In this document: positions 1-64,000 of the stretch, piece by piece
Layout: each line of letters begins with the position of its first letter
How positions within the stretch are numbered: the first letter of the stretch is position 1
From: Bolinopsis microptera
Taxonomy: Eukaryota; Ctenophora; Tentaculata; Lobata; Bolinopsidae
Length of the DNA stretch: 64,000 bases
Assembly (NCBI RefSeq): GCF_026151205.1
Contig: NC_087082.1
Span: 8,626,901 to 8,690,900 of the forward strand
Reading direction: 5' to 3'
Made by a program: the position numbers and the translations under genes
Notes under the pieces: model-generated
Database searches by the model: none
What the model saw: only the letters and a program-made list of their open reading frames with translations
Told to the model about the DNA's origin: nothing

Positions 1-115
1 GTCATGTCACGTGGTGTGACGTCATGCCACGTGGTGTGAGGTCATGTCACGTGGTGTGAGGTCATGCCACGTGGTGTGACGTCATGCCACGTGGTGTGAC
101 GTCATGTCACGTGGT
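1..115. repeat. 20-bp minisatellite with CACGTG core
   Basis: About six tandem copies of a 20-bp unit of the form GTCATGTCACGTGGTGTGAC, running off the left edge of the window. Every unit contains the palindrome CACGTG followed by GT. It lies beyond the last INPP5F-like exon I could model at 202-299, so it is probably in an intron or downstream of that gene. No coding potential is seen. Confidence 0.9.
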
Positions 116-201
116 GTATATTTTAACTTCTAATTACTATCCATCTAGTCTTCAAAATCATCTATCCTATTTTTCCGCAAAACTAATACTGTTTACTGTA
201 C

Positions 202-3200
202 CTTGAGCTGAGTAACGTCTAAAGTAAGGGGACGAAGTGTAATGTGAGTTCGACCGTTTATTATTCTCATATAGTGTCCCAAACAATCCGGCGGCTGACC
301 TGTACAGATCTTATCAAACTAGTGTGTTAAATGTAGAGATCTCATCAAACTAGTGTGTTAAATGTAGAGATCTTATCAAACTAGTGTGTTAAAGGTAGAG
401 ATCTTATCAAGCTAGTATGTTAAATGTATGGGATATGACATAGTTTTAAAAACTGGTAAAACTGGTACCGCAGCGAGAACGATAAATAACTCACTTCCTT
501 ACAGTGAAACTTAAAACTTTCATCTAGAGACCAGTTCACGTCTAACAAAATCAAATTATGTCCAAATAGGGTCAAATGCTAAGATTTAACTGTTCCGGTC
601 ATAATTTGGTCCAAGACTAGGAGGTCCGGGAGTGAAGTTGGCTTGTAACCCTCAACTTAACCCCCAACACTACTAACAATAACACAGCGCGCTCACCTAT
701 GTGAACACGGTCACAGGTAGATAACAACAACATTTCCATCTGGTCCTGTTTGTGGACGATATTCAGCGACTTTGGTGTGAGCCACACTGCCTTAGCCTCC
801 CCACTCGGCCATTCCTGAAGAGGAAACATGTTAGCAACAGCTAGACACCTGGAACTGACTTACAAATTACAGCATACTCAGAAGAAATGTAAGTAAAATA
901 CCGATCTAATTAAAAATGGTATATAAATAAAATTGGAACTGAAGGTTGCCGGGTACTATACCTGTGTGACCCAAGACTTGTAGATATTGTGAGTCTTGTT
1001 GTCCTCTTGGGTAGGTAGAAGATGTTGTACTTGTTCTAATAGTGCGGGGATACAGTCTAGTTCCTGGGATATAGGTCACGCTTTTTAAAAGTGTAAAGCT
1101 AGGGTCTTGGTTTGAAATTAAGAGAGGCCAGGGTAGTATAGTGAGCAAGAAAGCATCCAAAGCGGGTGGGAGTCTTATAATAGATACAAATCAATAACTT
1201 TTTTCATAATAAATTATTTGAGCTAACCTCCCTGACTTCGTCCCGGATCTCCGCCAGATCCGGTTCCAATCCCTGCATTATGTCGATAGCAGCCTGTCTG
1301 TTCGTATCCCTGAACATATCTTCATAAAATTTCCTCAATTTTCTATCGCATCAGAAACGGATACCGACTACCGTAAGATCTCATTCTATAAAACGACTGA
1401 TATCAATTTGCTGATCACAGAAAAAGTTTAGAGATTGGTCTACTGGGATTTCCTTGCTAATAAAGACAGAGGTAAGCACGTGATTACAGGTAAATAGTAG
1501 ACTAACAAACCTAAAGACGTTGATGTACATGCGAGTAACCGAGGAGACTCCATCTCTCATCATCCCTGCCACTCCCCGCTCCCCTGTTCTAGTGTAGTCT
1601 CCTTTTAATGCTGCTGTACCTGAGAGGGAGTAGTCATGTGATGTTAGCTGGTTACGGTTTTAAATAAGTTGTGTTCTCAATTAAAGTACTGTCTGTGTAC
1701 GGTCTGTGTACTGTCTGTGTACGGTCTGTGTACGGTATATGCAGAAAGGTGACATACATTACCTGCGTATTGTGTACTGATAGCGTCTCCGTTGTTAGCC
1801 CATAGCAGCTTGCCCGGCACTGAGAGATCATCCTCCGTGATACCAACACCTTCAGCCTAGTATAGGGAAACGATGTAAGAAGAGGACGTAGAGGTAAAAT
1901 TAACACACTTATAGTTAGAACCAACTACATACATGTATATTGATATATAAACGCTGTAAAGAATACGAAATAATAGCCAGTATTAGCAGGTTAATTATCA
2001 GGTATTACCAGGTTATTGAGGGTGTGTTTAGCAATAGCTCCCTGCACCACGTTAGTCCTATCCAGACTGTCCATACAGTTGACCCTGACAGCCCCTACCT
2101 GGCACTCCCTCATCTCACCCCGTACCACGTGGGTGTAGCCGAACTTGTTTGTTATGCCTGGTGAGTAGGGGGTTGTAAACATGTGGTAGGGGGTTGTGAA
2201 CACGTGGTAGGGGGTTGTAAACACGTGGTAGGGGGTTGTGAACACGTGGTAGGGGGTTGTGAACACGTGGTAGGGGGTTGTTAACACGTGGTATGGGGTT
2301 GTAAACACGTGGTATGGGGTTGTAAACACGTGGTAGGGGGTTGTTAACACGTGGTAGGGGGTTGTTAACACGTGGTAGGGGGTTGTAAACACGTGGTAGA
2401 GGATTGTAAACACGTGGTAGGGGGTTGTAAACACGTGGTAGGGGGTTGTAAACACGTGGTAGGGGGTTGTAAACACGTGGTATCATTAATGATTAGTATT
2501 AGTTAATGAGTTAATAATATGCGGGACATATGAAGGAAATGTAATGGAAAATGTGGTGATATTTAGAAAATGGAATAACTGAAATTTCGTACCTTGAAGC
2601 TCTTTTAGCAACACCTGAACGTTGTCAAACTTCATTCCCGCGCAGTACTCGTTAAAATCAAATGCCACATAGGTGAGACGTTCGTTGTTGTACATGTACG
2701 CCTAGAACAGATCTATAGTTAAAAACTTTGCGAAAAGATAATAGTTGTTACACTATAAAACTGAGGTGAAAGTCATTTGTAAACCTGTAAAACTGAAGTA
2801 AAAGTAAGTTTTAAAATAAACACTGAAACTAACCACTTTAGCGAACTCGTCCCCAAGGGGAGCCTCTTTGCCCTCGCTGTCCAGCAGGTTAACAACTACA
2901 ACTTCTCCATGAGTAGCTACCAGCCTGTCCATATGAAGTTGAAATGCTTCCAGTGCTTCCTCTGAAACAAATAACGTGTCAAGATTGCGATTAGTTGATA
3001 ATGAGAGCTGAAATAGAGAGGACGGTACTCACGAGGGGACCGTAAAATGACCGGTTTATGACTCACCATGGGACCGTGAAATGACCGGTTTAGGACTCAC
3101 CAGGGGATCGTTAAATGACCGGTTTAGAACTCACCAGGGGACCGAAAAATGACCGGCGCGGTTTAGGACTCACCAGGGGACCGTTAAGATGACCGGTTTG

Positions 3201-6200
3201 GGACTCACTAGGGGGCCGTAAAATGACCGGTTTATGACTCACCAGGGGACCGTAAAATGACTGGTTTATGACTCACCAGGGGACCGTAAAATGACCGGTT
3301 TAGGACTCACCAGGGGACTGGTTTAGAACTCACCAGGGGACCGAAAGATGACCGGTTTAGGACTCACCAGGGGGCCGTAAAATGACCGGTTTATGACTCA
3401 CCAGGGGACCGTAAAATGACCGGTTTATGACTCACCAGGGGACCGTAAAATGACCGGTTTAGAACTCACCAGGGGACGGTAAAATTACCGGTTTAGGACT
3501 CACCAGGGGACCGTAAGATGACCGGTTTAGGACTCACCAGGGGACCGTAAGATGACCGGTTTAGGACTCACTAGGGGACCGTAAGATGACCGGTTTAGAA
3601 CTCACCAGGGGACCGTAAGATGACCGGTTTAGGACTCACCAGGGGACCGTAAGATGACCGGTTTAGGACGGTAGTTAGTGAGGGGTTGGTACCAGTAGAC
3701 GGGAACACTCCCCCTGATAATCGTGTAGGACAGTTGTTCTTCTCCAGCTTGTAGGATCTGCTCAGTCACTACGTAGTTTGCAGGACAACCTGAACCAGTT
3801 ACGTCTCATAGTCATAAACAATAAAATAGAGTCTGCATCAACTATCGGCAAGGGATACATAATTTGTCTTATTACGACAACCGATTCGTAATGAATCCCT
3901 CAAACATTGAAAAAAACTCCTACTATACCGATACGGCTGCAATTAGGACTAACTTAACACTCCAAGTACTCAGTGAGTAGTACTCACCGTCCTCATCAAT
4001 TCCCCTGCGTTTGAAGCGTGTGCCAGCCCGGTACTTGCTCCGTCTGGATACCACAGTGAGGGTATCAAGAGGTCCGTCAAGTGAAGGGGTAGAGGGAGGT
4101 CTGACTCCTCTCATACTCTCCTCTGTGGTAGGGGCTATCTCCGCTTGCTCTATGTACCCCTGGGGAGCATGGTTTATTGACTGGCCATTTCATGAGGGCA
4201 TTTAGCTGCTACTGAATCATGTTCAACCTACTTTGATCTGAGGAGCACGACGTGTACTGAAATTTATAACTGATCCCAGCAGAGCAACATTCCAGTACGA
4301 ACCTGCATAACGGGGATAATCCAGGGGTTGCACAGTTCGGGGAACTGGTTGTACACAGAGATAAGACATTCCAACATATTCTCATTCCAGAAATACTCCG
4401 TCTTGGCTTGCTGCCAGATCGGTTTAGTCTTATCAAGTGGTTCTTTACAGAGTTCAGTTAACGTGTGGGATATGTCTCCTTCTTCAGAGTAGTAGAAAGA
4501 TCTGCACGTGGGTGATGTTAGAGGGACTCATATTTTAGAGGGAGAGATAAAAATGAAATAACCCACAACTAGATTAAGTAACACGGAATCTTGAAAGTGC
4601 GAATGATAACCAAGCTACCGGGACAGGGTGTCAACTTTCACTTACTGGAAAGAGGGGGAGGCAATTACGGGGGGAGGGCGTTACTTACTTTTCAAACCAC
4701 TTTACAAACTCCTCCTCCAGCTTCCTCTCTATTTTAGCGTCTGTCTCTGTCACATTCTCACCTGCAGAGGAAATGATAGATACATTATTATAATGTATGG
4801 GTAACGGGAGTGCAGGAAGTCTATCATATAATTAATTTCGTACTATGCTTCCAGAATCCAGATCAAATACCGTAATTAGACACTACAAAATAACTTTAAT
4901 CTGAAGTTACCTTTAGGAGGTTTAGTGTGTTTACTGCAAGCCGGCAGATCAAGGTAGGGTGTCTCCAGGGACAGGGGTAACATCACTATATCATTTATAC
5001 GCTGAACCTGGAGAAGGAATGTGTCGGTAAATCTGTGTTATTATTGAGTTATTGCTTTTGGAAAATTATAATATCGTTTGTAAGGGAAGTGGAAGAGAAA
5101 TTAAATGTTACAGTTTGTCTGGAGGAGGAGTCGCAGTAAATCAATATTTGACCACCTCAAATGACAATATAATAAATAAGAATCGCTGCATTGAAAATTG
5201 AAATAAACAGAAAGTATGATTAATGATTTTTACCGTGGCACCGTGAAGTTTACAGACAACCTCCTTATTGGCAATCAGAACCAAGTTATCAGGGCTCTCC
5301 GGCAGGAACTTGATCTTACCAACAATACCATGACAGGTGCCTAGACAGACAGGGTCTAGAGACTCGTCTAGGATTGTAGAGTTGGAGGGGACTACTCCTG
5401 AGGAGACTGTGTTTAAAATCGCTAGGGGGAGGTGGGGGGGGGGGGAGGAGGGGGGGCCCCTGTAATACTTTTGACTCGCTGTTAATCGTAAGTCACTTAA
5501 TTAATATATATGTAACAGTCATCAGATTTTTTATATATTTGTCGGGCACCATAAGAATGTAGAGCATATAATTTCATTTCTTAATTTTAATTCTAATATT
5601 TCATGTTTTATTCCCGGACGGCTTCAAATAAACTCATACTAATTTCACAAAGCATTGCCTACAAGTTTCAACACTTCAAGTTCACACCTATTAGTAATAC
5701 CTCCCCTACGAATTCATTCTCAGAAACCTTAAGACTAAGTAACTACCTTCACCTTTCACCGTCCTAACACTATCTTAACATCAGCCAATCACAATTGAGA
5801 AACACGACTCACATGACACTACTTTCACCTCCATACTCCATAGCCGTCCGTGGCTACGATTGTAAAATAAGTCTGTCTGACCCGTTTTGAGAGATACGAA
5901 TGAACTTGTGTTAAGTTCCAATATTCTAAAAAGCCTTTGTTGACTTTACCTTTCAAGAAGTCAAACTAATATAACGAGTATCACTTTGTATTAGACGCCT
6001 AAAAAAGTACTTGAACTAGTCCTCAAGATCCCGGTATAACACCAACCTCTACATTGGTGGAGAACCCGGGCACTATTTGTTTTTGCTTGTTTTTGCTTGG
6101 AACAACTAATCGAACTCAGCTTAACGGCAGTGCAGTGAGGTCATTTTCTAATCGATCCTCGATTTGTTTTAGTTAATCTCGCTAAGCTTGTAACGTTTTA

Positions 6201-9200
6201 AATACAGTTACTAATTCTCTTAGTACGTGACCAGTGCGAATCTTTAGATTTTTAGAATTTACATTAACTAAATTCTAACTAATTGTGATTGTCATTCATC
6301 ACTAAGCAACATCCGAGTTACTACTAACCATCCACTGAACCTACCGCATTTTGTATCCAAGACGGACAGAACTTCTAATCTTCCGCCCCTGCAACAAAGT
6401 CACATCCTTCGAATCGTGTTTCTAATTTCCGGTAACCTAAATCTCTAACCGAACATGGCAACTGTGGAAGCTCTCGGTATCACCGAAGATCAGAAAGCCC
6501 AAGTAAGAAACCTCATTGAGACTGCAACAAGAAATGCAGGAGCCGCAGCGGTAGAACAAGCTAGGGTGGATTTCAGAGCAGGCGTCGCTGGAACTCGAAG
6601 ACCAGAGATATTTGACCCTGCTAAAACCTCCATCACTGCGTACCTCGAATGTTTCGAACCCTTTAGGCGAGTCGTTGGACTAAAGGACGCAAACGCCGTA
6701 CAATCATTTCAGACTTATCTGGACCCTAAGTCTCTAGCTATAGTTCAAGCTATGGACTCCGCTACCGAGGATGATTGGAACACCTTCAAAGACGAAGTAA
6801 TCAGGGCTCTAAGTTCTCCTCGCGAAGCAGTACATGCAAGGTTCGAATTGAAGAAAGCAATCCAACGAGCTGACGAGACCGTGGCCCAGTTTGGTGAGAG
6901 GCTACGAGACCTGGGAAGACTCGGTTACCGTTCTGACAACCAAGCAGCCATGGAATCAGCTCTGATTGACGCACTCTCGGGTGGAGTTCTCCGAGATGAA
7001 ATCTCTATTGTCCTAATAGGGAACGCAGACGACACGTTTGCCAGAAATCTCGAGGTAGCAGTGAAATTGGACTGCGCTTATCGAGCCAGATCCACTCTTA
7101 AAGAAGGCGATGATATTACAGTGTCGGTACTAAAGAACGAGAGAACCACTGCAGCAAATACCGCTAGTAACAACTCATTCCTTCCCCAGCACCCCATTCG
7201 AAGACCTGAATTATACGCAAACGATGAACACTCTGACCACCCCTATCAACACCCTACTGCACATCAACCCGGTTCCTACTACGGCCCGAATCTCATACGA
7301 AGTAACCAGCCTCAGAGCTCTTACAACGACAATCTAAGAGATAACAGACATTCAGGAAGACCCCCAGTTATCTGTTATGGATGTCAGAGACCGGGACATT
7401 ATATCATAGACTGCCCACTGAAAGATCCTCGCTCCAGTTCACCCAACTGGAACCATCGAAACTTCTCGTGTCACTATTGCGGAATGGCTGGGCACATGAT
7501 TCGAAATTGCAGAAACCGGGTTAGTGACCTAAGTAGGTTTCAATCACAGAGAGGATACCACAGTGAAACAGAATTTAGAGGGTATCAGGGACAAGGCAAC
7601 CACACCAGACCAGAACTATCTGAAACGAACGTTAGAAATTACGCCTCAAACCAGGATGCTCGAGTACATTTCGATGAAGCTCAGTTACCTGGACAGCTCC
7701 CACCAGACTCACCCACCAACCACTGTACTAATCCACACCTCCCGTACAATGGAATAAATGCATATTCTGATTATGGACCGGTATCCTACAACCAAAGTCC
7801 AGTGCAAGAATGGAACTGTAATACTCAAGATGCTGCTAGCAACGGCAGATTCTACTCCAAAACTACATCAACAGTCCCAAAAAACTAATTTACCCCTCCC
7901 CTAGAGGGAGGGAGGATCTACCGCCACATACGCTGAAACATGACACATCTGTGAATTCGTGCAATGGATATGTATATCTAGATGCTTCCATATTTGACAT
8001 CCGTACAACCTTTCTCCTAGATACTGGAGCCTCTATGAACCTAGTAAGTGAAGACTTCGTCAAAAAACATAATCTCTTATACCTGGTTAAAAACGCCACT
8101 TTCAAACTAGTAGGGATAACGGGTATGCCATTACAAGTTCTAGGAGTCATTCGAGGTGCTCATGTCATTATTAAGGGAACTGTTTTCGAAATAGATCTTG
8201 TGGTTACATCTAAAATGAAAGAAGAGTGTATTCTAGGACAAATCTTCTTCGAAAAGTACGGGATGATCCTAGACTTTAATAATAAGACGGTGAGCAACTA
8301 TTCCTTCATTGCTAATCTTTGCGAAAGACCACCCAACTCCCAAGAACCACCCTCTCCTATCAAAGAACCACCCTCTCCTGTCAAAGAAGCACCTTCTCCT
8401 GTCAAAGAACCACCCTTCTCCTGTCAAAGAACCACCCTCTCCTATCAAAGAACCACCCTCTCCTGTCAAAGAACCACCTTCTCCTGTCAAAGAACCACCC
8501 TCTCCTGTCAAAGAACCACCTTCTGTTGTCAAAGAATTATTCTCTCCTGTCAAAGAACCACCTTCTCCTGTCAAAGAACCACACTCTCCTGTCAAAGAAC
8601 CACCTTCTGTTGTCAAAGAATTATTCTCTCCTGTCAAAGAATCACCTATTCCTGTCGGAAAATCACCTCCTCCAGGAGTCCAAAGAGACTCGAGCCTTGA
8701 AACTAAGCCGCAATACAGCGTCAAAGATTTAATATTAATGTTTGACCTTAAATCTCAAAAAGAGCAGGATACTGCAGACACGCACACAAAGAAACAGAAT
8801 AACTTCAAGAAAGAACCTCTCCCTCAACATGCTGTAGAAAATAACCCGGCTTTAAGAGAGAAAAGCCTATCAAAGTCACCTTTGGTGAACCAGACTGCCT
8901 TCGAAAGTCTCCCTGCACAAACTTACTTTATATGCGTTGCGAACAAAGTGAAGACTAACAACGAAGATAAAATGGATACCGAATCAGAGGAATCTACTAA
9001 ACAGGACTCCACTCCAATCAGGAACTCTGATACCCCTATTGATCCTCATGCATCCCTAAAAACCGATAGCACAGTATATTATAAATCCGGTGCTCATATT
9101 GCTCCAGCCACGTACCACGATATGAAAGACTTGTACAATGTCGTAAGCAACAACATTAGTGTAAATCAAATACGCCACAAGACTTTTCACGATAAAACGA

Positions 9201-11133
9201 GAAGGTTCCGCAGAACAGACAAAAAAGGTGACAAGGTATTGGTCCTGAAACCTTTATCTCCTTCCATCAAACATTACCGTAAATTCAGCAAGTACTACAG
9301 GGATCCGTGGTGCATCAAGAAAGTCTTATCTCAATGGACTTATTCATACACCAAATGACTGTGATAAATTTCGGTATCGGCCATCGGGAAATCAGTGACC
9401 TGGCTAAATAAGTCTGATCTCGAGTAATGCGGAGTCACCATGTGTAGAGGTTTGCTGTCACAAGGAGCTGGCGCCCTGAGTGGTCAGTAAACCCGCGCCA
9501 GACGCACATGGCTCTGTAACTTTACCACCGATTTCCCGTACCCACAGTACCTCTATTATAGTCTCCTATCACCTGTAAACCGTAAAATGTCTTCACTATA
9601 CCTAATAATGAATGTCTAGACACCTCATTTAGTAAAAACTAACTAATCGGACAACAATCCTTTTTCGTAATCAGGCGCTAATTTCGAGAATGTTGCTTTG
9701 AAACTGCTCTTTTGTGAACATTCCTAAAAAAGCCATAATCATATCAAGCACTTGTGCGGACCTTGAATATTCCTAATCTTCCTTCGAGAATTCCAACTCT
9801 CAAAATACTCATTGCAACTACTAATCATCAGCCTACTTCCTAAAACGCAATGAGTATTAACTAACAATCACCCAGCGGCCAGCACCCTTCACCTACAAGA
9901 TGAATGTGTTAGACTCGGATTCTGAAACGGATACCGATTTGGACTAAATTAATTTTTCTATTTAAACTTTTTAATCTGAAAGGGCGCCTAATGCACCCTG
10001 GATGATCAGTGAGTCGAATCACATGATTATTTAATGTAACGAATTTATTTTTGTGTAACAAGAACGAATTTAAAACGAAAGACGAATAGAAGTATACGTG
10101 TAGAAGTTAACTTACGAAATGAAACGAATCGATATCGAAGGTTAAGTTAACAGTGTAAAACATTAACATTTTCGTATGTTTTACTCGTTTACAATTTTTT
10201 AAATGTTTATTAATTGATGTTTTGCAAAAACATCAACTGTAATACCTGTTATTTTATAATCCTAATACATTTTACTAAATTATTGGAGGGTCTTAAATTT
10301 TACTAAATTTCTGAACGGAAGATTGTAGAGCATATAATTTCATTTCTTAATTTTAATTCTAATATTTCATGTTTTATTCCCGGACGGCTTCAAATAAACT
10401 CATACTAATTTCACAAAGCATTGCCTACAAGTTTCAACACTTCAAGTTCACACCTATTAGTAATACCTCCCCTACGAATTCATTCTCAGAAACCTTAAGA
10501 CTAAGTAACTACCTTCACCTTTCACCGTCCTAACACTATCTTAACATCAGCCAATCACAATTGAGAAACACGACTCACATGACACTACTTTCACCTCCAT
10601 ACTCCATAGCCGTCCGTGGCTACGATTGTAAAATAAGTCTGTCTGACCCGTTTTGAGAGATACGAATGAACTTGTGTTAAGTTCCAATATTCTAAAAAGC
10701 CTTTGTTGACTTTACCTTTCAAGAAGTCAAACTAATATAACGAGTATCACTTTGTATTAGACGCCTAAAAAAGTACTTGAACTAGTCCTCAAGATCCCGG
10801 TATAACACCAACCTCTACAAGAATTTCAAAAGCAAAAATGGCGATATTTTTATTGTTTTTTGACGACGATCCCCCTAATAATAATAATATAATTCGTATA
10901 GCTGTGATTTTATCGACAATAAGAAGATAAGACCCCCCACATTTTATTTTATATGTAGTTTATCAAAGAAAAAAATATTATACCCTCATCCTATGTCTAG
11001 CGTTATGCGGTAATAATCCCAAATAACAGCTATAAAATTATAATTACTAACTTCCGTCCAATTTGGAGCACCAGAGTGATTTGACACCATCGTGCAGAAC
11101 ATAATGTCCAGATATTGAGAACACTTCAAACAT
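202..11133 (-). CDS. INPP5F: INPP5F/Sac2-like inositol polyphosphate phosphatase, 16 exons, C-terminus outside window
   Basis: Sac-domain phosphatase, expected to hydrolyse the 4-phosphate of phosphoinositides on endosomal membranes (family knowledge). Coding exons in transcript order: 11052-11133 (start), 5234-5397, 4911-5007, 4689-4761, 4303-4501, 3988-4159, 3640-3789, 2834-2961, 2593-2701, 2009-2157, 1763-1856, 1511-1619, 1228-1309, 962-1063, 697-814, 202-299. All junctions are GT-AG and phases agree throughout. The product starts MFEVFSISGHYVLHDG, as INPP5F proteins do. Recognisable Sac motifs are VVSRRSKYRAGTRFKRRG (exon 6), RGSVPVYW (exon 7), TYVAFDFNEYC (exon 9), the P-loop CMDSLDRTN with Cys and Arg intact (exon 10), WANNGDAIS (exon 11) and GTAALKGDYTRTGER (exon 12). 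The last three exons resemble the hSac2 homology region. The C-terminal tail is missing because the window ends. Intron 1 carries an LTR element, and the introns after exons 7 and 9 carry minisatellites. INPP5F fits better than SACM1L or FIG4 because of the N-terminus and the hSac2 region. Confidence 0.9.
305..432. repeat. 31-bp direct repeats in an INPP5F intron
   Basis: Four near-identical copies of a roughly 31-bp unit around AGATCTTATCAAACTAGTG and TGTTAAATGTAG, starting just upstream (in the gene's direction) of the acceptor of exon 202-299. The unit carries no exon sequence. Confidence 0.75.
2160..2482. repeat. 21-bp minisatellite with CACGTG core, abutting the acceptor of the catalytic exon
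   Basis: About fifteen copies of a 21-bp unit (plus strand GTAAACACGTGGTAGGGGGT). It fills most of the intron upstream (in the gene's direction) of the exon carrying the CMDSLDRTN P-loop. The last, diverged unit runs into the acceptor, so the C-rich part of the repeat (minus strand) serves as polypyrimidine tract. Long open frames across the array (YHVFTTP repeats) are artefacts of the missing stop codons. Confidence 0.9.
3031..3669. repeat. 34-bp minisatellite made of an exon 3' end plus its splice donor
   Basis: About nineteen copies of a 34-bp unit. On the minus strand each unit reads through the last codons of INPP5F exon 3640-3789 and then CCTG|GTGAGTCC. The array therefore repeats the exon end and a good 5' splice site. 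Only the copy at 3640 continues the reading frame into the next exon (2834-2961): 34 is not a multiple of 3, and the second unit brings an in-frame TAA. The array fills most of the 678-bp intron. Confidence 0.92.
5558..6053 (+). repeat. 5' LTR
   Basis: 496 bp, TG...CA ends, identical by eye to the 3' LTR. TTGGTGGAGAACCCGGG follows directly, where a tRNA primer-binding site is expected. I could not assign the tRNA. Confidence 0.93.
6455..7888 (+). CDS. LTR-element Gag (477 aa) with two CCHC zinc knuckles
   Basis: Structural protein of the LTR retrotransposon, expected to form the particle and package element RNA. One uninterrupted frame of 477 residues. The N-terminal half is a helical retrotransposon-gag-type region (residues about 50-220, including AYLECFEPFRRVVG and ETVAQFGERLRDLGRLGY). 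The C-terminal half has two zinc knuckles, CYGCQRPGHYIIDC near residue 308 and CHYCGMAGHMIRNC near 347, both C-x2-C-x4-H-x4-C. The Gln/Asn/Pro/Tyr-rich linker and tail look disordered. The stop TAA at 7886 directly follows a slippery heptamer, and the protease frame overlaps in -1. It starts about 400 bp after the 5' LTR. Confidence 0.93.
   Translation: MATVEALGITEDQKAQVRNLIETATRNAGAAAVEQARVDFRAGVAGTRRPEIFDPAKTSITAYLECFEPFRRVVGLKDANAVQSFQTYLDPKSLAIVQAMDSATEDDWNTFKDEVIRALSSPREAVHARFELKKAIQRADETVAQFGERLRDLGRLGYRSDNQAAMESALIDALSGGVLRDEISIVLIGNADDTFARNLEVAVKLDCAYRARSTLKEGDDITVSVLKNERTTAANTASNNSFLPQHPIRRPELYANDEHSDHPYQHPTAHQPGSYYGPNLIRSNQPQSSYNDNLRDNRHSGRPPVICYGCQRPGHYIIDCPLKDPRSSSPNWNHRNFSCHYCGMAGHMIRNCRNRVSDLSRFQSQRGYHSETEFRGYQGQGNHTRPELSETNVRNYASNQDARVHFDEAQLPGQLPPDSPTNHCTNPHLPYNGINAYSDYGPVSYNQSPVQEWNCNTQDAASNGRFYSKTTSTVPKN
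7879..7912 (+). promoter_or_regulatory. Candidate -1 ribosomal frameshift signal at the gag-protease junction
   Basis: A AAA AAC at 7879-7885 is read in gag phase as CCA AAA AAC and is followed at once by the gag TAA. The protease frame is -1 to gag and is open across the site. A GC hairpin follows: CCCTCCC (7894-7900) can pair with GGGAGGG (7906-7912) over a 5-nt loop, 8 nt after the heptamer. This is the textbook layout of a retroviral-type frameshift site. Function is inferred, not shown. Confidence 0.82.
7886..9358 (+). CDS. LTR-element protease, proline-rich repeat and integrase-tail-like end (frame broken in the repeat)
   Basis: Follows gag in the -1 frame with no ATG of its own. Residues LLDTGASMNLVSEDF (about 8014-8060) are an aspartic protease active site, and CILGQIFFEKYGMILDF fits the second half of the fold. 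A tandem KEPPSPV heptad region (8340-8650) follows. Within it, near 8414-8417, an extra base moves the open frame by one, and the second segment runs on to the TGA ending at 9358. The C-terminus (NQIRHKTFHDKTRRFRR, GDKVLVLKP, then PWCIKKVLSQW) resembles the end of Ty3/gypsy integrases that carries the GPY/F module. The whole RT-RNase H-integrase core is absent. The broken frame could be decay or a length change in the repeat. Confidence 0.75.
8340..8655 (+). repeat. 21-bp coding minisatellite (KEPPSPV heptads)
   Basis: About fifteen copies of a 21-bp unit, CCTCTCCTGTCAAAGAACCA and variants, inside the protease ORF. It encodes KEPPSPV/KELFSPV heptads. Open frames in other phases and on the other strand arise because the unit lacks stops. 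Confidence 0.9.
9359..10323 (+). other. Non-coding 3' region of the LTR element
   Basis: 965 bp between the end of the pol-like frame and the 3' LTR. Only short ORFs, for example an acidic 15-codon peptide near 9901 (DSDSETDTDLD). AT-rich towards the LTR. I see no gene. Confidence 0.6.
10324..10819 (+). repeat. 3' LTR
   Basis: 496-bp copy of the 5' LTR, same ends. The sequence just before it is only weakly purine-rich (AACGGAAGA), so the polypurine tract is not obvious. Confidence 0.93.
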
Positions 11134-12296
11134 CTCACTCTGATAGGAAATGGGAATTAGGGATACTGGAAGAGTACAAAAGAGTACAAATGAGTACAAA
11201 AGAGTACTAGTGATTAAGCTATTCAAATAGAAAGAAACGAGTAATTCTGTCAACCAAACAACCGATCCAACATATCTTTTATCACCATAATAATATGATA
11301 AATTAGGTATTAGGTAAGTAATTCGGCACTAACTGTAAGATAATTAAGAACTAAGATATGACATTATTAAATATTACGATCTCATCTAATTCTGAATATC
11401 AAATACCAGAATTGAATGAATCTATTCATTCGAGAAGATAGAAATGAAAATATATTGTTAATGATAAAAATTATCATGATTTACTGGAACAGAATTGATC
11501 ATTTCCGCGGTCAATCAAAATAATGTGAAGGTTCAAGGCAACTATCAAGTATCAATGTGTAATTCGAACGACGAAGGCAGTCACTGTAAGTTCAGATCTG
11601 ATCTCGCCTCGTACACGTACTTCATACCATATTTCCTAACCAAATTACCAAAAACAGGTAAAGCACAACCAACTAACATGAAGGAAGGCTATACAAGAGG
11701 CGAACACATGTTTATTAAAAGACATTAAGGCGAGTAATGTGGTAAGGCAGTATTATAGTATTAGGGGTGCAACACTTAATAACCCTCACAGTACAGAACA
11801 TAATATAATAGGGACTCGGGAGTAAGGAGCAATCTTTAGTAATGTGTTGGGGGAATTAGTGGCAAATTCCTGTAATGCACGGCTTTAAATATAATATACA
11901 GATCAAATAGAAGATATTGCACGGTTTTAGATATAGGATACAGATCAAATACAACACTGCTGTCTGCTACAGATACTAAGTACACAAGCATGATTGTAGT
12001 ACAACCTATAATTTTACTATTTCAGTCCAGTATTAAATAAGTGCACGTGCAGTTTGAGAATACAATACAATGTGCAATATGTGCACAAATACACTACAAT
12101 ACAAATGGTCACTTCATGGTGACGGCACTTTCTTTACTGCTAAAGTGCTAAACTAACACAAATAAACAACAGCTAATTGTAACCATTAACTGTTTTATAA
12201 CAATAACAGTGGGTTAACTATTATACACACATTACTGACTGTAGGATGGTAATAATATGAAGTATAAGTTAGTTAATCAGTCAATATCAAGACAGT
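11134..12296. other. Region upstream of INPP5F exon 1, no gene seen
   Basis: AT-rich sequence that should contain the INPP5F promoter on the minus strand. I could not place a core promoter. The only ORFs are short and unrecognisable. Confidence 0.4.
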
Positions 12297-12525
12297 AGCT
12301 TAGTAATATTAGTAATATTAGTAATATTAGTAATATTAGTAATATTAGTAATATTAGTAATATTAGTAATATTAGTAATATTAGTAATATTAGTAATATT
12401 AGTAATATTAGTAATATTAGTAATATATTAGTAATATTAGTAATATTAGTAATATTAGTAATATTAGTAATATTAGTAATATTAGTAATATTAGTAATAT
12501 TACTAATATTAGTAATATTAGTATT
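12297..12525. repeat. 9-bp satellite, unit TAATATTAG
   Basis: About 25 tandem copies of the 9-mer with one or two small breaks. It is purely AT-rich apart from one G per unit. Confidence 0.95.
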
Positions 12526-12644
12526 CCCATCATGTTACGTACTGCAGCATGAAGAATCTTGGGGACTTAATCAAAAACGATACCACATTCGTGCAACTGT
12601 CCAGTATTCAACTAGTGAGATTTCATCTAATATAACAATAAGTA

Positions 12645-13835
12645 CAGGGTGGCCCATAAGTGACTACCCACACGCAACCTCTTAATAACTCACGTAATTC
12701 GTCTCCAAATTGCACCAAAATTTCAGAGATTATAGATATGGGTCAAACTTAGATTTCCTGAAAGTTTCGTAAGCCACGCCCAATTACAGTGGGCGTGGCG
12801 TGACACTCCCTCTTTTTCACTATTGTCTTCATAAAATGAGAACGCTTTAAGCTAAGAACTCAAAATTTTTTGCACACATTTGGCTTGATAATTGAAAACT
12901 TTTCCAAAAGTTTCAAGTTCATTGGTTTAAATATGGCTGAGTTATGACCATTTTAAAATCCATCGGATATGTGATCCGAGCACTCAGTCAGTGATATTTG
13001 CACTCAATTAGTGATCTCGTCACCCAATCTGATCAAGAGTAAGGCGTTAGCGTGTATTAATGAGGTTCATTAGGCTTTGATTGGATACCGATGATGACTT
13101 TGCTAGAAAGGGAAACACAAATTTTTAGGATAAAAACCAGATCGTGACCTTTTCAGGAAAAGCCGTTCTCTCCACCACTTCATCCGGTCTAGTAGAGCCC
13201 CAGTGAATTGCATTCTGGGAGTTGACATATCCGTTTATATGGCCTTGTCGCTGTACCAGATTTCGTCCTCAAAGTAGGGATCCACATTCTGCTTGGACAG
13301 TTAAGCTAAGAACTCAAAAGGAACCTGTGACTAGCAGGGCTAACAAGCCCTGAAATGGTGACACCACCATAAATTCGTGTGATAGCGTTTTAGGTGCAGT
13401 CAGCTGTATAGGCCGGCCCATAAGCAGGCTGCAACCAATCAAGCGGTGCATGTGAGCCGAACAGGCCATTAACCAAGTGACGAGATCACTGACTGAGTGC
13501 TCGGATCACGTATCCGATGAGTTTTGAAATGGTCATAACTTAGCCATATTATAACCAATGAACTTGAAACTTTGGGAAAGGTTTTCAATTATCAAGCCAA
13601 ATGTGTGCAAAAAATTTTGAGTTCTTAGCTTAAAGCGTTCTCATTTTATGAAGACAATAGTGAAAAAGAGGGAGTGTCACGCCACGCCCACTGTAATTGG
13701 GCGTGGCTTACGAAACTTTCAGGAAATCTAAGTTTGACCCATATCTATAATCTCTGAAATTTTGGTGCAATTTGGAGACGAATTACGTGAGTTATTAAGA
13801 GGTTGCGTGTGGGTAGTCACTTATGGGCCACCCTG
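12645..13835. mobile_element. Fold-back DNA transposon with TA duplication (Tc1/mariner-type ends)
   Basis: The ends are CAGGGTGGCCCATAAGTGAC and its reverse complement, flanked by TA on both sides (12643-12644 and 13836-13837). The inverted repeats are unusually long: roughly 12645-13025 against 13473-13835, with an extra insertion near 12990 in the left arm. The middle (about 450 bp) has no intact ORF. A minus-strand stretch near 13230-13290 could be decayed transposase, but I cannot support that. A TA duplication and a CAGGGTG start fit Tc1/mariner-type elements. It is non-autonomous. Confidence 0.88.
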
Positions 13836-14058
13836 TATATTATAAATAGAACTACAAGCAAATAACTTTAAGTAGTAAATTCCTCTGAAGGTTACAAATC
13901 GACACTCAAAATTATTGCTTACAGGACCGAATAATATTATAATCTTGAACATATTTATACCGATGTCTTATAAATGATGATTACTTTTTAATTTCCCGTC
14001 AAAACATTGTCTATGGGGCTTAAGCCAAATAGTCGGATCCCAACCGTTCTAAAAGGTT

Positions 14059-15684
14059 ATCTCGTTAGCTTTTCGTGTTAAAAGCGATTTCTCGACGGTT
14101 ATCACCTCTCTAGATGATTCTTAAAACATTTGGACTTCATGGCAAGTTTGAAATACATGCAATGAGGGCGTTTTCGGCCACACCCTTTTTCAGGGTTTCG
14201 CGGCCACTCGAATTTTTGTATTTCAGCTCCTGAAAGTCGTAAAGACTATTCCGATACACCAAACTGTACCTAATAGCCACATTTATATACAACTTATGAA
14301 GCAACATATACCTTAAAATGCTTCGTTTCGGAAATATCGCAGAAAAATGGTTTTTTAGTTGACGCTCCTCATAATTTCGATGATTTTTGGTAATTGGGTC
14401 TATGAGGGTCTAAGAAGTTTAGGAGACCGTCCAAAATGTTCGCAATGGTCACATTTATATTAGACTTATGAAGTAATATTAACCCTAAAATGCATGTTTT
14501 CGAAGATACAGTCAAATTAGTATAAAAACCAATGTATTATAACCTGCAGATTGTCTTACTCCACATAGTATAACGTCACATAATATATACTTCAAAATAT
14601 TTCGTGACTGAATTGTTCGTGCTTATCTTTTAATACATAGCTGATAAGATTGTCGATGCATGTGCATGTGCACACTTAACCACTTACTGTAAAATAATAT
14701 TGTTTCGACTCCAAAGTAGTGTGCTGTTTTTGTAAATGGGAGCCAATTGAAACAAAAATACGAATTAGAACTGGCAGAATAAGTTTGAGGGAAGAGAAGG
14801 GCTTGATGACCCGACTGCTGGTCATATCAAGACGCAGAAGCGGAATCGACATCTCAGAGCTCTTCTCTAAACATGAATTCTCTGTGGTTCCTCACTCACT
14901 CTTCGACAACGAGGGGAAGATGTTCAAATGTGACGATAAGGCTGCATTTTTAAGAGGGTTAGAAGAAACTGTATCTGATCATGTTGTCATTTACCCGACT
15001 TCAGTCAGAAACTGCGTTGTCCTGGATGGCATGGGTTTTGTAAATCAGTTAAGGATGAAAGACATGCTCAAATTGGAAGACCTTATACAGCAGTTCCAAC
15101 AACGGATCAAAAACGAGATCAGCGCTTACAGTCATGTTATTCTCGTTTTTGACAGTTATGAAGCTTCTCTTTCAATCCTGAAGCAAGGTACTTGGGACAT
15201 TAGACACAAGACTCAAGTACAGTTTAGATTAAGTCCTTCTACCGTTGTGAAAGACATCACTCTAAAAGAGTTACTTTCCCACCCAAAGAATAAACAGACT
15301 CTCACAAAATTATTCTCAGAAAGCTGTCAATCCTTGATGGATACCATGTGTAAGACATACGTCATAGCCTATGGGACAACATTGCTATCGAATGTACCAA
15401 ACTGATACCGATCTGTTCATAAACACCCAGAAGCAGATACTCTGATGATATGTCTGATCGACAAGCTTGGTCAGCTCATCCCGAATCTTGACATTTTGCT
15501 GATTTCTCCTGACACAGACGTTTTGATGCTGGCCATACATTATGTAGCCACACATCATACGACAAATATCATGTTTGAACTGCTGACATCCAAAGGTCGA
15601 CGGTGTATCCCCGTCAACATCATCTGTCATTTCTACGGATATTGGGTCTATGAGGGTCTTTTTAACACGAAAAGCTAACGAGAT
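14059..15684. mobile_element. Repeat-like unit bounded by 25-bp inverted repeats, carrying a PIN-like ORF
   Basis: ATCTCGTTAGCTTTTCGTGT plus TTAAA at 14059-14083 is repeated exactly inverted at 15660-15684. Inside, a 19-bp direct repeat ATTGGGTCTATGAGGGTCT occurs at 14394-14412 and 15641-15659, the right copy touching the right inverted repeat. The coding segment may thus be a later insertion into a smaller palindromic element. 14100-14560 also has two diverged copies of an ACATTTATAT...CTTATGAAG block. The superfamily is not assigned. Confidence 0.55.
14719..15678 (+). pseudogene. HxEADT / SPDTDVL family ORF with one in-frame TGA
   Basis: One frame runs from 14719 to 15678, broken only by TGA at 15403-15405. 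Before the stop: HVILVFDSYEASLSILKQG and a region rich in charged residues. After it: HPEADTLMICLIDKLG and ISPDTDVLMLAIHY. The pairing of an H-x-EADT motif with an SPDTDVLxL motif is typical of a large group of uncharacterised, repeat-associated proteins in cnidarians and other animals. The acidic residues suggest a PIN/FEN-like nuclease fold (inference). The C-terminal part of that family (usually with GxHaxTGCD) is missing, cut at the right inverted repeat. The first ATG is probably near 14806. Most likely a dead fragment. Confidence 0.6.
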
Positions 15685-15981
15685 TCCGTTTCGTCTCAGA
15701 CTAAAATAACTGGGCGTTCTTAACGATCTATAAGATACATGAGCACCGATAAAACCAATAATTAGACAAAGTCATATTATATGCTGTTTTCCAAACCATT
15801 TCTGTGAAGCCTTTAAATGTGATTGATGCGATTAATGTAATTAATTAAAGTTAAATAAATTTAACTAAGTTAAATACCAGTTGTAAAGCATGTCGTTAAC
15901 GTCCAGGATATTGAGATCTCTCAGCGCTGGTATTTCTCCTTCTCTTATCACTTCTGATGTATCCGTGTGTTGATCTGCAAA

Positions 15982-16038
15982 CAGTGTTAGTTAAAAAGGT
16001 GTTAGTTAAAAAGGTGTTAGGTGAGAAGGTGTTAAGTG
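15982..16038 (+). repeat. 15-bp minisatellite, left part
   Basis: About four copies of GTGTTAGTTAAAAAG / GTGTTAGGTGAGAAG. It continues, after the transposon at 16039-18041, in the array at 18042-18135. Confidence 0.85.
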
Positions 16039-18041
16039 CCCATATCCAAAAAAATTTTAATTTCCTACATTCTCAATTTTTTCGTTTTCTGTGGCCCGCT
16101 CGCTTCGCTCGCATAAAAAGTCTTTGTATTCGCGCGGTTCAAAGATTTTTCATGGCGGATTCCAGATTCTCAATTTTACTTTTTTAGGGCCCGGAATGCT
16201 TTTTAATAGATAATCCTAGGTTACTTTTGGGGGCGAAGCCCCCGAAAATTTTGGAAATTTAAACTAGATTTGGCCTCCTGGAACGAATCTGACAATGGAG
16301 AACGATTTTAGCATACTATTTTCTGATTTCAATTTTTATTGGGATAAATTGTCTGGATTCTAGAATCCCTAAACACTTGGCTTAACTAAAGCACGAAATA
16401 GGAGACAGCATGAAGTATCAAGAGTTTATAATTTTGGCAAAAATGTTTTCTCATCTACTACCATTACTTTCTGCTTTCAAGCTATAAACTAATACAGGGT
16501 TAAGGAAATTTGGAGAACGAAGCAAGTATGAGACCAAATATTCAAGAAACAAGGAATTTAAATTTTCCAAAAATATAATAATGACTATTAGTATTTACTA
16601 TTTAAATAAGATAGGAAACGCAACAAAGAATGCTTATGCATTATGCATGTTTAGACGTATTACATCAACTCATAATACTATATAATGTTCTTTGAACTCC
16701 AGACTCCTGACATAAAGTTATTACAATTGCATTGATGACCGTTCACAACATTACATGATTGATAATGCTATTATCAAAACTGGAATGGTAGTCTATATTG
16801 AGATTTGCAGAAGTTTTCTATAGCCGCCCCCATCCCCCCATGGGTGGTTTTTAGAAAAGAGTGGTTTCTTGCCATTCTCGTAGCAACCTGTTGAACAAGC
16901 TTTTCACCCTCAGCATGGTGATGGGGCCATCAGCCTAATTTGGAGCTCTTTTTGCACACTTCTGTCATCCCTATCTGTATTGTCAATGTTTGACGTTACT
17001 TTAGTTGTATCACGTGCTTTCTGAAAACTGTTACATGCGATGTTTTAACGATAAATACGGGATTGTAAATTTTGCTCATACTTAAAGCTCTTGATCAGTT
17101 TTATAAATTCTGAGTCAAGATCAATCCAAGATATGTATATTTAGCAAAGTGATACCTAACTAGGATCAGGAGCATATAAAGATAATTCATGCAAAAATGA
17201 TTTCCACCCGATTAATGTCTTAATGTGATAGCTACCCAACTTAGGTTGATTCGGTATGAATTCATAGGGCTGATGCCCTGGGTGACACCTCTTAAAATGA
17301 ACTTTTAGATTATTGGCTCGAGTACAAACTTCTTTGCATATACCGCATTGGACCTCGGATTTAGACTTGAACTTTGGACGATTCATAATTAATAGGAAGT
17401 TCGACTACCCAATGTAAGCAACAAAAGCAAGCGGGCAGAGCGACTAATTAAAAAACTAGAAAAAGTCCAATTCTCACGCCCATTCTAGCATCATCGTACA
17501 GATTAGTTAAAACGCCCTGTTTTTCTGATATTTTCTCACGCCACACGAATTTGGGCTGGGTGTGCATGTGTGCAGTGTGATACACACATTGAAGACGTGA
17601 TGTGTATATGCTACTGCTTGCCAATACAGATATCGGGTGACACTGTAGACATATCCGGTTTCATAGACTAGATAAGTAGATAGTAAAATGTTAATAAAGT
17701 AATAATGACAACTATTTATGTCGTGTACGCGAAAATGCCCCAATAATTAGCATCTGGTTAGTGGTTACTTGATGCACAGATTTTGTAGCTAATGCCTAAT
17801 AGCAACAAACTTTGGTCTGTGAAACGAAATTTGATAGACTGGATCAGTGGATCCCTGACTGAGGACATTTAAATAACGGTCCAGCAACTTTTAGTCTGCT
17901 CTTTCACTTAAATTCCTACTGAAATATTATCGAAAATTCTCAGAGTTGGCTCTCGAATTTCCTACTTTTTGTCAAAAATTTCCTACTTTTAAAAATTTCC
18001 TACATTCTTAGAATGCGAGAATGCGGGTTTTTGGATATGGG
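16039..18041. mobile_element. DNA transposon with 8-bp target duplication, inserted in a minisatellite
   Basis: 14-bp inverted termini CCCATATCCAAAAA / TTTTTGGATATGGG are flanked by perfect 8-bp copies of GTTAAGTG (16031-16038 and 18042-18049). An 8-bp duplication is typical of hAT and P superfamilies. The interior (2.0 kb) is mostly non-coding. Small hairpins occur near the left end (CGCTCGCTTCGCTCGC, GGGGGCGAAGCCCCC). One minus-strand ORF with a C2H2 finger is present (17156-17386). No transposase was recognised, so it is probably non-autonomous or decayed. Confidence 0.82.
17156..17386 (-). CDS. Short ORF with one C2H2 zinc finger inside the 8-bp-TSD transposon
   Basis: 76 codons starting MNRPKFKSKSEVQCGICK. 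CGICKEVCTRANNLKVHFKR followed by CH fits C-x2-C-x12-H-x4-H. It may be the remnant of the DNA-binding part of a transposase, or a fragment of a captured gene. No partner exon was found. Confidence 0.4.
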   Translation of the reverse strand: MNRPKFKSKSEVQCGICKEVCTRANNLKVHFKRCHPGHQPYEFIPNQPKLGSYHIKTLIGWKSFLHELSLYAPDPS

Positions 18042-18135
18042 GTTAAGTGAGAAGGTGTTATGTGAGAAGGTGTTAGCTGAGGGGGTGTTAGTTGGGAAGG
18101 TGTTAGTTGAGAAGGTGTTAGGTAAGAAGTTGAGT
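18042..18135 (+). repeat. 15-bp minisatellite, right part
   Basis: About six copies of GTGTTAGTTGAGAAG variants directly after the transposon's right target duplication. Same unit and orientation as 15982-16038. Confidence 0.88.
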
Positions 18136-18443
18136 ATAAAAAAGTCAAAACTGCACTACCCGGTCTGTACAAATGAAACAAACAACGATTTACATTTTTT
18201 TAGATAATTTTGATTGCACAATTGACCAATCAATTTACACAATAATATGCTCTAATTAATTTATTGATTCCACAAAAAGTTATTAATCATGCAGCGATAA
18301 ACTCTTGTTTGTTAACTTGTACAGTAAATTGTTAGGTTAAAGACCTGCTAAAGAGGTCAACTCAATCATGGCGTGGTCAGATTTAATGTCATACAAAAAT
18401 CGTGGAAGAGTCCTTTTAAGCATTTAATCATCACAAGCTAATA

Positions 18444-19290
18444 TTATTCTTGTATGAGTTCACGCTGCAACAAAAACGATGAGTCGGATGTAACCTCCTT
18501 TTGAGAGGAACAGATCTCCCCATGCATACCGTCGAGGATCATCAGGCTCCCTGTTGTAGCCGGGTTTTCCGAGCCAAGAAAGGAAGAGCATAAAAAATGG
18601 GTTTTGGGACTCTTGTTTATCTCCAATATGAAACTCTTGGAAAATGATGTGGACATTGTCTGCTGTAACGGAGCCACCTTCATCCCCGACCAGCTGCATG
18701 TCAAATTCACTCATTAGACCAGGAACCACCTTTATAATAAAATGGCTCATGTCTCCGTTGGTAAGAAAAACCAGTGGTCAGAAGCTTTGAATATGAACTC
18801 TTCGGATGGTACAAGACGAAGGCACTCAATTCTTCGAGAGTGACTGCTGGAGACAAGGTCTTCACAACGTAGCAACTTGTATAAAACATTTTGACCGTAG
18901 TTCTTTATATGCACTAGCTCGCATAGGAAGTAAGGGTGTACACTGGTCACTGAAGCATCCTTGGCGAGTTTTAAACCGCACAAGTTTATCCAAGGCTTCT
19001 TCATTAAAAAGATTATTAAATGAGCCTTCACCCTGATTTCTCATAAACGGTAGGTTAGGATAGAATTCTTTAAACAGCTCAAAAACCATGTAAAGATTCT
19101 TGACACTCTCGGAACTTAGAATACCGTCAAGCCACACATAGAGTTGTTGTCTTGGACTGGACAACTCTCTCAAGCATCTAGCAAGTTCTCGAAACTCCAT
19201 TTTGTTTTGGAATAGGTGAGAGATGGTGGGACCATCTCTCTGACGTTCATCTACGTAACAGCTTTTGTTAGCCATTCTATCTAGAGACAC
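18444..19290 (-). pseudogene. Unrecognised ORF broken by frameshifts
   Basis: Three overlapping minus-strand frames give protein-like sequence in succession: 19290-18862 (starts MSLDRMANKSCYVDERQRDG; RELARCLRELSSPRQQLYVW), then 18889-18707 (VVKTLSPAVTLEELSAFVLY), then 18750-18460 (MSHFIIKVVPGLMSEFDMQL; WLGKPGYNREPDDPRRYAWG). Ordered fragments that change frame suggest one decayed coding sequence of about 280 codons with two indels. No family was recognised. Unspliced introns are a less likely explanation, because the segments overlap or abut without clear GT-AG borders. Confidence 0.45.
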
Positions 19291-20267
19291 AAAAAATAAA
19301 ATAGGTCAATATCTAAGGAAAAGTTAAATCGCACTGTATTTTGGTAACCTTGAAGAATGATATTAAAGCATATTATAAAATATAGTATTAAATATATTAC
19401 ACGAAAGAATGACTACATCAAGAAGGGATAAAATAAAATGTCTCATCGCACTTATCAGTATCTCTGCTAGTAATCAACAAAGTCACCGAAAGAGCACACA
19501 CGCCTAATGTAAACGGTTCAATACAGAGAAGCTATGAATAAATAAATTCTAACATATTTAATAAATTCTACACGCTCCGACATTCTACACACATTCTATT
19601 TACATATTATATACGCCATATAATATATACATATGACATAATTCAATTTAAATTGTTTGGTAAAAATCATAAACTAAGCGATAATTGTATTATTTTATTC
19701 ATGATCCAAATTTCATGCAAAGCACGTTCTCAAATAATTTGTAAATGCACTGATCTGTCGAGTCTGTTAAATTCATTCTCAAGGAATTCTGGATCATGGA
19801 TTTATCTTTATTAGTTGGAAGTCGCAAATTGTAATCATCACGTTTTATTATGTATGTATTTTGATTTTTTTGGTGTACACTGTAGAGCGAGACTGTAGAG
19901 CGAGGTTGCATATCTTGGTTGCGTTAAATTGATACGAACATGCAAAGGTATTATACGCGCCACGCGGTATTACAACAATACCAGGCCCAAAATCGATCTC
20001 TTTAAGTCTGATTATTTGAAGTCAAAGACATTACTTTCTATCTCACCTCATAAAATTAATGTGACTGCTGACACGTGACCACGGACACGTGCCTTAAAAC
20101 CCCATTAATAACCACATGCTACTTCATAATAAAAACAGACAGTTAAAAGTCTTTCAGCTAGAAAGTTTAATCAGTTGAAAGTCTTTACCCCACGCGTTCC
20201 TTAACAGCTCCACTCCTCTCCCCTCTCAAAGACATGACAGCACCGGGAGGAGCACAGCGAATTTGTC
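19291..20267. other. Intergenic region with a CACGTG pair near the next gene
   Basis: AT-rich, with no supported gene. CACGTG occurs at 20072-20077 and 20086-20091, about 180-200 bp upstream of the start codon at 20268, so these may belong to that gene's promoter. Confidence 0.4.
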
Positions 20268-23200
20268 ATGACCCACCCACTGGAGGGAATAGTTTCTATC
20301 ATTCACAGAAGCAGCAGTGTTGGTCTTATTACTGGAGACCCATCTCAGAGGATAAGAAGAGGTCTGACTACCCCGTCTCAAGTATCCATGGAGCCCACTA
20401 CCTCTGATTCCCTGAAGATGTACCTTCCTGATGACCTGGTAACAAGGGAGAAGAAAATAGGTAAATGTACAAGTTAAAGTGCTAGTTAAAGTGCTATAAG
20501 CGGCACGGTTAATAGCAAGAGGGAGGATCTTCTGTTTGTAGTTGTAGTTGTAGTTGTACAGTTTCCTAGTTTCCCGCATCTTTAGTTTGATTTGCCAACC
20601 TTGTTTTAAAGTTGCTAAGTTGTCCTAATAACTCAAACTGACGATGCAAGTACTCAATAAACTCCACTATTGTAATCCGCTACCCCCGCGCTTTCAGTTG
20701 ATATAGTTAAAGGAAAGAACACGTGGAAGATGACAGAAGCTGAGATGTCAGAACAGCACAAAGCTATCTTCAAACTAGCCTTCTTTACGGATAATTTCCA
20801 AATCAGGGTACTTGGTAAGTCAGTAACACTAGTATAAGAAATAGTAATAAATAGTGGACCATGTATATTGTATAATGCAATGTTACACCGTAAGAATTAT
20901 TGGTTCTCTACAAAGTATCTTTCTGCTAATCTGGACCTTATATTAACCCTACTCATAATATCCTACTCATAATATCCTACTCATAATATCCTACTCATAA
21001 TATCTTACTCATAATATCCTACTCATAATATCCTCCTCATAATATCCTACTCATAATATCCTAATCATAATATCCTACTCATAATACCCTACTTATAATA
21101 TCCTACTCATAATATCCTGTAACTCATAATATCCTATTTATAATTTCCTACTGTTAGGTTTAAAACAGGAGACCCACAAGTGGATGGGTAACGTGATATT
21201 CCAGTGTTTTCTACATCCTCTAGAAAACCTAGCTACCGACTACTTTGACGAGGCCTCCTTCCTCGGCAACAAGACAGCAACTGTTATCAGGAGTCTAACT
21301 GAGACTGACCAGCCCAACAAACCAAGGGTAACATAAACTAATGAATATTTAATATCTCATTTATCTAGTAATAATAAAACAAAAAATATAGATAGTTCCA
21401 TATAATATATCCAGAAGCAGCAAATATCAACACAAGATACAAGTGCAGGTCACTCCCAGTGTTGGGATGGCCTGAGGTGCTTATCTCCTCTTCAGTAACT
21501 CAAGCCACTCCGTGCCACGGCACTATACTAGTATACTAGCTGTAGGGGGGTTAGTCCTAATATCACCCAGAATTACCAGGTGAAGGAGTTTATAGAGTCG
21601 GAAGAAGACGAGCTACGCTTCACTTATAAGAAGGCAATTAAACTGTACGGTATGACACTACAAGTACAGTTAGCTGCTGATCTTAGTAAGGTTCGTCTCT
21701 GCTGAATTTTAGCTTTATTTGAATAGAGTTGTGATTTTGGAAACAGTCAATCCTAGAAGCATTGAAGTTAGAGAACATAAATGGAGTTCAATATTTTCGG
21801 CCGCTGAGAATCAATCAAGGTAACCCTTTCAACCCGACCCTCCAGTTCTAGTTTTCTTCAACTCAGCAATTACTGTATCTAATTATTTCTATGCTAAGAA
21901 TTTCGCTTTTCTCACCTAGTGTCCTCTCTAATATATACTTTTAAAATAATTTGTCACAAGTTTTAGGAATAGATGAGAGATTTCTCTTTTCAAGATGCAG
22001 CTTCTAATATTGCAAAACGTAGAGTTGTCCCGTCCCTAATAACTAGCCACCCTCTGACATGTAACCGAATTCTGACAATCAATGTGAGATGTTGAGGGTG
22101 AAAACTTTGTTCCAGAGATCCTCTACGATAAATTATAAAACAAACTCATTTACTTTAAATATTGCACGGAATCTGATCCATTCATCACTCAGGACGTGTA
22201 CAAAGCACAAGCAGTTGCGGAGAAACAAATCGATAAGATGTGCAGTTATCTCGCCTTCAAAAAGAGGTCCTCTTTTTCTTGTTTTCGTCTAAAAACTGGA
22301 ACATTTTATAGTATACTGTCAGGACTGCAGTTCGATTCATATCGGATTGTCCAATACAAGTGGTACCTTTGCACTTTGCAGGAATAACCCGTATTTACAC
22401 CCTGGAGTTTGAGTTGAGTTCACTATTGTGAACTCAATAAATATAATTACATTTTTGTATCCTTGTATCCTTGTTTCCTTGGGGACAGGTATAATAAACA
22501 AACAAACTAACATATCGGATTGGCGCAGTGTAACTGAACTTGTTCCAGGTTCTGCTCCGGGTTTGGGATAAACTCCTTCCTGATTATGCTCGAGTGGGAG
22601 GGTACAATCACCCACGTTCAGGAGTGTCTTATAAAACTCTGTCAGGTTTGGTTACTTATCAGTTCTCACTTTTCAAAAGTTAAACGATAAGGAGGATGAT
22701 CTATGATCTTCAAAAGATTGGCTTCATCGATTGACCACAGCTTCGCTAACTAAACTACTGTGACAGGTTCTATTTGGGACAGCAGTGTTTGATCACATGA
22801 CCTTCATAGTTCCAGTGAGAGATCTCAGTATCAACTGGGAGAGTGCTGTAGACCACATTAAGGACAAGATTAGCCACCTAACTGGATATGAGAAGCAGAT
22901 ACTCAAGTGCGTGTGTAAAATTTACCTAGCTTTACCATATGGAAATATGCCAGGTTGTGTTAAAAAAGAAAGACAAGTTCGAATTATGATATTTAAAAAA
23001 AGTTGTAGATTTACCCCTCCCCCCGCCCCTCTGATTTTAAACCCGCTCCCTCTCTTCCAGAGTTCTAAAGATCTTGATGATAGCAGAAGGAGAGATAAAG
23101 GATCACAACATGGTGAGCACAGTTCTGGATCTGTTCCGCTCAATAGGACACCAAACGTACCGGGACCCTGCCCCCTTCGAGCCTGTGGGACAGGAGTACT

Positions 23201-23304
23201 ACGAGGCTAAGCGAAACATTGATCATGTGAAGGAGAGTTACCAGCTCAGAGCCGAGAGTTGGTACCATGTCGTCAATAGTGTCTACAACATGGTTCCTAA
23301 CTAG
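20268..23304 (+). CDS. Conserved-looking multi-exon gene of unknown function
   Basis: Exons: 20268-20460 (start MTHPLEGIVSIIHRSSSVGL), 20698-20814, 21158-21327, 21580-21690, 22549-22645, 22767-22906, 23061-23304 (ends ...VVNSVYNMVPN, TAG). Phases agree across exons 1-4 and 5-7. Between exons 4 and 5 they do not, so a small exon between 21690 and 22549 is missing from this model or one border is wrong. The protein is about 350 residues, looks largely helical, and has no signal peptide or clear membrane segment. Fragments: HKWMGNVIFQCFLHPLENLA, INSFLIMLEWEGTITHVQEC, DHNMVSTVLDLFRSIGHQTY. I do not recognise the family. A 14-bp minisatellite sits in intron 2. Confidence 0.7.
20945..21150. repeat. 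14-bp minisatellite, unit CTACTCATAATATC
   Basis: About fourteen tandem copies with small variations, within an intron of the 20268-23304 gene and ending just before the acceptor at 21157. Confidence 0.92.
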
Positions 23305-23639
23305 AGGGCAGTTTCATTACCAGTCTTGTACAAGTTCAACACCCTTCGGCGTTCCTATACTTATAGTGAATATAGTGACGATGTAACACACATGCATCAC
23401 TTATAACTGAGGAGAAGGAGGGTGTACACAGCATACAAATAATGAAATTGAAAATTCATTTGGTAGCTACATACACGGCTTTATTATGAACGGAAAGTGA
23501 CTCGTTGGTATTTTAAAACCAATTACCAAACATTCTTAAATTTTTGTAACCTTACATTGTTCACAACCTCCAATTTCGGCTTTCTACTAGAATATGTCCG
23601 ATTAAATCTTCCCCAATTAAGTACGTGATAGTACCATGT

Positions 23640-26600
23640 TCATAATAATTCATCGTGTTTTCCTGAAAGTAATTAAAAGAGGTCCGTTGGCCGTTGCAGT
23701 CAGCTGTTCATCTTGGGTCAGCGTTCAACCACATAATCAAATTAATGACCACGAGCATGTTTAAACAAACTGCGAAATTTGATAGCAGCTATCAAATAAC
23801 AAATTCTACAACACCTAAATAAAAAACAAAGCACAATTCCCTACCTTTATAGACTCTAGAGTCGTCGAAGTCAGGACAGCGTATGACGGTTTGCAGCGAG
23901 ACAACAGTATAGAGAAAGAGCAGGAGGACACAAGGCCACACCGGTATGAGAAGCGCCCAGTACCTGGGCAGGAAGAGAGGCTAACAAATCCACCACTAAC
24001 GGTCTTATAATTTAGAGCTGTTTACTTGAAACATGAGATCAGATTCACGTCGTGAAGTTTTAAAACGACTTATCTGATTATATTTCCCGTGTTGGTAAAT
24101 ACCACGTTCACACGGTAACAATGTTGGAATGAAATGAAGTTATGTAACTTACTTTTGTGGGTAGTAAGTGAAGCCAAGAGTTTGCAGAAGATCGGTTGGT
24201 AAGAGCGCCCAAACGATATAAACACCTAAAAATAGATACCGTTTACAATAAGCAGTCGATTGTAACCATCCCTAACCACAGCAGAGAATTTAAACAAAGC
24301 TTTGAAACCATTATGATTGTATATATGTACATTTGAAGTGTACGGTGTACCCAATGGCCGTGAATGGTAATCGTCTGTTAGATCTTTCCGCCTTATATAT
24401 ATTAGGCTTGTTTGTAGTTAGCGCGTGAACGTAAAAGGAGCCACAATCCCACTAATTTCGATCTAGCTTTTCGTCCGAACGTCGCGTAACGTACTTGCGC
24501 GCACCATCATACCCAAAACTTTTGCTTCGCGCCGTACAAAAAACACATGATTTCCTCGGCCACACAGTAGATGTTTTCTTCTCAGAATTGTGAGCGAATG
24601 TCGCCCCATACCAGTTCAGATAGAAAAAGTTAGGTCCGTGCGCAAATGTTACAATTTTGGCGCTGATAAAAATGTTCGGCAACCAAATGTTGAACAGATA
24701 AACTGTCATAGTCCAGGCAAGCAATTTACCGACATGGATCATGTTTGAGTAATTAGATTTCTGCAATACATTGTTACAGTTCGGATGAAAAATAGTGCTC
24801 GAGACCTAATTCGAACCCGGACCTTCTTCTAGTATAGGGCGACATTTGCTTACAATTCTGGGAAATAAACCGGGCGACATTTATACAATTTTGCTAGAAC
24901 ACCTCCTCCGGCCACAAATAGGTGGACAGGACAAATTATTCGTGCAAATTAGATGATTCAGTATTAGCAGAAACCGCAACAGAGACGATGTCATAGGGCA
25001 ATATCATAGGGCAATTGCCAACATAATAGACTTTGCTCCCATCTTCGATGAACAGTTAGAGATAGTTGATAAACTTTCATTAGCGTGTCAACAATAAATG
25101 AATGACAGATATAAAGTAAGACAACTCTATGTTATCCTTTAAATTTTGAGAGAGTAGTTATTCGTCAGTAGCGGTCAATGATATTGGATGTTTGGTCATG
25201 TGTTAAGATTGAATTATTGTACTTAACATTTTCATTTCTAAAGGTATCAAAAAGTTCAAGCAGGAGTGGAGGCTATCGACTATAAATTAAGGTGCACACT
25301 GTACATCCATAAATTTAACTTTGAGTAATTTTGTGAATCTTAAAGAGTTAGCATTAACAATATATCAGTGAAGATCAAGTTAGCAGTTGCCTCGAAGACT
25401 TGTTAATTTCACAAGCTGGTACATTTCACTTATATAATGTTGTTTCCTTGATTTACAAGCTTTGAGATTTATTATATATAAGAGCTCAACAAAGTATCGC
25501 AAATTACAAGCAGGATACATTAATTTCAGACGGCAATTAAATTAATATGTAAATACTATGCTACATTATGTTCCGTTGAAATGTAATAAACAAGCCAAAA
25601 TACGAGCACTGATGTTTCACATGGTTGAGATAAATAATATTTTACTATACAATAACTCAGTATAACCTCTATATACCGTGAACCTCTCTATACCGTGCTC
25701 ATTCCTTTTCCCGATCTGTAGCCCAGTTTAGGTTATAATACTGTATTATACCCATTATGTATAGAGAGAGTATCATTAGCACAGATCATGCCCAGCTTGG
25801 GTACACAATTACGTGACCCCAGCTGAACTACATGAGTCACATGACCAGGTTACAGAGGTCACGTGATCAATGAGCCCACACCAATGGGCAGTTTTTCTAT
25901 ATGACAATGGAATTTAACTCAACTTGTTTCGATTGCAATGAAGTGACGTGTTAAAAGTTTCAAAATAGTTTCAATACACGCAAATTCTTAGTAATACAAT
26001 ATGTTTTATTATCTATATTTCAAGTTCCAGAAAATTGACAGCGGGTATAATGTATATCCTATCGGTCTATGGGGGGCTTTTTAAGCAAAAACGCCCAATT
26101 TGTGTATTATCCTGTCCAATTTAACGTTCGGTCGACGTATTTTTTGCTTCCAAAGGGGGCGGCAAATAGCTGTAGACTGTAGAGTGCGACAAAAAGGAGG
26201 CCCGACCTTTTTGTGTATTTTTTTAGGACCAAGTCCAATAAAATTTTGGGCCGGCAAACAACTTTTACCACGATGTTTGGTAGAGTAGTAGGGTGGTGAA
26301 GTAAAAAATGTTGGGAGAGCCAGCCAGTATCACTGTCAAGTGAACAACCCACCGAGGACAAAATGTAATCCAAAAATCTTTGTGATGTGTTAGCATACCA
26401 TCCTAATTTTAAAAGCTGTGATTTAATGCACATATGATTTGTAAATCTCAAGTAGTAAATCACGTACTGTCTTGCCCTGGGATTCGGCCAATTCTAAAAA
26501 TTTTGTGTAAACTATGCTTTGCAGTCAATTTAAGTAAGAAATCAGAGATTCTTATCTTGGCTTAAATGGTAGTAAATTAATTTATTATTACAAATAATAA

Positions 26601-28022
26601 TGCAATTATTATAATACATTTTGCCATTACTACAATATTTATGGATTTAATAGGATTACTTCGAAAGTGTCAAAATTTTATGGAACAAAATAAGAAGCAT
26701 TATCAAAAGTGATGCATTCCGCAGATGAAAATTTTTCATATCTAAAGACACGATTAGGGTACTGAAAGTTCTATTCCCAAAGAAAGCTTTGATATTTATA
26801 TCTTATATTCTGGATTCTGATGATTTTTTGTTTATAAACAAAAAATCATCAGAATCCAGAATATAAGATGAGATTTTTGAAAGATTTTTGAAGAGGAGCT
26901 TTTCTGTCGTCCCCTTGACCGAAATTTCGCGGTTTTGACTGAAATTTTGACCGGTGTCCAATCAGTGAGGTCGGTGAGAGTGACACGTCATGTCACCATC
27001 ATGGCCAAGGTACTGAAGGCAGTATATCTGAAGAAAAACTTTGATGCAATGAAAATTTGAATATGTCCTACTGGTAGGACATATTCGAATTTCAGCTCTC
27101 TGCGACCCAAATTTCACTGTTTTGACTGATTTTTTGTTGAATGACCATCTTACAGTGCAGGGTCACTGAGGATGGAACAAGACACGATTGAGGTACTCAA
27201 AGTTCTATTCGCAAAGAAAGCTTTAATAAACGGAATATCATCAGAATATAATAAAGAGATTTTGGAAAATTTTTTAAGGAGATTTTCTGCCGTCCCCTAG
27301 ACTGAAATTTCGTGGTTTTGACCAGTGACCAATCATTGAGGTCGATGAGAGTGACACTAGTCGCCATCAAGGTACTGGAAGCAGTATATCCAGAGAAAAC
27401 TTTGATGCAATGAAAATTTTCAAATTTCAGCTTTCCGCGACCCAAATTTCACTGTTTTTACTGAATTTTTCTAGCAAAGTCACTGAGTATAGGCATATTA
27501 CAAAACACGATTGCAGTACTGAAAGTTCTATTCTCAAAGAAAGCTTTGATAAACGAAAAATCATCAGAATATATCAATTTCTCATGTGTTTCATAACAGG
27601 TTCAAATCATTCTGCTGAAATTGGACATGGAGTGTGGAATACAGATTGTTTCTTACAAGTTTATTTCTACAGAAGTCCACTATGACTAGCAATAATAATA
27701 TTATGGTCTGTAATAATACATTCTAGGTTATAATTTCAAAAGGGGGAGGCGACCGCCTTCCCCCCTGCGCACGCCCATGTTGAAATTCAGACTTTAAGCG
27801 GCTGTATTAATTAATTTGCATAAATTTCGGGGATATTTCTTAAAGTAACCATCAACCCAATAGTTTTGTGAGTAATTAAATTATAATAAAAGTAATCAAT
27901 CATGGAGCTAAAATAAATCGAAACTTACTGATGATAATATAAGATGCTAGGTACACGAAGAATCCGATAACAGCTAACAATGGATCGCAATGCGGTTGTA
28001 GCTTAAACAATCCAAAGAACAT
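23640..28022 (-). CDS. PIGP: PIG-P-like subunit of GPI N-acetylglucosaminyltransferase
   Basis: Small ER membrane subunit of the complex that starts GPI-anchor synthesis (transfer of GlcNAc to phosphatidylinositol). Exons: 27929-28022 (start MFFGLFKLQ; first membrane helix VIGFFVYLASYIII), 24153-24225 (VYIVWALLPTDLLQTLGFTY then YPQK), 23845-23963 (YWALLIPVWPCVLLLFLYTV, second helix), and a short last exon 23640-23662. Phases agree at all junctions. The combination of VYxxWA, LGxTYYPQKYWA and two helices is diagnostic of PIG-P. The last exon encodes GKHDELL before TGA. It has a good acceptor but is short, and the C-terminus of known PIG-P is longer, so the end is uncertain. Predicted length is 102 residues against about 130-160 in vertebrates. 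Intron 1 is 3.7 kb and repeat-rich. Confidence 0.85.
26750..27590. repeat. Degenerate ~320-430-bp tandem repeat in PIGP intron 1
   Basis: Three diverged copies of a block containing a CGATT-GTACTGAAAGTTC-type start, AAAGAAAGCTTTGAT, ATCATCAGAATA and CCGAAATTTCG-type sequence begin near 26753, 27186 and 27508. The first copy contains the 70-bp palindrome. Confidence 0.6.
26800..26869. repeat. Perfect 70-bp palindrome
   Basis: Left arm 26800-26834 (begins ATCTTATATTCTGGATTCTG) and right arm 26835-26869 are exact reverse complements with no spacer, centred on TTTATAAA. A second, smaller palindrome, GAATATGTCCTAC-TG-GTAGGACATATTC, lies at about 27058-27086. Confidence 0.92.
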
Positions 28023-28483
28023 TTACATGTACTACCTGTAGTGAATAAGTTACGGATTAAACATTCATAAGAATTAAAATATAAACAGGATAGAGAATGA
28101 GCAGTTAATCACAGAAAATATATTTTTATCAAAGACAAAAAGGTCGACAGACGACAAGCAAGGGATTAAGAATAATGGAGCATCACATAGCCACTATTTG
28201 AAACAGTCTGCAATCCTACGACAGGTCTATTAATTTACACGCTAGTACCTGCTTCACCCACATGCCTTTGAGGGCACAAATTAGTATAATATCTAGATAT
28301 TGTACTAATCTGTACTCTATCCGCTCCACAATCTCCATCTATCATGGCTTGGGCAATAAATGCAATACCATCGATTATAGATTCTAGCATATATGATACA
28401 AAGAAAACTCCATTTACGGACGTGAGGAGAGTTAGGAATCCTCCAACTAAATTAAATCAATTCCTTCTGTAACGTCCTGAATA

Positions 28484-31040
28484 AATAAAGCCATTTATAA
28501 CATTGTCAATCGTGAGCTTGACAGACACCAGAATACTCCTCTCCCGGAGTCAGAAGATGTACCAAAACTGTGCAGTGATTTCAATCACTTTTTCAACGAG
28601 AAGATCAAGAAGATCAGAAAAGATTTCCCTGATATAGAAGATTTTGATGTCGACAAGCACATGACAGTCTCGAGTAAAGAGATCAATTCTCAAGATCACT
28701 TATGTGAATTTGATCCATGCACAGAGGAAGAGCTGTCTGACATCATTAAGGAAAGTGGGATCAAGTTTGCACCATCTGATTTCCTTCCAACATCGATTCT
28801 CAAAGATAACATCACAAACTTTATTCCTGTCTTATGCGAACTGGTCAACCAGTCCCTAACCAAGGGTACATTTGAGGGCCTGAAAACGGCTGATATAATA
28901 CCAACCATTAAAGACCACTGTAAACTTGATCCTAATGACTTCAAGAGCTATCGACCTATTTCCAACCTCTCTTTTCTCGGTAAACTGATCGAAAGAGTTG
29001 TGCTAAAAAGGTTAAATGACCACTTGGTTAAAAACGATCTCAATGTTCCTCAACAATCTGCCTATAAAAAGTTTTACTCTACTGAGACCATCTTGTTGAA
29101 AGTAACAAATGACCTACTTCTGGCATGTGATAGCAAATCCTCCACTGTTCTTATGATGCTTGATCTATCTGCAGCCTTTGACACAGTAGAACATAGAAAG
29201 TTGCTCAAGATTCTTTCTGAAGAGTTACATATCAGAGGAACTGCTCTTAAGGGGGCCGGGGGGGGGGGGGGGGGGTCTTCATCAAAATTTTCTCGAAATT
29301 GATTTTATAGTTGTTTCTGATAGAGAGGAGTGATATCTATCAGCTGCTTTTGGTCCCATGGAAAAATATTGTTCCTAGCCAAAATTATCGCCAGTCAAAG
29401 GTCAGCGCTCATGTGTAATTGTATTGCGCGAGCGATTTTCAATCGCGCGCCCTGAAAATCGAGTCTAAAAATCTATCTTCTCCTACATTTTTTGAGCAAT
29501 CACCCTGAAACTTTCAGGATATGTTCTAGGGATCATTTAGAAGATATCTGTCGAGCCGAATTTTGAGATAGGCCTTAGAAGATTTTTTATTCAATTTTGA
29601 AAATCTTGGACCTGGAAAAATCGTAAAAAAATGAGGTCCAAGATTTTCAAAATTGAATAAAAAATCTTCTAAGGCCTATCTCAAAATTCGGCTCGACAGA
29701 TATCTTCTAAATGATCTATAGAACATATCCTGAAAGTTTCAGGGTGATTGCTCAAAAAATGTAGGAGAAGATAGATTTTTAGACTCGATTTTCAGGGCGC
29801 GCGATTGAAAATCGCTCGCGCAATACAATTACACATAAGCGCTGACCTTTGACTGGCGATAATTTTGGCTAGGAACAATATTTTTCCATGGGACCAAAAG
29901 CAGCTGATAGATATCACTCCCCTCTATCAGAAACAACTATAAAATCAATTTCGAGAGAATTTTGATGAAGACCCCCCCCCCCCCCGGCCCCCTTAAATGG
30001 TTTAAAAGCTTCTTAGTAGGACGAACTCAAAGAACTAGGGTAGGCTCCACGACAAGTGATACAATCATTCTTGAATTTGGTGTACCACAAGGTTCAGTGT
30101 TAGGACCAGTTTTGTTCAACATATACATCCGATCTCTGTATAGGACTATAGAGGAATCTGGATTCAACGTGCAAGGATTATATGCAGATGACCACCAGGT
30201 ATACAAAACCTTCAAACCTTGTGATCAGGTTAATGTTTTGGGTATTCAACTTGTAAATTGCGCCAGGACCATACAGCGCTGGATGGTTGAATACTGCCTA
30301 CAACTCAACCCAGGAAAAACCCAAATACTTGTGATTGCCTCACCTCATGTGTTGAATCAGATATCTTTAGGAGGAGTACAGCTGTCAAATGACACGTGTA
30401 TCAGATTTGTCAGCACAACAAAAAATCTTGGTGTGCAAATCGACCATCACCTTACCTTTGAGCCTCAAATCATGTCCCTAAAAAAACATTGTTTTAGACT
30501 CCTCAGGAATATTATCAGAAGAAAGTATCTTTTTAGTAAAGCTCAGCTTAAGCTTATTGTTAATAGCATTATTGTCTGCAAATTGGATTACTGCAACGCC
30601 CTATACTTTGGAATCAGTGACTACCTCATCCATCAGCTTCAACTCATTCAAAATGCTGCTGCTAAAGCAATAGTAGGACTATTAAACATGATCATTTAGG
30701 AGATACTCTGAAAGACCTTCATTGGCTGCCTATCAGCTACAGAATTCAGTACAAATTATTACTTCTTGTTTATAAATGTCTAAATGGCATGGGACCAGAT
30801 TATTTAAGTACAATGTTTAAATTTGCAAACTATAATCATCTTGTCTATTTGACTGAACCTAGAGTGCACACACAATATGGAGAAAGATCTTTTCAGAAAG
30901 TTGGCCCTAAATTATGGAATGAACTACCATTTGAGATTAAGAATTGTACAACATTGGACTCTTTTAAAGTGTATCTGAAAACATTTCTTTTCAAACGTGC
31001 TCATAATATTGTTTTAAACTATTTTCACAACTACAATTAA
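28484..31040 (+). pseudogene. LINE A reverse transcriptase, split by a transposon and one frameshift
   Basis: RT motifs in order: YRPISNLSFLGKLIERVVLK, then MLDLSAAFDTVEHRKLL (first catalytic Asp), the insertion, GVPQGSVLGPVLFNIYIRSL, and GLYADDHQVY (YADD). The insertion at 29251-29992 plus one TTAA breaks the frame. Taking it out arithmetically (746 bp) puts both halves in the same frame. A further frameshift near 30690 separates the C-terminal part (LHWLPISYRIQYKLLLLVYK) from the rest, so the copy is dead even without the insertion. Confidence 0.88.
29251..29992. mobile_element. 742-bp near-perfect palindromic element with TTAA duplication
   Basis: Flanked by TTAA at 29247-29250 and 29993-29996. 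It begins GGGGGCC then 18 G, and ends 14 C then GGCCCCC. The arms of about 360 bp are inverted copies by eye, differing mainly in the homopolymer length and a few bases, with a 20-nt spacer at 29614-29633. There is no ORF. TTAA is used by piggyBac and Kolobok elements. The G-rich start does not match the usual piggyBac CCY end, so Kolobok-like is as likely. It is non-autonomous and could fold into one long hairpin. Confidence 0.9.
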
Positions 31041-31056
31041 ATACATTTATTGAGGT

Positions 31057-32949
31057 ATGATCCCGAGCCTCAAAGCTATGAAAAATGACAAGGCTGCAGG
31101 CCAAACGCCCAGCAGTGAAGAAGCAGAGAAAAAGATAAAGAAGCCCTCAGAAAAAGGTACTGTTAAAATAAAAAAACCTATACTAAAGATTAAAGATGTT
31201 TCTAAAGATGTTTCTAAAGATATTTCTAAAGATGTTTCTAAAGATTTTTCTAAAGATTTTTCTAAAGATTCTAAAGCCCCCCTAAAGAAAAGTGCCATTA
31301 ACCCAAAAACAGTCCCCAAGTTTAATCTCAAAGGGCTGTGTTGTCGGTGTAAAAGTGATAACATGGCCTATGAGTCCATTTCTTGTCAGATATGTAAAGA
31401 CGTTTTCCACGCATGTTGTAAGGATAAGGCTGGCACACTTATGCCCACGTCTATTTGTTCACGGACTTTCCTGACGAATATTTTGCCAGTAATTCACAAA
31501 CACGGTAATACATATTCTCAAAGATATGGTGACTTTGGCTGGACATGTCCTAACTGTAAGAAAGCTCTCCTTGCAAAAACTGCTGTTAAAACTGCGGACT
31601 CAACTTGCAATACAAGCATGGACAGCACCAAGAGTGTGGCTAGCACCAAGAGTGTGGCTAGCACTGAAAGTGTGGCTAGCACTGAAAGTGGGACTACTAC
31701 CACTACTGATACAACTTCAAGCAATGGAGATGAGAAGGCATTGATTGAAACTTTGAGCAATTTTAAAGTAAGTTTACTGTCAAGTGTAGAAGAACTTATT
31801 TCCATCAAACTTAAATCACACATAGATTCTTTGCTCACAGAAGTACCAAATCTTACACGAAGATCCAGCACCCCTAGTAGTGCATCATCTATCCCTAGTA
31901 GTGCATCAGCCCTAGCCCTGCAAACACCTAGTTCTTTAATTGCTTCCCCAATGAAGACTACCAGTTCACTTTCATCTTCAAAGAGCTACAGTGCTGCGTT
32001 GTCTCCTGAATCGGCTATAGATAGCTCCACTAGTACTGCTACTGAGAACTACATAGAACTAACTAAGAAGGAAACTCCTATGCAAAAACTTCCCTCTGGC
32101 AATATCCATAATAATTCTCCTGATAATCATGTTATCGTCCTCAATGTAGAAGCTAGTAATACTAATCTTGAGGAAGCAGGGAAGCTAGCTAGTAAAGCCC
32201 TTGGTACAATACCCATGATCTTCTTGACCCCTAAACCAAAGACAGGCAAAATTGTTATCTCCTTCCCTTCAGAAAAAGATAGAGAGGATGGGAAAATAGC
32301 CCTCGCAAACTCATCAGCTGTAACTTCGTCCAAAATCACTGTTAATGATGCAAAGAAAATGTTCCCGAAAGTCACAGTTACGAATATCCCAAACAACTTA
32401 ATCTCCCACATTGTCTCTGAAAATCTATCAGTTCCTGAATTTCGAGAAAAGGTTAAAACCTTTATGGAATTGAAGCTTCTGGAAAAGAATCAATATGTTA
32501 AAGATTTGGTGACTAAGCATGATAGAACATTTAAAGTTGTGTATGTCAATTATGGAAGAGACTACACTACTGTTGGGATTAAAGTGTCTCCTGACATAAG
32601 GCATTTCCTGTTAAACAATCAGTCCATTTACATAGGAAATTCCAGATGTAAAGTAGTTGATAGATTTGATCTTAAGCAGTGCTTCCGATGTCAGAAACTG
32701 GGACACATTTCATCTCAGTGCAACGAAACTGATGTTATTTGCATGTATTGTAGTGCATCACACATAACACGGGCTTGTCCCTACAAAGAGGTCAGAAGAA
32801 GTCACAGATGCACCAACTGCTCACACTCCACCTATGAATCATACAGAGAATCTTGTAACACCCATCACTCTGGTGCTGAAAACTGTCCCATAATAATGCT
32901 GGAGAAAGAGAGTCTTAGACAAAGAACAGAGTACTCAAAAAACATGTGA
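31057..32949 (+). CDS. LINE B ORF1 protein: PHD finger plus C-terminal zinc knuckles (630 aa)
   Basis: ORF1-type RNA-binding protein expected to coat the element RNA. Lys-rich N-terminus with KDVS/KDFS repeats (residues about 45-68). PHD-like finger from GLCCRCKSDN to WTCPNCKKAL (about 92-172). Ser/Thr-rich linker with STKSVA repeats. Helical segment (SVEELISIKLKSHIDSLL). Then C-terminal CCHC motifs CFRCQKLGHISSQC and CMYCSASHITRAC (about 541-580) and more Cys/His pairs. PHD-bearing ORF1 proteins are known in CR1-clade LINEs. The start could be 31057 or the next ATG at 31078. The final codons TCA AAA AAC ATG TGA contain a slippery heptamer. Confidence 0.88.
   Translation: MIPSLKAMKNDKAAGQTPSSEEAEKKIKKPSEKGTVKIKKPILKIKDVSKDVSKDISKDVSKDFSKDFSKDSKAPLKKSAINPKTVPKFNLKGLCCRCKSDNMAYESISCQICKDVFHACCKDKAGTLMPTSICSRTFLTNILPVIHKHGNTYSQRYGDFGWTCPNCKKALLAKTAVKTADSTCNTSMDSTKSVASTKSVASTESVASTESGTTTTTDTTSSNGDEKALIETLSNFKVSLLSSVEELISIKLKSHIDSLLTEVPNLTRRSSTPSSASSIPSSASALALQTPSSLIASPMKTTSSLSSSKSYSAALSPESAIDSSTSTATENYIELTKKETPMQKLPSGNIHNNSPDNHVIVLNVEASNTNLEEAGKLASKALGTIPMIFLTPKPKTGKIVISFPSEKDREDGKIALANSSAVTSSKITVNDAKKMFPKVTVTNIPNNLISHIVSENLSVPEFREKVKTFMELKLLEKNQYVKDLVTKHDRTFKVVYVNYGRDYTTVGIKVSPDIRHFLLNNQSIYIGNSRCKVVDRFDLKQCFRCQKLGHISSQCNETDVICMYCSASHITRACPYKEVRRSHRCTNCSHSTYESYRESCNTHHSGAENCPIIMLEKESLRQRTEYSKNM
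32937..32949 (+). promoter_or_regulatory. Candidate -1 frameshift site at the LINE B ORF1/ORF2 junction
   Basis: A AAA AAC at 32937-32943 is in ORF1 phase (TCA AAA AAC ATG TGA). A -1 slip moves directly into the ORF2 frame, which is open from 32919. ORF2 has no ATG before the endonuclease domain. Only a weak hairpin (GAAG/CTTC) follows. Termination-reinitiation at ATGTGA is the alternative. Confidence 0.65.
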
Positions 32950-35852
32950 AGACTACGCTTCTCAACCTAAATGTCGGACTGTTTAACACGAGGTCACTAT
33001 GTAATAAAACTGCACAAGTATTTGAGCAACTGTCTGACTCCAATATCAATGCCTGTTTCCTGACAGAAACTTGGCTACGTAAGGGAGATACGTCAAAAAT
33101 AGCGGAAATTAAAGACCTAGGCTATAATATTGTTCACCAATCTAGAGCTGGTAGAGGAGGTGGTGTCGCTATTGCCTTTAAGAAAGATCTTAGCTTCAAT
33201 AAACGCCCTACAAAGACCCATAAATCCTTTGAACATGTTGAGAGTGTGCTGAAGTCAAGTTCCAATGACCTTCTTCGTTTCTGCTGTGTCTATCGATCTT
33301 GTACGGCTAAAATGTCCAAAATGACAGACTTTTTACGGGAATTTGATGAATATCTTGACAGTCTAACTCACCTTCCAGGTAGACTGATCATTGCTGGAGA
33401 CTTCAATATCCATGTCGAAGACCTCACTGATCCTGATACGATAAATTTTATCCATCTCATATCAAACTATGGCCTCATCCAGCATATTTCCAGTTCAACA
33501 CACATTGGGGGTGGAATCTTAGACCTTGTTCTTACTAGAAGCAATGCGTGTGATATGTTGAACATAAAAGATATAGATGTAGCTAAAACAGTAACAACAT
33601 CAGATCACTACTTCGTAAATTTCTCTATTGCCTTTCCTCACCACAAAGGAAGCAACAAAGAAGATATGGTGGGCAGAAAGATATCAGATATAGACATAAA
33701 TCTTTTTAAGGAGGATCTGTTGCTATCTGACATAAATGACCCCAACAAGTTTATTGACTGCAACTCTGCCACGGAACTCTATAACAAAGAACTTCGCAGA
33801 ATTCTTGATAAACATGCTCCCCTTATCTGTTTTAGCATTAATCCTGATCAAAGCAAGTGGGTGGACACAAAATGTCAAACTGCCAGAAGGAAACGAAGAA
33901 AAGCTGAACGTGACAACAGGAGACTTAAAACTGCAGATTCAAAATTAGACTATAAAAAAGCTGTTAAGCATGCCGAGGCAGTTATAAACACCACTAGACA
34001 GCTATACTATGAAAATCGTCTGCAAAGCTGTGAGGACAATAAAAAAGATACCTACAAAATAGTCAATCAGCTGATGGATCGGGACATATCTAAAAACTTG
34101 AAGCCTAATAACAAACCTGCTGAAACTCTATGTGAGGAGATGAAAGAGTTTTTCAATGATAAAGTGGAAAAGATTTACTCTGCCATTAACAATGATACTG
34201 CAGCTGACATTCTTCTTGACCACTCTGAACCATTTCAAGGTGAAGCCTGGAGCCAATTTGAAACCATAAGCGACAATGATCTCAAAAAGATTCTTTCTGA
34301 CCTTAACAAAAAAGAATGTGAAGAGGACCCCATCCCTCTAAAACTTCTAATGCAGTGTTTTAATGAAGTTAAACCAATTGTGTCATTTATTATCAATGAC
34401 TCACTTGTCACTGGAAAATTTCCGTCAGTCCTAAAGAGTGCTCTTGTCAGACCAGCCATCAAAGATGATAAAGGAGATGTCAATAGCTTCAACAACTATA
34501 GACCGATTAGTAACTTACCTTTCCTCTCGAAACTCATTGAAAAGAGCGTCCAGAAACAGATGACCAAACATCTTGACTATCACAATCTTCATGCTGAGCA
34601 TCAAAGTGGTTATAGGTCAAATCATAGCTGCGAAACTGCGACCCTTACCATCTACAATGATCTTCTTTGTATCAGTGACATGAAAAGTAAGGTTATCCTC
34701 CTCCTTTTGGACCTCAGTGCTGCTTTTGATACTGTAAATCATCACTTGCTCCTAAAAAAACTAAAAAAGGACTTTGGTTTTGAAGGTACTGTTCTCGAAT
34801 GGTTTACATCATACCTTAATAACAGATCCTTCACAGTAACTATTGATAAATCAAGATCAAAGAGATGCTTCCTTAGAATTGGAGTCCCGCAAGGTTCAAT
34901 TCTAGGTCCAATTCTGTTTATACTTTACACAAAGGAGCTCAATCAGATCGCAAAGAGACATGGATTTAACATCCACATGTACGCAGATGACACTCAACTG
35001 TACATTGAGTTTAACCCACTATTTCGAGATCTCTCAACAATCGAAGAGAGAATAACAAATTGTTTTGAAGATATTAAGACCTGGATGACCCAAAATAAAC
35101 TCAAACTGAACCAAAACAAAACAGAAGCTCTTGTAGTACAGACCAAGAACAGTTACTCTTCATGTCCAGTCGATTCAATACAACTTGACAATGCAGCTGA
35201 CCCTGTGGATGCATCCCGCACAGTGAAAAGTTTAGGTGTCCTATTTGATCAATTCCTAACATTTGAAGACCAAATAAATTCAATTATCAGTTGCTGCAAC
35301 ATCCATCTGAGAAACCTTCGAGTTATAGGCTCAAAGCTTAACTATGATCTAAAAAGACAGCTCATTCACTGCTTGATCTTTTCAAAACTAGACTACTGCA
35401 ATGGACTCTTATACGGTTTACCTGATCTTCTAATAAAGAAACTCCAGAAGGTACAAAATTCCTGTGTTCGATTCTTGTTTGGTTGGAAAGCTATCAAAAA
35501 ATGGGACAGTGTCACTCCATTCCTGAAAAAAGCCCATTTTCTTCCGATACGACAACGAATAGAGTATAAGATTGCTCTAACCGTGTTCAAATGCGTTAAC
35601 AACATAGCGCCGGAGTATATCATCAAATGTATTGACATCAAAAGTCAACCTGTACGTGTACTAAGAACTGAAGAAGACTATTTCCTCCTAAATGTTCCTC
35701 CTATTTCAAACTATAGTAAAACCGAGAGAAGTTTCAGCTACTGCGGACCCTCTGTTTGGAATAAGCTTCCTTATCAATTGAGAACACTAACCGATATCGT
35801 CTTATTTAAAAAGAAACTAAAAACTCATCTCTTTGAAAACGTATTTGTATAA
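32946..35852 (+). CDS. LINE B ORF2: apurinic-like endonuclease and reverse transcriptase (968 aa)
   Basis: Enzyme for target-primed reverse transcription. The N-terminal endonuclease (residues about 1-230) has FNTRSLCNK, CFLTETWL (catalytic Glu), IIAGDFNIHVED and TTSDHYFV (Asp-His). RT (about 480-760) has YRPISNLPFLSKLIEKSV, LLLDLSAAFDTVNHHLLL, IGVPQGSILGPILFILYT and MYADDTQLY (catalytic YADD near residue 677). The C-terminal part has LDYCNGLLYGLPD and LPIRQRIEYK. The frame is complete and all catalytic residues I can check are present. No AUG opens the frame. The entry codon region is CAT GTG AAG, which suggests synthesis by frameshift from ORF1 or by reinitiation. Confidence 0.92.
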   Translation: MKTTLLNLNVGLFNTRSLCNKTAQVFEQLSDSNINACFLTETWLRKGDTSKIAEIKDLGYNIVHQSRAGRGGGVAIAFKKDLSFNKRPTKTHKSFEHVESVLKSSSNDLLRFCCVYRSCTAKMSKMTDFLREFDEYLDSLTHLPGRLIIAGDFNIHVEDLTDPDTINFIHLISNYGLIQHISSSTHIGGGILDLVLTRSNACDMLNIKDIDVAKTVTTSDHYFVNFSIAFPHHKGSNKEDMVGRKISDIDINLFKEDLLLSDINDPNKFIDCNSATELYNKELRRILDKHAPLICFSINPDQSKWVDTKCQTARRKRRKAERDNRRLKTADSKLDYKKAVKHAEAVINTTRQLYYENRLQSCEDNKKDTYKIVNQLMDRDISKNLKPNNKPAETLCEEMKEFFNDKVEKIYSAINNDTAADILLDHSEPFQGEAWSQFETISDNDLKKILSDLNKKECEEDPIPLKLLMQCFNEVKPIVSFIINDSLVTGKFPSVLKSALVRPAIKDDKGDVNSFNNYRPISNLPFLSKLIEKSVQKQMTKHLDYHNLHAEHQSGYRSNHSCETATLTIYNDLLCISDMKSKVILLLLDLSAAFDTVNHHLLLKKLKKDFGFEGTVLEWFTSYLNNRSFTVTIDKSRSKRCFLRIGVPQGSILGPILFILYTKELNQIAKRHGFNIHMYADDTQLYIEFNPLFRDLSTIEERITNCFEDIKTWMTQNKLKLNQNKTEALVVQTKNSYSSCPVDSIQLDNAADPVDASRTVKSLGVLFDQFLTFEDQINSIISCCNIHLRNLRVIGSKLNYDLKRQLIHCLIFSKLDYCNGLLYGLPDLLIKKLQKVQNSCVRFLFGWKAIKKWDSVTPFLKKAHFLPIRQRIEYKIALTVFKCVNNIAPEYIIKCIDIKSQPVRVLRTEEDYFLLNVPPISNYSKTERSFSYCGPSVWNKLPYQLRTLTDIVLFKKKLKTHLFENVFV

Positions 35853-36020
35853 GTATCATGTATTACCTTTTTCATAAAATCCATACTTCATAAAAATAAG
35901 TTCTTATGTACATGTTACTCATGAGTCGCTTTAGATGGTTTGAACTGAATCTTTGGGTTTTGAGTTCTTTATGGCTATAAAGCGATATATAAATTCCTAC
36001 TTATTATTATTATTATTATT

Positions 36021-36258
36021 GTATCTTAATATTTTTCAATCCTAGTTTTCCCTATTTGGTTCTACTGGAAAATGCATATACACATTATCGTTTATTTAGT
36101 GAATCAAGTCTAATCACCCTTATCTGGTTTAGAATATAAATGTGGGTTGCTTTTTCAGGTTTTATTGTATCCTGAACTGTTTTCGTGGCACACCTGTGCA
36201 TTTTAAGTTGTTGTGCCACTATAATATAAAAGTTTAAATTATTATTATTATTATTAAA
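36021..36258 (+). repeat. Probable 3' UTR remnant of LINE A
   Basis: About 240 bp between LINE B's tail and a second ATT-repeat run (36237-36256). It ends with the same kind of tail as LINE B but has different sequence, as expected for the displaced end of LINE A. Confidence 0.55.
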
Positions 36259-38650
36259 TATATCATTTTCAAATTGCTGCAGGAAAGGGCGTCAATTCAC
36301 TAAATACCAACTCAAAACAAGCTTTAATATTGTTGTTAACATGTAGTCCATGCCAACACACAAGCTTCAATAGACCTAACACTGTGAAAAGGAGACCTGT
36401 ATCTCCCAGGTCGGGCTGCAGTCTTGACTGCTTTGATACCAACAAGTCAAGGATTACCACACAAAAGCATACACAGATGCTTCAAGACTGATGTAAGAAC
36501 ATATCAGGTATCATTGCTCAATTAATTAAAAAATCTTAAAAACATCGTCAGCGAACTTAAAGCTTAAGTTTGATAGTATGGTATAAAGCATTAGCAAAAT
36601 AGAGACCACTTCAAGTCAATATATGGAGAAACATAATTAAATATTGAGCAAAAGCTAGTCAAACCTCGACTCGATGACCAGTTGCAGTAACTCAAAGAAA
36701 TGTTAATGGTACACAAAGTAAAGTAAATGTTGAGTCTAGAATAGCTGTATTCAACGATTCGACCATATTTACGGCAAGCGGAAGGCATTAAAATGTTACA
36801 CACAATAGATATAAAGAATATGTAAACACAAATCGGAAATTTTTAAAATTTGCTACAGCGCTCGATTCAAAAACTAGAATTTGTGGAATTAGTGCGCGGC
36901 ACAATTAAAAAGTTGGTTTATTTAATCCAAAAATTGTATCCGTGTTTTGATTCTTTCATTTTTGTGAAATAAAATTTAACAAATCTAAATTAATTTTTTA
37001 TAAAATTGTTTATGTCAACACTAGCAAAAATAAAATCAAAAATGAAAAATAGAAAATTTTTTAAAATCTAAAAATTGTACATTGTTATTTTAATACTGTT
37101 TTATGCTCAGTTATAAATTATGAATATTTTTAAAAACATCGCATTGCAATATATTATGAAATAAAACAATATAATTCAATAGAACGTTTATCTGATTCGG
37201 CGATCCCTTGTATCACGTGGTGATCCCCACTGTCGCTTCGACGATACAGGGGGAGCCGCGCACTTCGTGCGCGGCGGGTCATACAACGTATGACAAGCAA
37301 TCCCTGTGCGCGCGGCGCTATTTTCAAGATTCTTGGAGAGAATTAAGCGAGCAATAAACTAATAAAACTAAAAGCTAAATAACTTCAGTACAACTTGCGA
37401 TGCAAATTATTATTTTTGCTTTGTTTCGTGTTGAAGAGATCGTACCAGCTAACTTTTAGTGCAGTGCGACAAGCATAAACAATTTGTCATGATTATTGAT
37501 TTATAATGTTTTCCATGTTATTCGCATTTATATTTAGTAAAAAAAAAACAATTTTATGATTATAAATTTTAATTGTAGTGTGCAATGCAGGTTGGTTTTA
37601 ACTGTCGGGGGCTCTTTTAGAAAAATCTCGAAGATCGACTGTAAAGTGATTTAGCACGCTCGATGCAGGTGCCACTCACGAAATAATTACTTTAGATTGT
37701 AAACAGAGCTATTGGCTATGCAATTGCTGCAAATGAATAATATCGCCAATTAATTACCAATATACAAACTTATCGTGATTTTATGTAAATGGAATGAAAT
37801 GAAAAAGTGGAACTTATTATAACATTTACTAACTACAAAAAATTATATGCCATGTTATATACGTAAATAGCTCAACTTTTTATATCACTGATTACTGGAT
37901 TTTGTTGTAAATGACTCTATATTATTTACATTCGTAAATTATTGTTACTAGCTGTCCTGCTGCGCTAATTAAGTTTCTGAAGTGAAAAAGTTATTTTTCG
38001 GAGATATATGCCCAGTCTAGTAGTGCATTGCACTACAAAATTCGTCTAGATAGAAAATGTTCGTCCTGTTTAGATTTCGCATAAGTCTGCTACAAGTTAT
38101 TCGATTTATTTGTTTGGCAGTAAATTATTCTTTCCTCAATGGTCGATATAGCATGTTGATAATGATATAAAGCTGCATATTATCAGCAAATGTTAAAACC
38201 ATGCTCTATGACTATAAGTTCAACCAATTTGTAGTACAACATTTAACGAATTGGATCTACCATAGAAGTATGGTCTGAACAAGTCAAGTACATCACCTGA
38301 GATGCCAAACATGTTTTTATTTTTAAGCTTTGACAATAAAATGTTATGATTAACAGTGTTGAAAGTAACGATATCATCATTCTGGTCATTTCGATATAAT
38401 TGGTCACCATACAGCAAGACAGACGTTAAATGGTTTTTCAGTCGTGGTATGTGCCAACATGCAAAGTTACACCACTGAGTATTGGTCTTTATAACTAGAG
38501 TTAAAACTTATAGTATCCAATTTATATTTAGCTTATCTTCAAAGCCTGAATGGCACATTTGTATCCTCAGAATGTAACATTTCTACCCTGTTATTTGATT
38601 ATACAGGAGCAGAATTTTAGTTAATGATCTTAATGTAATCATAGGATACC
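36259..38650. other. AT-rich intergenic region before ULK4
   Basis: No gene supported. Notable points are a GC-rich hairpin region near 37247-37290 (GCCGCGCACTTCGTGCGCGGC) in otherwise AT-rich DNA, and a LINE fragment at 38220-38417. The ULK4 promoter should lie near its right end. I could not place it. Confidence 0.4.
38220..38417 (-). pseudogene. LINE reverse transcriptase fragment
   Basis: 65 codons including VTFNTVNHNILLSKLKN and DLFRPYFYGRS, matching the FDTVNHxxLLxKL...WFxSYLxxR part of LINE RT. Too short and altered to be functional. Confidence 0.65.
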
Positions 38651-41600
38651 ATGAATGATTATATTCTTTACAATGAACTTGGCAGAGGAGCACATACAAC
38701 TGTGTATAAAGGCAGAAAGAAAGGACAAATTGACTTCGTTGCAATTTGCAGTTATGAGAAAGATCATCAGAAATATGTTCATAACAAGGTAAAAAATATT
38801 TACTACGAAGTTAAGTGCAATTATAATTTAGGGATCATTTTAATGTAAACACTTTATGGGTGATGTAAATTTTTGCTATTTGTATTTCAATCAACTTCGT
38901 CAACTGTGTAAACTGTTCAGGTATCAATATTGTCTCAGACAAAGCATCCCAATGTCATAGAGTTTTATGAATGGTATGAAACATGTAAGTATTTAACCCA
39001 TTCGTTTTTCTCTTTTACCTCCATAAAAAGTGTCTGAAAACATTTGAATGTTATTTGACAAGAATAGGACAGAATTTAATCATTATTCTTTGAAAATATA
39101 ATCTTGCTCACTGAAAATGTAAATAATACTCTTCCTACTAGCATCAAGGCAAGAAGTGATCTGTATCATATTATGTTTAATCTGCATTACACAGCCCATT
39201 TTATCTTGTGTGATTCATAATTGTAATCCTTCTAAAAGAATATTTAAAACTTTTTTCTCCGTTCAGCCTCACATTTCTGGGTGATAGAAGAACTGTGCAA
39301 TGGTTGCAGTTTAGCTACAGCAATGACACAAGACTGCCCAGTACCAGAGCCTATGATAAGAGCTTGTGCTCTCCAACTGTGCAAGGCTCTGTATCACATC
39401 CACTGTGCTGGCATCGTGGTCCGGAACCTTCATCCGCACAAAGTAAGTACAATATTTAGTATTATCTGACATATTTTCGCTTTGCTATTTACAGAAATTT
39501 CATTAAAACTTTCCATCAATTTAGTTATCATTGATAAGTTCACTTATTCATTTGCTCACATAACAATCGTGATCTTGTACATGCACCAGATTTTAAAGAG
39601 TCTAAGTTATTGATTCTGTAAATGCTACCTCATGATAGAGAATCACTAACACGTTATTCAAATATAATTTCTTAACCAATGACAACTACAGATTTATATA
39701 GACTCTAAAGGGAGTTTGAAAGTAGGAGGTCTGCTGATGGGATGTGACTTATCCCAACCAACAGACGAGAGTGTAACTCCTGCATTATCTCCATTGTACT
39801 GTTGCCCTGAGGCCCTTATCGAGAACACTTGGAGTTATGCCAGTGACCTTTGGTCTCTTGGTGCAATTCTCTACCACATGTTCACTGGTATGTTTTAATA
39901 GGCATTAAAACTATTATCCCTTCCAGCTGTTGTTCCCATTATTGGAAAATATTGTGCAATAATATTTTTCCTAATGAAGTGATTATGAGTTGTATTTGTT
40001 GTATAGGCAAAGAGCCATTTCCTGGGTCAACTCTGGAGGAGATTACAGAGGGTATAGAAGCTGAGCGGGAACGACGCAAGAGTGGGGACAAATTTATACC
40101 ACTCTCTACTGAGCCCGCCAAGTACATCACCCTGCCAGGTAAGCATATCCTCTGAGTTTATAGTACACATACCCAGCATTCATTGGAGACAGTTAGATAA
40201 GTCATTTAAAGCAAAATTTATCACTCTTGATCTTGGTAATATATATGTGTCTTCATCTGGACCGCAGTTCATGCTGTCCCCATAATATGTTTTTGTTGCA
40301 GGTACAGGTGTTGACGGTGCTCCCATATCAGACGAACTACATGACCTTCTCTCGGGACTTCTAGACCCAGATCCCAGTACTAGACTGGGTTGGAGACAAC
40401 TTGAACTTCACCCTTACTTCACCAAGAGACAAGACTTGGTTCACGCCAGCTTCTTTAGGGACAGTCTGCAGTCCGATGATATTACTGATAAGAACGGTTT
40501 GTAATGATAGTGACTGAAAACTACTTTGTTTGAATTAGTTTGATTTGGTTAGTGTGCGGCTACTCAAATTTAGTAACCTGATAAAAATTATTAAAGGTAT
40601 TTAAGCAATTTACATATCACTTGGGACTTAATTATACTTCAAAATTTCATAATCATATCGTAACACCAGATCGCACAGTTTCAGTCTCAGAGTCAAATGA
40701 TATCACAGACACTCTAAACAAAACTGTGACACTGACAACAGCAGTCGAACCAGCCGAGATTCCCACCCCTACTAAACAGGACACACCTCAACCTCACGAG
40801 GTTTCTATTTCGCTCTCAACCTTCCAGCAACCTGATCCTCATCATGGCAGAGTGTCTGGTGTTGGTAATCTGGCAGCCTCAAGAGGATCAGCGACAGAGA
40901 GGCAGGAGGTTGAGAAGAAGGAAGAGAGGGAGGAAGAGGAGGAGGATGATTTGACAGAACATTTGACTGAGTCTATGATACAGATTCCTCAGATTGAGAT
41001 GCCTCCTCCAAAACCACCTGTTCTGGTAAGAACTGTGTAAATTGATAATCTTAATTTTATTGCGAAAAGGACTCTGAGCAGCTGAAGCAGAGCTGCATAA
41101 TATATATAATAATAATATATTATTGTCATTGATTAAAACATAGTTGCGATGCAGTTGTATATCTAAGAGATGACTATCTAAGAGATGACTGCAGTAGTGC
41201 ACTACCTTACTAATATTCTGTTTAGCCTCGATCAGAATCAAGGAAAATGAACCCAGTAACACCGCCCTCCCAACTGAACCTGGAACCTGGTGTCACATTA
41301 GAGACGTTGATTAGAGAGTACCAGCAAACTCTTCTACCCCAACCTATAGTCGGTTTGTTTACTTTATGAGGGTTTTTCATCATCATTAAGGATTATAGTG
41401 CTTCATATTTCAAGTTCAATTTGTGAAAGTTTCACAAGAATGAAGCTTGTTGCAATCGAATGCAAAATAAAAGATTTAAACAGACATAATATAATATGAT
41501 ATTGTTTAGTGCTTTTAGTTTTACTGCCTCAATTTACTTATTTATGTTAAGACCAAGTGTGCTATTAATTCAAACAGTTACAAAACATTTCTCAGGCAAT

Positions 41601-44600
41601 CCCAAGGTATTCAAAGAAGCAGTAAGCATGAGATGTGACACTAGGACGTTGCCATGGCAACCACTTTCTCCTCGAGTTCTCAACGACTGTGAGGGGGCTG
41701 AAATCTCACACCATCTAGTGGAGATAGCTGACTTTCTCTGTGAGTCTAATCAGTCGACAGTATAATAGTCTCAGTCTACTGCCACCTTTTAGATTTAGTA
41801 GCAACAGCAGTGCGTTTAATACCATTGTGATTTATGTAGATCAGATTTATTGTACCTATGTTTCCATTTTATTTTTGAGCTAAGTGATTATGAAAAGTTG
41901 GATTTCAGATCCTTGCATTCGGAAGTCTAGTAAGTTATATTGTCTTCTAAGCAAAGTGTGTAACTTGATTTTACTGTGTGGCACTGATTTAATTGATTAA
42001 AACTTGAGCTTAACTAATGTTAACAGATTTACATACAGCAACTTCGACATTGACATTCTTTTCCGTTCATAGTTTTTAAAACCCTTATCATCATTCCTCG
42101 CCTTCTTCATAAACTTTCTTCACTAAAAAATTCCCAGTACTGTAACGTTATTTATTTAAGTATTTAATTGCAAATCGCATTCCCTGACATTTGCAGTTAT
42201 TGTATTCTTTGAAGTAGTGTCGTAATTTAATTTTACAGCATCATACAGAGACTAAAACTTTAAATAACTTACATCCACTAAGAGATTAACCCTAACCCTC
42301 CTCTCTCTTCAGCTAGAAAGAACAGCAACCCCCGTGAACTAGCTAGTTGTATAGGCTACATCTACAACTTGACTACTAATGAGAATTGTGTGTATCTGAT
42401 TGTTAACTCAGAGCTCCTTCTCACTCTCTCCTATCTGGTTAAGTCAGCTCCTGAAGAAGTGTAAGTTTATTATATTATTCCTTTATCTTTATTATTTATC
42501 TTTATCCAGTTACTATAAGGTATTGTAGGTAAGCAAATTTAGCTTTTCTTGTTCCTAGGCCAATCTCTTGAACACGAATTTGGGAAAGGAATTAAAGTCA
42601 CGTGGTAGCTGGAACGGTGATCACGTGGTAGTTGGAACGGTGATCACGTGGTAGTTGGAACGGTGACCACGTGGTAGTTGGAACGGTGACCACGTGGTAG
42701 TTGGAACGGTGATCACGTGGTAGTTGGAACGGTGACCACGTGGTAGTTGGAACGGTGACCACGTGGTAGTTAGAACGGTGATCACGTGGTAGTTGGAACA
42801 GTGATCTCGTGGTAGTTGGAACGGTGATCACGTGGTAGTTGGAACGGTGATCACGTGGTAGTTGGAACGGTGATCACGTGGTAGTTAGAACGGTGACCAC
42901 GTGGTAGTTAGAACGGTGATCACGTGGTAGTTGGAACGGTGATCACGTGGTAGTTGGAACGGTGACCACGTGGTAGTTGAAACGGTGATCACGTGGTAGT
43001 TGGAACGGTGACCACGTGGTAGTTGGAACGGTGATCACGTGGTAGTTGGAACAGTGATCACGTGGTAGTTGGAACGGTGATCACGTGGTAGTTGGAGCAG
43101 TGATCTCGGTGGGATTATAGTCACAGTTAAACAAAGGTGTAACTTTTAAATGAGTTCAGCATTAAAATTGAGAACGTTCTATTTTCAAATGAAATAAACA
43201 TTGATACGGTATACATAGTACATATCAGCAATCAGCATAATCAACACTAAGTATTGCTTTTTTTAAAATGATTTAAAACAATCTGCCTAGTTCAACTTCG
43301 GTGTCCTGAAATAATTGACACATTTGTCACACTCCTTACAGACGACCTAAAACTGCTCGACATAATCCTTAACTTTCCTAAAGTGAAATCCCTAAAATGT
43401 TTGTTTGTGGCCAGATATATAAAAGGATTGACCCAGCTCATAGAAAATAATGTGTACCATGCAAGTTCATCAAACAATCTACCTGGATACATACAGCAAT
43501 ACCCAACAACATAGGTTATAAATCTAGGGAGACCAGCAACTAGAAACATAGCCGTAGTTAGCATTACTATTAGGATATTCGTCTTGTTAACGGTTGTGTT
43601 GGACTTTTTTACGGCTACGACTACCAGAGCAAGATTCGCTGTGATCAGACTAACACAGGGTCCGAAGTTGAAGAGAGTGAGTACTATGTAGTTGATTATG
43701 ATAATCGTCTGAGGTATTTCCGTCTCTGAGTTGTTTGCAATGTTACATATGCCGGTGAGATGCTCAAAGTTTTTTGATTCCACGAAGAAGCCTTTGTATG
43801 TGCCATATATAGTCCATACTATAGGAATGAAGCTGAAGATGACCACAAAAAGTGTTACGGTGTTTCTCTGTTTTTGAGTGGAGTCCAACATACGGAATGG
43901 AAACAGACATTTCAACAACTTATTGATTGATAAAGCGTTAAGGAAGAATCCGTTAGCCAAAAGGAACACGAGATTGTAATGAGCTATGGCCACACAAAAC
44001 CCACTACCTAGTTTCCATTCCATACCATTCATGACAGTGATAGTGATGGGTATCACAACTAAAACACAGTTGGAGATATCAGCTACCGCTAGATTCTGAA
44101 CAATCCAAACTGACATCTTATCAAGCTTTATGGCACGGTGAGAGATGGTGGAGTAAAGCACGTAGATGTTGCCAGCCAGGCCAAGGACTATAACTAAGAA
44201 ACACCATGTTAAAAGAGCTGTCTCGTTTGTTGAGTAGGTGCTGGGTGGCTTCTGGGTTGAGATGATCTCAGAGATGAAGGGGGGAGTGTGGTTATCCATT
44301 TTCAGGGGATCTTTTACTTTCTAACCTATATGTTATGATAACACGATTAGGGTAACTTTATTGAATTATTTACAGATCATACAGATTGAGAGATTAGCTT
44401 AAAAATATTTCCAACGTATCAATATCAGCAATAAACTGTTGCATTTAAATAGTCGAGATCTACGGTTACGATATCTTTATGAGGATCAGTTTGAAGACTG
44501 GATAGGTTATATATTGCTGCCCTGTGTGGAATCCAGCCTAGATCACAGACATAGAGGCTATAGAAAACATTCAACAACAATATTCCGACGCATCAACAGA

Positions 44601-47600
44601 TGCAGTGGCCTAGACTACTGGGAACGTCTCACAAAACTCAATATCATATCCTTGCAGAGACGTCAAGAAAGGTACATCTTGATCAAATAAAAACCGAAAG
44701 TTCTGGAGCTGGATAATGACGGTCAGCTGCTAATTCTGGAACAATGTTAATAAATGAAATACAAAACTGACGAACTGATATCTTCAGTACAGTCAGTAAC
44801 CTGTGTTTAACTGTTAACTGTTTATAGCTGTGTTTAAAAGGTGGTTTCAACTGAAATTGTCTGAACTGTGAAACACTAATTAGATTGCATTGTTGTGTTC
44901 TAAGCTCAATCTAGCCATGAACCATACAGTGAACCAATACCATTTGCATTTAAATGAGACCTTTAGACTCGTCAGTTCAGGGGTGTTGTCAGTTCAGGAG
45001 TCAATGAGCAAAGACAATAGGACCAATCTAAGCTCGACAATTTCAAACGTCACGTGACATTACGTGACGTCATGTTAGGATCAAGAGTTGGAGGACGGTA
45101 TTTGGTTCGTCTCTTAGGACTCATTACTGATCTGTTTTGGAGACAGGGACTACCTAAATCATAGAGACGTTTTGGTTGTACAGCAAAATACATTTAAGTG
45201 AAGCCATCACGCTACAAAGCTGACAGAGAAGGAAATGGAAGAGAAAGTGGTAACTTGGTAGTGGAGACTTCTGGTTAACTTCCCAGCTTGATATCTAATT
45301 TGAATGTAAACAATTAACAAAAGCTATGATTAGATATTGTTTATCTGTGATTAGATATTGTTTATCTTCCCTCAATTCATATTAGAAAGATAACAATGCA
45401 ACTCTATTTAATCAATGCCACAATATAATAAAACGACGCCCTGTCGAACGTAAATAAATCCTTAAACGCAACAATAATGGTATGTTGAGACTTCTCGATA
45501 TATTCCTAATTAGGTCGCACTAACCATGAGAGAATAAGCAAATAAAATGTTTAATCCGAAGTCAAAAACGCTGTTGGTTCAAAATATGCTCTGAACCTAG
45601 AACCTGTGGTTGGTCCGGGTGGCACCACTGTTTTACATACCGGAGATTGGCTGGTATTAAAGTATGGTAACGATAGTACTGGCGTTATTAAAGCACAATT
45701 ACGATAGGACTGCAGAGTGCAGGTGTTCTAGGCCTCAGGACGTGTTCTAGGCCTCAGGACGTGTTCTAGGCCTCATACGATAGTACAGTATCAGTCTTAT
45801 ATTAAAATATTAAGTTCACAGTTTTAGTCGAATATTTGCCTACACGACTGATGTTAACACTAACGACCAGTCTGGTGATAGCAAGGTTTTAACCAGAATA
45901 TATTATAGCCAACATCTACCCAGGTGGTAGTTATTAGAAGGTGGGAAAGGGTAGTTCATGTTTTACTAAAATATTATGGTTGTTTCAGGCAGCTGAAGAT
46001 TGTTCAAGTTGTAGGAGCATTGGTACAGAATAGCACAACTATAGAACCGGAGACACAACTGGGTGAGTATTAACTTTTTCTTAATCAATAAACTTTCAAA
46101 ATATTATACAAATACATAATTTTATTTCAAAGAAAATTCGCCGAATGACCTTACATGCCTTGACAAGTGGCCGAGTGTAAAAAAAATAAGGGACACCGAA
46201 ACACTGTTTCACAATATACTGAGACTTAAGTGAAACTAGTTCTACTGTCGAAACAAATATCTGTCTATAATTGTAATAAGACGAAAGAACAAACACATTT
46301 CACATTTAAAGGGCAGGTAACGACACAAAGGTGGATATCACGTGACTGCTTTATAAAGGACCTATTCTCTATAGTGATCATATCTCCCCTGGCCCTTTGT
46401 ATTTGTCAGACAACTTATCTCTCCCCTTTCTATTTGTCCGACAACTTATCTTCGAGCCAACTCTACATTTGTCAGTTTAATGTTACTTTATATTAGAAGC
46501 ATTGATATTGAGTGCCCCATTTTGCTATTGACGGAGAAAGTTATTATGTTCGTTTAACAGAACAGACAGTGCGATTCAAGGAACTGCCTCTACAAAGATA
46601 TGACAACGTCTGAGGGATCTAATAATATAAGGGATCTTAGATACTTAGCTGGCTCTTCCTCGCTGATATTTTAACCTAACCAAAATAAAATAAATAAAAC
46701 AACTCTCTCCTGCGGTAAGCGGAAAGCCGTGAAAATAGAACAACACCATTACTTATTTTAACCCGGCCCGAAATAAAATAAATAGAACAATACCATTACC
46801 AACTTGTAACTACTCTCTTTAAAAACATAAGCCACTGTGAGTTTAGATGTTTTACACTAAGGTTTCTTTAAAGTGTGAGAAATGTCAATTTCAATTTTCA
46901 ATTTACAGCTTCTACACTGACCACAACAACACTATTATTGACTACTCTCCGTGGCAATCCCCGTATTCAGATTTCAGGTGAATGTGTTACAATACTGACG
47001 GACGTGTTACAGGTGAATGTGTTACAATGCTGACGGACGTGTTACAGGTGAATGTGTTACAATACTGACGGACGTGTTACAGGTGAATGTGTTACAATGC
47101 TGACGGACATGTTACAGGTGAATGTGTTACAATACTGACGGACATGTTACAGGTGAATGTGTTACAATGCTGACGGACGTGTTACAGGTGAATGTGTTAC
47201 AATACTGACGGACATGTTACAGGTGAATGTGTTACAATACTGACGGACGTGTTACAGGTGAATGTGTTACAATACTGACGGACGTGTTACAGGTGAATGT
47301 ATTACAATACTTAATGCTGACGGACATGTTACAGGTGAATGTGTTACAATACTGACGGACATGTTACAGGTGAATGTGTTCTTTTTATCTCAACACTTAT
47401 TTTACTTCGGACATTCCAACAGCCACATTGTTACACAAGTGTGTAACCAGCCAATTACAGGAAGCCAAAGGATTCAATTATACATTAGGCAAGTGACGGT
47501 TAAGGTAGTATGTACCATACTTTCTTCGCCCGAGACTTTGCTGCAATGGGAAGCTCCTCATTTAACCCTCACACCCGATTTCTCGAGTATTTGGCTGAGT

Positions 47601-50600
47601 GGACCGGGGGGCTGCATAGACCACTCAGGATCCTTAGCTGAGCGTCGACGACGCTCACCCCACGGCTAGTGACAGAGTCGGGAATCGAACCTGGTACCTC
47701 AAGTAATGCCAGGCAGATTAACCAACTGAGCCACTAAGCCGTAAGTGCGAGAAGTTTCAATTGAGATTTACAGCTTCTACACTGACCACAACAACACTAT
47801 TATTGACTACTCTCCGTGACTGCTTTATAAAGGACCTATTCTCTATAGTGATCATATCTCCCCTGGCCCTTTGTATTTGTCAGACAACTTATCTCTCCCC
47901 TTTCTATTTGTCCGACAACTTATCTTCGAGCCAACTCTACATTTGTCAGTTTAATGTTACTTTATATTAGAAGCATTGATATTGAGTGCCCCATTTTGCT
48001 ATTGACGGAGAAAGTTATTATGTTCGTTTAACAGAACAGACAGTGCTATTCAAGGAACTGCCTCTACAAAGATATGACAACGTCTGAGGGATCTAATAAT
48101 ATAAGGGATCTTAGATACTTAGCTGGCTCTTCCTCGCTGATATTTTAACCTAACCAAAATACAATACTTAATGCTGACGGACATGTTACAGGTGAATGTG
48201 TTACAATACTGACGGACATGTTACAGGTGAATGTGTTCTTTTTATCTCAACACTTATTTTACTTCGGACATTCCAACAGCCACATTGTTACACAAGTGTG
48301 TAACCAGCCAATTACAGGAAGCCAAAGGATTCAATTATACATTAGGCAAGTGACGGTTAAGGTAGTATGTACCATACTTTCTTCGCCCGAGACTTTGCTG
48401 CAATGGGAAGCTCCTCATTTAACCCTCACACCCGATTTCTCGAGTATTTGGCTGAGTGGACCGGGGGGCTGCATAGACCACTCAGGATCCTTAGCTGAGC
48501 GTCGACGACGCTCACCCCACGGCTAGTGACAGAGTCGGGAATCGAACCTGGTACCTCAAGCAATGCCAGGCAGATTAACCAACTGAGCCACTAAGCCGTA
48601 AGTGCGAGAAGTTTCAATTGAGATTTACAGCTTCTACACTGACCACAACAACACTATTATTGACTACTCTCCGTGGCAATCCCCGTATTCAGATTTCAGG
48701 TGAATGTGTTACAATACTGACGGACGTGTTACAGGTGAATGTGTTACAATGCTGACGGACGTGTTACAGGTGAATGTGTTACAATACTGACGGACGTGTT
48801 ACAGGTGAATGTGTTACAATACTGACGGACGTGTTACAGGTGAATGTGTTACAATACTGACGGACGTGTTACAGGTGAATGTGTTACAATGCTGACGGAC
48901 GTGTTACAGGTGAATGTGTTACAATACTGACGGACGTGTTACAGGTGAATGTATTACAATACTTAATGCTGACGGACGTGTTACAGGTGAATGTATTACA
49001 ATACTTAATGCTGACGGACATGTTACAGGTGAATGTGTTACAATACTGACGGACATGTTACAGGTGAATGTGTTCTTTTTATCTCAACACTTATTTTACT
49101 TCGGACATTCCAACAGCCACATTGTTACACAAGTGTGTAACCAGCCAATTACAGGAAGCCAAAGGATTCAATTATACATTAGGCAAGTGACGGTTAAGGT
49201 AGTATGTACCATACTTTCTTCGCCCGAGACTTTGCTGCAATGGGAAGCTCCTCATTTAACCCTCACACCCGATTTCTCGAGTATTTGGCTGAGTGGACCG
49301 GGGGGCTGCATAGACCACTCAGGATCCTTAGCTGAGCGTCGACGACGCTCACCCCACGGCTAGTGACAGAGTCGGGAATCGAACCTGGTACCTCAAGCAA
49401 TGCCAGGCAGATTAACCAACTGAGCCACTAAGCCGTAAGTGCGAGAAGTTTCAATTGAGATTTACAGCTTCTACACTGACCACAACAACACTATTATTGA
49501 CTACTCTCCGTGGCAATCCCCGTATTCAGATTTCAGGTGAATGTGTTACAATACTGACGGACGTGTTACAGGTGAATGTGTTACAATACTGACGGACATG
49601 TTACAGGTGAATGTGTTACAATACTGTCGGACGTGTTACAGGTGAATGTGTTACAATACTGACGGACGTGTTACAGGTGAATGTGTTACAATACTGACGG
49701 ACATGTTACAGGTGAATGTGTTACAATACTGACGGACATGTTACAGGTGAATGTGTTACAATACTGACGGACGTGTTACAGGTGAATGTGTTACAATACT
49801 GACGGACGTGTTACAGGTGAATGTGTTACAATACTGACGGACATGTTACAGGTGAATGTGTTACAATACTGACGGACATGTTACAGGTGAATGTGTTACA
49901 ATACTGACGGACGTGTTACAGGTGAATGTGTTACAATACTGACGGACATGTTACAGGTGAATGTGTTACAATACTGACGGACGTGTTACAGGTGAATGTG
50001 TTACAATACTGACGGACGTCCTAAGAGACAGTTCCAGATCCCCTTCAGTGAGACTCTATACTCTAGCTTCTTTAGGGGAACTTATCTTCTACATCGCCAG
50101 TCAGGTAAGTACATTACAATGTGATATGAAACAGTTTTACTTCCAATTGTGTGGTGATAACCCGAAATTCTGATACTGAATACTGAATACTGAATACTGA
50201 ATACTGAATACTGAATACTGAAGAGAAACTACACCCTCCTTACACCCCCATGTTCAGGTGTTCGCACAATACTTTAAATACTTAATAATTTCCCCTCCAC
50301 TACCAGGAAGAAACAGACGGAGTTAACAGTAACTGGAGTATCCCAGCCAGCACCTTCGTGTGTATAACACGGTGTCTACGCGAAGGGGAGGAGTTTCACA
50401 CTCAACTATGCGCTGCTAAAATAGTGGAGAACGTTTGTAGTGTCAACAGTCAGTATAATAAACAGTTATCTCAAGGTTAGTACTAGTGAATGGTTATTAT
50501 AATGTTTCGAGGATCCCGGCCCTTTGGTTCAGTTATATTTCGTTAATAATTCAGTTTATAATGGCCATTAAAATTAATAAATCAGGTATAATGGCTGCTT

Positions 50601-53600
50601 TCTTAATATGATAGCTATATAATTGATTATTCAGCTGATGATAGTTCATTAGTTAATGATTCAGCTAGAGTAACTATTTAAATAATTCAGTTTATTAAAA
50701 CTATTTGATTAATAATTAAATGAATAATGACAATTGAATTAATAATCCACGTACAATAGCCGCTTACTTGATCATTCAGTTAGTTATGACTATTTAGTTA
50801 ATAATTTAGTAAATAATAGCTATTTTGTTAATCATTCAGTTATAATAGCTACAAAGTTCATAGTTTACCTCACCACCAGTATCCACGTTACATAATTCAA
50901 ATAGTTGCTTTACCAATCAGATGCGATAGCGCTGTCACTGTGGAAGCTTCAGATGAAGCAAGCAGCTACAGACTCAGCCTACATAACCTATGTACGAGCT
51001 CTGACCAACATGACCGCATACCAACCTACCCTACTGACCCACGTCATATCAAAGATAGGACTTGTCAACGTTCTCGACAACCTCAACAAGTCTCAGCCTT
51101 ACATACAGGTTTTTCTCAATTGAGAAGATCTATATTTTCTATAATTTGCATAATAACTGTCAGTAAAACACCTAATTTTTGTTACAAAATTAGTCAAAAC
51201 ATTAAATCAATTTTCAGATATAATACATACAAAAACATCCGTATAAAAACCTATATAATATTCCTAAATAAAGTAATAAGCCCGTTGCTTAGTTCTGGCG
51301 GAATCAGAAGAAGGTTTGCAGGACAGCTTCCTCTTCAAACTCAGAGTAAAGAACTTCAGCAAGGACACAGCCTTCTTCTCAGCTCTATTCCTCTGAACCC
51401 CAATAGAACGTCTCCCTCTGCTGGGTTTACTAAACTCCTTTCTGCTGACAGTATCTCTCTCCAGACTACCCGCACTGCTCTGTATTCTGATCAGGAAGGG
51501 ACGGAAAGAGGGCGTCTTCTCAAGAGGAGCACTCTTCCTCCTCTTCTTGGAGTCCAGGGAGAGGTTGTGTAGTTTTAGTTGGGGAGGTCTAGCAGGGAGA
51601 GTAGGCATTGACACGTGGTGAGTCTTCTTGGGAGTAGACATTGAGGTGGGGTTAAAGGAGTTAGGATTGAAGGGGTTGATGTTGGTGGGTTCTCTGATGT
51701 AGAACGAGAACACGCTCTGTAAGATATCATGAGGAGAGGAAGGGTCTGAAATCGGATAGTCTGAAGGGAACATTCCGGATAGTTGACTGTTGTGCAGGTT
51801 AGTTTGTGTGAGGTAGAGAGTGAGGGGTAGTTGCTGGAGCTAAGGTAGTTGTAGTAAGAAGATGTGATAGTATCAAGCAGGTGTTGGTGAAGAGTAGCTA
51901 GCAATTATTAGATTAACAGTATGATATGAAACCTGCCTTATATACCACCCCATTTGATGAGATCACGTGATGAAACGAGGACTTATCAGATTTCAGGACG
52001 GGTCAGATGATCAGCAGTCCTTAGCTCTGTGCAGGTTAATGAGAGTTGGTGACTGGTCGGATGTGTCACGTGATATCAGCTAGTTATAGCACGTGATCTG
52101 ATACAACCATGTGATATATAGCGAATACTAACTTACACATTTATTAAAAATTGTTTATCCATTAAATTTGACCGGTATTAGAAAATGAAAATCTTGGTGA
52201 TTTTCATGGCGAAATGGTTCCAGAATCCTAAGGGATATGCACCCCACCCGGACCGGGTGGCGCTCGGCCTGTTACTCCGCAACATCTGCATGCTTATAAA
52301 AAGTATAAAGACTGGTGTCCCCAGGTTGTATGGAATATGATAAAATACGCCATCACTGACCGGTAAATTGAGCGGCCATCCACAAAAGAAAAGCGGCCGC
52401 ATTTCTTTGTATTCCTACACATGCGTGGTGAAATTGTAAATTCTGGATAATATATCCAACTATATGAAAGTTGTTACTTGGCCCTGAACATCGTTCCCTT
52501 TACATTTGAAACCATGTTATTGTTGAATGTTGATAGGTTGCGTAGATATTAATTATGGAAATGTTATGCTCCGGTTATTTTCATCTTTTATGGGTTTGTT
52601 AGTGTCCCTAGGCCGCTATACACTCCGATATCTCAAGCTCAAACTTCTTTTTAGAAAAAAATTTGAATAGTTTATTAATACAATGACTATTCATTTTGTA
52701 GAAAAAAGAAAATGAAATACAAATCATGAGAATCACATATATAGTTGCATGAAAAGCACTAATATGTACAAATCATGAGAATTACATGTATGTAATTTAT
52801 AAACACACGCTTAATATAACAATTATGTAACTGGTAGTTATGTAGGGCTCTTATGTATTTATTTGGTATGCCATAAGGATCGGAATCTGACAAGAAAAAT
52901 TGTGATCACAGATCATGGAGACGAATTTATTTGGAAATTGGAAACAAATTATGACAGTCAACCGATAAAGGAAATATATACTAATATTCAGACAGTTAAT
53001 TTAAGGATATAATAGCAAATATATTATCTCCTTTAAGTTGCCACAAAATAGACATGAATTCGAATCTCAATCGAACGAATATCATTATTGCCGATAATCT
53101 TAACAATCACTTTTTTTTCTTTTAAAAATTCTAAAAATTTTAAAAATCATTCATCTTAATCAAATTTGCCCCCTAGGCATTTTATAGTTCATCGATCCTT
53201 TTTACCGATCACCTAAAATAGAAATGAATTCGAATATCAATGGAACGAATATCATTTTGGTCAATCTTCTTAACAATCACATTTTTGTTTATTTTTTCCC
53301 TTTTTTTATTTAAAAAAAATGTAAAAACAATCATCTTAATCAAATTTGCTCCAGTACAGGCTTTTCATTGTTCATCGATCATTTTAACTAATCAATAATC
53401 ATCTTAAATCGATACTTTTTTTACTTTTTGTAAATGTTTAAAACCAATCATCTTAATCAATTTTGCCCCACGCAGCACGTAGAGCGGCCCGTGACGTGAG
53501 ACAAAATCGATAATTTTAATCACTCATTTTAATCATTGAAAATCTAAATATTCGCCCAAATCAGAGTTATATTTATAAAACGAAAATAATCACTTAATGT

Positions 53601-56600
53601 GGGAAGAGGATGGAGATCAAATGTATAAAGTAGTTCTGATCAGATTTCTGTATAATGTATATTCCCTTGTCTTCTTTGAGCCAGATACAAAATTTTGCCG
53701 AGTATGTACTATGTAGGGAGTTCTGATCCGATCTCTGTATATCCTCGTCTTCTTTGAGCCAGATGACGAACTTTTTCATAGATGGTGAGTGGTAGAAGGA
53801 GAACTTTTGCTATGTAGTTTCTGTACCTTGCTCTCATTTCCGGTTTACGTAGGATCAGGATGGTTGGGAACAGTGCTGCGTTCATCAGAGGAAGTGTGAA
53901 TTGTAACATTACCAGAATGGGTATTGGCAATACAGGAGCAATATACAGTATCAAGGGGTATGTCACAATATAGTACAAAGAGACGCTACACAAGTACAGT
54001 AACGAGATTAGAAACACTGTTAAGTTAACTTGGTTTGCAGTGTTCAGCTGTGGGTTTTCGTGACTTCCAAATGTTTTCTTTATATAGATCATCTAAAGAA
54101 CCATGCATACAAGCACGATCAAGCAAGGCAGACCAAACTGAACTAAAGGCACAGCTATGCCCATGATATCAAACACATGAGGTTTGCTGCGCCATGAGAC
54201 AATGCAAAGTAACGCATCATCAACCTTAGTACAAGAGATGTTGTGCCTCTCCAATTGTTTCTATTACAGTGATAACGTTCCATGGACCCACAGTCCATAC
54301 CAACACCACATTTTGGGCTATGATTAATACTAGTTATGACATCATTCCACTCCCAAACATCAATAATGCACACGACCAGGAGAATGGACGGGTAAATGAA
54401 GAGGACTATTTTCAAAAGTCGGTTATTCTGCGTGTAAAATGGACGCATTATGTTAATAGTCTTCACAACCGTTAGCACAAGAACACAAAACGTCGAAGTA
54501 ACGTAGCAGAGTACACCAAACTTTTGGCAGACCAGAAATGTCCAAGGATGCATCATCATAGAAGGGTCCTTCAAGCACAGTAGTGATATTGAGCCTCGTC
54601 CTATCTCAAAACACGCACTTCCAATGTCCACAGCACCAATCAGAATGAAGAATCGGCAAGAAATCCCTCTCCAGTCCTTTTGGTAATCATATATGATCAC
54701 AGAGTTCTGGATCATGATATAAAGAGCAATCGTGATGTTGATTGGGGATATATACTGATAGCCAAAGTAATGACCGTCAAAAACTATGGAGGTACTGGGC
54801 TAGGCGAGTTAGCAGTAGTCATATTATTAGTCCAGATCATTGTTCTGCAGCGTAACTTTACGAGGATTTGGAGGAAACGAACTAACTATACGATCCCGAA
54901 ATGAACTGCGGAAAAATACTAGGAAACTTGCTCTTTTGTATCAAATTATCTCTGACGAAGATAATGCACTGTGAGAATCTTACTTATAGTAGCTACAGTG
55001 ACTTTTGGATTGTTGCGACTTTATTTCCTATTTTTAAACTTTACCAATATTTGTATCCTAAAAACTTGATGTTCTTATTAGGAACTAATGCACCATGGGA
55101 ATTTCACTTATAGTAGAGTAGTAGCTACAATGAGTTCTGGATTCTCGTGATTTTATTTCCTATTAGTATTATTTATTTTTATTATTTCTAATACAATGGC
55201 TTTAAGAAAAAATGGGTTAAATAGGTCCTCGCTGTTTTACAAAGATCCAATGTTAGCATCTAACGTGAGCGTGAAAGATAATCTAAGCGTTATACTTTTA
55301 CATCTTTTAATTTATTTTAGATATTTGTCCGTCATGCAGGACTGATTAACTCTTTGTGATGTTATTTTACCGTCAAGGAGTTAGAATACAGTTTTATATA
55401 TTATGGGTTGAACAAGTAGTTTATGCAAGGCATATTGTGATTTAACTCTGGACTAAGATGATTTGATTCAGGGTATTAAATTCAGATCCTTATTCTAAAG
55501 TCATCCTTATTCTAAAGTCATCCTTATTCTAAAGTCATCCTTATTCTAAAGTCATCCTTATTCTAAAGTCATCCTTATTCTAAAGTCATCCTTATTCTAA
55601 AGTCATCCTTATTCTAAAGTCATCCTTATTCTAAAGTCATCCTTATTCTAAAGTCATCCTTATTCTAAAGTCATCCTTATCCTAAAGTCATCCTTATTCT
55701 AAAGTCATCCTTATTCTAAAGTCATCCTTATTCTAAAGTCATCCTTATTCTAAAGTCATCCTTATTCTAAAGTCATCCTTATTCTAAAGTCATCCTTATT
55801 CTAAAGTCATCCTTATTCTAAAGTCATCCTTATCCTAAAGTCATCCTTATTCTAAAGTCATCCTTATTCTAAAGTCATCCTTATTCTAAAGTCATTCTTA
55901 TTCTAAAGTCATCCGGATCCTTATTAGGTATCAGACAATTTTGTGACGAAATATTTCAAAAAATCCATTAAATCAATTCACATTATAATATAACAATATG
56001 TACAAAAACATCAAAAAATGAGTCCCAATTAGTTCATTAAATAAAGTAATAAGCTCGTTGCTTGGTTATAGCGGAAGGTTTGCAGGACAGTTTCCTCTTC
56101 AAACTCAGAGTAAAGAACTTCAACAAGGACACAGCCTTCTTCTCAGCTCTAGTCCTCTGAACCCCAATAGAACGTCTCCCTCTGCTGGGTTTACTAAACT
56201 CCTTTCTGCTGACAGTATCTCTCTCCAGACTACCCGCACTGCTCTGTATTCTGATCAGGAAGGGACGGAAAGAGGGCGTCTTCTCAAGAGGAGCACTCTT
56301 CCTCCTCTTCTTGGAGTCCAGGGAGAGGTTGTGTAGTTTTAGTTGGGGAGGTCTAGCAGGGAGAGTAGGCATTGACACGTGGTGAGTCTTCTTGGGAGTA
56401 GACATTGAGGTGGGGTTAAAGGAGTTAGGATTGAAGGGGTTGATGTTGGTGGGTTCTCTGATGTAGAACGAGAACACGCTCTGTAAGATATCATGAGGAG
56501 AGGAAGGGTCTGAAATCGGAGAGTCTGAAGGGAACATTCCGGATAGTTGACTGTTGTGCAGGTTAGTTTGTGTGAGGTAGAGAGTGAGGGGTAGTTGCTG

Positions 56601-59600
56601 GAACTAAGGTAGTTGTAGTAAGAAGATGTGATAGTATCAAGCAGGTGTTGGTGAAGAGTAGCTAGCAATTATTAGATAAACAGTATGATATAATGAGACC
56701 TGCCTTATATACCACCCCATTTGATGAGATCACGTGATGAAACGAGGACTTATCAGATTTCAGGACGGGTCAGATGATCAGCAGTCCTTAGCTCTGTGCA
56801 GGTTAATGAGAGTTGGTGAATGGTTGAGTGTGTCACGTGATATCAGCTAGTTATAGCACGTGATCTGATACAACCACGTGATCTATAGCGAATACTAACT
56901 TACACATTTAATTAAATTAAAATTCGACTGGTATTCGAAAAAGGAAATCTTTGGAATATTTCAAGACGGTAGTAAGGGTTATTTTAAAGTCATCCTTAAG
57001 AATTTCTCTGATACCCCTGTTTAAGAATCTTCATCTAAGGCTATTAATTAACGGCGCGATTAACACTAATTTCCGCTTCATTCCAGAAAGAGATCCTGAA
57101 CTTCGTGATACAAGGACTAACCGTGAATAAACCTAACGCAACATGTAAACGCATACTATCAGACAGAAACCTACTCTCCATTGCTATCACCCTCATGGGC
57201 AACCCTCACTCTTTGTCAAAGTAAGTTTTAAGTTAGGTTAGAATGTTTCTTTGGTAGGTAAGTAGTGTTAAATATATGTAACTACTAACTCTGTTGTAGT
57301 TTAATAATTATCTGGTAAACTATTATTTAAATTATTTTCAACCTTTTCTCTAATTTTATGTTCTTCCGACTTCCCGAGGATGCCTGAATTAGTTTCCATG
57401 TAACCAACTTATGATTTGTTCGGTTTGATACTGTCATTTTGAAACTGTCTAACTATGAAGTGTTTTATTTGAAACTATGTAACATAAGCGAATCTTCTCC
57501 AGGTCGTTTGCTGCCCTTTTGATATCACTGTTACTTGTGGGTAACGATGCTCTTGTAGCTGCTTGTAACCTCAAGTAAGTCACTAACTTTTAAATCTTGC
57601 TTTTAAATCTAGTGCTAGTTGGACAATGATTCGGTTGCTAGTGGGGCAATGATTCGGTTGCTAGTGGGACAATGATTCGGTCTAATGAAATGAAAAATTA
57701 TATTTCTAACCCAATTATAAGCGACAAAGTTTATGTTTAAAACTAACAAGTTGGAGATAAGCAATACCTTTTACTAACGACAGAGCGAACGATTCGTAAA
57801 ATAGGTACAACAGAAACTAGTAATGTATGTGTGAATCAGGCGACACTGTCTTACATTGTATTACTCAGGTTGATACAAACGTTAGACCGGGAACTAAAGA
57901 GGGTGTCAGAAGATTATTCCAGCAAGTGTTTAGCTTATCTCTCTCACGCTCTTCTCTCTTTTATACCTACTTTACTGGGTCAGTTTTCAAATGAGCTATA
58001 TTCAGCTGTATCAGCTATATTCAGCTGTATCAGCTATATTCAGCTGTATCAGCTATATTCAGCTGTATCAGCTATATTTCTGTTATAATTGAGGATTAGA
58101 TATAATTCTTGAAGTTGTCTTCCCATTTTGTTTTGAATTAATTAAAATTTATTGATCCGCTCACTAAGTCGATGGTTACCAGTAGTAACAAGTCAGATAC
58201 CTTGCCAGTTGCCATACCAATTGATATCGAGAACTATCTATCAAATGTATTATGATATCACAACTCTCAGATCAAGTAGAAGTATCACTGAAGAAAGTAG
58301 AAAACAGAAGGAACCCCAACTCCAACCAACTAAAAGATCTGAACAGCTCCCTCAGTTCATTACCCACTATTCTACATTTGCTAACTAGTAGACCACTTTC
58401 CAACCAGGCCCTGGCTGTTGTCAACATGGACCAACTCTGTGATATTCTCAAGATGGTTTATAATTTTAAGATGATAATTTGTTATTTAATTTAGATATTT
58501 AGTAATTTACAACTTAGAAAATTATTAACTTATAAACTGTATCCGAATGCCCTCTGGTAGAGGACACTCTTTCTACTCTAACTATCCTATCCTAGGTACC
58601 AGGGATACAGTCAGGAGATACAGGACTAGGCAGCCCTGGTCTGGTAGAGGACACTCTATCTACTCTACTCTCGCTGTCAGAGATTTGTCTGCCTCATATG
58701 AGTTGTGAACAAGCAGTTCCAACAATTGGCAACCTCTGTAAATGTCAGGTGAGCAGTAGATTTTAGTTTAGTTAGCATTTAAAAGAAGTTCTGAAAGTTA
58801 TAATGTGAAAACAACCTTGTCGAAACTAGTAACGAATTTTAGATGCCATTCTATTGTTTTTAATCTCATAAACTATTTGATCGATTGAATGAAAGTAAAA
58901 TCTTCGAAAAAAAGTCCCATATAATATTGTAAGAGTCTAAGCCTCAATGAATTTCCAGAGGGCACGGTAGTAGTAGTTACAGTCAGCATTTACTGCTGTA
59001 AAGGGTCCTGGCTTTTCTTTCTCCCCTGTTGCTATCACATACCGGCCTGATCTGGCGTGCTCCAAATACACTGAAATAACGACCAGTTTAGTTTATAATA
59101 ATGGACTAGATACAAATATAAAAGATCGTAAACACAATCAAGCTTTCAAGAGGAGGTCATAAAATGCATATAAAAACTATTTATAATTGAATAGCAATGT
59201 ATTAATTTATATTATTATTATCTACCCTCAATCTGTATTAAATAAACTTATTGTATCTATGGATGTATTAAATTGATTATTAACATGAGTCTCAGTAAAT
59301 GAATCACTTACATCCGTTAGCCCAGACCCTAACTTTATAGGTAGCCAGGCCGTAGTAATCCATATCAGCAGCTCTGGTCCCTGAAGCCTCTAACCACCCC
59401 TGATCCTGACACCTCCTGTTTCTGATATCTACTGTGTCTGGGGCCAGCATGTAGCGGCCTGTGTTTGCGTGTTCTATATACCTGCGGGTCGGAAATAGTT
59501 CAGTGTCGTTCAGGAATTTGAACTGTTAACGTCGGAATTCGGCTCAAGATTTGTTTCATATTTCTTTATTAAGACTTTTTCTAAAGGCTTGAATCATCCT

Positions 59601-62600
59601 TTAAATACAGTATAATTATACTAGGTTACCTACCAGTTATCTCCGTCTAGTTTTCTGAAGATAAACAGTCCCTGATCTTTAGTCGGTACTTCATCATCTC
59701 CCATTCTTCCACCAGGTTTAAAACCTACCAATTGTTATGCAATTTTTATAATCTCGTCAAAAAAAGATTCTGGGGCAAAATTAGTAGTGTTCCCGTTTAC
59801 TGTGACATATAAAAGGCTCTTATAGGATAAGGGAATGATCTACGTTTCAATGTAACAACATCGTATTCATGATCTAAAAAGATTTTTATCAAAAATTCAA
59901 AAAGTAATTTAAACAAGAATTGCGCCAGTTGTTTCGTTGTGGCGGACGCTAGATTTCCATTCACTACAACTACAAGCTCTAATCAGCTCACTTCATAATA
60001 TGAACATTATGTTTTAAATAGGGAAACACTTGTGATTTAATTCAATTGCCGTAGACTAACTTAATTTGTATCTGTAATTTAGGAACTTGTAAGCAAAAAG
60101 TGAACTATACTCATGTTATATGTTTTATAATTGTACACATCAGTACACTATACTACGCGTGTCACATTACATACAAATTGGGTTTATTGCCTAATAAATT
60201 AAAATATACATCACATCTCCGCAAGCAACCCTTGTGCGCTGCGCGCGTTTAATTGTCTAGTTGTCATGGTAACGGACACAAGGAAGGACAGACGACATAT
60301 TTAAACCCACCTACTGCAATCTCCAAAATCCACGTTTTTATACGTCCATTCGTAACCTTTCACTATTGCCTTTTTACAAAAGGGTGTGAATGGAAAAAAT
60401 AGATCCATAGGAAATATGATAAACTGAAGTTTACTAAGTTAGGAAGGGTTGTGTTAATTTTTACAGTCCATACCTGACACAACAGTAAAGTTCCTGACGG
60501 GATTCTTGTAGCTGTGCTCAGCCCCTCTTTTGTGTCTAATGTCCTCCTGTTCTCCCATTAGCACCAAATATTTGCCAGTACCCGTGTCCTTCAGGAGGTA
60601 TGTTTGTCCTGGTACTGGTCCGTAGCCAGCGTAGGCAGCTTCAGCAAGCACAAATAGTAACAAAAGCAGAGACATGGTTCTAGTTTCTTAGTGTTTTACT
60701 GAGAACTAGCTTATAAAGCTGATAAATTGGATAAGTAATGAAACGGCATCAAGTAGGTGATATCTTCGTAAATAAAATTACATCTCTATAGCCTAAAAAA
60801 GGAACATGGTTAGAAACAACAGTAATTTTAACACTTTACAAATGATAGACAATTTAACATTATTAGCTTATAAAGCTAGTTACAGTGTTGTGCTAACTTC
60901 GTATAGAGCCGCCAATTCCGGGGAAAGTTAAGAAGACAATCGGTTTAACTGCTCTTTTAATTGTTTGCCTTCCTTTTGTTAATTCAACACGTGGGTAAGG
61001 CTGCAAAGGACTTGTAAACTTTATTCCTGTACAACAAAAGACTTGTAAATTATGTTACGAGAAGTAGTTTTGATCTAGAGGTATCAAATAAACTTTAAAC
61101 TTAATTAAGTGATGTGAAACAGATTTTGTCTGTTTCAGATAAAAGTTCAGCCTCATGTTAATTGCGAAGATCATTCAATAATGAACTTCTCCTCCAATAT
61201 CATGTATCAAGTAAAATTAAAAGTCGGGATCTGATGAATCATCACAATATGGTACTTCAGGGAGACTACCGAGGAGTAGCAGTACAACTGTGCATGCGCA
61301 CGACGGAGCGCGCAGTGCACGTGCTAGATGCTGCGCAGCTCTCCACACTGTACACACAGCACGTGCTGCCTGTTATACAGGAAATGTTACTGGAGACTCC
61401 TCCCCTTCCTACCCTGGCTCTCAGGATTATCATGCCTCTTCTCTCTGTACTTCCTCAGGTTTCTTATTTACCAATTTATTTATCACTTTATGGTTTTTTA
61501 TTTACCACTTTATTGATAAATCTTGCAGTGGGTCAAGCCTCAAAGAGAAAACTCATAATTTTGTTTAATCCTTAATTAATTATCAAATGTCATTAACATG
61601 AAACGATAGTTTTATAATTTGTAACTATATTTATATAATCCTGTACCTGGCAAAAGTTATAACTGATTGGTGACTCCACTCAGTTGCCACTAGAAGAGTA
61701 CGGTATTGTAACAGCGTTAGTTGAGCTAATGAAAGACGTGGATCCTGACGAGGGAATATGTTTGTTAATGTTGGACACTCTCGGTACTTTCATGACTGCA
61801 ACTAATGTTGACTTTTCCTGGCTTTACACTATTGGTAAGCTTCGTAGTACAGTTTACTTACATCATACCTACAACTGTTCATGTGACTTTTAATTATTAT
61901 ATACTAATTAATCCTGTACCTGGAAAAAGTCCCGCACACTGGGACGTCCGCTAAGTTTCTCGATGTAATCCGACTTATTATATGACCAGGTATATAATAA
62001 CACTATTTACTCGGATACATTTTTTCTCGGAATCACGCCCTTTTTTACCGCACCCATATCGCGACCCCCACTATAAATTATCTCAGCTTCTGATTGAGAT
62101 ACAAAACTCAGGTATGAACCAAAATGTGCCTAAGATGCATGTTTATATTAGTGCTATGAACACATTTAAGGCCTAAGAGACTTATTTTTTGAGAAATCGC
62201 CAAAAATCCGATTTTACTATATTAAAATATTTTAATGCCTATGATGAATAGAACGCTTATCTCCACTCAGAAGCTGAGATATCTTGCAATCGCTTCTCGT
62301 GAGAGCGTGAAAATGGGGTATCAATAATAATAATCTCAAGATGTGTTGTGTCTGACGTCTGTCTGTTTGTGTGTCTGTCTGTCTGTGGGTAGTTTCCGAA
62401 CGGCTTAATCAAGAAAACGGTAAGAGTTACGGGGCTGATTTTTTCGGTATAACCAATAACCCACCAATAACCCACCAGGCGTGCACGAACAGTTGAGTCT
62501 GTTGATACTGAAACTAGGGGTGAGTGCTAATAGCGGTGAGCCGACTATTCTCGCTGCTGTCAAGTGTCTCTCTGCTCTCCTCAACTATATCATGAGCGTC

Positions 62601-63832
62601 GTAAAGACAGCTTTACAGGTACCTACGTTTATTTTACATGTTGTATTTTACATGTTGTATTTATGTGAAGTATGAACCTGAGTTTGAACCTGATTTATAC
62701 CGTTTCATCCGATTAGCTCTCATTAGTTTCTCACTAATTTTCCGATAAAACCCATCCAACTGTTGTGTAATTTGACTATCCACCTTCAGACTAAGAACAA
62801 ATCAAGCGGAGAAGAGATACTGCGGTCAAGTCAGTGTGTAGTAAATACGTGTGGAGTGTTACTGGTGTGGTATCATTACACCACTGCTCCTTCAGCTCTA
62901 CTTTCTATCACGCAGTTATATGGGGGACAGTACAGGGACTTCTTAACCCCTTACAATGTTGTAAGTATTATATTTGAACACTGATAATTAGTACATTTAC
63001 CCGGCAATATACTCTACGGTACACTTTGTTGAAAAAGAAAGGATCAATTTAACAGTTCTTGAATTAGCTTCAATTTTAGAAACTCCAGTTGATGTATATG
63101 CGAAGAATAACGTTAAATTTTCCAGGATATTTTGGTGGAGTCATTAAAAGATAAAGATGATAACAGAGTCAAAACGACCCTCAAAATATTAAAACGGATT
63201 GTGAGTATTCGAAAAATTCTAATATCAATGATGGTACTACATTTTCTTGACAAACTATAAAATGTACCTTATTTCTATCACATGGAGACAATTATATTAT
63301 ATGATTGATCTAGTAGTGTGTAACAAAGTCATCTTCAGATAAGTACAGATCCCGTATTACTGAAGAGTATGATAGCCTCTACAAAAGAACAACTCAATAA
63401 AGCTGTGCTTGCTGTCAAATCTTCTTCTCCAACGTTAGTTGATTAACTCTGCTTCGAAATTAACATATTGGAATTTGGAGACATAATTCTATCTAATAAA
63501 GATATCACCATGTGTCACAAAATAGAGTCTGTCCATGATCATAGTTTAATTTCTGTAACGCGCAATGTTTTGCGTATGATTAAAGCGCATTTTTTAGCAG
63601 CTAGTGTATTGTTATTGGGGCGCGGCGCACGCGCTCGCGACGTCAATTTATACACGCTTTTTCAAAGCTCTAACGAATTCCATAAATTAAGAACTGATTG
63701 CAGGATGTTGCATAGGTTAATCAACGTTAGTCCATAGTCATATATAATCGCTTACTTTCTAACCTTAATCATTGCCACAGATTGGTGCCACTCTCAGAGG
63801 AAGTTTCCAAGTTGTTACTGAAACCTGTTTGA
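38651..63832 (+). CDS. ULK4: ULK4-like pseudokinase with C-terminal helical repeats, about 28 exons
   Basis: Exons: 38651-38788, 38921-38984, 39267-39442, 39692-39887, 40007-40138, 40302-40496, 40670-41025, 41226-41352, 41596-41739, 42313-42460, 45989-46062, 46909-46977 (copies at 48631-48699 and 49468-49536), 49992-50104, 50307-50475, 50921-51108, 57087-57220, 57503-57574, 57869-57978, 58271-58455, 58596-58748, 61139-61210, 61261-61458, 61684-61834, 62479-62618, 62790-62960, 63126-63200, 63339-63433, 63781-63832. Phases agree throughout. The product is about 1,298 residues (human ULK4 is about 1,275). The start MNDYILYNELGRGAHTTVYK matches ULK4. The kinase domain (1-300) lacks the VAIK Lys (FVAIC), has VRN for HRD (Asn at 121), and GGL where DFG is expected, but keeps CCPEAL and SDLWSLG: a pseudokinase, as known for ULK4. 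An acidic linker (exon 7) precedes ARM/HEAT-like helices. If intron 27 is retained, the protein ends at TAA 63444. Confidence 0.92.
42598..43115. repeat. 23-bp minisatellite with CACGTG core in ULK4 intron 10
   Basis: About 22 copies of GATCACGTGGTAGTTGGAAC plus GGT. Nearly every copy has CACGTGGT. It starts 138 bp after the exon 10 donor and contains no exon sequence. Confidence 0.95.
43292..44299 (-). CDS. Intronless rhodopsin-like GPCR nested in ULK4 intron 10
   Basis: 335-residue seven-helix receptor, single exon, antisense to the host gene. N-terminal tail with a glycosylation sequon (NETA). TM1 carries GLAGNIYVLY, TM2 LAVADISN, the TM3 start has GFCVAIAHYN (conserved Cys), and TM7 ends NPFIYLATNKHFRDF (NPxxY then helix 8). 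The usual DRY after TM3 is replaced by SINKLLKCLFPF, and TM6 has no CWxP, so signalling may be unusual. A second Cys in loop 2 (GICNI) can pair with TM3. The ligand is unknown. The frame is intact, so it is likely functional. Confidence 0.9.
   Translation of the reverse strand: MDNHTPPFISEIISTQKPPSTYSTNETALLTWCFLVIVLGLAGNIYVLYSTISHRAIKLDKMSVWIVQNLAVADISNCVLVVIPITITVMNGMEWKLGSGFCVAIAHYNLVFLLANGFFLNALSINKLLKCLFPFRMLDSTQKQRNTVTLFVVIFSFIPIVWTIYGTYKGFFVESKNFEHLTGICNIANNSETEIPQTIIIINYIVLTLFNFGPCVSLITANLALVVVAVKKSNTTVNKTNILIVMLTTAMFLVAGLPRFITYVVGYCCMYPGRLFDELAWYTLFSMSWVNPFIYLATNKHFRDFTLGKLRIMSSSFRSSVRSVTNVSIISGHRS
44439..44690 (+). pseudogene. LINE RT C-terminal fragment
   Basis: Reads ...LDYWERLTKLNIISLQRRQE..., the DYWERLxxLxLxSLQRRRERY motif found near the end of many LINE RT proteins, with EDQFEDWIGYILLPCVESSL before it. 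Short fragment in ULK4 intron 10. It has no intact element around it. Confidence 0.5.
46978..47380 (+). repeat. 35-bp minisatellite A after ULK4 exon 12 copy 1
   Basis: About eleven copies of a 35-bp unit beginning GTGAATGTGTTACAATACTG and ending GTGTTACAG. The unit start equals the 5' end of exon 13, and each unit border is AG|GT. One unit has a 5-bp insertion (CTTAATGCTG variant). Confidence 0.93.
47381..47741 (-). repeat. tRNA-derived SINE, copy 1
   Basis: Minus strand head: TGGCTCAGTTGG (A box, plus-strand 47722-47733) and GGTTCGATTCC (B box, 47681-47691) at tRNA spacing, followed by a unique 3' body ending GAGATAAAAAG. About 361 bp. Confidence 0.78.
48238..48598 (-). repeat. tRNA-derived SINE, copy 2
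   Basis: 361-bp copy carried along by the segmental duplication. A and B boxes are intact. Confidence 0.78.
48700..49074 (+). repeat. 35-bp minisatellite C after exon 12 copy 2
   Basis: Same unit as array A, about ten copies, including two with the CTTAATGCTG insertion. It ends in SINE copy 3. Confidence 0.93.
49075..49435 (-). repeat. tRNA-derived SINE, copy 3
   Basis: 361-bp copy, same boxes. It precedes the third exon 12 copy. Confidence 0.78.
49537..49991 (+). repeat. 35-bp minisatellite D, forming the whole intron between exon 12 copy 3 and exon 13
   Basis: Thirteen units fill the interval exactly. The donor GTGAAT is the first six bases of unit 1 and the acceptor TTACAG is the end of the last unit. 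Exon 13 itself begins with the first 27-28 bases of the unit. Confidence 0.92.
51264..51773 (-). CDS. Intronless basic protein, paralogue 1, nested in ULK4 intron 15
   Basis: 169 residues starting MFPSDYPISDPSSPHDILQS. This is the first ATG downstream of a TATA box at 51936-51944. The N-terminal half is Pro/Asn/Ser-rich. The C-terminal half is strongly basic (SLDSKKRRKSAPLEKTPSFR; FSKPSRGRRSIGVQR; LLKFFTLSLKRKLS). No signal peptide, membrane helix or known domain recognised. Nearly identical to the ORF at 56037-56537. Differences include Y/S at residue 6, N/T in the VQR(N/T)RAEKK stretch and a 3-residue length difference near the C-terminus, all in frame. Retention of the frame in both copies suggests real coding. 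Function unknown. Confidence 0.65.
   Translation of the reverse strand: MFPSDYPISDPSSPHDILQSVFSFYIREPTNINPFNPNSFNPTSMSTPKKTHHVSMPTLPARPPQLKLHNLSLDSKKRRKSAPLEKTPSFRPFLIRIQSSAGSLERDTVSRKEFSKPSRGRRSIGVQRNRAEKKAVSLLKFFTLSLKRKLSCKPSSDSARTKQRAYYFI
51936..52095 (-). promoter_or_regulatory. Putative promoter of paralogue 1: TATA box and three CACGTG sites
   Basis: Minus strand TATATAAGG at 51936-51944. CACGTG at 51964-51969, 52067-52072 and 52090-52095, each followed or preceded by TGA/TCA. A fourth site is CATGTG here but CACGTG in paralogue 2. Predicted transcription start about 51905-51915. Confidence 0.6.
52145..53700. other. AT-rich intronic sequence with diverged repeats
   Basis: No gene seen. 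53030-53480 holds three diverged copies of a block with AATCATCTTAATCAAATTTG and CCCC, and AATGGAACGAATATCATT. Confidence 0.45.
53709..54850 (-). pseudogene. GPCR pseudogene in ULK4 intron 15
   Basis: Minus-strand fragments of a seven-helix receptor. A possible N-terminus lies near 54850 (MIWTNNMTTANSPSPVPP then TAG). One frame then gives ISPINITIALYIMIQNSVII through FLVCQKFGVLCYVTSTFCVL and KIVLFIYPSILLVVCIIDV. After a frameshift near 54185 another frame gives IAVPLVQFGLPCLIVLVCMV, a TAG, then NLTVFLISLLYLCSVSLYYI and NAALFPTILILRKPEMRARY. At least one frameshift and one or two stops make this a pseudogene unless hidden introns explain them. Confidence 0.65.
55486..55914. repeat. 17-bp minisatellite, unit ATTCTAAAGTCATCCTT
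   Basis: About 25 highly uniform copies. A single stray unit lies near 56984, beyond paralogue 2. Confidence 0.95.
56037..56537 (-). CDS. Intronless basic protein, paralogue 2
   Basis: 166 residues starting MFPSDSPISDPSSPHDILQS, nearly identical to paralogue 1 (51264-51773), and also antisense in ULK4 intron 15. The duplicated block spans roughly 56037-56915 and includes the promoter. See paralogue 1 for composition. Confidence 0.65.
   Translation of the reverse strand: MFPSDSPISDPSSPHDILQSVFSFYIREPTNINPFNPNSFNPTSMSTPKKTHHVSMPTLPARPPQLKLHNLSLDSKKRRKSAPLEKTPSFRPFLIRIQSSAGSLERDTVSRKEFSKPSRGRRSIGVQRTRAEKKAVSLLKFFTLSLKRKLSCKPSAITKQRAYYFI
56703..56880 (-). promoter_or_regulatory. Putative promoter of paralogue 2: TATA box and four CACGTG sites
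   Basis: TATATAAGG (minus) at 56703-56711. CACGTG at 56731-56736, 56834-56839, 56857-56862 and 56875-56880, at the same spacing as in paralogue 1. Confidence 0.6.
57990..58082. repeat. 19-bp tandem repeat TTCAGCTGTATCAGCTATA
   Basis: About four to five copies in ULK4 intron 18, shortly after the exon 18 donor at 57978. Confidence 0.85.
58937..60675 (-). CDS. Secreted protein with four Y-L-x-H-x-x-T/S-G-R/K-Y repeats, nested in ULK4 intron 20
   Basis: Four exons: 60474-60675, 59634-59724, 59312-59481, 58937-59070. Phases agree; 198 residues. A clear signal peptide (MSLLLLLFVLAEAAYAG) predicts secretion. Repeats: TYLLKDTGTGKYLVLMGEQE, a weaker GLFIFRKLDGDNW, YIEHANTGRYMLAPD and YLEHARSGRYVIATGEK, about 45-60 residues apart. 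Such SGRYV-type repeats recall beta-trefoil proteins (fascin- or lectin-like), but I cannot assign a family. It ends ...YYYRALWKFIEA, TAG. Cys residues are few. It lies wholly within one host intron, on the opposite strand. Confidence 0.82.
62230..62470. repeat. Dispersed repeat remnant in ULK4 intron 23
   Basis: Contains a TCTGTCTGTT/TGTGTGTCTGTCTGTCTGTG tract followed by GGTAGTTTCCGAACGGCTTA and AAGAAAACGGTAAGAGTTAC, a layout common in dispersed repeats. It ends close to the exon 24 acceptor. Family not assigned. Confidence 0.35.
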
Positions 63833-64000
63833 AGAACTATTGACAAGTCCAGCTACAACAGATCTGCCGACTGCATATTTCAGATTTCACGCCCAAGTGT
63901 AGGTTTTCAACGAGAAAAGAACGGTTTTATGAACATGACGACTGTCTAATGTTTATGCACTATTATAAATTGACTGTTAAATGGAATGGTATAAGACAAA
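63833..64000 (+). other. ULK4 3' flank
   Basis: Sequence after the predicted ULK4 stop at 63830-63832. No AATAAA is seen before the window ends, only AATGTTTATG-type AT-rich sequence, so the 3' UTR end is not defined. Confidence 0.3.

What the first reader, a model, noticed from the sequence alone, without database searches (positions are those of the whole stretch)
49468..50104. ULK4 intron 12 consists entirely of tandem copies of exon-like sequence with AG|GT borders
The intron between exon 12 (third copy) and exon 13 is thirteen 35-bp units. Its donor is the start of the first unit, its acceptor the end of the last, and exon 13 starts with the same 27-28 bases. Without the array, exon 12 reads straight into exon 13 in frame (both phase 1). 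This is what is expected if an intron arose by tandem duplication of an exonic AG|GT segment, a proposed route of intron gain. Unit length 35 is not a multiple of 3, so unspliced or partly spliced units shift the frame.
Basis: partly seen in the sequence, partly recalled or inferred. Interest (0 to 1): 0.88.

Follow-up and report, generated by a model that had tools for sequence, protein, structure and literature searches.

The report
Tandem repeats grown from splice junction
In a comb jelly's ULK4 gene a 35-base piece straddling the start of an exon is repeated over and over into the neighbouring intron; this is most likely a duplicated splice junction of a kind known from lancelets rather than proof that a new intron was born.

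Summary
49537-49991 is thirteen 35-bp units, followed by exon 13, whose first 28 bases match the unit. The gene is Bolinopsis microptera ULK4: public protein P0001 is encoded here, on a contig of the same length.

The intron-gain reading is weaker. P0001 joins exon 11 directly to exon 13, and 0 of 26 other aligned relatives has residues where 'exon 12' would insert 23. The array is then the 3' end of one 3.9-kb intron, and each unit is 7 nt of intron end plus 28 nt of exon start: a tandemly duplicated 3' splice junction. Lancelets have this class, called 'mirages' (PMC3087553).

The window holds a mirror case on a 5' junction of a SAC1-like gene. A 190-kb sample gave a homologue-supported 3' case in a copine gene and a probable 5' case. 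Of 39 copied acceptors only the last keeps the frame.

Against me: 'exon 12' is exon-like in composition, so a lineage-specific exon, and hence a gained intron, remains possible. RNA would decide.

The parts
45989..46062 (+). ULK4 exon 11, ends phase 1 (CTG G|gtgagt); its donor is the 5' end of the intron that contains all arrays
   Evidence: matches P0001
46063..49991 (+). The intron between exon 11 and exon 13 as used by P0001 (3929 bp)
46909..46977 (+). 'Exon 12' copy 1 (69 nt, open in phase 1); in my reading the old 3' tail of the intron, possibly a lineage-specific exon
46978..47380 (+). Upstream array 1 of the same 35-bp unit (one 42-nt variant unit)
47774..47818 (+). Truncated copy of 'exon 12' (45 nt)
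48192..48237 (+). Short remnant of the same array
48631..48699 (+). 'Exon 12' copy 2, identical over 69 nt
48700..49074 (+). Upstream array 2 of the same unit (two 42-nt variant units)
49468..49536 (+). 'Exon 12' copy 3, ends ATTTCAG, the presumed seed of the unit's AG
49537..49991 (+). Main array: 13 x 35 bp; each unit = 28 nt of exon-13 start + GTTACAG, with TACTGAC (one unit TACTGTC) inside
49992..50104 (+). ULK4 exon 13; first 28 nt identical to the unit; the only one of 39 AG|GTGAATGT acceptors that keeps the frame
3027..3669 (-). Mirror case in the neighbouring SAC1-like gene: 34-bp unit = 28 nt of exon end + GTGAGT, about 19 copies (the first copy lies in the exon)
58553..58580 (+). A single 28-nt copy (96%) of ULK4 exon sequence 58640-58667 in the intron just upstream of that exon

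Best explanation
The array is a 3' splice-junction minisatellite (a 'mirage'). A 35-bp segment straddling an existing junction, 7 nt of intron end (ATTTCAG, now GTTACAG) plus the first 28 nt of exon 13, was duplicated in tandem and amplified towards the intron. Copies upstream of the last one became part of the intron, so the protein did not change. 'Exon 12' is then the old 3' tail of that intron; blocks of tail plus array, with an inserted non-array block, were later duplicated upstream. Each unit boundary is CAG|GTGAAT, donor-like and acceptor-like at once, and nearly every unit has a branch-point-like TACTGAC taken from the codons for ILTD, so recursive splicing is conceivable. Only joining at 49992 gives an open frame; wrong joins meet a stop and would be expected to be degraded. 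Shown: unit anatomy, frames, absence of exon 12 from P0001 and the aligned relatives, other junction arrays. Inferred: that the intron is older than the array, order of events, splice choice, decay of wrong products.
For: P0001 (public ULK4-like protein, B. microptera) equals my exon 11-to-exon 13 model over its first 737 residues, and its exact 7-mer segments map across 38651-63829. 26 of 26 other aligned relatives have 0 residues in the 23 exon-12 columns, and the flanks abut there. Each of the three full arrays has ATTTCAG before its first unit, and that seed agrees with the next unit at 32 of 35 positions. A mirror array on a 5' junction lies in the next gene: exon part of the consensus unit 27 of 28 identical, and the joined exons align to SAC1 chains 3lwt and 4tu3 through the junction with a one-residue gap. 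A copine 3' junction array is in the sample: a 46-bp unit with 17 exon nt, whose VAIDFT aligns to Protein BONZAI 1 at E 2.6e-7. Of 26 exons against 25 introns of ULK4, the only two pairs scoring 17 or more are an exon and the intron just upstream of it. The class is described in lancelets on both 5' and 3' boundaries, with splicing reported as undisturbed (PMC3087553, section 16 read).
Against: 'Exon 12' has GC 0.435 against 0.458 for exons, 0.315 for introns and 0.23-0.42 in twelve other 69-nt intron tails of the gene; its coding log-odds is highest in the needed phase (3.4, against -0.58 and 1.43), which 4 of 112 open intron 69-mers reach and which 15 of 62 exon 69-mers do not exceed. Three identical copies would hamper unique mapping of RNA reads, so an annotation pipeline may have missed it. 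The ancestral intron at this position was not tested in another species: no other animal genome was available. The copine match to Pfam Copine is below that family's cut-off (21.7 against 27 bits). In the SAC1-like gene only about 65 nt of the intron lie outside the array.
Confidence: 0.6

Rival explanations
1. Intron gain: 'exon 12' and exon 13 were once one ctenophore-specific exon; a 35-bp exonic segment holding AG|GT was duplicated in tandem, AG and GT became acceptor and donor of a new intron, and amplification produced the 13-unit intron (Rogers model, as told in PMC4974935; fission-yeast cases in PMC3629103; human cases of repeats at exon-intron boundaries in PMC2812944).
For: The array fills 49537-49991 with no other sequence; the join is in frame without it; exon 12 is exon-like in GC and coding score.
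Against: P0001 lacks exon 12; 0 of 26 other aligned relatives have residues there; 1215 of 6260 intron 69-mers of this gene are open in a given frame, so openness alone is weak.
Confidence: 0.24
2. 'Exon 12' is a cassette exon, included in some transcripts, on top of a junction-seeded array in an old intron. Inclusion of one copy keeps the frame.
For: 69 nt, phases 1/1, an acceptor-like ATTTACAG before it, three identical full copies, and an open frame from each copy to 49992 only.
Against: The protein search shows one member sequence for the P0001 cluster, no isoform.
Confidence: 0.12
3. Assembly artefact: copy number of array and block duplications is wrong.
For: Long blocks are nearly identical (300-nt copies at 100%; longer pairs about 94-100%, the lower values where arrays of different make-up are aligned), which is hard for assemblers.
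Against: Units differ at a few sites and each array has its own order of variants. An artefact would change copy number, not the junction nature of the unit.
Confidence: 0.04

Closest known systems
'Mirage' minisatellites of lancelets (Adh3, globins BflGb6 and BflGb9, troponin C; related repeats in PGBD5)
   Same: Tandem repeats spanning an intron-exon boundary, on 3' and on 5' boundaries, many units with AG/GT, splicing reported as undisturbed (PMC3087553 section 16; PMC3902484 one passage).
   Different: Here a ctenophore; 35-bp units (BflGb6/9: 150-160 bp; Adh3: 10-72 bp), 13 copies plus two further arrays in the same intron, and block duplications. Splicing and somatic instability untested.
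[quoted passage not shown] ATP2A1; fission-yeast SPOG_01682/SOCG_00815)
   Same: An intron stretch made of tandem copies of neighbouring exon sequence with proto-splice sites (PMC4974935 section 3; PMC3629103 passages, which gives the site as AGGC).
   Different: Those are reported as gains between coding sequence on both sides; here the left flank, 'exon 12', is absent from the annotated protein and from the aligned relatives.
Potato RdRp intron gained by a duplication crossing an intron-exon boundary
   Same: The duplicated segment crosses an intron-exon boundary (PMC4974935 abstract).
   Different: There a new intron was detected within the duplicated region; here the annotated protein is unchanged by the array.
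Human internal tandem repeats in recently duplicated genes
   Same: Minisatellite-sized repeats, some at exon-intron boundaries, said to be able to form novel introns (PMC2812944, passages).
   Different: Studied between human paralogues with transcripts; here one gene, one assembly, no transcripts.

Membership tests
mirage minisatellite | tandem repeat whose unit spans an intron-exon boundary | tested here: met
   7 nt intron end + 28 nt exon start, if P0001's structure is right
mirage minisatellite | reading frame of the mRNA kept by using the outermost junction | tested here: met
   only 49992 of 39 acceptors gives an open frame; P0001 uses it
mirage minisatellite | normal splicing in RNA | not testable with these tools
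   no RNA data; only an annotated protein
mirage minisatellite | length variation between haplotypes or somatic instability | not testable with these tools
   one assembly only
intron gain by tandem duplication (Rogers model) | source segment exonic on both sides of AG|GT | tested here: inconclusive
   left side absent from P0001 and 26 of 26 other aligned relatives, yet exon-like in composition
intron gain by tandem duplication (Rogers model) | intron absent at this position in relatives | not testable with these tools
   no other animal genome held; protein searches give no gene structures
intron gain by tandem duplication (Rogers model) | protein unchanged by the repeats once they are spliced out | tested here: met
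   exon 12 to exon 13 open with 0 units, closed with 1 to 13

The most novel reading that the evidence does not exclude
'Exon 12' is a real ctenophore exon and the array is a newly gained intron built only of repeats, each boundary being donor-like and acceptor-like at once with a branch-point-like motif between, removed by stepwise (recursive) splicing through the AG|GT points; together with the other junction arrays this would show splice-junction repeats actively making new intron structure in ctenophores.
Probability: 0.2. Interest if true: 0.8.

Novelty: new member of a known kind. Interest (0 to 1): 0.47.

Why it matters
If the class recurs in ctenophores as in lancelets, junction-spanning tandem duplication may be a general, mostly neutral process: it copies coding sequence into introns without changing the protein and supplies ready splice signals from which introns or exons may later arise. 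It also warns that repeats of exon sequence with AG|GT borders are not by themselves proof of intron gain. The locus, with 39 copies of one acceptor and only one that keeps the frame, is a natural test of how the spliceosome picks a 3' site.

Tried and rejected
A third protein search with a 301-residue stretch including exon 12, aimed at shorter ctenophore fragments, scored none of 1986 candidates at E 0.01 or better. The two earlier searches scored only the 7990 candidates sharing most words, so absence of another ctenophore ULK4 from the database is not shown.

The C4 place with 69% similarity to the array is an unrelated 31-bp array. Pfam on 10 open frames at array edges in the sample (10 of those listed) gave no family above its cut-off; one zinc-knuckle match fell just under (20.6 against 20.8 bits). 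The branch-point-like motif is weak evidence: 12 of 13 acceptors checked in this gene have some yTNAy within 60 nt. The unit's GTTACAG could also derive from the internal GTGTTACA rather than from ATTTCAG; sequence alone does not decide.

A genome-wide pattern count for tandem donor motifs could not be run: the same request was sent 13 times and never answered. So no genome-wide rate is claimed.

Full report
What is there. The array at 49537-49991 is exactly thirteen 35-bp units, bordered by a 69-nt open stretch ending ATTTCAG and by exon 13 of ULK4, whose first 28 nt are the unit's first 28 nt. The unit recurs in two more arrays upstream, each preceded by an identical 69-nt stretch, with a truncated fourth copy of that stretch at 47774 and a short array remnant near 48192. 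Larger blocks repeat at spacings of 857 and 837 bp; pairwise identities of the long pairs are about 94-100%, lower where arrays of different make-up are aligned.

Which gene and species. The best database match is a ULK4-like protein named Bolinopsis microptera (P0001) on a contig of 20,825,282 bases, the length of contig C11 in which the window lies. My exon model without exon 12 equals its first 737 residues, and exact 7-mer segments of P0001 map across the window from 38651 to 63829. Pfam finds a kinase domain and HEAT_ULK4 in P0001.

The key point. P0001 reads ...PETQL|GECVTILTD...: exon 11 joined to 49992, with no exon-12 peptide. In an alignment of P0001, P0001 with the exon-12 peptide put in, and 26 other proteins, 0 of the 26 has a residue in the 23 exon-12 columns, and the flanks abut there. 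I used P0001-P0011 of the 94 hits and P0001 with P0095-P0110, the 17. The other 83 hits were left out: by name or Pfam they are mostly other protein kinases, but P0012, a shorter protein named ULK4, is among them. The 26 are mostly vertebrates, with an echinoderm, two snails, a priapulid, a plant RUNKEL-like protein and one eukaryote without a name, so independent lineages are fewer than 26.

Consequence. The array is the 3' end of one 3929-bp intron, and its unit is 7 nt of intron plus 28 nt of exon: a duplicated 3' splice junction. Seed and next unit agree at 32 of 35 positions. Of 39 AG|GTGAATGT acceptors between 46978 and 49992 only 49992 gives an open frame, from exon 11 or from any of the three full exon-12 copies; retention of 1 to 13 units always meets a stop (checked through the exon ending at 51108). 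The unit contains CTGAC with its A 15 nt before the exon start (the branch-point consensus is recalled, and 12 of 13 acceptors checked have some such motif within 60 nt). Unit donors score 8.8 on my recalled matrix against 12.9 for the donor of exon 13.

Evidence against my reading, in full. Exon 12 has exon-like GC (0.435) and a coding log-odds of 3.4 in the needed phase, the best of its three phases; 4 of 112 open intron 69-mers score as high, and 15 of 62 exon 69-mers score no higher. The training set is this one gene. 1215 of 6260 intron 69-mers are open in a given frame. The annotation may have missed an exon present in three identical copies, and its RNA support could not be seen. That the exon 11/exon 13 intron is older than the array is inferred: no other animal genome could be looked at.

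Other cases. In the next gene, on the minus strand, a 34-bp unit repeated about 19 times consists of the last 28 nt of an exon plus GTGAGT; the exon part of the consensus matches at 27 of 28. The gene is SAC1-like: Syja_N in Pfam, and the joined exons align through the junction, with a one-residue gap, to SAC1 chains 3lwt and 4tu3 (yeast by recall). The acceptor that I read near 2962 lies in about 65 nt of non-array sequence, so at least that splice site did not come from the unit; the rest of that intron is array. In 20 stretches of 10 kb taken at fixed 1-Mb steps on two contigs (one fully masked, so 190 kb read), an array in L011 (8229 to the end of the stretch) has a 46-bp unit ending in 17 nt of a copine exon (BONZAI 1 alignment; the Pfam Copine match is under its cut-off; the acceptor is my reading). 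In L026 a 37-bp array follows a probable donor with 18 of 22 exon-end positions shared, but no homologue confirms that exon. So four of about 35 independent arrays (37 rows, three of them ULK4) look junction-seeded, three of them homologue-supported. I inspected the others only partly, the window was chosen because of its array, and I show no statistical enrichment. Within ULK4, of 26 exons against 25 introns, the only two pairs scoring 17 or more join an exon to its upstream intron: exon 13, and the exon at 58596-58748; one non-adjacent pair scores 16.

Why junctions. A tandem duplication that crosses a splice junction can be neutral because the outermost site still works and the copies fall into the intron; one inside an exon changes the protein. 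This is inference. None of the four unit lengths (34, 35, 37, 46) is a multiple of three, which fits units that are not translated, though four is few.

Known class. Such repeats are called mirages in lancelets and occur on both boundaries (PMC3087553, section 16 read; PMC3902484, one passage). The first description (Adh, Nucleic Acids Res 2002) is not held; I know it only as cited there. Human internal tandem repeats at exon-intron boundaries have been linked to new introns (PMC2812944, passages). Searches for ctenophore with minisatellite (2 papers), ctenophore with intron, tandem repeat and splice (10 papers), Bolinopsis with intron gain (none), and mirage with minisatellite and amphioxus (2 papers, both lancelet) listed no ctenophore case by title or abstract start; I opened none of the ctenophore papers, and the library is open-access papers only.

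Odds. On rechecking I lowered the best explanation from 0.62 to 0.60, because the SAC1-like intron is nearly all array and so says less about which came first.

Noticed in passing
window 3027-3669, minus strand: 34-bp array made of exon end + GTGAGT at a donor of a SAC1-like gene: mirror image of the ULK4 case.
   Followed up: yes
L011:8229-10000, minus strand: About 38 copies of a 46-bp unit spanning the 3' splice junction of a copine exon.
   Followed up: partly
L026:7460-7693, minus strand: Degenerate 37-bp array that seems to start on a 5' splice junction of an unnamed gene.
   Followed up: partly
window 58553-58580: 28-nt copy of ULK4 exon sequence in the intron just before that exon.
   Followed up: partly
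window 2165-2482, minus strand: 21-bp array ending right before the acceptor of the next SAC1-like exon; the unit holds no exon sequence (by eye).
   Followed up: no
window 47500-47740, 48360-48600, 49200-49440: Repeated block with a tRNA-like stretch by eye (ARAGORN calls none); a 37-nt part recurs on many contigs. Perhaps a short interspersed element.
   Followed up: no
window 51264-51839 and 56037-56603, minus strand: Two nearly identical open frames (191 and 188 aa) inside one ULK4 intron; perhaps a recent nested duplication.
   Followed up: no
window 43292-44320, minus strand: 342-aa open frame that reads like a seven-helix receptor (by eye), nested in the ULK4 intron before exon 11.
   Followed up: no
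L010 and L019: 10-kb sample stretches that are almost wholly satellite (29-bp x 309, 43-bp x 236).
   Followed up: no
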